31,820 nt of DNA from positions 1-31,820 of the IMG/VR virus record IMGVR_UViG_3300022859_000149. One strand, 5' to 3'. The translations under genes were made by a program, and so were the position numbers. This stretch comes from a virus. The notes under the pieces were generated by a model. It was not told the DNA's origin. It ran no database searches and worked only from the letters and a program-made list of their open reading frames with translations. Of the stretch, positions 1 through 31,820 are shown piece after piece (position 1 is the stretch's first letter; the number at the start of each line of letters is the position of its first letter).

Positions 1-3
1 CCA

Positions 4-624
4 GTGGATTGCGGACAATTGGAAATAGCGCCCTGGCCCGACGCTCGGCTCAGTCCGGACGGTCTGATCAAGGATGTCCGCGGCGACCACGTGGGCCGCT
101 ACAGGTGGGCTACGGAGCGTTTGCGGGGCGTCGGGGCACTGGTCATCGATGCCGGCTGTAACTGCGGCTACGGGACCTCGATTCTGGCAGCAGCGGGCAT
201 CGAGGTCCTGGCGGTCGACAACTGGGTCGAGGGTCTGGATTGGGGCCAGGCGCAGTACGATGCCGACGCCATCACCTGGCGCGAAATGGACTTGGACCGG
301 CCGTGTGCACTCTCTCCGGCCGGCGCCGTGGTGGCGTTCGAAATCATCGAGCACCTGCCGGACCCTCGGCACTTGTTACGGTCCGCTCGATCGGCGGCCC
401 CGCGGTTGCTGGCGAGCGTGCCGAACGAGGCGGTCTGGCCGCACGAACCGCGTCTGTTTCCGGTGCACCAGCGCCACTACCGCCGCGCCGAACTCTTGGC
501 GTTGCTGACGGAAACGGGCTGGAATCCGGTTGGCTGGTACGGGCAACGGGGCGGGAGTTCGCCTGTCGAGTCCGCCGTCAACGGCCGGACGCTCGTGGTC
601 GAATGCGTAAGGGCTGAGGAATGA
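4..624 (+). CDS. Class I SAM-dependent methyltransferase
   Basis: Predicted methyltransferase of the Rossmann-fold, SAM-binding class; the substrate is unknown. Motif I is visible as VIDAGCNCGYGT near residues 47-58, an acidic strand end (LAVDN) near 69-73, and an EIIEHLPDP motif near 113-121, a pattern typical of methyltransferase type 11/12 domains. The open frame runs to the window edge, so GTG at 4 is only the first available start and the gene may be 5'-truncated here. Its stop overlaps the next ATG (ATGA), so it is translated with the glycosyltransferase-like gene and the head-tail connector. The position among structural genes suggests virion, host-glycan or DNA modification, which is inference. 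Confidence 0.75.
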   Translation: MDCGQLEIAPWPDARLSPDGLIKDVRGDHVGRYRWATERLRGVGALVIDAGCNCGYGTSILAAAGIEVLAVDNWVEGLDWGQAQYDADAITWREMDLDRPCALSPAGAVVAFEIIEHLPDPRHLLRSARSAAPRLLASVPNEAVWPHEPRLFPVHQRHYRRAELLALLTETGWNPVGWYGQRGGSSPVESAVNGRTLVVECVRAEE

Positions 625-1421
625 GAGCTGCAATTCATGTCAACGGCGCAGCGCATCAGAGCGCCAATGCGCGGGCCATGCGCGCCGGCCTCGAGCGCCA
701 CGGCGTTGAGGTTGTGCATGCTGCGGTCGACGTGCCGGTCCTGTGTGACTTTGCCGTGATCTGGGGATGGCGCCAGCCGGCCGTGTCGGCGAACGGACCG
801 ACCCTGGTCATGGAGCGCGGCTATATCGGCGACCTCGAGAACCGCCGGCGCTGGACGTCGCTGGGTTGGGACGGGCTCAACGGTCGCGCTCGTCGACCAA
901 GCCCCGATGCTGGCGAGCGCTGGGACGCGCACTTCGAAACGATGATGCAGGCGCCTCGCGACGGTGGCGCCTACGTTTTGCTGGCCGGCCAATGCCGGGG
1001 CGATCGCGCCGTCGCGGGAACCAACATTGCTTTGTGGGCGCGCGATACGGCCCGCCAGTTGCAGGAGCTGACCGACTTGCCGATCAGGTTTCGCCCGCAT
1101 CCGCAGGAGCTCTCGCCATGGGACGTTCATGGCGTTGCAACGTCGGATCGCACGCTTGCCGAGGATCTGGCGGAGGCGGCGTTTGTCGTGACGTTCAATA
1201 GCAACGCCGGTGTCGACGCTGCTCTTGCCGGCGTGCCGGTGGTCGCCGTCGACGAGGGCGCCATGGCCTGGCCTATCGCCGCACATGAGCTGACCGCCAC
1301 CCCTGTGCTGCCGGGGCGGCGTACGTGGGCTACGCAGCTGGCGTTCTGCCAGTGGACGGCCCAAGAGATCGAAACCGGAGAGGCGTGGGAGGCGTTGCGC
1401 GAATGTATGACGGCCGATTGA
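621..1421 (+). CDS. Glycosyltransferase-like protein (GT-B-type C-terminal motif)
   Basis: Probable glycan- or polymer-transferring enzyme. An RPHP motif sits near residues 158-161, followed by a TFNSNAGVDAALAGVPVVAV block near 191-210, reminiscent of the donor-binding half of KpsS/CDP-glycerol transferase-like GT-B enzymes. The N-terminal half is poorly conserved to my eye. At 266 aa it is shorter than a full two-domain GT-B enzyme. It starts inside the methyltransferase stop (ATGA) and runs 19 nt into the connector gene, so it is firmly embedded in the late operon. It could act with the methyltransferase on one substrate. The family call is tentative. Confidence 0.5.
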   Translation: MRAAIHVNGAAHQSANARAMRAGLERHGVEVVHAAVDVPVLCDFAVIWGWRQPAVSANGPTLVMERGYIGDLENRRRWTSLGWDGLNGRARRPSPDAGERWDAHFETMMQAPRDGGAYVLLAGQCRGDRAVAGTNIALWARDTARQLQELTDLPIRFRPHPQELSPWDVHGVATSDRTLAEDLAEAAFVVTFNSNAGVDAALAGVPVVAVDEGAMAWPIAAHELTATPVLPGRRTWATQLAFCQWTAQEIETGEAWEALRECMTAD

Positions 1422-2032
1422 CGCTGGTCACCGCGCCGGCCTTTGAGCCGCTGACGCAGGCGGAGGCTTGGGCACACCTGCGGGTGCCGCTACTCGGCAG
1501 CCCTGCGGCGCCTGCGGACGAGACGAACATCGACCGACTCATTCAGCAGGTGCGTGAACACGTTGACGGCCGTGACGGTTGGCTGGGCCGTGCGCTTGTG
1601 ACGCAGACGTGGGACCTCAAGATGGACGGGTTCCCGCGCGCGGCGATCAAGCTGCCCTTGCCGCCGCTGCAGTCGGTGACGTCGGTCACCTACGTCGACG
1701 GCAACGGTGATAGCCAAACGCTCGCCGCGTCGGGGTACACGGTGACCGGTGTCGGGGAATTGGGCCCGGCGCGCATCGTCCCGTCCTACGGCAACAGTTG
1801 GCCGACGACGCGCAACCACGTCGACGTCGTGACGGTTCGGTTCGTTTGTGGCTACGCCAGCGGCAGCAGCCCGGACGACAACACGAAGGTCCCGGCGGCG
1901 ATCAGGGGCGGCCTGCTGCAGTTGCTGGAGCATTGGTACGACAATCCTTCGGCGGTCAGCGTCGGCGGAAGCGTGGCACCGATGCCGATGGCGGTGGAGT
2001 CGCTGCTGATGCCCTACCGCGTGGAGATGTAG
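1403..2032 (+). CDS. Head-tail connector protein (gp6/gp8-like adaptor)
   Basis: 209-aa neck protein expected to form the ring below the portal and link the head to the tail. It shows the usual family layout: LTQAEAWAHLRV near the N-terminus, a helical region containing RDGWLGRALVTQTWDL, a PLPPLQSVTSVTYVDGNG strand, and a C-terminal PAAIRGGLLQLLEHWYDN helix with a short tail. An earlier in-frame codon exists at 1325, but ATG at 1403 with an upstream GGGAGG is preferred because it gives the normal family N-terminus. It is followed by other neck proteins in the order typical of HK97-like and GTA-like siphophages. Confidence 0.85.
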   Translation: MYDGRLTLVTAPAFEPLTQAEAWAHLRVPLLGSPAAPADETNIDRLIQQVREHVDGRDGWLGRALVTQTWDLKMDGFPRAAIKLPLPPLQSVTSVTYVDGNGDSQTLAASGYTVTGVGELGPARIVPSYGNSWPTTRNHVDVVTVRFVCGYASGSSPDDNTKVPAAIRGGLLQLLEHWYDNPSAVSVGGSVAPMPMAVESLLMPYRVEM

Positions 2033-2035
2033 CCC

Positions 2036-2290
2036 GTGGCGTCGACGAAACTTGTTTTGCGGTTTCAGGACGATGGGGTTGCGGATGCCGTCCGCGAGTT
2101 CACGTCGCTTTATCGCGGCGGTGCCGGCGTGCCGACCTATCTGCGAGACCGCGTTGACGGGATGCTCGCTAATCGTGGGCAGGGGTTCCTGCGCTTTGAG
2201 CGGCTGACAGTTAGTCCAGGCCATGAATTGCTCGCCATCCTGGCGACGCTACGCGCGATCCGGGGAGCGTCATGCAGCTTGGCACCCTAG
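2036..2290 (+). CDS. Small hypothetical neck-region protein
   Basis: 84-aa protein starting at GTG 2036, three bases after the connector stop, and overlapping the start of the head-tail closure gene. No domain is recognised. The N-terminal half (KLVLRFQDDGVADAVREFTSL) looks like an alternating strand and helix, and the C-terminal part is helical. Position alone suggests a small structural or assembly role. The ORF could be real or a filler; tight packing on both sides favours a real gene. Confidence 0.5.
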   Translation: MASTKLVLRFQDDGVADAVREFTSLYRGGAGVPTYLRDRVDGMLANRGQGFLRFERLTVSPGHELLAILATLRAIRGASCSLAP

Positions 2291-2589
2291 ACCGCTACGT
2301 CACGATCCAGCAGGCGACCAAGGCGCAGGACGCGGCGTTTCAGGAGATCGAGACCTGGTCGACCTATGCGCAGGTCTGGGCCAGAAAGATGGATATCCGC
2401 CCGCGCGATCGCTTTGCTGCCGATCAGGTCATCGAGGAAGAGATCACGACGTTTCGCGTGCACTACATGTCGGCGCTGACCGTCGAGATGCGCGTCGTCC
2501 ACGACAGCAAGACCTACGAGATTATCGGCATTGCTGAGCTCGGGCGCCGCGAGGGTCTGGACGTAACAGCGAGAGCGATGTTGCCGTGA
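2272..2589 (+). CDS. Head-tail joining (closure/stopper) protein
   Basis: 105-aa protein of the SPP1 gp16 / phage head-tail adaptor family, which closes the head exit channel below the connector. The start GTLDRYVTIQQAT, the central WSTYAQVWARK and the DSKTYEIIGIAELGRREGL segment are characteristic. It begins inside the preceding small gene and its stop region overlaps the next start (about 4 nt), indicating translational coupling. The family normally lies between the gp6-like connector and the tail terminator, as here. Confidence 0.85.
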   Translation: MQLGTLDRYVTIQQATKAQDAAFQEIETWSTYAQVWARKMDIRPRDRFAADQVIEEEITTFRVHYMSALTVEMRVVHDSKTYEIIGIAELGRREGLDVTARAMLP

Positions 2590-3005
2590 GTATTGAGACC
2601 GCTGTCGCCAATTATGTGATCACCGACGGAACGGTGGCCGGGCTCGTGGTTGCCCGCATCTACCCGCTGCGGCTACCCCAGAATCCGACATACCCGGCGC
2701 TTGTGTTCCGTCGGGTGTCGGGCCCACAGCTGCACAATCTGGCTGGCGCCGCCGGTCGCGCGACGCCCAGGCTGCAGATCGATTGCTATGCCGAGACCTA
2801 TCTCGAAGCCAAGGATCTCGCGGCGGCGGTCAAGGCGCGGCTGGATGGTTACCGAGGGACCATGGACACGGCGGATTCGCCCGCGGTTACGTTCACGGTC
2901 GACACCTGCAAGTTGGAAAACTCGTTGGATTTCGACGAGAGCGATGTTCCCAACAAGACGCTGCACCGCATCGCCCAAGACTACATCGTCAATCACAGGG
3001 AATAG
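2586..3005 (+). CDS. Tail terminator / completion protein (DUF3168-like)
   Basis: 139-aa protein that would cap the end of the tail tube and dock it to the neck. The family signature is seen in ARIYPLRLPQNPTYPALVF near residues 23-41, then LQIDCYAETYLEAKDLAAAV near 63-82, followed by the strands of the alpha-beta fold. Length and position are normal for DUF3168 proteins. It starts at GTG 2586 overlapping the upstream stop. Confidence 0.8.
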   Translation: MSIETAVANYVITDGTVAGLVVARIYPLRLPQNPTYPALVFRRVSGPQLHNLAGAAGRATPRLQIDCYAETYLEAKDLAAAVKARLDGYRGTMDTADSPAVTFTVDTCKLENSLDFDESDVPNKTLHRIAQDYIVNHRE

Positions 3006-3011
3006 CCGATC

Positions 3012-3323
3012 ATGACCCTTTTCCTCGTTATCACGCCTGACGGCCCCGTCATCGCGCGGGCCAATCGCAAGCACCATGTCCCCGGCCTCGGCCTCGATGG
3101 CGAGGTCCACACGTTGCTGCCCGATGGCATGGACGGTGTTGTCTGGGACGGCCGTGAGGGCGACGCCGAGTCGGGCGCACCGGTCGACAGCCCTGACGCC
3201 GAGCAAGGCGCCGGCGAGGGCACCCGGTTCTTGGGCGACAAACCGAAGCGCGGATCATCTCGGCGCAAGGCCGAGCGCTCGCTGAGCGATCCGCCGGAAA
3301 CGGACGACGCCACCGCCGACTGA
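3012..3323 (+). CDS. Hypothetical protein with acidic, disordered C-terminus
   Basis: 103-aa protein with a compact N-terminal segment (MTLFLVITPDGPVIARANRK) and a charged, low-complexity second half rich in Asp, Glu, Gly and Arg. No known family is recognised. It is the last gene before an intrinsic terminator, in the slot between tail terminator and tail tube genes, where phages often carry poorly conserved accessory structural proteins. Confidence 0.55.
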   Translation: MTLFLVITPDGPVIARANRKHHVPGLGLDGEVHTLLPDGMDGVVWDGREGDAESGAPVDSPDAEQGAGEGTRFLGDKPKRGSSRRKAERSLSDPPETDDATAD

Positions 3324-3355
3324 TTTTTTCAGCCCCGTTCACGCGGGGTTTTTGC
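3322..3355 (+). terminator. Intrinsic terminator between neck and tail genes
   Basis: A CCCCG stem (3333-3337) pairs with CGGGG (3344-3348) around a 6-nt loop and is followed by TTTTT (3349-3353). An A/T-rich run also precedes the stem (3323-3329), so it may work on both strands. Placed directly after the 3323 stop, it would partly separate neck from tail transcripts; the leader elements follow immediately. Confidence 0.7.
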
Positions 3356-3386
3356 TGAATTGGCGTCCCGGGGCAGGCGCCGAATG

Positions 3387-3420
3387 CAACGCCGTGAGGC
3401 GTCGCGTCCCTTAGATGGAG
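3387..3420 (+). promoter_or_regulatory. GNRA-hairpin leader element, copy A (no adjacent start)
   Basis: ACGCC (3389-3393), GTGA loop, GGCGT (3398-3402), then TCCC and GATGGAG (3414-3420). It matches copies B, C and D but no start codon follows at the expected distance. The next element, copy B, begins about 32 nt later, so A and B form a tandem pair in front of the tail tube gene. It may be a vestigial or reinforcing copy. Confidence 0.65.
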
Positions 3421-3451
3421 CCCCTTCGAAACTAGAGACTGTCCACCCGCC

Positions 3452-3493
3452 AACGCCGCGAGGCGCAGGCCTTCCCACAGATGGAGAAATACC
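3452..3493 (+). promoter_or_regulatory. GNRA-hairpin leader element, copy B (tail tube gene)
   Basis: CGCC (3454-3457), GCGA loop (3458-3461), GGCG (3462-3465), then TTCCCA (3472-3477) and AGATGGAGAA containing the Shine-Dalgarno, 7 nt before GTG 3494. The loop differs from the other copies (GCGA rather than GTGA) but remains a GNRA tetraloop. Confidence 0.7.
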
Positions 3494-3910
3494 GTGACCA
3501 CATACGTTGCCGACGGGACCGTCTTTTCACGGTCCAATGCAGACTCTCCGGAAACCTACACCGCCATTGCTCAAGTCATGAGCATCGGCTCCGTCGGTCA
3601 GGACCGGGGCCTGATCGATGTGACCAACCTTTCGTCCCCGGCGCGCGAGTACAAGAAAGCGATCAAGGACGGACAGGAAATCCAGTTAGTGATCCAGTAT
3701 GACCCGGACGATAGCGGGCATGCCGGGCTGCGCACCGACAACAACGCCGAGACGGCCCGAAACTTCCGGGTCACGTTTACGGACTCCCCAGCGCAGACTG
3801 TGACGTTCGCTGGCCTGGTGACCAACTGGTTGGTCACCAACATCGAGATCGACAACATTCTTCAGCTGAATGTGACGGTCAAGCCGACGGGTGACTTAAC
3901 TTTTGCCTAG
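3494..3910 (+). CDS. Major tail tube protein
   Basis: 138-aa protein expected to polymerise as hexameric rings forming the tail tube. It has the tail-tube beta-sandwich pattern: an N-terminal strand and loop (VADGTVFSRS), a central helix-like REYKKAIKDGQEI, and C-terminal strands ending VKPTGDLTFA. Size and position (after the tail terminator, before the tail chaperones) fit. GTG 3494 is preceded by a strong Shine-Dalgarno inside leader copy B. It is probably among the most abundant proteins made, consistent with the doubled leader elements upstream. Confidence 0.8.
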   Translation: MTTYVADGTVFSRSNADSPETYTAIAQVMSIGSVGQDRGLIDVTNLSSPAREYKKAIKDGQEIQLVIQYDPDDSGHAGLRTDNNAETARNFRVTFTDSPAQTVTFAGLVTNWLVTNIEIDNILQLNVTVKPTGDLTFA

Positions 3911-3920
3911 TAGCCCAGCC

Positions 3921-3963
3921 CACGCCGTGAGGCGTCGGCATTCCCAGGACGGAGAAAACCCCT
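3921..3963 (+). promoter_or_regulatory. GNRA-hairpin leader element, copy C (tail chaperone)
   Basis: ACGCC (3922-3926), GTGA loop, GGCGT (3931-3935), then TTCCCA (3941-3946) and GACGGAGAAAACC ahead of ATG 3964. Spacing from hairpin to GGAG is 15 nt, close to the 14-17 nt of the other copies. Confidence 0.75.
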
Positions 3964-4278
3964 ATGAACGACAAGACCCTCGACGAGGTCACGCTGCCCA
4001 GCGGCGACGTCGTCTATTCGAAGCCCATGACTGTGGGCGCGATCCGCCGAGCCATTGCCCAATCCAAGGACAAGGCCAACAAGAACAAGCAGGACGACGA
4101 GAAGCTGACAGATCTCGTGATTGCCGGGACCATCGTCCATCAGGACGGCAGTCCGTTTTTTGCCGATATCGCGGACATTCTGGAAGTCCCGCAGCCCGAC
4201 TTCATGGCGCTGCAGAGGCTATCTCTTCGTACGAACGGCATGGGCGGTGATGAGGCAGAGGACGTCGCGGGAAACTAG
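3964..4278 (+). CDS. Tail assembly chaperone, short form (gpG-like)
   Basis: 104-aa protein expected to coat the tape measure during tail assembly, like lambda gpG. It is acidic and lysine-rich with a short beta start (VTLPSGDVVYSKPMTVGAIRR), followed by helices. It ends at TAG 4276-4278, immediately after a G GGA AAC slippery heptamer, so a fraction of ribosomes should continue in the -1 frame to 4622 and make a longer gpGT-like fusion of about 219 aa. The slot between tail tube and tape measure is diagnostic. Confidence 0.8.
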   Translation: MNDKTLDEVTLPSGDVVYSKPMTVGAIRRAIAQSKDKANKNKQDDEKLTDLVIAGTIVHQDGSPFFADIADILEVPQPDFMALQRLSLRTNGMGGDEAEDVAGN

Positions 4279-4298
4279 CGAGCGACCCGCGCCGGCGG
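4269..4298 (+). promoter_or_regulatory. -1 programmed frameshift site (G GGA AAC)
   Basis: In the frame of the upstream gene the sequence reads GCG GGA AAC TAG, which contains the X XXY YYZ heptamer GGGAAAC at 4269-4275. Slipping back one base gives GGG AAA C and continues in an open frame to 4622. Lambda G/GT uses the near-identical GGGAAAG. A small GC-rich hairpin, CCGC (4287-4290) with GCGG (4295-4298), lies 11 nt downstream and could stimulate pausing. Confidence 0.8.
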
Positions 4299-4622
4299 TT
4301 TCTGTTTCGCCTGGCCCTCGCACTCGGTCGCACCGTGGCCGAGCTTGAGGACACCCTGTCGAACGTGGAGCTGAATGAGTGGGTCGCGTTTTATTCCATT
4401 GAGCCGTTCGGGAGCGAGATCGAGTGGCTCCGGGTCGGCACCATCGCCGCGACGATGGTCAACGTCGCCAGGGGCTTCAGCGGCAAGAAGGGCGGTGCAA
4501 CGCCCATGAGTTTCGTGCCCAAGTTTGCGACCCCTTCTGGGAAGAAGTCCCGGTCGCGCCTAATCCGGCAGAACCTGATCGAGACCTTTGGTGATCGGGT
4601 GAAGTTAAAAAAGGACGAATAG
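4275..4622 (+). CDS. Tail assembly chaperone frameshift extension (gpT-like domain)
   Basis: C-terminal part of the predicted G-T fusion, reached by the -1 frameshift at 4269-4275 and giving 115 extra residues. The frame is open across the slippery site with no stop. Its signature FRLALALGRTVAELED then WVAFYSIEPFG is typical of tail assembly protein T-like domains, which recruit tail tube subunits. A GTG at 4335 could in principle start it alone, but that would remove the conserved RLALALGRT segment, so the fusion is preferred. The C-terminus is basic (SGKKSRSRLIRQNL). Confidence 0.75.
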   Translation, partial: LASDPRRRFLFRLALALGRTVAELEDTLSNVELNEWVAFYSIEPFGSEIEWLRVGTIAATMVNVARGFSGKKGGATPMSFVPKFATPSGKKSRSRLIRQNLIETFGDRVKLKKDE

Positions 4623-4627
4623 TCGAA

Positions 4628-5047
4628 ATGCCCATCACGGACTTCACCATCAGGGGGGCCAAGGAGATGGATAAACTCCTGCGAGAGCTCGGCCCTCGGA
4701 CCGCCAACCGTGTTGGCGATCAGGCGTTGCGTGCTGGCGCGAAGGTCATCGTGGAAGAGGCCAAGCGGCTAGTTTCTGTCAAGACCGGAGAACTACGCGA
4801 TGCGATCACGGTTGCGACGGAAAAGAGCCGGACGGCCGGAGACGAGCGGATTGTGTTCATCGGCTTCAAGCCGCCGGTGTCACGCCGTGCTCATCTGACC
4901 GAGTATGGAACGTCAAAAACTCCAGCCAAGCCGTTCATTCGCCCGGCCATGGACACCCGGGCTTCGGACGCGCTCGCGGCGATCGGCAAGGTCCTTGCGC
5001 GCGGCATCACGCGAGAAGCCAATAAACTCGCAAAGCCGGTGAGGTAG
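4628..5047 (+). CDS. HK97 gp10-like tail component
   Basis: 139-aa protein of the HK97 gp10 family (neck/tail completion). Visible signatures are an N-terminal MDKLLRELGPRTANRVGDQA helix, VKTGELRDAI near residues 57-66 and the highly typical LTEYGTSKTPAKPFIRPAMD near 91-110. Usually this gene precedes the tail terminator; here it lies between the tail chaperones and the tape measure, a mild rearrangement of standard order. Confidence 0.85.
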   Translation: MPITDFTIRGAKEMDKLLRELGPRTANRVGDQALRAGAKVIVEEAKRLVSVKTGELRDAITVATEKSRTAGDERIVFIGFKPPVSRRAHLTEYGTSKTPAKPFIRPAMDTRASDALAAIGKVLARGITREANKLAKPVR

Positions 5048-5051
5048 CCCC

Positions 5052-8000
5052 GTGGCTTCGATCGGATCACTGACCGCTTCGCTCGCCCTGGAGTCGGCCG
5101 CGTTCAAGCGCGACCTTTCCAAGGCGTCGCAGGCGGTCGCGTCGAATTCGGCGAAGATGAACAAGTCGTTGCGTTCGATTCAGACGTCGACCAAGGGTCT
5201 AAACCGGCAATTCGGCCAGCTCCGCGCCGGCGTCACGGCGCTGGCGGGCGCCTTGGTGGTACGGCAGTTCACCAGTTTTGCACGCGCCGCGATCGAGACG
5301 GCGGACTCGCTGGCCAAGCAGTCGAAGCAGCTTCAGTTCGCTGCGGGCGAGCTACAGCGCTACCGCATTGAGGGCGAACTTGCCGGCGTCACAACGGAGA
5401 AGCTCGAGTCCGGCATCGGTGCCTTCGTCAAGCGGGTTGGCGAGCTACGCGCCGGCACCGGCACGCTGGTGACCATTCTCGACAAGTCTAATTTGGCGCT
5501 AAAGCAGCAGCTGCTCGCGGCTACCAGTGCCGAGGACGGCTTGAAAATCATGTTGGAGGCGATCCGCAACACCGGCAGCTCCTTCGATAAGCTGGCGCTG
5601 GCGGCGGCGGGGTTCGGTCGCCAGGCCGGCCAGGCGATGGTGTTGCTGGCCGAGAGCGCCGGCACACTGGACGTCGAGATGGCCAAGCTTGTCACCCGGA
5701 GCGACTCGGTGCTGGCGGCGTCGGAGCGGCTCAACGACGAGTTGACGCTACTCAAGGCTGCGTTTTCGGCCGGCTTCGACACGGCGATCATCGAGGGGCT
5801 ATCCGGATCGGTGGACGCCTCGGCCGAGTCGATGCGCGAGGCGCGCGAGATCGGCGAGGAATTCGGCCGCGCGGTGGGCCAGGCGATGCGTGCCACGGCC
5901 GAGGCGGCCAAGTTCGTGGCCCGCAACATGCGCGTAATAGTCACCGTCCTCGGCTCCCTGGTGGCGCTCAAGGCGGCCGGTGTGATCATTAGCATCGCTA
6001 CTGCCATGGTGGTCTTGGCGAAGGCCATGGTGTCAGCAGCGTTGGCGGGCAATTTTCTAAAGCTCGGCCTCGTCGGCGCGAAGAAGGGACTCATCGGCAT
6101 CGTCGCGGCGGTTGCGGCGGCGTCGGCGATCTGGGCGGCGTTTGGCAGCGAGGCTGTCGCCGCGATCGAGGACGCGCAAACCGCGGTCGAGAAGCTGACT
6201 GACGGTAGTGGCGGTGTCTCGGCGCTGACCGACGAGATCGAGAAATCGATCGAGGCCAATAAAGAGCAAATCGAGATATACAAGGGCGTCGCCTTCGCGC
6301 TGGAAGTCGGGTCAATCAAGCACACGCAGGTTGCCGACGCGATTGCTTTGGAGAACGAAGTCTCTCGGCTCGGCATCGACCTCACGACGGAGCAAGGCGC
6401 GGAGTGGCTTCGCACGGCCCGTGAGGCACAGAAATATGAGAAGCGCCTGGAGTCGCTGGTCGATGTCCAGGAGCAGAACGCTGCCGCTGCGAAGGAGGTG
6501 CTCCAGGCGACCGCTGAGCAGGAGCGCGAGATTCGGGAGGCGATGCAGCGCCCGTTCCTCAACGCGATCGAGGGCATCCAGAGCGCCTTTACGGGCGCGT
6601 TCGAGTCGCTGTTTTCCGGCGGCGTTCGGACATTCTCCGATCTCGCATCGACAGTGAAGGGCGTTTTCGTCCGCTTGGCGGCGGAGATCGCGGCCTTGCT
6701 GGTGTTCCGCCCGGCGCTAGGCGGGCTGCTAACGGGCTTTGGCGCGACCGGCTTGGCTTCGTCGCTCGGTGTCGGCGGCGGCGGCGGCGGTGGTAGCGGC
6801 CTCCCTAGCATCCCGGGCATCGGCAATCTATTCTCCGGCGTCGGCAGCACGGTCAACAGTTTCGGGTTCAGGTCCGGGCTGTTTGGCATGCCGGCCATGA
6901 ACACGCCTATGGGCTTCTCGCCGGCTGCCGCGGGGTCGCTAACCAGCGCCTCGCTTTCATCCGTCCTGGGTGTCGCCGGCCTCGGTGCCTTTGGCGGTGG
7001 CATTCTCGCCAGCTTGATCGGCGGCAACACGACCGGCGGCAGTGTTGGTGGAGGCCTTGGGGCCGGGCTCGGCTTCGCGGTCGGTGGCCCGATCGGCGGC
7101 CTGATCGGCGGCGGTCTAGGCAGCATCGCAGGCAGCCTGTTTGGTGGTGGCCGCAGCGTTGGGCCGATCGGCCACACCAATATTGTGTCAGAGGGCGGCA
7201 AGCTGGTGGTTAGCACCTCGGGGGCCGACAACGGCGCGAACGTTTCTGCGACCATCCAACAGGCCCAACAGGCCGTGCAGGCGCTCAATGCTCTGGCGTC
7301 TCAGTTTGACCTGGCCTTCAAGTCCAATGAGCCGACCAACGGGATCTTGGTCGGGACGATCGGTCAGGGCGCCAACGTGTCGGGCCCGAAGTCGGTCGAA
7401 GAATTCATTCAACATGTGCTCAAGAGCGGGCAGATCAGCGGCAGCGGCAGCGCCGACACGGTTCTCAAAAACATCGACCCGACGGCGAGCATCGACAAGC
7501 TGACGGCCGGTTTGCAGCTCGCGCAGGCGATCGATGACATCGACTTGACCGACACCGAGCTGTCCATTCGCAACATCAACAAGGCCTGGGCCGAGCAGAT
7601 CGACCTCGCGAAGGAGCTGGGGCTCGCAACCGGCAAGCTCGTGGAGCAGCGGGACAAGGAAATTCAGGCCGTCCACAATCAAATCGATATTGAAAAGCTG
7701 AACGCCCGCGCTCAGTTCACCCAGGCCGCTAGTTCGATCGCCGATTTTGTGCGGGCTCAGTCGTTGTCGGCCACTTCGAGCCTAAGCCCCACAGCGCGGC
7801 TGACGGAGGCGCAGCGGCAGTTTTCCGGATTGCTGAACACGGTGCGCGGCGGCGATCTCGGCTTCACCGGCGATCTGACTCAGTCGGCGTCCACGCTTCT
7901 TAGTGTCGGTCGTGAAAACTTTGCGTCATCGGTCGACTTCGCAAATCTCGAAGGCTTTGTCCGAAGCAGCCTGTTGAACCTCGCGGAGACCGTTGGCAGC

Positions 8001-8156
8001 GACAGGTTTTTCGAGGACGCGCGGGTGGAGGCGACACGCCAACAAACTGCGGTGCTGAGCGGCGACTTGGACGAGGTGCGCGCGGCGGTCGAAAACGAAG
8101 TCGGGTCCCTGAGAACGGAGATTCGACTACTGCGGGAGGCTTTGTTGGCAGCATGA
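5052..8156 (+). CDS. Tail tape measure protein
   Basis: 1034-aa protein that sets tail length and is ejected during infection. It begins ASIGSLTASLALESAAFKRDL, a standard tape measure start, followed by long helical coiled-coil regions, hydrophobic segments near residues 293-360 (candidate membrane insertion) and a Gly-rich stretch near 574-700. GTG 5052 follows the upstream stop by 4 nt. At roughly 0.15 nm per residue, an established rule, the tail would be near 150 nm, indicating a siphovirus. The stop overlaps the next gene (ATGA). Confidence 0.9.
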   Translation: MASIGSLTASLALESAAFKRDLSKASQAVASNSAKMNKSLRSIQTSTKGLNRQFGQLRAGVTALAGALVVRQFTSFARAAIETADSLAKQSKQLQFAAGELQRYRIEGELAGVTTEKLESGIGAFVKRVGELRAGTGTLVTILDKSNLALKQQLLAATSAEDGLKIMLEAIRNTGSSFDKLALAAAGFGRQAGQAMVLLAESAGTLDVEMAKLVTRSDSVLAASERLNDELTLLKAAFSAGFDTAIIEGLSGSVDASAESMREAREIGEEFGRAVGQAMRATAEAAKFVARNMRVIVTVLGSLVALKAAGVIISIATAMVVLAKAMVSAALAGNFLKLGLVGAKKGLIGIVAAVAAASAIWAAFGSEAVAAIEDAQTAVEKLTDGSGGVSALTDEIEKSIEANKEQIEIYKGVAFALEVGSIKHTQVADAIALENEVSRLGIDLTTEQGAEWLRTAREAQKYEKRLESLVDVQEQNAAAAKEVLQATAEQEREIREAMQRPFLNAIEGIQSAFTGAFESLFSGGVRTFSDLASTVKGVFVRLAAEIAALLVFRPALGGLLTGFGATGLASSLGVGGGGGGGSGLPSIPGIGNLFSGVGSTVNSFGFRSGLFGMPAMNTPMGFSPAAAGSLTSASLSSVLGVAGLGAFGGGILASLIGGNTTGGSVGGGLGAGLGFAVGGPIGGLIGGGLGSIAGSLFGGGRSVGPIGHTNIVSEGGKLVVSTSGADNGANVSATIQQAQQAVQALNALASQFDLAFKSNEPTNGILVGTIGQGANVSGPKSVEEFIQHVLKSGQISGSGSADTVLKNIDPTASIDKLTAGLQLAQAIDDIDLTDTELSIRNINKAWAEQIDLAKELGLATGKLVEQRDKEIQAVHNQIDIEKLNARAQFTQAASSIADFVRAQSLSATSSLSPTARLTEAQRQFSGLLNTVRGGDLGFTGDLTQSASTLLSVGRENFASSVDFANLEGFVRSSLLNLAETVGSDRFFEDARVEATRQQTAVLSGDLDEVRAAVENEVGSLRTEIRLLREALLAA

Positions 8157-9841
8157 CCGGAGTTTTTCCACTCGCTCAAGAGGCGGTCGCGAGATCATAT
8201 CCGCCGGTGGTGACGCCCTCGGCGTTTCAGGCGCTCATCGAGTCCGCCGACTCTGAGATGCAGTTCTTAGTCGAGATCACGACCTACCGCGGCGGCGAAA
8301 GCCGTTCAGGCGGCCTGTGGACGCTGGCGGAGGGGCCCCTCGCGGCCGTTCCGGGCGCCGTCGGCACCAGCGGCGCCGGCCAAGTCACGCTGCTTTATGC
8401 GGACAAGGATTGGGCTGGCGCTCCAAGCGATGCGGACAAGCCGAACACCTACTACGAAGGCCGGGCTACCGTGCCAATTGTGCTTGATAGGGAGGTGTCA
8501 ATAGAGCCCGAACAGTCCCGCCGCGTGCAGCGTCAGTTCGGCGCGATCGAGATCGCAAACGGTGACGGCGAGATGGACGCGATTGTTCAAAGCTTTGCCG
8601 TCGATGGTTGGCCCGCGAAGGTGTTCCTGGGGCCATACATGGCGGCCTATTCGTCGTTCAAAAAGATTGCCGACGTTTTGGGGGTCGCATGGGCAATTGA
8701 CGCAGAGACCGTGCGTCTAAGCGTGCGCGAAAGTGCCTACAGCCTCGCCCTGCCTTTGCAGGCGACTCTCTTTGCCGGCACCGGTGGGGCGGAGGGCGGC
8801 GCTGAGATAAAGGGCAAGACCAAGCCGCTGCTTTTCGGCACCTGCCGCAACGTCATGCCCTACCAGATTGACACGACGAACCTGATCTATCAGGTTCACG
8901 ATGGCAAGATTTCCGCTGTCTCGAAAGTCTATGACCGCGGCGTGGAGCTGACCGATAGCACTAATGACGCCGCGAACTATACGGCGCTGGCTGCGCTGAG
9001 CGTGTCCGCTGGTGAGTTTGCAACCTGTCTCGCCGAAGGCTTGTTCAAAGTCGGCTCGAGCCCGGGCGGACTGATCACCGCGGATGTTCTTGGTGACGCC
9101 GATGCAACATACACGAACACGCTGAGCGGGATCGCGCTACGCATTCTTAAGGACCGGGTTGGCGTCGCCCCCAGCGCGATCATTGACTCGGCGTTTGTCG
9201 GGGCCGGCGCGACGACCGGCGCCCAAGGCCTCTACATGCGCGATGGGGAATCCGGCGCGGAGGCGATAGATGCGCTGATGGCGAGCGTCGGCGGTTGGTG
9301 GGGGCCAGGACGTGATGGCCGTCTCAAGGCCGGTCGCCTGACGAAGCCTGAGGACAGAACGCCGACCGTGGTGCTCGACGAAGACGATATCGTGTTTCTC
9401 GAGCAGGTGGGGCAGCCCACGCCCAGGTGGCGCCAGAAGATAGGCTACCAACGAAATTGGACGGTTCAGACCGACTTGGCGGCGTCTGTTTCAGACGATC
9501 GCAAGCAGTTCCTGGCAGAGCAATACCGGGTCGTATCCGACGCCGATGCAACCGTAAAGGCGCGGCACCAGCAAGCGCTCGATCCCGACCCCCTGCTGAC
9601 GACTGCCGACGACAGCACCGACGCCGCGACTTTGGCGACACATCTTCTTGCGCTGCATTCGATCGACCGTCAGGAATTCGAATGCACGGTGCAGCGCCGC
9701 GGGTATGGGGTCGATATCGGAACAATCCTGCGCATTGGTAACTACAGCAGATACGGACTCTCAAACGGCAAGAACTTCTATGTCGTGGGCGTGCGCGACG
9801 ACGGCAAACGGGGTGAAAACATCTTGAGGCTCTGGGGGTAG
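8153..9841 (+). CDS. Tail tip / minor tail protein
   Basis: 562-aa protein encoded directly after the tape measure, the usual place of the distal tail or baseplate hub protein. It is mostly beta-rich: residues about 25-110 resemble a tube-like domain, and the part after about 195 (SLALPLQATLFAGTGGAEGG, then KTKPLLFGTCRNVMPYQID) looks like minor tail proteins that bind the tip. A helical-to-strand C-terminus ends VVGVRDDGKRGENILRLWG. No catalytic motif is recognised. It starts at ATG 8153 inside the tape measure stop. Confidence 0.65.
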   Translation: MTGVFPLAQEAVARSYPPVVTPSAFQALIESADSEMQFLVEITTYRGGESRSGGLWTLAEGPLAAVPGAVGTSGAGQVTLLYADKDWAGAPSDADKPNTYYEGRATVPIVLDREVSIEPEQSRRVQRQFGAIEIANGDGEMDAIVQSFAVDGWPAKVFLGPYMAAYSSFKKIADVLGVAWAIDAETVRLSVRESAYSLALPLQATLFAGTGGAEGGAEIKGKTKPLLFGTCRNVMPYQIDTTNLIYQVHDGKISAVSKVYDRGVELTDSTNDAANYTALAALSVSAGEFATCLAEGLFKVGSSPGGLITADVLGDADATYTNTLSGIALRILKDRVGVAPSAIIDSAFVGAGATTGAQGLYMRDGESGAEAIDALMASVGGWWGPGRDGRLKAGRLTKPEDRTPTVVLDEDDIVFLEQVGQPTPRWRQKIGYQRNWTVQTDLAASVSDDRKQFLAEQYRVVSDADATVKARHQQALDPDPLLTTADDSTDAATLATHLLALHSIDRQEFECTVQRRGYGVDIGTILRIGNYSRYGLSNGKNFYVVGVRDDGKRGENILRLWG

Positions 9842-9844
9842 GCG

Positions 9845-10630
9845 ATGCCAGATCCGGCAATCATTCTGAGTTGGACCAATCATGTGGACGCAAGCGCCGC
9901 CATCTTGAGCGCCTCAGCGGCGGTCGGCGCCATGCCCGTCGCCAACATTGCCGACTCCCGCATGGGGCGCCGCTGGCGGACAGCGACGTTGACCGCCTAT
10001 GGCCAGGTCGATTTTGGATCCGACAAGACGGTCGGCGTCGTGGCGCTGCGGTTCGCCCGGGACACGACGTTCCCGACGGCCGGGACGGTGCAGCATCAGC
10101 TCGACGCCGACGGCGGAACTGCTGGTGCCGGCGCGGCGTACGACAGCACCGCGGTGGCGATCAATACCGCTGACGGCTACGGCTATCACGTGCATGTCCC
10201 CGCGAGCAGCGTTGCGGCGCGCTACTGGCGGTTCACGTTCAACGTGTCCGGGGTCAGCTTCATCGACACTTCGAGGGCCTGGGCGGGCGAGGCCTGGTCG
10301 CCAACGTACAACATTGCTTTCGGCTACGGCGACGAGTGGGAGGATATGTCGCGGATGTCGCAGGCGGAGCGCTCCGGCGCGGCGTTCGTTGATCCCAGGA
10401 ATCGGCAGCGGCTGTTTTCGTTCGGCCTTGAGGCGATGAGCGAGTCGGAGCGCGACGATATCCGGGAAATGCAGCGCATTGCGGGCGTCTCGCAGCAGGT
10501 CCTCTTAGTGAAGAACAGCGACTCTCCGGCGAAAGAGACTGTGCTTGGGAGGCTGGACCGATCGACGCCGATCTTGCACCCCAATCTGCCCATTTTCAGC
10601 AAGGCCTTCTTGCTGAAGGAAAGCCTCTAG
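9845..10630 (+). CDS. Tail protein, beta-sandwich, unknown role
   Basis: 261-aa protein following the tail tip gene. The N-terminal half (ILSWTNHVDASAAILSASAA, then RYWRFTFNVSG) resembles discoidin-like or receptor-side beta-sandwich domains in which wording such as 'ARYWRF' is common. The second half contains SRMSQAERSGAAFVDPRNRQ and a helix with ESERDDIREMQRIAG, and ends FSKAFLLKESL. Phage tail proteins with this pattern are common but lack an assigned function. Host-surface binding is possible; this is inference. Confidence 0.6.
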   Translation: MPDPAIILSWTNHVDASAAILSASAAVGAMPVANIADSRMGRRWRTATLTAYGQVDFGSDKTVGVVALRFARDTTFPTAGTVQHQLDADGGTAGAGAAYDSTAVAINTADGYGYHVHVPASSVAARYWRFTFNVSGVSFIDTSRAWAGEAWSPTYNIAFGYGDEWEDMSRMSQAERSGAAFVDPRNRQRLFSFGLEAMSESERDDIREMQRIAGVSQQVLLVKNSDSPAKETVLGRLDRSTPILHPNLPIFSKAFLLKESL

Positions 10631-10643
10631 CCCCAATTCCTGG

Positions 10644-10687
10644 CAGTGCCGTGAGGCACCGCCCATCCCATTTGATGGAGAAAACCA
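10644..10687 (+). promoter_or_regulatory. GNRA-hairpin leader element, copy D (tail fibre)
   Basis: GTGCC (10646-10650), GTGA loop, GGCAC (10655-10659), then TCCCA (10666-10670) and GATGGAGAAAACC before TTG 10688. Relative to copies A and C the second stem pair changes from C-G to T-A on both sides, a compensatory change that keeps the hairpin. Confidence 0.75.
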
Positions 10688-12067
10688 TTGGCTAAAATCG
10701 GCAATCGGGTCAAAGAGACCTCCGACACCACGGGTACCGGCACGCTTGACCTCAACGGTGCGCCGACGGGCTTCCGGGCATTCTCCGACGAGCTGACAAG
10801 CGCCGACGAGGTGTACTATCTGATCGTCGACGATCCTGATTCGCCGACCGAGTATGAGTTTGGTGTCGGCACCTTTACTGCCGGCACGCCCGACACGTTG
10901 AGCCGGGACACCGTGCACGGGTCGTCCAATGCGGATGCCAAGGTGTCGTTTTCCGCCGGCACCAAGACGGTCATTTCAACCGCGCTTGTGGAGACCTTTC
11001 GGACGATTGAGGTCACCAACGACGCCGGTGACGTCGCGCTCACTGTCGGCAATACCGCGGGCAGCGGGTCGACGGATGAAACGGCGAGCCTCGTCTTCCA
11101 GCACGCCGGACAACCGGGCGGCAAGATCGTTTCCGGTCGGATCGGAACTTACGCGGCGGCCGGCACCGAAGACGGATACCTTGCGTTCCACACCGCGATC
11201 AACGGCGCCGATGTTGAAGTTATGCGGATTATCCCGGCGATCAACGGCCTCGACAAGGGCGCGGTCCTTATTGGGGACACGGCAAATTCTCTAAACGTTC
11301 TGGGCCTGACAATTAACCAGGACACGGACGACGGGGAGATTCTCTCGCTCAAGTCGTCGGATGTTGCTCACGGATTTACGAGCGAAACGGAAACGGACAC
11401 GTTCGGCCTGTTCACGAAGGCGCGCGCGACTAATGGCGGCTTGCGAATCAACGCCATGCACGAGGATTCGGGCAATGCCGAGGGTATCTTTCAGCTCTAC
11501 GCCTTCACGCCGCAAACCTTCACCACCACGAAAACAACGGTAAATTGGAACGCCGCGATGGAAATGCGCGTGCTCGGGCATAACGGCGCGGGCAGTTATG
11601 TGAACGCCACGGCGAACGGGAATGTCTTGTCGCTCGCCGTCTACAAGGGTGGCGCCCAGACGTTCATTTTCGGTGTTGATGTAGAGGGCGACACGCACCA
11701 GGACGGTACGAGCGGGACGGCGTTTGACGAATACGACGATGCTCTCGCGGTCCGACTCTTTGACTTGCATCGCGACGCGCCGGGTTTGATTCGGTCGGAG
11801 TTCGATCGGTTTGTTAAGGGCAATCGTAAGACGCTCGAGCGGATCGGCGTTCTCGGGCGGATCACGCAAAAAGAGCTCGACGCTGGCGCTCGGCCGCTTG
11901 TCAACACCTCGCAATTGCAGCGGCTCCACAACGGCGCCATTTGGCAGCAATACGTTAGAACGCTGGCGATCGTCGAGGAGCTCGAGGCGCAAGTACCAGG
12001 GTTCGCGGCGGCCGTTCAATCTCGACTAAGTGCGGCCCGGATGCCCGGGCTACCTATCAATATCTAA
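10688..12067 (+). CDS. Tail fibre / receptor-binding structural protein
   Basis: 459-aa protein with a TTG start at 10688, supported by GATGGAG of leader copy D, the AKIGNRVKETS start and the absence of a better ATG. The N-terminal about 100 residues (LVVDDPDSPTEYEFGVGTFT-type pattern, TPDTLSRDTVHGSSN) resemble virion-attachment domains of alphaproteobacterial phage fibres. The middle is beta-rich and repetitive. The C-terminal about 120 residues become helical (DALAVRLFDLHRDAPGLIRS to the end), like a trimerisation or chaperone-type tail. It is expected to extend from the tail tip and contact the host. Confidence 0.7.
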   Translation: MAKIGNRVKETSDTTGTGTLDLNGAPTGFRAFSDELTSADEVYYLIVDDPDSPTEYEFGVGTFTAGTPDTLSRDTVHGSSNADAKVSFSAGTKTVISTALVETFRTIEVTNDAGDVALTVGNTAGSGSTDETASLVFQHAGQPGGKIVSGRIGTYAAAGTEDGYLAFHTAINGADVEVMRIIPAINGLDKGAVLIGDTANSLNVLGLTINQDTDDGEILSLKSSDVAHGFTSETETDTFGLFTKARATNGGLRINAMHEDSGNAEGIFQLYAFTPQTFTTTKTTVNWNAAMEMRVLGHNGAGSYVNATANGNVLSLAVYKGGAQTFIFGVDVEGDTHQDGTSGTAFDEYDDALAVRLFDLHRDAPGLIRSEFDRFVKGNRKTLERIGVLGRITQKELDAGARPLVNTSQLQRLHNGAIWQQYVRTLAIVEELEAQVPGFAAAVQSRLSAARMPGLPINI

Positions 12068-12086
12068 CGAGGAAAGGGGTTTCCAA

Positions 12087-12401
12087 ATGGGTCTTATCGT
12101 CGATCTAGGTACGTCAAAACATGGTGTCGATCTCTCGGCCGCTTATGTGCGATTCGAGAAAAATCCGATTTTCGATTACGGCGTTGGGACCGTCCGGCTC
12201 CGCTTCGAGATATTCGTCAATTCGGCGTCTGCGACGGCCAACAAGGCAGCTTTGCCGGGCGTAGCACTGGCGCAAAACGAGGTCCTGCGGACGTTCGATC
12301 CAGCGAGTGACGCCGCGCTCGAGGTCGCTGCGGCGGCCTATGCTGCGGTCAAGGCGAACGGCGCGACCTGGCCTGAATTGCAGGGGGCGATCGATGCCTA
12401 G
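12087..12401 (+). CDS. Hypothetical virion-associated protein
   Basis: 104-aa protein beginning MGLIVDLGTSKHGVDLSAAY, with a strand pattern (VRLRFEIFVNSAS) and an alanine-rich C-terminal helix. ATG 12087 is chosen because GAGGAAAGG lies about 12 nt upstream; the in-frame extension to 12030 would overlap the fibre gene. It lies just after the fibre, so a fibre chaperone or tip component is possible, but no family is recognised. Confidence 0.6.
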   Translation: MGLIVDLGTSKHGVDLSAAYVRFEKNPIFDYGVGTVRLRFEIFVNSASATANKAALPGVALAQNEVLRTFDPASDAALEVAAAAYAAVKANGATWPELQGAIDA

Positions 12402-12630
12402 CGCGCCCGAGCAAGAGACGGGCGCACGCGGCCCCAGCGCGCAAGCCCTTGTGAATGCCTTCCAGCGTCGTTTGAAGATGATCACCGACGAGGCCGTTCA
12501 TCTTGAAGCGGCCCTTAGCGACGCCAACGGCCACCTCGCTGGGCAGGCGATCAAAATCCAGGAGCTCGAGGCACAGCTAGCGCCGAAGCCGAAGCGGGCG
12601 CGCAAGACGAAGCGTGAGCCGAAGAAGTGA
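12394..12630 (+). CDS. Small coiled-coil protein with basic tail
   Basis: 78-aa protein, start ATG 12394 overlapping the previous stop by 8 nt. A central helix (LVNAFQRRLKMITDEAVHLE and onward) has coiled-coil character, and the C-terminus is strongly basic (KPKRARKTKREPKK). No family recognised. Small proteins like this are frequent between fibre and lysis genes; an assembly or regulatory role is possible. Confidence 0.55.
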   Translation: MPSAPEQETGARGPSAQALVNAFQRRLKMITDEAVHLEAALSDANGHLAGQAIKIQELEAQLAPKPKRARKTKREPKK

Positions 12631-12935
12631 CCCACCCGGCCTCGCTCAGCATCGCCGCCTTCATGGCGGCTTTTTTGTGCCCTGCAGGAGCGTTCGCCCA
12701 GACGATCTGCGGGACCTACGACGCCCTGACCGGCCGGCTCGCGGCGCAGTACGGCGAGCGGGTTGTTGCGATCGGCTTGTCCAACAGCGGACGGGCCTAC
12801 GTCGAGTTCTGGGCTTCCGAATCAGGCGGCACCTGGTCGGTCATCACGACATTACCCAATGGCGTTTCGTGTCTGACCTCCTCCGGCCGCGACTTTCAGT
12901 TCTTGGTGAAGCCCGCAGAGGGGAAGCGGACATGA
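12627..12935 (+). CDS. Secreted small protein with signal peptide
   Basis: 102-aa protein with a hydrophobic N-terminus ending in a typical cleavage site (PAGAFAQ, cut after about residue 25). The mature part contains CGTYDALTGRLAAQYGERVV, a GTWSVITTLPNG segment and a second cysteine, so one disulfide is plausible. Similar exported proteins are widespread in alphaproteobacteria and their phages but have no assigned function. It begins at GTG 12627 within the previous stop (GTGA). Proximity to the lysis genes suggests envelope action or a lysogenic-conversion role, which is unproven. Confidence 0.6.
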   Translation: MTHPASLSIAAFMAAFLCPAGAFAQTICGTYDALTGRLAAQYGERVVAIGLSNSGRAYVEFWASESGGTWSVITTLPNGVSCLTSSGRDFQFLVKPAEGKRT

Positions 12936-13225
12936 GCGACGAAGAGACGGTCGGGGTCGACCCGCGGGAATCGGACGACCTGGTGGTGCACGTGGCGTCC
13001 TGCCATCACCGCTACAAGGCGCTCGATCAGCGCACCAAAAACACGAACCTGAAGATCGACCGCATTGAGGGCAAGGTCGACGCGAACGCCAAGAGTGCGC
13101 GCAAGCAGTACGGCCAGATTCGGTGGCTGATCATTGTCGCTGTTCTTCTGTTCTTTGCGGCAGATCAGGGGACGACGGTTGGAGCGTTTCTGCGCGGCGC
13201 GGTCGCTGCTGTGTTCACTCCATGA
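12932..13225 (+). CDS. Small one-TM protein, holin candidate
   Basis: 97-aa protein with an acidic N-terminus, a coiled region (RYKALDQRTKNTNLKIDRIE) and one transmembrane segment near residues 69-90 (WLIIVAVLLFFAAD) with a short hydrophobic tail. ATG 12932 overlaps the previous stop (ATGA). It lies directly before the muralytic gene, where a holin or holin partner is expected, and no better holin is seen nearby. The single-TM, long N-terminal layout fits class III-like or pinholin-like proteins only loosely, so this is a positional call. Confidence 0.5.
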   Translation: MSDEETVGVDPRESDDLVVHVASCHHRYKALDQRTKNTNLKIDRIEGKVDANAKSARKQYGQIRWLIIVAVLLFFAADQGTTVGAFLRGAVAAVFTP

Positions 13226-13236
13226 ATGAGGAAACC

Positions 13237-13905
13237 ATGACGGACAAACTCCCGCGCGGCGTGCGCAACAACAACGCCGGAAACCTGCGCCACGACGGCA
13301 CCCCGTGGCAGGGCATGGCCGACCCGCCATCAGACGGCGAGTTCTGCCGCTTCGTGTCGCCGGCGTTCGGCATCCGAGCCATGGCGCGCGTTCTGATTAC
13401 CTACCAGGACAAGCGCAAGGCGGCCGACGGTTCGGCGATCGACACGGTGCAGGAGATTATCGAGCGCTGGGCGCCGCCTTCCGAGAACAACACCGGCACC
13501 TATGTCGCCAACGTCCGCCGCATCATGGGCCTCGAGCCTGGCGCGTCGATCGATGTGCACCAGCACAGCGTCATGAAGCCGCTGATTAAGTCGATCATCC
13601 AGCACGAGAACGGCGTGCAGCCTTACGACGACGCGACGATCGACAAGGGCCTGGTCCTCGCCGGCGTCGAGCCGCCGACGAAACCCCTCGGGAAGAGCCG
13701 GACGGTTCAAGGTGCGCAGGTCGCGGGTGCGGCCACCGCCGTCGGGATGGCGGCTCAGTACGCTGACCAAATCTCCACGGTGCTGCCGTTCGTCGACCGG
13801 GTGTTTGCCTACGTGCCGGCCTGGGCGATCGGTGGAGCCGCGCTCTTGGGCCTGGCCTACGTGATCTATGCCCGCGTCGACGATCGCCGGCGCGGCCTGC
13901 GATGA
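13237..13905 (+). CDS. P5-like muralytic/virion protein, probable endolysin
   Basis: 222-aa protein whose N-terminal domain RGVRNNNAGNLRHDG, then CRFVSPAFGIRAMARVLITY and ERWAPPSENNTGTYV, matches a family annotated in phages as virion protein P5-like or lysozyme-like. The C-terminus has a hydrophobic segment near residues 187-207 followed by basic residues, suggesting membrane anchoring. ATG 13237 is preceded by GAGGAA; an alternative ATG at 13222 overlaps the upstream stop and adds 5 residues. It follows the holin candidate and precedes the lipase-like and spanin genes, so cell-wall cleavage at lysis is the likely role. Confidence 0.65.
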   Translation: MTDKLPRGVRNNNAGNLRHDGTPWQGMADPPSDGEFCRFVSPAFGIRAMARVLITYQDKRKAADGSAIDTVQEIIERWAPPSENNTGTYVANVRRIMGLEPGASIDVHQHSVMKPLIKSIIQHENGVQPYDDATIDKGLVLAGVEPPTKPLGKSRTVQGAQVAGAATAVGMAAQYADQISTVLPFVDRVFAYVPAWAIGGAALLGLAYVIYARVDDRRRGLR

Positions 13906-14234
13906 GTGGTTCGAGCGAGCTCAAGCCGTTCACGACGGACGGCTGCTCGGGCGGCATGTCGCTGCTCTGGCGGAAGGTCATCGGCCACCCGCCTCCCTGG
14001 GAGGATCTGTGCGTCGAGCATGACAGGGCCTACCACGTTGGCGGACACACCAGTTTGCGCCGCCGAGCCGACCGCGTCCTCGCCCAGGGCATTGCCGATT
14101 GCGGGCACCCGGTTTGGGCGGTCCTGGTGTACGTCGGCGTTCGCCTCGGTGGAGCTGGGCTCCTGCCGACGCCGTGGCGCTGGGGGTACGGCTGGCGTTG
14201 GCCCCGCCACCGCGCACCTGGAGGTCAGTCGTGA
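13902..14234 (+). CDS. Phospholipase A2-like small protein
   Basis: 110-aa protein with DGCSGGMS near residues 13-20 and LCVEHDRAYHVGGH near 36-49, which reproduces the C-x3-HD-x2-Y active-site pattern of the phospholipase A2 fold (His40, Asp41). It ends with LPTPWRWGYGWRW. Related bacterial and phage proteins of similar size exist without defined function. It starts at ATG 13902 (ATGA overlap) between the muralytic gene and the spanins, which suggests participation in envelope disruption, possibly of the outer membrane. The calcium-binding loop cannot be confirmed by eye. Confidence 0.5.
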   Translation: MSGSSELKPFTTDGCSGGMSLLWRKVIGHPPPWEDLCVEHDRAYHVGGHTSLRRRADRVLAQGIADCGHPVWAVLVYVGVRLGGAGLLPTPWRWGYGWRWPRHRAPGGQS

Positions 14235-14473
14235 TCCTCGCAGCACTCGCGGCGGCAAAATCCAAATTGTTCATCTACGGCGGCATCGCGCTCGCTGTCC
14301 TGCTCGTGGTGTTCGGCATCTATCGGAAGGGCGAGAACGCCGCCAAGGCATCGATCGAGGCCGGTATGGCTCGCAAAGCAATGGAGATCAAAGATGCGCA
14401 GCTTCGTGCTACCCGGAATCGCGCTCGGACTGACGACGATCTTGACCGCGTCCTGCGGGACGGGGGCTTCTAA
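14231..14473 (+). CDS. Inner-membrane spanin (Rz-like)
   Basis: 80-aa protein starting at GTG 14231 with GGAGG 6 nt upstream. One N-terminal transmembrane segment (LFIYGGIALAVLLVVFGIY, residues about 13-31) is followed by a periplasmic charged helix ending TDDDLDRVLRDGGF, the usual i-spanin layout. The outer-membrane partner starts inside it in another frame at 14394, the classic Rz/Rz1 arrangement. It would fuse inner and outer membranes in the last lysis step. Confidence 0.75.
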   Translation: MILAALAAAKSKLFIYGGIALAVLLVVFGIYRKGENAAKASIEAGMARKAMEIKDAQLRATRNRARTDDDLDRVLRDGGF

Positions 14474-14642
14474 CGTCGTCCTGACCAACGTCTGCCCGTT
14501 CGTCGTCGAGTACACCCAGGCGGAACAGGTGCAGGTCGCCGACGACCTCAAGGTGCTGCCGGACGGCTCGCCGGTCCGCGAGTGGATCAAGGACTATGGC
14601 GTGATGCGCAATGAGTCCCGTGCCTGCTCGGGCGGCTCCTGA
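14394..14642 (+). CDS. Outer-membrane spanin lipoprotein (Rz1-like)
   Basis: 82-aa lipoprotein beginning MRSFVLPGIALGLTTILTASC: signal peptide with a lipobox ending at Cys21, so the mature protein should be acylated and sent to the outer membrane. It starts at ATG 14394 with GGAG about 8 nt upstream and overlaps the i-spanin gene by 80 nt in a different frame. Two more cysteines (near residues 34 and 78) could form disulfides. It pairs with the upstream i-spanin. Confidence 0.7.
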   Translation: MRSFVLPGIALGLTTILTASCGTGASNVVLTNVCPFVVEYTQAEQVQVADDLKVLPDGSPVREWIKDYGVMRNESRACSGGS

Positions 14643-14731
14643 TGCCGAATGCCGGCCCGCTCCTGCACCACGTCGACGGCGGCTACTTCCACTGGTGCCC
14701 GGCGTTGGCCGCCTCGGCACCGACTGAGTGA
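14642..14731 (+). pseudogene. 29-aa remnant of a CPxC-type zinc protein, uncertain
   Basis: A short frame starting at ATG 14642 inside the o-spanin stop (TGATG) encodes MPNAGPLLHHVDGGYFHWCP and nine more residues. The GGYFHWCP start resembles the N-terminus of small phage zinc-binding proteins beginning with an HWCPxC motif, but the second cysteine is missing and the frame stops early. It sits exactly at the left border of the accessory island, so it may be a gene cut by the insertion. Low confidence. Confidence 0.3.
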
Positions 14732-14762
14732 GCCGGTGGAACACGAAGTATCCGCCGAAGTC

Positions 14763-15185
14763 TTAAGCGGCGCGTGTCGCGGCGATCGATTGTTTCAACC
14801 AGTTTCCCGCCGTCTCAGCTAACTGCACGGGCACAGCGTTTCCTAACTGCCTCAAACTCTCCGACCATGAAGCCGGGAACAGGTAGTCATCCGGCATCCC
14901 AACCAAGCGCGCGGCCTCGCGGATCGTGAAATAGCGGACCTTGCCGTTGTCCTCGACAAGCATGTTCTCGCCGCCGGGGACGCCGTGATTGCCCGCCTTC
15001 AACGCCTTGGCAGGTTTGTCCAATGGGCTCCCGGTGTGCCCCTGATAGACGCGGGCTCCCGGCTGCATGACGTGATTCTGCTTGCCGTTCGGCTGGCCCA
15101 GGCCGTGTAGTGCATCGCGCGTTGTCACCCAAGACAAGCCGGGAGGTGGCTGCGATTGCTCGCTAAGCACCGCGACAACAAGCGC
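14763..15185 (-). pseudogene. C-terminal stump of a cytosine-5 DNA methyltransferase
   Basis: The minus-strand frame encodes only the last third of a C5 methyltransferase: PPPGLSWVTTRDAL, then ARVYQGHTGSPLDKPAKALK (target-recognition/motif IX zone), FTIREAARLVGMPDDY and LRQLGNAVPVQLAE (motif X). Motifs I-VIII, including the catalytic PCQ, are absent. The open frame extends upstream to 15389, but that part looks like the antisense of a membrane protein. The stump differs in subfamily from the intact enzyme at 15579, so it is a remnant of an earlier cassette rather than a local duplicate. Confidence 0.65.
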
Positions 15186-15246
15186 GTTTGAAGTCTCCGA
15201 GGCGAAGTTCCTTCGGCAAACTTTTGCGAACATATCGTTCGCAATT

Positions 15247-15420
15247 TTGACCGCAATCATCGCAATCATCGTACTCGTTGTCGCTCTGTTTTTTGATGGC
15301 CTTGCGCTACAAATAGTCTCAGCGGTCTTAATCTTTTTATTGGCCAACTTCGTGCTAACCATGCTGATGACTGTGAAGCGTATCCACATTGCGCTTTCGA
15401 GTAGATTTCTCAGAACTTGA
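15247..15420 (+). CDS. Small two-TM membrane protein or fragment
   Basis: The plus frame from about 15190 to 15420 encodes two hydrophobic helices (ILTAIIAIIVLVVALFF and IVSAVLIFLLANFVLTMLM) followed by a basic tail. It is lower in GC than its surroundings. No ATG or GTG begins the plausible part: TTG 15247 is the only internal start, while the frame is open back to 15082 across the antisense of the methyltransferase stump. It may be the cut 3' end of a transferred membrane-protein gene. No function can be assigned. Confidence 0.35.
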   Translation: MTAIIAIIVLVVALFFDGLALQIVSAVLIFLLANFVLTMLMTVKRIHIALSSRFLRT

Positions 15421-15445
15421 GCAGCGGACTCTAAGTCCGCTACTC
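15419..15445. promoter_or_regulatory. Inverted repeat containing a C-box-like GACT-N3-AGTC
   Basis: AGCGGACT (15423-15430), CTA, AGTCCGCT (15434-15441) is a perfect 8-bp inverted repeat, extended by GAG/CTC after one mismatch. The core GACT-N3-AGTC equals the consensus operator of type II controller proteins. It could equally be a terminator-type hairpin, although no T run follows. It lies about 140 bp upstream of the intact methyltransferase. Confidence 0.45.
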
Positions 15446-15490
15446 AATGCCGATAAGCCTCAGTATCCCTTACCTTTCGCCTGAACGATG

Positions 15491-15507
15491 GTGACGTTAA
15501 GCGTCAC
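15491..15507. promoter_or_regulatory. Second inverted repeat upstream of the methyltransferase
   Basis: GTGACG (15491-15496), TTAAG, CGTCAC (15502-15507) forms a 6-bp hairpin or operator. It lies between the C-box-like repeat and ATG 15579, in a stretch (15421-15578) with no gene. Autoregulation of the methyltransferase is plausible, but no regulator gene is seen next to it. Confidence 0.4.
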
Positions 15508-15578
15508 ACCCTTGAACGGCTAACGAGCCTGATGCTGGCGTCATTCGGTCCCCGCATCACCTACAAAGAACTAACGGC

Positions 15579-16856
15579 ATGAAATCAGACCTCGACGCGC
15601 TGAACCTCATCACCGACAAGGTGCTGGGGTATCGGCGCGACCAAGCAGAGCCGAAGCACAAGGCCCCAGCCGGGCCAGCGGCGGACTTCACCTTCTATGA
15701 GTTTTTCGCGGGTGGCGGGATGGTCCGGTCGGGCCTTGGCCTCAATTGGGAGTGCCTGTTCGCCAACGATTTCGACTTCAAGAAAAGCGCCGCCTACGCC
15801 GCTAATTGGGGTGACGGCGAACTGGTCACCAAGGACGTTGGCAAATTGTCGGCAAGGGAAATACCGGGCCGGGCTGATCTCGTTTGGGCGTCATTCCCGT
15901 GCCAAGACCTGTCGCTTGCCGGGATGGGTGCGGGGCTAAAGGGCGACCGCTCAGGAACCTTCTGGCCGTTTTGGCGCTTAGTGAAGAATCTGGCTGCCGA
16001 GAAGCGCGGGCCTAGCGTGATTGTGCTGGAAAACGTCTGCGGCACGCTCACGTCGCATGACGGGAAGGACTTCCCCGCCATTGCCGATGCGTTGGCGGAT
16101 AGCGGGTATCGGTTCGGTGCGATGGTGGTCGATGCGGCGGAGTTTGTTCCGCAGTCGCGCCCCCGTCTGTTCATCATCGCGGTAGCCAAGGGCCTCGCGA
16201 TCCCGGAAGGGCTTGTGGCTCCCGAATCTTCGCTGCTGTGGCACAGCAAGGCCCTCCAGGTCGCGCACTTGCGCCTCAAGGGTAAGGCCAAGCAGCAATG
16301 GCTTTGGTGGAAACTTCCGGCACCGCCGCGAAGAAACACGCGCTTTGCCGATTTCGTGGAAGATGACCCCGCCAGCGTCTCCTGGCATACGCCGGAAGAA
16401 ACCGAGCGCCTTCTCGGCATGATGAGCGACTTAAACGAACAGAAGGTTGATGACGCCAAGAAAAGCGGTCAATTGTTGGTTGGAACCGTCTACAAACGGA
16501 CCCGCCTCGACAACAAGGACAAGAAGAAGGTGCAGCGGGCAGAAATCCGGTTTGACGATATAGCCGGGTGTCTCCGGACTTCGACGGGCGGTTCCAGTCG
16601 CCAACTCATTGTCGTGGTGAAGGGCGATGAAGTGCGCTCCCGGCTCCTGTCCAGCCGCGAGGCGGCCCGGCTCATGGGGTTGCCGGATGAGTACAAGTTG
16701 CCCAGAAGTTACAATGAAGCGTACCATTTGGTCGGGGACGGCGTAGTAGTCCCCGTGGTGCGGTATCTGGCCGAAAATCTGCTAGAGCCCATCGTGCTGA
16801 GCCACCAGCCAAAGGGTGCCAATGCCAGCCGTAATACCGTGCGAACAAGACATTGA
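15579..16856 (+). CDS. DNA (cytosine-5-)-methyltransferase
   Basis: 425-aa modification enzyme that transfers a methyl group from SAM to C5 of cytosine. It has all main motifs in order: FFAGGGMVRSGL (motif I, residues 42-53), FPCQDLS (motif IV, catalytic Cys108), VLENVCG (motif VI, 149-155), PQSRPRLFII (motif VIII, 191-200) and a motif X-like VGDGVVVPVVRYL near the end, where GD replaces the usual GN. The recognition sequence cannot be read. It overlaps the endonuclease gene by about 35 nt, so they form a type II cassette. With the endonuclease apparently inactivated it would act as an orphan methylase protecting phage DNA. Confidence 0.85.
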   Translation: MKSDLDALNLITDKVLGYRRDQAEPKHKAPAGPAADFTFYEFFAGGGMVRSGLGLNWECLFANDFDFKKSAAYAANWGDGELVTKDVGKLSAREIPGRADLVWASFPCQDLSLAGMGAGLKGDRSGTFWPFWRLVKNLAAEKRGPSVIVLENVCGTLTSHDGKDFPAIADALADSGYRFGAMVVDAAEFVPQSRPRLFIIAVAKGLAIPEGLVAPESSLLWHSKALQVAHLRLKGKAKQQWLWWKLPAPPRRNTRFADFVEDDPASVSWHTPEETERLLGMMSDLNEQKVDDAKKSGQLLVGTVYKRTRLDNKDKKKVQRAEIRFDDIAGCLRTSTGGSSRQLIVVVKGDEVRSRLLSSREAARLMGLPDEYKLPRSYNEAYHLVGDGVVVPVVRYLAENLLEPIVLSHQPKGANASRNTVRTRH

Positions 16857-17685
16857 CCTCCAAAAGCAGATTGAGGAATTTGCGGAGGTCTTAAAGACCG
16901 AATCGCACGCCCTCGGCACCCACGGCCTATCCGAATTAGAGTTCTACCAGAGCGGCATTCTTGAAGGTGCGGTCCAGCGCATTCGCGGCCAATACTCGGC
17001 AACGATGCACGAGAAGCGCGACTTCGTGGCGCGTGTTCTGAACCACATGCAGGACGCCGGGTACATCACCGAATGGCATTCGGCAGGGAGCGCCAACCGG
17101 CATGACTATTCGATCCGGTTCAAGAACGGGCGCATCTCCGTGGTTGAGTTGAAGGGTTGCATGGACGGCAACAACACAAACATTTTCGAGCGCCCGACCC
17201 ATGCTCAAGAGTTCATCATATGGAGTGTGTGTCCTAGTGCAGGCTCCGATCCTCGGAAGAACGTGTGGTCGGGCGTCCACACACGACTTAGCGCGTAAAT
17301 AATTGCAAACGAAAAGCAGGTAGATGGTCTGATCGTTTGGGACTGGTTCTGTGGCACGGCTCTTAGGCCGTGCCCCAAGCTAGAACGCCTGCCGGGCCAA
17401 AGGCTCACGACCATTGGTCAACACAAGCTTCCGCCGCCGTGCATCTACTTATTCCCGCGAACCGTGCCGAGTGTCCGGAACAACCCGAATCCCGATCCTC
17501 ACCAACTTGATGATGTGGGTTTTCTACATGCCATAAACGAATGCTTCGGCGGCTACTTAGATGAAATCAATAGCGTCCGTTTCTTGGTGGCCCACAGGGA
17601 CACCGAGACCGTTAGGACCACATCTGTCGAGCGCGGGGGAGTCCTCCAGCGGTCATCAAAGGCGACCCCGATCCGCCGCCGCTAG
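16822..17685 (+). pseudogene. Type II restriction endonuclease, interrupted by in-frame TAA
   Basis: Starts at ATG 16822 with AAAGGG upstream. The first 158 codons contain a PD-(D/E)XK-like triad: Asp in RHDYSIRF, then VVELKG (Glu and Lys 14 and 16 residues later). TAA at 17296-17298 ends that frame, but the same frame continues as coding-like sequence (IIANEKQVDGLIVWDWFCGT and onward) to TAG at 17685; a later fragment has a possible GTG start at 17464. A single GAA or CAA to TAA change would explain it. The pairing with the overlapping methyltransferase is the main reason for the functional call. Readthrough or a sequencing error are alternatives. Confidence 0.6.
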
Positions 17686-17706
17686 GGAGTTAAGTATATA
17701 ATTCCC

Positions 17707-17740
17707 AAATCAAAACCCCACGAGCCGGAACCCGTGGGGG
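17707..17740 (-). terminator. Terminator of the leftward early operon
   Basis: CCCCACG (17716-17722) pairs with CGTGGGG (17733-17739) around a 10-nt loop. Read on the minus strand, the stem is followed by TTTTGATTT, a good intrinsic terminator. It lies downstream of the last leftward gene (ending 17873). The region 17741-17872 holds no gene; it has an imperfect CCGCA/TGCGG repeat (17741-17760) and an A/T-rich GCTATATAGCTATATTA tract that could carry a promoter. Confidence 0.7.
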
Positions 17741-17872
17741 CCGCAGGACGAACCTTGCGGGATGATGAACGCTATATAGCTATATTACGGTTGGTGTTCA
17801 AATCAATGGCGGCTATGCACTTCGCAAAACCATAATGGCCTGATTATTGGCTCTAAACCACACATGGGCGGC

Positions 17873-18181
17873 TTATTTCCGGACAGCTTTCTTCTTGGCC
17901 ACACTCTTCTTCGCAGGAGCCTTTGGCTTCTCCGGAGGCGGCCCGTCTAAGCGGTATTCGTTCGGCTTCAGCTTCGCGTCGTCATTTTTGGAACGGATCG
18001 GCCAGCCTTCTTCGTCACGAAGTTCTCTCAACCGGCGCGCCCATTCACTGACGCCGTGTCCGGCTGCGTCGCGATCCCAATGTTCGCAAGTGCCGCAACA
18101 TCTAGCCGTTCGGTAGTTTGGCGGAATTGCCTTAGGTTTCATCGATGACGCCCGCATCTGTTCGCGTTGCTCGTTGGTCAT
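17873..18181 (-). CDS. Zinc/HTH-like small DNA-binding protein
   Basis: 102-aa protein. Start ATG 18181 is chosen because it overlaps the upstream stop (ATGA), while the longer frame would cover the zinc-ribbon gene. RCCGTCEHWDRD near residues 26-37 resembles a metal-binding or structural Cys cluster, ARRLRELRDEEGWPIRSK near 47-64 resembles the winged-helix HTH_39-like pattern, and the C-terminus is a Lys/Ala-rich tail (KAPAKKSVAKKKAVRK). It is the last gene of the left early operon. Role unknown; DNA binding is likely. Confidence 0.55.
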   Translation of the reverse strand: MTNEQREQMRASSMKPKAIPPNYRTARCCGTCEHWDRDAAGHGVSEWARRLRELRDEEGWPIRSKNDDAKLKPNEYRLDGPPPEKPKAPAKKSVAKKKAVRK

Positions 18182-18345
18182 CGTGACTCCTTCGCCGGGA
18201 TCCGCGCGCCGGCATTGCCGCACTTCGGGCATTTGGCGTTGACGTGATTCGGGTACTCCGCGTCGCGATAGGCCCAGCCGAACAGGCGCAGGCAGGACGT
18301 GCACTCGAGCCATATGGTGCGGAGCCCCGTTCGGTCGACGCTCAT
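18178..18345 (-). CDS. 55-aa zinc-ribbon protein
   Basis: Small ORF reading MSVDRTGLRTIWLECTSCLR, then a second CxxC as KCPKCGNAG. The two CxxC pairs (residues 15-18 and 40-43) form a zinc ribbon. It starts at 18345 directly on the stop of the Sak4-like gene (TGATG) and ends overlapping the next ATG. The coupling on both sides and the two motifs make it convincing in spite of its size. Function unknown; such proteins are common near phage recombination genes. Confidence 0.7.
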   Translation of the reverse strand: MSVDRTGLRTIWLECTSCLRLFGWAYRDAEYPNHVNAKCPKCGNAGARIPAKESR

Positions 18346-19397
18346 CAGACCAGCTCGCCCTGCGTATCGGCATCGGCCTGGGCACCCGGATCGTCGTCGA
18401 TCGGCGGCGCTTGGTCCTCGACACCCTCATCTTCGGCGAGTGATGCGGTGTCGGCGTCGATTGCCATCTTGTTGAGGCGTTCTAGGTGCGGCTTTAGGAA
18501 GTCGATCTGCGCCGGCTTCAGCTGCTGTTGCCAGCTTTGCCACCGACTGTAGCCCTCGGCAGCGACTTCCTCGGCGCGCTGGAGCAGTTTCTCGCCGGCA
18601 CTCTGGGCGCCGCTTGATGTCTGACCGGCTGGCGCGTCGGTGGTCGTCGACGCTGCGGCCTGCCCGTGGTGGATTGCCGCGAGCTTCCGGCCGTGCTCGC
18701 GGGTGATCTGCACGCCGGCCTTGAAGACGTCGTGGTACTGGATCGAGAGGGCCTTGGCCGTCCATTTTGGTACGCCGGGGGCCTCGGGATCCAAGACCGC
18801 GAGGAAGTCGAACTCGTGCCAGATGGACGAGTCCATGATCGGCAGTGTGCCGGTGTCGACGACCTCGTCTTTTGAGCCGTCGCGCGTCTGCACCTTGACC
18901 ATCTTCTTCTTCGGCTTTGCCCGCAGGCAGATGATGACGTGCATGTCCGCCTGCTTGGCCTTTTCGAAGAGGCGCCACAGTTTGATCTTCGGGGCCTTCC
19001 ATTTGTGGAACGGCACGTTGTCGCCGGACACGCCGGCCGACGCCTGATCGAGGACACCGCCGTCCCCGTCCCATGCATGTGAGCCCGAGTCGATGATCAA
19101 ACCGGCGAGGCCTTGGGCCTTTGCGTCGTCGATCGCTCTTTCGTATTTCTCCTGGGTGTATGGCGCATCCAGGCTCGAGTAGTCGAAGTCGAAGCCCTTA
19201 TCGCCGAGGCGGTCCTTGTGGTAAGCGGCACCGCGTCCGCCCTCAGTGTCCGCCAAGCCCCAGCGCTTGCCGCCGCACAGTCCATCCATCAGCAGCATGG
19301 CGGTCCAGGTTTTGCCGGTGCCGGTCATGCCGCCGATCGAGGCGAACAGGTAGGGCTTGAGGTCGGGCGGGGGTGGTCCGTATCGCTGCACGCTCAT
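18345..19397 (-). CDS. Sak4-like RecA-fold ATPase (putative ssDNA annealing/recombination)
   Basis: 350-aa AAA/RecA-fold ATPase. Walker A GGMTGTGKT lies at residues 22-30, a Walker B-like LIIDSGSHAWDG near 100-111, and ADTEGGRGAAYH follows a pattern common in phage Sak4/AAA_24 proteins. The last about 100 residues are acidic and variable, ending DDPGAQADADTQGELV, possibly a partner-binding tail. It lies downstream of the exonuclease and Rad50-like ATPase, so the three probably act in DNA end processing and strand annealing. No Red-beta, RecT or Erf homologue is seen, which leaves this as the likely recombinase. Confidence 0.7.
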   Translation of the reverse strand: MSVQRYGPPPPDLKPYLFASIGGMTGTGKTWTAMLLMDGLCGGKRWGLADTEGGRGAAYHKDRLGDKGFDFDYSSLDAPYTQEKYERAIDDAKAQGLAGLIIDSGSHAWDGDGGVLDQASAGVSGDNVPFHKWKAPKIKLWRLFEKAKQADMHVIICLRAKPKKKMVKVQTRDGSKDEVVDTGTLPIMDSSIWHEFDFLAVLDPEAPGVPKWTAKALSIQYHDVFKAGVQITREHGRKLAAIHHGQAAASTTTDAPAGQTSSGAQSAGEKLLQRAEEVAAEGYSRWQSWQQQLKPAQIDFLKPHLERLNKMAIDADTASLAEDEGVEDQAPPIDDDPGAQADADTQGELV

Positions 19398-19406
19398 GGG
19401 GACTCC

Positions 19407-20717
19407 TTACTCTGCGGCCTGGGCTTCGACCGGGGGGTTGGCGAGGTTGCCGTCCTCGATTACGAACCCGACCTTGCCGTCGTTCCTAACGACTTCAATC
19501 CACACCTGGAAATCGTGCTCGTCCGCCATCTCGCTGATCAGCTTCATTGCGTCGTCGTCCAGCAGCGAGCCGTCGCGCACGCGGATCACCTTGAGCTTCG
19601 GGCTCATTGCCATGGCGATCGCCAGCGACACCCGCAGTTGCTCGGCGTCGCTGGCCTGGGCGAAGGGAATTTCGTTTAGGAGGATCTCGCGCGTGCCGAA
19701 GCCGATGCCCTCGACTGGCAGCTTGGCCGATCGTATGGCGTCGACCTTTTGCTTGTCGCGCTGGTTGATCGTCTCCGAGAGCCTCTTGGCTTCCGCCTCG
19801 TGTTCCTCGGCATCGGCAAGGTGTAGCGCGCGCGCTTTTTTGGCCGTGACGTTCTTGTTCGTCGTTCTAGCTGCCGCGATCCTTTCACGCAGCGCTCCGG
19901 TGTCGACGGGTTCGGGCAGTTCCTCCGCGTCCTCGATTTTCTTGTCGATCGCGGCTGCGGCCTCCAGGGCAGCTGCAGATTGCTGGTCAAAGTCGTCGGC
20001 TTGGGCCCGCAGTTCGGCGGCGCGCCCCTCGTGGCGCTCGGCATCCGCCCTCTTGTCGACGGCATCGCGCTGCGCTTCCTCGCGGCGCGCCTTGCGCTGC
20101 TCGATCGTAGCGTTGTGTTCGCCGGCGTTCTGTAGTTCGTCGACTAGGTCCGACTCGTCGACCGGTTCGTCGGGCGTGTCCGGTGGCACCTGGATCAGCC
20201 CGGCCGCGTTACGCAGCTCTTTGGCGGACCGGTTTTCGTCGGTCCGCTTTGCGTAGTCGCCGCGGTTTTTGCCCTCGATATCATCGAAGTCGATTCCCGG
20301 GACGAGCGTTTTCAGGGTGTCGAATTGGTCCTCGGGCCTGGCTCGCGCGAATTCCAGCGGGTCGAAGGTGAGGGCGCCGAGCAGGTCGTCGATCATCCGC
20401 TGCGGCGATGGGAACCTGGCGCCCTCGGCATTCTCGACGCTGATCGACGTCGTGTAGCCGCCGGCCTTGCCCTCGCGGAAGGTGCGGGTAACGACGAGCT
20501 CGCCGAGGTCGAGCCGGATCCGCGCCTTGTCGGCGCCCTTGCGTATCGGTGCGGCTTGAATGTGCGACGCGCCATCGAGCGCCCACCACAGCGAATCTAG
20601 GACGCTGCTCTTGCCGGCGCCGTTCTTGCCGGTTATCTGGACCATGTTGCCGTCAGGCCTGATCGTGACCGCGACCAGCCGCTTCACATTCTCCGCTTGC
20701 AGTTCAATGATCTTCAC
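19407..20717 (-). CDS. Rad50/SMC/RecF-like coiled-coil ATPase
   Basis: 436-aa ATPase. Walker A TGKNGAGKSSVLD lies near residues 29-41, the middle is a long coiled-coil (about 200-320), and an ABC-type signature region follows (FAQASDAEQLRVSLAIAMAM, near 362-381), then a Walker B-like VIRVRDGSLLDDDAM. GTG 20717 is chosen because it overlaps the exonuclease stop (GTGA) and has GGAGG upstream; an earlier GTG at 20744 would add 9 residues. It probably works with the adjacent exonuclease, like Rad50 with Mre11 or SbcC with SbcD, although no Mre11 homologue is seen. Confidence 0.75.
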   Translation of the reverse strand: MKIIELQAENVKRLVAVTIRPDGNMVQITGKNGAGKSSVLDSLWWALDGASHIQAAPIRKGADKARIRLDLGELVVTRTFREGKAGGYTTSISVENAEGARFPSPQRMIDDLLGALTFDPLEFARARPEDQFDTLKTLVPGIDFDDIEGKNRGDYAKRTDENRSAKELRNAAGLIQVPPDTPDEPVDESDLVDELQNAGEHNATIEQRKARREEAQRDAVDKRADAERHEGRAAELRAQADDFDQQSAAALEAAAAIDKKIEDAEELPEPVDTGALRERIAAARTTNKNVTAKKARALHLADAEEHEAEAKRLSETINQRDKQKVDAIRSAKLPVEGIGFGTREILLNEIPFAQASDAEQLRVSLAIAMAMSPKLKVIRVRDGSLLDDDAMKLISEMADEHDFQVWIEVVRNDGKVGFVIEDGNLANPPVEAQAAE

Positions 20718-21661
20718 TCTGCTGCCTCCATCGGTGCCTGCCACTGCAGGAGCCGTTCATAGGTTTCGGGATCCACTTCGCGTCTGATTTCGCGGTCGAG
20801 CCATGCCGACTCCGCCCACCTGGGCATTTCGATCCAGGCGATGCGCGACGCGTAGCCGGGCCATTCATTCGTTCGCAGGCCCTTGCGCCAGAGCTCGAGG
20901 GCGTGGTCGACCTTGCGCTCGGCGAGGTCCATGACGGCCGGCGGCAGGCCGATCACCGAGAGGGCGTAGGGCGGGGTGTTTTCCTGGACCACGAACAGGA
21001 AGGTCGGGTTGTCGATCTTGAGCACCGCGCGAATCCCGCGGCGGTACCAAGCGGCCTGCACCTCGAACCCCATGTTGAAGGCCAGGCGTTCGACACCGCC
21101 TTCCGGGTTGGCGCTGGCACCGGTGGACTTATAGTCGGGGAACACTCTGACCATCGGGCCGTCGGTGTGGTGCCAGTCGAGCCGGCAGCGAGCCCAGGTG
21201 TCGCCCTCGCGCCAGATCAGCGTGACCTCGGGCTGTCCGTTGAGAAAGGCGCCGGCCATTTGCTCGTGGGCATCGAGCTGGGCCCGAGCGGCCGTCGCCA
21301 TGGCGCGGACGTTTTCGTATTGGTGCTCGAGCAGCGGGATGAAGCCGTTGGCGTAGGCATCGTCCTTGAACTCGCGCGCGTCCTTCTTCTTCCAGTCCTT
21401 GAACTCGCCCGGCGCGATCGCGAATTGCCGATCGTCATGCAGCAGCATCGAGTGTGCTGCCGAGCCCAGGTCGAACATCTGACGGTTCTCGGGCTCGTGG
21501 TCCGGGTTGAGTTTTGGATGCGAAGTCCAGGCATGCCGGGGCGACTTGCCGAGCAGCGTCTTGATCAGCGACGAACTGAGCGATGGGGCCGGACCGACCG
21601 GGTCAGCATGGTAGTCGTCGTGGGAGAGTTCCGGGTACGCGCCCGGCTCGGTGATCTTCAG
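20714..21661 (-). CDS. PD-(D/E)XK exonuclease (RecE/YqaJ-like), CTG start
   Basis: 315-aa nuclease. The first part (GAYPELSHDDYHADPVGPAP, then SLSSSLIKTLLGKSPRHAW) is the hallmark of DUF3799-like phage exonucleases. Catalytic segments are GEFKDWKKKDAR early, EVTLIWREGDTWARCRLDW, then VFPDYKST, where Asp and Lys complete the PD-(D/E)XK core. The conserved N-terminus lies upstream of the first ATG (21478). The only start that includes it is CTG 21661, which overlaps the previous stop (CTGA) and has AAGGAG 8 nt upstream; a TAA precedes it in frame. With the ATPases downstream it forms a recombination module. Confidence 0.75.
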   Translation of the reverse strand: MKITEPGAYPELSHDDYHADPVGPAPSLSSSLIKTLLGKSPRHAWTSHPKLNPDHEPENRQMFDLGSAAHSMLLHDDRQFAIAPGEFKDWKKKDAREFKDDAYANGFIPLLEHQYENVRAMATAARAQLDAHEQMAGAFLNGQPEVTLIWREGDTWARCRLDWHHTDGPMVRVFPDYKSTGASANPEGGVERLAFNMGFEVQAAWYRRGIRAVLKIDNPTFLFVVQENTPPYALSVIGLPPAVMDLAERKVDHALELWRKGLRTNEWPGYASRIAWIEMPRWAESAWLDREIRREVDPETYERLLQWQAPMEAAE

Positions 21662-22029
21662 GGTGTCATCTCCTTAACCAGTTGGTGCCGGTAGGCGCGC
21701 GCCAAGCTATTGCAGGGGCGCTCGATCGAGCCCTGCCAGTGGTCGAACGTTCGGAACAGTCGGCTGCGGTCAATCTCGGGCATGACCTGCCGTCCAGTCA
21801 GGGCGCGATAGATCCCCGCTTGCAGGATCGCCTGCTGCCGGAGCGTCATCAGCATGGTGCGGTTCTTCTCGGTGTCGGGCGTCATCTCGAGTTTCGTTGC
21901 GGCGGTCGCCCATACCTCCGCAGCAGTCCTGACCAGCGCCCGCCAGTGTGGATCGATCAGGTTAACCGTGTGGTAGGCGCGCGGTTCCGTCCTTGTGGCG
22001 TCGATGGAGACCAGGACCCCGGTGCTCAT
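21658..22029 (-). CDS. Hypothetical early protein
   Basis: 123-aa protein, start ATG 22029 overlapping the previous stop, end overlapping the CTG of the exonuclease gene. It is largely helical (LVRTAAEVWATAATKLEMTP, LMTLRQQAILQAGIYRALTG) and basic at the C-terminus. I recognise no family. Its place directly before the exonuclease suggests a role in the same module, perhaps as an accessory or regulatory protein. Confidence 0.6.
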   Translation of the reverse strand: MSTGVLVSIDATRTEPRAYHTVNLIDPHWRALVRTAAEVWATAATKLEMTPDTEKNRTMLMTLRQQAILQAGIYRALTGRQVMPEIDRSRLFRTFDHWQGSIERPCNSLARAYRHQLVKEMTP

Positions 22030-22253
22030 GCCTCCCCCTGGTCAGGCTTGGGGTCGCGTCGGTTGACGAATTTCGACGTGACCCGAACGTCGATCAGTTG
22101 GCCGAATGCGTTGCCGACTTCGAAGTTCGGAATTGCGACGTCACCGCCCTTGCTCAGAACCTTAACGGCGGCGCTCGCGGCAATCACGCTGTCGGGGTCA
22201 GCGTTGTCGACCGGGATGAATGCGCGGATCGTTACTTCGTAGCCTGTTTTCAC
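22026..22253 (-). CDS. Hypothetical early protein, strand-rich
   Basis: 75-aa protein starting at GTG 22253 with AAAGGA about 7 nt upstream. The pattern TGYEVTIRAFIPVDNADPDS then VIDVRVTSKF-type strands suggests a small alpha-beta fold. It has no recognised family. It is the first gene after the structured leader at 22279-22352 and may be regulated by it. Confidence 0.6.
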   Translation of the reverse strand: MKTGYEVTIRAFIPVDNADPDSVIAASAAVKVLSKGGDVAIPNFEVGNAFGQLIDVRVTSKFVNRRDPKPDQGEA

Positions 22254-22278
22254 TGTTGGTCCTTTCGGTTGGAAGAAG

Positions 22279-22352
22279 CCCCGCCGGCGAGTTGCCCTGA
22301 GAGAGGCAGTCCAAGCGTGTCAGGGATCGGGGAGGCATGGGTGCCGGCGGGG
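22279..22352 (-). ncRNA. Candidate structured RNA leader in the left early operon
   Basis: An outer perfect 10-bp stem, CCCCGCCGGC (22279-22288) with GCCGGCGGGG (22343-22352), encloses an inner 6-bp stem, CCCTGA (22295-22300) with TCAGGG (22320-22325). On the transcribed minus strand the element ends about 25 nt before GTG 22253. The stretch 22254-22358 has no ORF. It could be a regulatory leader, a processing site or an attenuator; no known riboswitch class is recognised. Confidence 0.5.
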
Positions 22353-22358
22353 GGAGGG

Positions 22359-22505
22359 TCATGGCGCGAGGATCACGGCAAGCAGGTAGCCCGCGAAGCC
22401 TGCGAATAGGGCGACGATGAACCAACGCGGCACATGGTGCGTTTCAACCTCGCGCCGCTTTGCTGGCTTGAACATCGACTGCAAAATCTTCCGCCGCGTG
22501 TTCAT
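22359..22505 (-). CDS. 48-aa single-TM protein
   Basis: Small ORF starting MNTRRKILQSMFKPAKRREV with a basic N-terminus, then one transmembrane segment (WFIVALFAGFAGYLLAVILAP) at the C-terminus. Start ATG 22505 overlaps the previous stop (ATGA). The positively charged N-terminus suggests it stays in the cytoplasm. Small early membrane proteins of phages often affect host physiology or superinfection, but nothing specific can be said. Confidence 0.6.
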   Translation of the reverse strand: MNTRRKILQSMFKPAKRREVETHHVPRWFIVALFAGFAGYLLAVILAP

Positions 22506-22696
22506 GCCGCCTCCGGTTCGGGCGGTTCGATGCGTGTCAACAGGTGGTCGATCATTTCGACACGACGGGCGCGGGAATCAGGAGACGGCGGGTGAACCAT
22601 GTCGTCGCGGTACTGCCGGAGCGCGGCGACAATATCGGGATCGACGGTTTGACGGGCACTACCGAGCGGGCGGGGGAACGGGGTGACGCCGGTCAT
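22502..22696 (-). CDS. 64-aa hypothetical protein
   Basis: Start ATG 22696 overlaps the upstream stop and the end overlaps the next start, both as ATGA; the longer frame to 22780 is inside the neighbour. It begins MTGVTPFPRPLGSARQTVDP and carries a helix (DIVAALRQYRDDM) and a second (RRVEMIDHLLTRIE). No family is recognised. Confidence 0.55.
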   Translation of the reverse strand: MTGVTPFPRPLGSARQTVDPDIVAALRQYRDDMVHPPSPDSRARRVEMIDHLLTRIEPPEPEAA

Positions 22697-23100
22697 TCCT
22701 CTGCCTCGACAAGCGGGCGACCGAACAGTTCTCGTGCGAACGAATCGTTGTACGCATGGATCTGATGCGGGCGAGCCCACGCCGACAGACGCGCCGTGTC
22801 GTCAGGCGTGATCGTTTCCGGCGAATAGCTGCCGCGATGAAGATGAGTTGCTGGCACGTGCGCCATGCCGTCGCGCACAAAGCCGAAGTCCAGCAGCGCG
22901 TGGAACTTCCCCTCGCGGAAGGCGGCGACGGCTAGATAGTCATGATTCCAGGGCCGCTTCGATTCGGCGTGTACCAAGTCGCCGTGGCGCACCAGCCGCA
23001 GGACGTACGGCTTCCCGGCGCTGCTGACGAAGGTGATTTCCGTTGCGCCGTTGCAGGCGGAGCAGGGCGGGAAGTCTTTGTCATCTTCGGTGAGGGCCAT
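22693..23100 (-). CDS. First gene of the left early operon, zinc-binding hypothetical
   Basis: 135-aa protein with a CSACNGATEI N-terminal CxxC near residues 13-16, then strands and a helix-rich end. Start ATG 23100 has GGAG about 9 nt upstream. It is transcribed from the promoter overlapped by operator Op1, so it should be expressed as soon as repression is lifted. Only one CxxC pair is visible, so a complete zinc ribbon is uncertain. Role unknown. Confidence 0.6.
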   Translation of the reverse strand: MALTEDDKDFPPCSACNGATEITFVSSAGKPYVLRLVRHGDLVHAESKRPWNHDYLAVAAFREGKFHALLDFGFVRDGMAHVPATHLHRGSYSPETITPDDTARLSAWARPHQIHAYNDSFARELFGRPLVEAEE

Positions 23101-23131
23101 TTCGCATCGCTCCGTACAGGATGATGCTGTT

Positions 23132-23160
23132 TACTTACAGAACACGTAAGTTTAGGTCAA
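23132..23160 (-). promoter_or_regulatory. Left early promoter with operator Op1
   Basis: On the minus strand TTGACC (23160-23155) is separated by 17 nt from a weak TAAGTA -10 (23137-23132). The perfect palindrome ACTTAC-N7-GTAAGT (23133-23151) covers the spacer and -10, so a bound repressor would block RNA polymerase. Confidence 0.6.
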
Positions 23161-23505
23161 CTGGAAACTTGCATATTCCGTAAGTTCTTCTACAAACGCA
23201 GAAAACCAGCGGCTAGGAGGGCCAACTAGTGGGTTCGAATCGTGAAGGGGTTGCGGCAGGTGGTCGCAGCGGTAGGTCTCGAAGATGCGGCCGGAGGCGT
23301 CCGGCACCGACTCGCTCGACAACTTCATCGTGTCCTGGTCCTTGCAATGGCAGCAATTCGTCGGCGGTTCGGGAACGGGCGCACCGGCGGTTTCGATCCG
23401 GGAGACAGTAGCCTTCGTCGTTTCGATCCGCCCTGCCAACTTGGCTTGGGTGAAGTCGAGATAATCCCGCCATTCCTTGATGTAGTGTGTCGGCACTTTT
23501 TCCAT
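23152..23505 (-). CDS. XRE-type repressor candidate with Cys cluster
   Basis: 117-aa protein. Residues 7-38 (HYIKEWRDYLDFTQAKLAGR and RIETTKATVSRIE) form a clear Cro/CI-type helix-turn-helix. Then follows a CCHC segment (residues 51-54) and a later YRCDH, which may bind zinc. No LexA-type Ser/Lys peptidase domain is present, so SOS cleavage is unlikely. ATG 23505 is preferred; GTG 23496 and ATG 23529 are alternatives. The gene lies between two operator regions, the position of CI in lambda. Its end is close to Op1. It could instead be a repressor fragment with a recombined C-terminus. Confidence 0.6.
   Translation of the reverse strand: MEKVPTHYIKEWRDYLDFTQAKLAGRIETTKATVSRIETAGAPVPEPPTNCCHCKDQDTMKLSSESVPDASGRIFETYRCDHLPQPLHDSNPLVGPPSRWFSAFVEELTEYASFQLT
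23167..23185. promoter_or_regulatory. Operator Op2
   Basis: ACTTGC-N7-GTAAGT, one mismatch from the perfect 19-bp palindrome, centred 34 bp from Op1 (about three helical turns), compatible with cooperative repressor binding on one face of DNA. Confidence 0.6.
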
Positions 23506-23516
23506 TTGACACAGTG

Positions 23517-23535
23517 TGTTACGGGACATGTAAGG
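23517..23535. promoter_or_regulatory. Operator Op3
   Basis: TGTTAC-N7-GTAAGG keeps the inner TTAC-N7-GTAA of the palindrome with changes at the outer positions. It lies 12 bp upstream of the repressor start and overlaps the alternative start at 23529, so autoregulation of the repressor is likely. A further half-site GTAAGT is at 23553-23558. Confidence 0.5.
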
Positions 23536-23570
23536 TGCCCATACCAGAAACGGTAAGTTTGGGCTTGCGC

Positions 23571-23595
23571 GAGACTTACGGTTTATGTAAGTCTC
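23571..23595. promoter_or_regulatory. Operator Op5, extended 25-bp palindrome
   Basis: GAGACTTAC, 7-nt spacer, GTAAGTCTC: nine matching bases in each arm, the strongest operator in the window. It ends 6 bp before ATG 23602 of the Cro-like gene, so it must overlap that gene's promoter or short leader. Op1 and Op2 form the left group, Op3 and Op5 the right group. Confidence 0.75.
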
Positions 23596-23601
23596 GCCGC
23601 C

Positions 23602-23796
23602 ATGAAGCTTTCCAATTACCTGGTCAAAAATGATCTGACCCTCAAGGCGTTCGCCGAACAGATTGGTCGAACCGAGGCAACCGTGAGCCGTCTTGCGCGC
23701 GGGAAGCACCGGCCCGACTGGAAAACCATCGAAGCCATTGAGAAGGCCACGAACGGCAAGGTCCGCGCCAACGACTTTTTCGAAGCGGCGGCATGA
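23602..23796 (+). CDS. Cro-like regulator
   Basis: 64-aa protein that is essentially one helix-turn-helix domain: LKAFAEQIGRTEATVSRLAR near residues 14-33 followed by IEAIEKATNGKVRANDFF, typical of Cro-type repressors. It is divergent from the repressor gene and preceded by the 25-bp palindrome. No Shine-Dalgarno is visible and the distance from Op5 to ATG is only 6 bp, so the mRNA may be nearly leaderless. Its stop overlaps the next ATG (ATGA). Confidence 0.8.
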   Translation: MKLSNYLVKNDLTLKAFAEQIGRTEATVSRLARGKHRPDWKTIEAIEKATNGKVRANDFFEAAA

Positions 23797-24365
23797 AGGC
23801 CGATTCCTCCATCGGGGTGCCTCCCTCTCCGACGGCTGGGCCAGGGGAGGGGACTGGCTCCGCATCGCCGCCCCTCCCCAAGCTCCAACGTGACGATGAT
23901 TGTAATTCGCTTCATGCGTCCAACGTGGCGGCCGCTGTGGATGCTTTCATGCAACCTGGCGTGGACGTTTGCACAGTTCTGCACCGCCACCTGATCGGCC
24001 CGGACGCCATCGCCAACATCAAGCGCGTTGCCTTTGCGATGAAGCGGGCTGAACGGACGCTCTACGCTTGGGCGGAGGGCGCCAACCAGATTCGCGGTGA
24101 CGATCTCGTGCTGCTCATGAGGCTGATTCCGGGGGTCGCCCGCGACCTTCTGGCCCCGACCCTCCAGGTTGTCGAGGTACCCGGTGGCGCGTCGTTCGAC
24201 GGGCTGCACACCAGCCGCATCATCAGCGAGGCACAGGCCGAGTTGGCCATCGCGATGGAAGACGGCGTGGTCGACGACGAAGAGCGCCCGCGCGTGCACA
24301 ACCGGCTGGTGAGGCTGGTCAACCGGACATTCCTCGATGTGCGTGTTCTTGGCGGTGGCGCCTGA
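23793..24365 (+). CDS. CII/CP76-like regulatory protein
   Basis: 190-aa protein second in the right operon. After a disordered Pro/Ser-rich start it has a helical domain: VLHRHLIGPDAIANIKRVAF then MKRAERTLYAWAEGANQIRG, which looks like the DNA-binding part of phage CII (CP76) regulators, and a C-terminal helical region rich in charged residues. Such a protein would influence the lysis/lysogeny choice. The family call is by pattern and gene position and is tentative. Start ATG 23793 overlaps the Cro stop. Confidence 0.45.
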   Translation: MKADSSIGVPPSPTAGPGEGTGSASPPLPKLQRDDDCNSLHASNVAAAVDAFMQPGVDVCTVLHRHLIGPDAIANIKRVAFAMKRAERTLYAWAEGANQIRGDDLVLLMRLIPGVARDLLAPTLQVVEVPGGASFDGLHTSRIISEAQAELAIAMEDGVVDDEERPRVHNRLVRLVNRTFLDVRVLGGGA

Positions 24366-24613
24366 TGGGCGCCCCGGCGCGCGCACGACTTCCCAACCGG
24401 CGCGGATGCGCCACGGTGGCGGTCACCTATCGCGGCACCGAATACCCGCTGTCCGTCGGCTACGACGAGGACGGGCGCTGCAAGGAAGTGTTCGTCGCGG
24501 GCGCCAAGCAGGGGGCCGACGTGGAGTTTCTCGTCGACGACTTCTGCACCGTGCTGTCGATCGCGATGCAGCACGGTATCTCCGCGAAGGCGAGCGCGGG
24601 TGCTGATGGCTAA
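24365..24613 (+). CDS. TSCPD-like domain protein
   Basis: 82-aa protein. LPNRRGCATVAVTYRGTEYP, then a GYDEDGRCKEVFVAG strand-turn and LVDDFCTVLSIAMQHGI helix resemble the TSCPD domain found at the C-terminus of B12-dependent ribonucleotide reductase; stand-alone copies are frequent in alphaproteobacterial phages. Its function there is unknown, possibly nucleotide-metabolism or regulator binding. The C-terminus is short compared with similar proteins. It overlaps the next gene by 8 nt. Confidence 0.6.
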   Translation: MGAPARARLPNRRGCATVAVTYRGTEYPLSVGYDEDGRCKEVFVAGAKQGADVEFLVDDFCTVLSIAMQHGISAKASAGADG

Positions 24614-24812
24614 CCTCACGATCCGCAACGTTGACGATGCCGTCGTCGCAAAGCTGAAAAGCCGCGCGAAGGATCGGCAGCGGTCGTTCGAGGCTGAGCT
24701 GCGCGAGATATTGAAGGCAGCTACCGGCATCCCCGATCCGATTGCGGTTGAGGCCGCTGGCGTGGCCCTTGATGCGTTTCTTGAGCGCGCGCGCACTGAG
24801 GGCTGGCTATGA
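24606..24812 (+). CDS. FitA/VapB-like ribbon-helix-helix protein (orphan antitoxin type)
   Basis: 68-aa protein starting MANLTIRNVDDAVVAKLKSR: the N-terminal strand ANLTIRNV, then helices KLKSRAKDRQRSFEAELREI, is the FitA-type ribbon-helix-helix of antitoxins. GTG 24600 could add two residues. The next gene is not a PIN-domain toxin, so this antitoxin-like protein stands alone. It could be a plain repressor, or neutralise a host VapC/FitB-type toxin. It overlaps both neighbours. Confidence 0.65.
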   Translation: MANLTIRNVDDAVVAKLKSRAKDRQRSFEAELREILKAATGIPDPIAVEAAGVALDAFLERARTEGWL

Positions 24813-25135
24813 GCAACGGCGCCAATTTCGCCGAGCAATGCCGACAGCTCACGCTCGACGGCAACCCCCCCGACGATATTGCAACGCTCACTTATCGAAC
24901 CGTGCGCTACGTCATGAAGGTGCAGAACCGCCTCGTTGACGAAGGGCGCATGTCCGCCAAGCACCTTGCCGACGCGCGAGCCGCAACCACCAAGAGCGTC
25001 GGCGAGAAGCGCTGCCTGAAATGCCGTCAGGCGTTCCGTCCCGCGCACAGCGGTTTATTCGTTTGCGGCTCGTGCAAGAAATCGTGCGACTGGCACAGCG
25101 GCGGCAGCTATAGCTGCGGCGAGGCACTGCGGTGA
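24809..25135 (+). CDS. Hypothetical protein with C-terminal zinc ribbon
   Basis: 108-aa protein. The N-terminal half is helical. From residue about 69 there is KRCLKCRQAFRPAHSG, then FVCGSCKKSC, two CxxC pairs making a probable zinc ribbon, ending CGEALR. Possibly nucleic-acid binding. Start ATG 24809 overlaps the previous stop. Unrecognised family. Confidence 0.6.
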   Translation: MSNGANFAEQCRQLTLDGNPPDDIATLTYRTVRYVMKVQNRLVDEGRMSAKHLADARAATTKSVGEKRCLKCRQAFRPAHSGLFVCGSCKKSCDWHSGGSYSCGEALR

Positions 25136-25233
25136 AAACCGCTGTGTCGCTCGCAATCCTGCTGACCCTGCTGGCCTGCATCTATGGGCCAAAGAACCCG
25201 GACGACGTGATGGCCGTTGTGGGGATGTTCTGA
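25132..25233 (+). CDS. 33-aa hydrophobic peptide, lipoprotein-like
   Basis: Short ORF from GTG 25132 (GTGA overlap) encoding MKTAVSLAILLTLLACIYGP and 13 more residues. The LLAC box after a hydrophobic stretch resembles a lipoprotein signal. It is positioned correctly for coupling on both sides, and ATG 25233 begins immediately at its stop. Too short for certainty. Confidence 0.4.
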   Translation: MKTAVSLAILLTLLACIYGPKNPDDVMAVVGMF

Positions 25234-25352
25234 TGGTGCAGAACACATCGACGGCGGTCATGCAGCGGCGCCACACTCCGATTCCGCGCGCCGTTCCGCA
25301 AGGGCCAGGTGCAGGCCGACATGCACCACCCCAGACAGCCAAAGGAGATTGA
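25233..25352 (+). CDS. 39-aa hypothetical peptide
   Basis: ORF from ATG 25233 (TGATG overlap) encoding MVQNTSTAVMQRRHTPIPRA and 19 more residues, Pro- and Arg-rich. It is supported mainly by its coupling to the previous ORF and by the lack of another gene here. It could be untranslated spacer before the gene at 25357. Confidence 0.3.
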   Translation: MVQNTSTAVMQRRHTPIPRAVPQGPGAGRHAPPQTAKGD

Positions 25353-25356
25353 TTTG

Positions 25357-25734
25357 ATGCCCAAGAAACAGAACGGCCCCGGCGAGCCGGAAGCATCGCC
25401 AAACACGCAACACAACGTGCAGGCCCGCAAGGACATCATGCGGGAGTGCAAGCAGGTCGCCGACGACGTGGATAAAGTCCGCCTCGATCAGAACAAGATC
25501 ATGGCCGGCGTTCGCGAGCGTCTGCGCGAGGCCGGGATCAGCGTCGAGGCGTTCAACTACGCCCGCAAGGTTGCGAACCGGGATTCGGACGATAGAGACG
25601 CCTACCTGGAAAACGTCCGCGAATCGCTCCAAGCGCTTGGCGTCGGCATGCAGGGCACGTTCTTTCCCGATGCTGGCGACCGCCCGAAGCGGCCGGCACA
25701 TTTGAGCGAAGTCGAGGGCGCAGCGGCTCACTGA
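25357..25734 (+). CDS. Hypothetical helical protein, possibly GapR/DUF2312-like
   Basis: 125-aa protein. ATG 25357 has AAAGGAGA about 7 nt upstream, preferred over the upstream frame at 25309. The central helix (RKDIMRECKQVADDVDKVRL) and AGISVEAFNYARKVANR resemble nucleoid-associated GapR-type sequences, which bind AT-rich DNA ahead of replication forks, but the match is weak. The C-terminus is disordered. It precedes the resolvase gene by an overlap (ATG 25734). Confidence 0.45.
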   Translation: MPKKQNGPGEPEASPNTQHNVQARKDIMRECKQVADDVDKVRLDQNKIMAGVRERLREAGISVEAFNYARKVANRDSDDRDAYLENVRESLQALGVGMQGTFFPDAGDRPKRPAHLSEVEGAAAH

Positions 25735-26255
25735 TGCGCGTCCTCGCCTTGGATATTGCGACCGCTTCGGGATGGGCGACGGATGGCTGCGCCGTCTGCC
25801 CGCCCCGATTCGGAACTTGGCGCGTGCCCGGCGGTACAGCGAACCTCGGGCACGCCATTTTTCGGTTCAATCAGTGGCTCTACGAGATCGCCGCCACCTA
25901 TCAGCCCGACATCATCGCCTACGAGGCGCCCTTCATGTCCTCGGGCGGCGGAAAGACCAATCCGCAGACCATGTTCCTACTGATCGGCCTGTGCGCCGTC
26001 GCCGAGTCCGTTGCCTACGCCCACAAGGTGCGCGCGATCCAGGCGCATGTGCAGACCGTGCGCAAGCACTTCGTGGGGCATGGCCGGCCGGACAACCCGA
26101 AGAAGGTGGTGGCCGCGCGCTGCCGACAACTCGGCTGGGACGTGCGCGACGATAACGCCGCCGACGCTTGCGCAATTTGGACATGGGCCAAAGCGACGCA
26201 TGACCGAACTTTTCGCCTCGAAACCGGGGCGTTGTTTGCCGGGGCCGCGCCATGA
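25734..26255 (+). CDS. RuvC-like Holliday junction resolvase
   Basis: 173-aa RNase H-fold nuclease. Acidic residues of the active site are visible: Asp7 in VLALDIATASGW, Glu64 in IIAYEAPFM, and Asp140/Asp144 in DVRDDNAADACAIW. It would cleave branched DNA made during recombination or replication before packaging. Length fits the phage RuvC-like family. ATG 25734 overlaps the previous stop and the stop overlaps ATG 26252. Confidence 0.8.
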   Translation: MRVLALDIATASGWATDGCAVCPPRFGTWRVPGGTANLGHAIFRFNQWLYEIAATYQPDIIAYEAPFMSSGGGKTNPQTMFLLIGLCAVAESVAYAHKVRAIQAHVQTVRKHFVGHGRPDNPKKVVAARCRQLGWDVRDDNAADACAIWTWAKATHDRTFRLETGALFAGAAP

Positions 26256-26470
26256 GTACGGTTTTGGACTTCCCGCGTGGCACCCGCGATCTCGACGCCG
26301 CCGATACGGCGCGCCTGGCCGCTGCCTACCGGCTCGATCTTGCCGTCGCCGCCTGTGTTGCCGGCGACCGGGACAAGGCGCTACGCCTGCTCATGGCCGC
26401 GCAAGGCTGCATAGCCACCGGCGGGCTAACTTGGGCCGCCGCCCTGCGAGTTCCGCAGGTGCCCGCATGA
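26252..26470 (+). CDS. Small hypothetical protein
   Basis: 72-aa alanine-rich helical protein: ARLAAAYRLDLAVAACVAGD, then a second helix KALRLLMAAQGC. No family recognised. It is coupled to the resolvase and helicase by ATGA overlaps, so co-translation with replication genes is likely. Confidence 0.55.
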   Translation: MSTVLDFPRGTRDLDAADTARLAAAYRLDLAVAACVAGDRDKALRLLMAAQGCIATGGLTWAAALRVPQVPA

Positions 26471-27831
26471 GGAACCTCGAGGCAGAACAAGCATTCCTTG
26501 GCGCGCTCCTCGTCAACAACGACGTGTTGTGGCGCGCCGGCGACCTGACGGCGGACGATTTCTCCGAGCCGCTTCATGCGCTCATCTTCGAGACCGCGCG
26601 CGTCCTGATCGAAAAGGGCGAGGCCGCCAACCCGACCGCCCTGCGCCCTCATCTGGCGACCGACCCCGATGTCGCCGCAATGAATCGTGACACCGGCCGC
26701 GACTATCTAGCGTCGCTTCATTCCGGCGCCACCACGATCAGCGGCGCCGATGGTTATGCCAGCATCATCCGTGGGCTGGCCGTGCGCCGCCGCCTTGTCT
26801 CGCTGTGCGACGAAACCGCCGCGGAAGCGCGCGACGTTCGCCCCGACGTGGATGCGGATCAGCTCATTGCGCGTGCGATGGCGCGGATCGATAGCATCGG
26901 CGGGGGCGGCGGGGGCGATCTGGAGTCCTTGGGCGTTGCTGCCGAGCGTGCCGTCGCTCGTCTCTCCGCCGAAACGGCGCAGAGCGGCACGACGACCGGC
27001 ATTCCCGATCTTGACGACCGCCTCGGCGGGCTGCGGCCCGGTGATCTGGTTGTCCTCGCCGGCCGCACCGGGATGGGCAAATCCGCCCTTGCCGAGCATA
27101 TCGCCGTGGCCGCGAGCGACCAGGGGCCTGTCGCCATGTTTTCGCTCGAGATGGATGCCGAGGATCTGTCGCGCCGGGAGCTCGCCGCGCGCACCGGCAT
27201 CGCCTACGAGCGGATCAGCCAGCGCCGGGTTGGCCCTCACGAGCGCGCCTCGCTGGCTGACGCTGCCGCGGCCATGGGCCCGCTGCCCGTCTACGTCAAC
27301 CGCATCTATGACCTCACCGCGTCGCAGATTAAGGCGCGCGCGCGAGGGCTCAAACACCGTCGCGGCGGCCTGGCCCTCGTCGTGGTCGACTATCTCCAAC
27401 TGGTCCGGCCCGACAGCACCTACCGCGGCAACCGGGTGCTCGAGGTGGCCGAAATCACCCGCGCCCTCAAGTTGATGGGCCAGCAGCTGGAGGTGCCCGT
27501 GCTGGCGCTGTCGCAGCTCAACCGCGAGCTGGAGGGCCGTGACGACAAGCGTCCTCGCCTGTCCGACTTGCGCGAATCGGGGGCGATCGAACAGGACGCC
27601 GCGGTCGTGCTCTTTGCTCACCGCGAGGCCGCCTACATGGAACGCGACGGGGCGCGCAAGAACCAGACCGCGGACGATTTCATGGCCGATCTCGAAGCCG
27701 AGAAACGCCTGATCGAGATCATCGTCGCCAAGAACCGGCACGGCAGCACCGGCGCGGTCAAGGTCGCCGCGGACATGTCGACCAACAGATTCGGGCCGCG
27801 GGCGACGCGGCAAGGGGCGATCACGCTATGA
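26467..27831 (+). CDS. dnaB: DnaB-like replicative helicase
   Basis: 454-aa helicase that would unwind the phage replication fork. The N-terminal domain starts NLEAEQAFLGALLVNNDVLW. The ATPase domain has Walker A GRTGMGKSALAEH (residues 199-211), SLEMDAEDLSRRE (226-238), Walker B VVVDYLQLV (305-313), sensor-type PVLALSQLNRELEGR (344-358) and the QDAAVVLFAHRE segment with the arginine finger region. A Gly-run linker lies near 145-150. ATG 26467 overlaps the preceding stop; the frame is open upstream, but the family start matches this ATG. Confidence 0.9.
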   Translation: MRNLEAEQAFLGALLVNNDVLWRAGDLTADDFSEPLHALIFETARVLIEKGEAANPTALRPHLATDPDVAAMNRDTGRDYLASLHSGATTISGADGYASIIRGLAVRRRLVSLCDETAAEARDVRPDVDADQLIARAMARIDSIGGGGGGDLESLGVAAERAVARLSAETAQSGTTTGIPDLDDRLGGLRPGDLVVLAGRTGMGKSALAEHIAVAASDQGPVAMFSLEMDAEDLSRRELAARTGIAYERISQRRVGPHERASLADAAAAMGPLPVYVNRIYDLTASQIKARARGLKHRRGGLALVVVDYLQLVRPDSTYRGNRVLEVAEITRALKLMGQQLEVPVLALSQLNRELEGRDDKRPRLSDLRESGAIEQDAAVVLFAHREAAYMERDGARKNQTADDFMADLEAEKRLIEIIVAKNRHGSTGAVKVAADMSTNRFGPRATRQGAITL

Positions 27832-28880
27832 GCCGCTCCTACGGGAAGATGCTGTCGTCCCTGTGGACGTCCTCGCGCAAGTTTCAGGGCATCCGCTCCG
27901 ACGACGCGGCGCGCCTGCTCTACTTCTACCTGCACACCTGCCCGCACGGGAACAACGTCGGGTGTTTCGTGATCCGGCCGGAATACATTGCGGCGGATCT
28001 CGGCTGGGAGCAGGACAAGATCGATCACGCCGTCGAGGCGCTCGTCGGCGCGGCGCTGATCGAATGGAACACCGACGAGCACGTCGTGCGCATCGTGGAT
28101 GCGATCGACAAAGACCCTCCGACAAATCCCAGCCACGCAGCGGCGATGGCCAAGACGGTTTTGTCGCTGCCTGACACGGTTGAAAAGCTCAATTGTCTCA
28201 GGGAATTGTCCGCACAAAGGCAAGCCAAGACGCTTAACAGTCTCCGAGAGGAAATTGCTTTGCTGAGCAGCCACTTAGGACACCCTCTCGACAGCCTCTC
28301 GACAGCCTGTGCGCAGGGTGTCCGCCCTTACCTTACCTTACCTAACCTAAACCTAACCAACCCAACCCAAACCGAAGGGGGTGTGGGGGAAACAACACCG
28401 AGGCGAGCACCGGCGGTACCAGCCGCAGCCAAGACCCTCGATACCGATTTTGACACGTGGTGGCGATCGGTTCCCCTCAAGCGCTCTAAGGGCAAAGCCC
28501 GGGAAGCCTACAAGCGAGTCCGCAAGAAGGCGGAAGCCACGACCTTGTTGGCAGGAATCGAGCGTTACGCACAGGAGGTTGCGGGCAGGGAGCCTAGGTT
28601 TATCAAACACCCGACAACCTGGCTCAACGCCGAATGCTGGCTCGACGAGGACAGTCCCGCAACGAAGCGGGAGACGCCGGTCAACGGGCTCAAGGTCTCT
28701 CCCGACGTGTGGGCAGAGCGCGTCCGTGGTTGGTGGAACGGGGGCGATACCAAGCCTGATCGCTGGATCAAGCTGCAATGGGGAAACATGCCGAACGAGC
28801 GCTTTGCCCAGGTGCCTGCGGACGTTGTGCTCGCGGTGACCGGCAAGAAACCGGAGGAACTCTTGGAAACGTTCCTATGA
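27828..28880 (+). CDS. Replication initiator-like protein (O/DnaD-type)
   Basis: 350-aa protein after the helicase, the classic position of lambda O-like initiators or loaders. The N-terminal winged-helix-like region reads SRKFQGIRSDDAARLLYFYL and DKIDHAVEALVGAALIEW. The middle is disordered and contains a repetitive stretch (residues about 167-182) read from an iteron-like tract. The C-terminal domain, DFDTWWRSVPLKRSKGKARE and WLNAECWLDED, is common in phage replication proteins. It would bind the internal repeats and load DnaB. Starts at ATG 27828, overlapping the helicase stop. Confidence 0.7.
   Translation: MSRSYGKMLSSLWTSSRKFQGIRSDDAARLLYFYLHTCPHGNNVGCFVIRPEYIAADLGWEQDKIDHAVEALVGAALIEWNTDEHVVRIVDAIDKDPPTNPSHAAAMAKTVLSLPDTVEKLNCLRELSAQRQAKTLNSLREEIALLSSHLGHPLDSLSTACAQGVRPYLTLPNLNLTNPTQTEGGVGETTPRRAPAVPAAAKTLDTDFDTWWRSVPLKRSKGKAREAYKRVRKKAEATTLLAGIERYAQEVAGREPRFIKHPTTWLNAECWLDEDSPATKRETPVNGLKVSPDVWAERVRGWWNGGDTKPDRWIKLQWGNMPNERFAQVPADVVLAVTGKKPEELLETFL
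28326..28373 (+). repeat. CCTTA/CCTAA/CCCAA tandem tract, candidate replication origin
   Basis: Within the initiator gene: CCTTA three times, CCTAA three times (one extra A), then CCAA and CCCAA twice, ending ACC. The complementary strand is G-rich with runs of GG and GGG separated by two or three bases, able in principle to form a G-quadruplex. Repeats inside O-type genes commonly serve as origins. Confidence 0.6.
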
Positions 28881-29146
28881 ACGGCAACTACGTCGAAGAG
28901 CGCGCGGTCGCGACGATCGATCGGCACCGGCCCGGGCCTTGCGAGCCCAACCACATGTCTCCCGATGGCGCCCAGCGACTGGCTGCGCGGCTCCGGGAGT
29001 TTTGGGGAACGGATTCAGGCGTGATCGTCACCGTCATGCCGAGCTACCCGTATGGCATCCGGTCCAACCTCGTGAACGGCCTGCCGCCAAGGGGCCACTG
29101 GATCAGCCCGAAGGAAGCCCGTGCGCAACCTGCCCGTCACCGATGA
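28877..29146 (+). CDS. Conserved-looking hypothetical protein
   Basis: 89-aa protein with a helix (AQRLAARLREFWGTDSG) and a strand-turn SYPYGIRSNLVNGLPP, a pattern I have seen in small phage proteins of unknown function. ATG 28877 overlaps the initiator stop (ATGA). It overlaps the following gene by 26 nt. Confidence 0.6.
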   Translation: MNGNYVEERAVATIDRHRPGPCEPNHMSPDGAQRLAARLREFWGTDSGVIVTVMPSYPYGIRSNLVNGLPPRGHWISPKEARAQPARHR

Positions 29147-29711
29147 GGTGCTCGAGCGTGTTGAGAGACTGTTCGCCGCGCGAGTTGAACAAGCCGAGCG
29201 GCGACAGGCCAGCCGAAAGGCCGCCCGCGACTATCGCGCCGACCTCGCGCATGCGGTTATGCGGAACGAGGACCTTGCGCCGCAGCATCGACACCAGCGC
29301 GATCCGATTCTGGCGATCGTCCAGCGCAGCCAACTGCCGGATCTTCGCCGGGGACGTGTTGCAACCGCCGCGCACGATATCCGTGCCGTCTACTTCAATC
29401 TCGGGACGATCGCGATGGGCAGCATCGGGGACCCCGACCGCCTCGCCACCGCCGGTGTGCAGACCAGCTTCAAGCCGGGCGCCTACGACTGGGTGCCGGT
29501 GCACGGTGTCGAGAGCCTGCGCCGCTACCGTCGGTGGTGCGCGTTTTGCGCCGGCCGGTACGCCCGCGGGACCGCGACCACCTGGCTTGAGCTCGCCATC
29601 GACGTCGTCATCGATAACCGCGGCACCAGGTCGGTCGACCGGCAACACAAGTGGCGGCACGGCACCACCCAAAACATCGTGATTGAGGCATTGGAGGCCT
29701 ATTGGAAATGA
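29121..29711 (+). CDS. Hypothetical basic protein, possible regulator
   Basis: 196-aa protein, GTG 29121 with AAGGA upstream. It is rich in Arg (EQAERRQASRKAARDYRADL). It contains RRYRRWCAFCAGRYARG (residues about 133-149), a Cys pair that could bind metal, and a C-terminal helix (TQNIVIEALEAYWK). A role as late regulator or antiterminator is possible from position, but no family is recognised. Confidence 0.5.
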   Translation: MRNLPVTDEVLERVERLFAARVEQAERRQASRKAARDYRADLAHAVMRNEDLAPQHRHQRDPILAIVQRSQLPDLRRGRVATAAHDIRAVYFNLGTIAMGSIGDPDRLATAGVQTSFKPGAYDWVPVHGVESLRRYRRWCAFCAGRYARGTATTWLELAIDVVIDNRGTRSVDRQHKWRHGTTQNIVIEALEAYWK

Positions 29712-30037
29712 GCGAGACAAAGGCGAAGAGGGGACGACCACCGATGCCAGCCGCTCGACGGAAGCGGAACAACATTATTTTCAGAGCGCGGGACTCGCTC
29801 AAGTCTCAGTTAGAAGAGGTTGCCGGGAACAACGGCCGCTCCCTTAGCGAGGAAGTCGAATTCAGGTTGGAGTGTTCGTTGATGAGCCCACGCGAACGAC
29901 TCATTTTGGCTTGGTCACAACGCGAGCCATCGACGTCGCTGAAAATTACCTTTCCAAGCGGTGATGTATTTCACGACGGCCTGCGCGCGTTGGCCGACGA
30001 GATCGACTCTGTGCTCCCGGAAGGCGACCGGCAATGA
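29708..30037 (+). CDS. Arc-like ribbon-helix-helix DNA-binding protein
   Basis: 109-aa protein starting MSETKAKRGRPPMPAARRKR (AT-hook-like GRP). NNIIFRARDSLKSQLEEVAG then GRSLSEEVEFRLE forms the strand plus two helices of Arc/MetJ repressors. The C-terminal half is acidic and may be a partner-binding part. Start ATG 29708 overlaps the upstream stop. It is expected to repress a promoter, perhaps within the late switch. Confidence 0.7.
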   Translation: MSETKAKRGRPPMPAARRKRNNIIFRARDSLKSQLEEVAGNNGRSLSEEVEFRLECSLMSPRERLILAWSQREPSTSLKITFPSGDVFHDGLRALADEIDSVLPEGDRQ

Positions 30038-30618
30038 GCATGGACCCCTCCCTGACGATGTCCAACGACGAACTGAATGCGCATTGGCGGGAGCACGATC
30101 GGCTTAAACGTCGCAGCAAAGTCGCGATTGAAAAATATGGGCGGGCAAGCGAGGCGGCGCAACTCCGCTCAGACGTTAAGGCGTTGTCTAGGCTCTTGAG
30201 TCGGGAAAGGCTGCTGAGACTATTCTCTGAGAGCAGCTACTCGGACGAGGTCCGGGAGGCTGTCATTGCCGCCCTCGCCAGGAAAGAAATCGGAAATCGG
30301 TATGAGCGGGACTTGCCAAGGAAAGAATACCACGCGGCGGAGGTCCATCGGGTTCGGCTCGACAGACTTCAAAAACTTAGCTTGCCGATCGGCAGCTATC
30401 TCGGGGCAAGGCTCAGCAACGCGTTGTTGAACTCGGGCATCGAGTTTGTCGGAGATTTAGCTCGGTGTTCCTTCCAGGATTTGCTGCAAGTCAACGGGCT
30501 TGGTCGACTCAATATTCAGGAGATAATCCTGAAGCTGATGGACGCGGGGCTCTACCTCAATACGGATGTTTCCGATTGGGAGCGCCCCGCTGCACCCACG
30601 CCGCACGTTCAAACTTGA
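30034..30618 (+). CDS. RNA polymerase alpha-CTD-like domain protein
   Basis: 194-aa protein. Residues about 115-176, LSLPIGSYLGARLSNALLNS, then GIEFVGDLARCSFQDLLQVN and GLGRLNIQEIILKLMDAGLY, follow the full pattern of the RNA polymerase alpha C-terminal domain (helix-hairpin-helix; compare 'L..S.R..N.L....I..VGDL...S..ELL......GR.SL.EI...L...GL'). The N-terminal about 110 residues are charged and helical and I recognise no family. It is encoded shortly before the late promoter, so a role as transcription factor binding UP-element-like DNA or activator surfaces is plausible. Start ATG 30034 overlaps the previous stop; ATG 30040 is an alternative. Confidence 0.75.
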   Translation: MSMDPSLTMSNDELNAHWREHDRLKRRSKVAIEKYGRASEAAQLRSDVKALSRLLSRERLLRLFSESSYSDEVREAVIAALARKEIGNRYERDLPRKEYHAAEVHRVRLDRLQKLSLPIGSYLGARLSNALLNSGIEFVGDLARCSFQDLLQVNGLGRLNIQEIILKLMDAGLYLNTDVSDWERPAAPTPHVQT

Positions 30619-30742
30619 TCGCTATGCGGGTGCGGGAAATTGAAAATGCACTCCGAGATCGCGCAGCAATATCAACGCGTTACAGATTTTGCTTCACTTT
30701 TGGTTTTGGCGGGTGTTTTAATCGCGCCTCGCGCCTGCGGAA
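30619..30742. other. Gene-poor gap
   Basis: 124 bp between the alpha-CTD-like gene and the T5orf172-type gene, lower in GC than its surroundings. A weak promoter (TTCACT, 18 nt, TTTAAT at 30717-30722) can be drawn, but I see no reliable gene or terminator. The frame starting 30640 runs in and overlaps the next gene and is judged a shadow. Confidence 0.4.
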
Positions 30743-31186
30743 ATGAACCTCGTATACGCCGTCGCATGGTCGGCAAGAGGCCCCACCAAGATCGCCCGGT
30801 GCTCCGGCAGCCCACTCCAACGCCTCGACCAACTACAGGCCGCCTGCCCATACCGCTTGGAGATATGGCACGCCGTGAAGGTATCTCCGGCCCCGCGGTT
30901 CAAGGACCTCGAGGAACTCACCCATAAGGCCCTCAGCAACGACCGGATGCTCGGCGATTGGTTCCGGGTGAAGCCAGCGGCGGTTGATGGCGTGCTGCAG
31001 ACGATCGCCCATGAGCGCGGCTGGTCGATCGAGACGTGGTACCCGAGCCTCAGCGATCAGCAGCAGCGCGATGCACAGATGGCCGCTCGATCCGCTCGAC
31101 AGCACCAGCGCGAGAGCAAAACGCCAGCGGGCCGAAAACGGCGCGCCGCCGAGGAATTTAGGCATCTGCACCGCGAGCTCAAGTAG
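30743..31186 (+). CDS. T5orf172 / GIY-YIG-related protein
   Basis: 147-aa protein. LVYAVAWSARGPTKIARCSG, QRLDQLQAACPYRLEIWHAV, LEELTHKALSNDRMLGDWFR follows the T5orf172/Mug113 pattern related to GIY-YIG nucleases ('KIG....RL..LQ..CP..L', 'E..LH..L...R..GEWF'). Here the first GIY is replaced by VYA, the expected glycine is IA, and GEWF is GDWF, so it may bind rather than cut DNA. The C-terminal 40 residues are basic. It ends just before the late promoter. Confidence 0.65.
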   Translation: MNLVYAVAWSARGPTKIARCSGSPLQRLDQLQAACPYRLEIWHAVKVSPAPRFKDLEELTHKALSNDRMLGDWFRVKPAAVDGVLQTIAHERGWSIETWYPSLSDQQQRDAQMAARSARQHQRESKTPAGRKRRAAEEFRHLHRELK

Positions 31187-31192
31187 CACACC

Positions 31193-31222
31193 TTGACAGT
31201 CGGGGCGCAGTGACCGTAGAAA
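31193..31222 (+). promoter_or_regulatory. Putative late promoter
   Basis: A consensus TTGACA (31193-31198), 18 nt spacer, TAGAAA (31217-31222), four of six -10 matches. It lies in a 93-bp gap upstream of the HNH and terminase genes, and the only nearby genes downstream are late. A second A/T-rich GATATAGAA follows at 31224-31232. Confidence 0.6.
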
Positions 31223-31255
31223 CGATATAGAACGCACGACTACGCCACCCGATCA

Positions 31256-31279
31256 GCCCGCCATCGAGCGGGCATTTTC
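31256..31279 (+). terminator. Short-transcript terminator ahead of the HNH gene
   Basis: GCCCGC (31256-31261), 6-nt loop CATCGA, GCGGGC (31268-31273), then ATTTTC. It sits about 30 nt downstream of the predicted start site and directly before ATG 31280, like lambda tR'. The T run is short, so a modest terminator or Rho-independent pause site. Confidence 0.6.
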
Positions 31280-31621
31280 ATGCCCAGAACACAGCACCGA
31301 AGCGACGCCCGAAGCGACGCCGCCCGCGCCTACCGACACCTGTATAAGTCGGCACGGTGGAAGCGCGAGAGATCGGTGTTTCTGCAGGCCTATCCGCTCT
31401 GTGCCATGTGCCCCGACGAGTCCAAAAGAGCCGCAACCGTCGTCGATCACATCGAGCCTCACCGCGGTGATCTCGGCCGGTTCTGGGATCAAGCGAACTG
31501 GCAGCCGCTCTGCACCCAGCACCACAACCGATCGGCGCAGCAGCAGGACATTCGCGGCTATCACAGCGGCGTCGACGCGGACGGCAATCCGACAGATCCA
31601 AACCACCCGTTCAACCACTAG
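31280..31621 (+). CDS. HNH endonuclease
   Basis: 113-aa HNH nuclease. YKSARWKRERSVFLQAYPLC, CxxC (residues 41-44), VVDHIEPHRGD with the DH pair (56-57), NWQPLCTQHHN (73-83) with the final HHN. Such proteins next to the terminase are required for packaging of HK97-like cos phages. ATG 31280 overlaps the terminator tail; Shine-Dalgarno is weak (GAGCGGG). It is followed by the terminase small subunit start. Confidence 0.85.
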   Translation: MPRTQHRSDARSDAARAYRHLYKSARWKRERSVFLQAYPLCAMCPDESKRAATVVDHIEPHRGDLGRFWDQANWQPLCTQHHNRSAQQQDIRGYHSGVDADGNPTDPNHPFNH

Positions 31622-31771
31622 GACGGCACGACGGGAGGGGGGCCGAACTTTCCGAGGGTCGGTTGGCTTGGGACCGGTTTGGGCCCTAGACACGCACAAC
31701 CGCGAAACTCAATGTGGGGGGTCAACGGCGGCGAACGGCGGAATCCGAACGATTCGCATCGTGGGCAAGTC
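31622..31771. other. Spacer before the terminase gene
   Basis: 150 bp between the HNH stop and the start of the terminase small subunit. It has a GGGAGGGGGG run near 31634-31642 and no convincing ORF. In packaging phages of this type the cos site often lies near here, but no overhang can be identified by reading. An in-frame ATG at 31712 could extend the terminase gene upstream. Confidence 0.4.
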
Positions 31772-31820
31772 GTGAAGACCGGTCGACCGCCGAAGCCAAG
31801 TCACCTCAAGGTGGTCATGG
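31772..31820 (+). CDS. Terminase small subunit, 3'-partial (P27-like)
   Basis: Only the first 16 codons are present: GTG 31772, MKTGRPPKPSHLKVVM. GRPPKPSHLK is the standard start of P27-family small terminases, which recognise the packaging site and recruit the large subunit. An earlier in-frame ATG at 31712 is possible. The gene leaves the window, so in a circular map it would lead to the large terminase and capsid genes before position 1. Confidence 0.6.
   Translation, partial: MKTGRPPKPSHLKVVM

Follow-up and report, generated by a model that had tools for sequence, protein, structure and literature searches.

Background

In phage lambda, CI and Cro share palindromic operators of about 17 bp at OL and OR, with about 23-24 bp between sites. 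Another described phage that bears on the present case, Acetobacter phage phiAP1 (LC644972), is temperate and integrated and carries more than one Xre gene; the paper reporting it does not use the word "operator" (PMC8566455).

We analysed the 31,820 nucleotides of the viral record IMGVR_UViG_3300022859_000149 (the whole stretch is called "the window" below). The record probably lacks several kilobases, namely the part with terminase, portal and capsid genes. A contig of 24.9 kb, IMGVR_UViG_3300023296_001219, matches the window at 100% identity for 12 kb or more and represents the same phage. Judging from the DNA, we put the probability at roughly 0.9 that a group of palindromes in this window are the operators of a lambda-like switch. 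The likeness would lie in layout and logic and not in a lambdoid repressor.

As in lambda, repressor and cro genes are divergent, palindromic operators are shared by both early promoters, and a leftward recombination operon is paired with a rightward replication operon. A frame of 117 codons for a CI-type XRE repressor (23152..23505, minus strand) and the gene of a Cro-like regulator of 64 amino acids (HTH_26/HTH_3; 23602..23796, plus strand) diverge from the region that holds the sites called Op3 to Op5 here. To the left, the first gene under the left promoter PL encodes 135 amino acids of no known family (22693..23100, minus strand). The leftward early block (18345..21478, minus strand) comprises an exonuclease VIII-like gene (20714-21478), an SMC/RecF-like ATPase gene (phrog_1499; 19407-20744) and a gene for a phrog_1366 protein (18345-19397). 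To the right, early genes including those for a RuvC-like resolvase, a DnaB helicase and a replication initiator occupy 23793..28880 on the plus strand. This gene order is that of a lambda-type early region. Unlike lambda, the window has two plus three sites (one of them a half-site), the spacing is 34 bp instead of about 23-24 bp, the operator sequence is unrelated, and searches of Pfam, PHROGs and NCBIfam show no C-terminal peptidase domain with RecA-stimulated self-cleavage in the 117-aa CI.

Palindromic sites in the window

The palindrome ACTTAC-N7-GTAAGT occurs perfectly at 23133..23151 (Op1) and 23574..23592 (Op5), as the initial annotation had reported. Its two variants and its half-site were also found again. 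Op2 (23167..23185) has one mismatch to the palindrome, while Op3 (23517..23535) has three, only one of which falls in the 17-bp core CTTAC-N7-GTAAG. The half-site, Op4 (23541..23557), reads ATACC-N7-GTAAG, and its GTAAGT hexamer lies at 23553-23558. Op3 is directly 5' of the CI start codon. The spacing of 34 bp given earlier for Op1 and Op2 was measured again, and it is likewise 34 bp for Op4 and Op5. One detail needs correction: the arms of Op5 are 11+11 bp (23569-23597) and not 9+9 bp. They end four bases 5' of the cro ATG.

The palindrome is concentrated here and not scattered over many unrelated places. With at most one mismatch, the core is present in the 31,820-base window only as Op1, Op2, Op3 and Op5, four sites compared with a mean of 0.18 and a maximum of 2 in 200 shuffles. 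The hexamers ACTTAC and GTAAGT occur seven times in the whole window, and all but one of these occurrences fall in 23133-23592. Could such sites have arisen by chance in an AT-richer intergenic stretch? Some sort of recurring inverted repeat is frequent in shuffled sequence, and two identical inverted repeats of any sequence within 600 bp were seen in 12 of 300 shuffles. At a loose setting (3 mismatches in 12) there are 6 sites where 2.8 are expected, and 8 of 100 shuffles reach 6. Since this count alone is ordinary, the statistical weight rests on the cluster of sites. We then searched freely for two identical inverted repeats of any 6-Nk-6 form accompanied, within 600 bp, by a third copy that deviates at one position or none. 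One of 300 shuffles of the whole window contained such a cluster, and none of 3000 shuffles of the local 720 bp did. The same sites are moreover kept in two relatives, G001 and L087 (see below). This conservation already refutes a chance origin, which we regard as vanishingly improbable.

Promoters and a proposed mechanism

Both early promoters were assigned from the DNA pattern. For PL, the putative -35 box TTGACC (23155..23160, minus strand) lies between Op2 and Op1. The candidate -10 element TAAGTA (23132..23137, minus strand), a weak match formed by an operator half-site, follows 17 bp past it. Op1 thus spans the spacer and the -10 region, while Op2 is 5' of the -35 box and falls within the 3'-terminal part of the CI frame. 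For the right promoter PR, the putative boxes are TTGCGC (23565..23570, plus strand) and TAAGTC (23588..23593, plus strand), the latter again formed by an operator half-site. Read in the direction of transcription, PL is CTTACGGAATATGCAAG-tttccagTTGACCtaaa-CTTACGTGTTCTGTAAG and PR is ATACCAGAAACGGTAAG-tttgggcTTGCGCgaga-CTTACGGTTTATGTAAG; placed in register, they are identical at 33 of 53 bases. In both, two sites flank a TTGnnC -35-like box, and the one downstream lies over the spacer and the -10 element. A strict sigma-70 scan returned no promoter match, and both -10 boxes are weak. With this assignment of the PR -10 element, the cro transcript would be leaderless or nearly so.

The following mechanism can be proposed. 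The palindromes would be the common operator of two divergent XRE-family regulators, each 17-bp site taking one regulator dimer, and the phage would belong to the alphaproteobacterial short-CI group. At leftward PL and rightward PR, two sites 34 bp apart would flank the TTGnnC box; as the downstream site covers spacer and -10 element, its occupation should block polymerase. Cro made from PR would lower transcription from both early promoters and, by acting at Op3, from the repressor promoter as well. CI, where functional, would keep PL and PR shut. The pairing of proteins with sites, the activity of the promoters and the repression itself are predictions.

The inverted repeats might instead work as RNA hairpins or terminators. 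The 11+11 bp arms of Op5, directly before the cro start codon, are what one would look for in such a case. The scan gave no terminator-like site, however, and there is no Rfam match. Sites are also present upstream of the -35 boxes, and the conserved unit is the 17-bp core with its N7, not a longer stem. We consider a role at the RNA level very improbable, and operators remain our preferred reading.

Relatives with the same operator

The core was found at the same two places in two other phages. The first, G001 (IMGVR_UViG_3300045282_000100), was retrieved with a Cro alignment in which the operator was not used; its Cro is 61% identical to that of the window. One core lies at 1072-1088, eight bases before the cro ATG. 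Towards the opposite end of the contig, a leftward promoter carries two more (39788 and 39823, with a spacing of 35 bp). G001 has no further core site with at most one mismatch in its 40.6 kb (shuffle mean 0.105). As the ends of this contig nearly repeat each other across about 165 bp, the genome is probably circular, which places the operator pair left of ci. The same Cro alignment against genome_contigs returned mainly fragments similar to ribosomal protein L13 that share RGKHRPDW, and these were discarded.

The second, L087 (IMGVR_UViG_3300003407_000054), was retrieved by a promoter-operator pattern scan of viral contigs. Its left promoter carries a core pair at 2045 and 2080, 35 bp apart; sites at 1022 and 1101 lie around a divergent CI/Cro pair, and no others with at most one mismatch occur in its 14.7 kb. 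Since it was the left promoter that led to L087, the independent part of this evidence is formed by the CI/Cro-region sites. The operator-pair pattern in viral_contigs gave the same phage and four other contigs. The promoter-operator pattern also matched in a set of related contigs, L089-L092, from another phage group. There the match stands where a portal-like gene begins, with a terminase-like gene on its other side, and we regarded it as a chance occurrence.

Hence the initial assignment of Op1 and Op2 to the left early promoter and of Op3 and Op5 to the divergent region has matching places in both relatives, where the position of Op1 is also kept. The same sites at the same places in two distant relatives argue that the switch is real, and also that it is of a known kind. 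Both relatives share with the window CTTAC-N7-GTAAG at PL and PR and a homologous DNA-binding half of CI. They differ from it in that extra genes separate ci from PL and that their CI proteins (108 and 113 amino acids, respectively) have retained helices 4-5 as well as the C-terminal helices; G001 also has an integrase.

As for the proteins, the Cro recognition helix EATVSRLARGKH is identical between window and G001, and the CI recognition helices are ATVSR or ATISR across window, G001 and L087. The Cro helix of L087 differs (KPPTITRIIAGQ) despite the same operators, for which reason the operator sequence may be tied more closely to CI than to Cro.

Same layout with other half-sites

Among cultured phages, phiAP1, Rhizobium phage RHph_N2 and Bradyrhizobium phage ppBjS10J-1 each encode a short homologue of the G001 CI. 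Like the window, phiAP1 has a short CI (120 amino acids) divergent from cro, a PL pair 34 bp apart with TTGACC between, and a half-site upstream at PR; its cro ATG is 7 nt past the operator. Unlike the window, its half-site is TTCGC. The upstream PR site is only a half-site in the window, G001, L087 and phiAP1 alike. RHph_N2 and ppBjS10J-1, and with them Paracoccus phage vB_PthS_Pthi1, whose short CI is a different one, also resemble the window in having a short CI/Cro pair, a common palindrome at PL and PR, and TTGnnn upstream of the downstream site. They depart from it in their half-sites, which are GTCAC in RHph_N2 (33 bp between sites), CCTACC in ppBjS10J-1 (about 45 bp) and GGAAT in Pthi1, where GGAATATTCC stands beside TTGAC at both promoters. 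In a post hoc comparison of chosen loci, as distinct from a survey, TTG was found 5-11 bases before the downstream site in 14 of 14 promoters of seven phages. The switch appears to change its operator sequence between phages and to keep its geometry. If this is true, immunity groups would be predictable from sequence.

Not all members of the CI family fit this description. The CI/Cro intergenic regions of Rhizobium phage RHph_I1_23 (L011, 5870-5975) and PBC5 (L094, 2340-2480) contain three direct TTCAGTCA repeats and no palindrome, which we would interpret as a different operator style within the same CI family.

Another possibility is that the palindromes belong to a host regulator, CtrA for example, and are exploited by the phage. 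The CtrA site is TTAA-N7-TTAA; its N7 spacing is common to the window palindrome, whereas the sequence differs. Use of host CtrA by alphaproteobacterial phages is reported (PMC9437464) and would lend this idea some appeal. Nevertheless, in three phages the sites are present only at the switch promoters, and the half-site varies by phage while the geometry is constant, as expected for phage-borne regulators. A host regulator as the owner of these sites is therefore highly unlikely, and we return to CI and Cro as the putative ligands.

The altered repressor and the question of lysogeny

The shortness of the repressor had been seen as an obstacle to recognizing the circuit. In this group it is normal, most short-CI relatives being 104-113 amino acids long and without a cleavable domain. 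The actual anomaly is that the window CI matches its family for only about 43 codons and then continues into an unrelated tail containing cysteines. Residues 4-41 form an XRE helix-turn-helix homologous to the short CI of G001, L087 and RHph_I1_23 (CI scores 25.2 bits, just below the Pfam gathering threshold of 27), and nucleotide similarity to G001 ci, which covers helices 1-3, ends at codon ~43. Helices 4-5 (MLEALADAL...PADLL) are absent from the window ci both in the alignment and in all three frames, and the C-terminal helices of the short-CI family have no counterpart in the alignment. A frameshift was rejected, as the other frames do not code for the missing helices. A search for close CI relatives gave only a 100% identical contig in viral_contigs and none in genome_contigs.

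Residues ~43-117 are unrelated to those relatives and carry CxxC...C, with CCHC and YRC in this tail of ~75 residues. They gave no phage match and only non-significant plasmid matches. Identification of the tail as a zinc ribbon was considered and dropped, there being no family or structure match; AlphaFold pLDDT values of 44 (window CI) and 49 (G001 CI) are too weak to settle the fold. The frame ends ...ELTEYASFQLT-stop, in codons that double as Op2 and the PL -35 box, and its stop codon lies immediately next to Op1.

The simplest reading of these observations is a deletion by which the first part of ci became joined to the DNA on its left. It may be imagined that in a temperate ancestor the first ~43 ci codons were joined in this way to downstream DNA running into PL. 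The operators would then serve only Cro and the phage would be virulent, with clear plaques. The abrupt halt of the nucleotide match, the lack of matches to the tail, and the final codons made of Op2 and the -35 box all agree with such an event. So do the genes that stand between ci and PL in G001 and L087, of which the window has none, and the lack of a tyrosine or serine integrase in the window. However, the ci frame is unbroken for 117 codons with a GC3 of 0.69, similar to the 0.71 of cro, the tail could be a genuine module of zinc-ribbon type, and an integrase could sit in the several kilobases probably missing from the terminase to capsid side. On balance we find this history quite conceivable, at somewhat less than even odds. 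Rather doubtful, though deserving mention, is a functional repressor of new build: three XRE helices with a cysteine-containing, possibly zinc-binding tail, in which the last codons also serve as Op2 and the PL -35 box and the gene thereby overlaps a promoter under its own control.

What can be said about lysogeny? The 31.8-kb window of this incomplete record yielded neither a tyrosine nor a serine integrase. As G001 does carry an integrase, a loss of lysogeny has to be taken seriously here, with the reservation that part of the genome is missing. The initial annotation held that the palindromes identify the temperate control circuit. This stands as far as a common operator at PL and at the divergent repressor/Cro region, kept in two relatives, is concerned. 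It does not extend to a working temperate circuit, for the CI keeps three helices only, its tail is unrelated and no integrase turned up in the window. Sites and genes are laid out as in a temperate switch; the phage itself may or may not have kept the ability to form lysogens.

Possible uses

The circuit is of a type already known; new here are its operator sequence and a repressor that is either damaged or rebuilt, and the novelty is modest. The operator and its layout (TTGnnC between sites 34-35 bp apart, with the downstream site over the spacer) could be used for finding immunity regions in uncultured alphaproteobacterial phages; used as a DNA pattern alone, they have already brought in L087 as a third phage. 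The altered CI offers a test case for a temperate phage that is possibly turning virulent with its Cro circuit kept.

Other features of the window

Some further features of the window can be mentioned. On the minus strand, 14763-15389 encodes just the C-terminal part of a Dcm-type DNA methyltransferase, with a match confined to positions 409-498 of phrog_116, and adjoins a full-length methyltransferase at 15579-16856. Among the rightward genes, 24600-24812 (plus strand) encodes a FitA-like ribbon-helix-helix protein, for which a partner toxin is not evident. The replication initiator gene (27828-28880) contains a degenerate tandem repeat, CTTACCTTACCTTACCTAACCTAAACC, at 28327-28350 that is possibly part of an origin.
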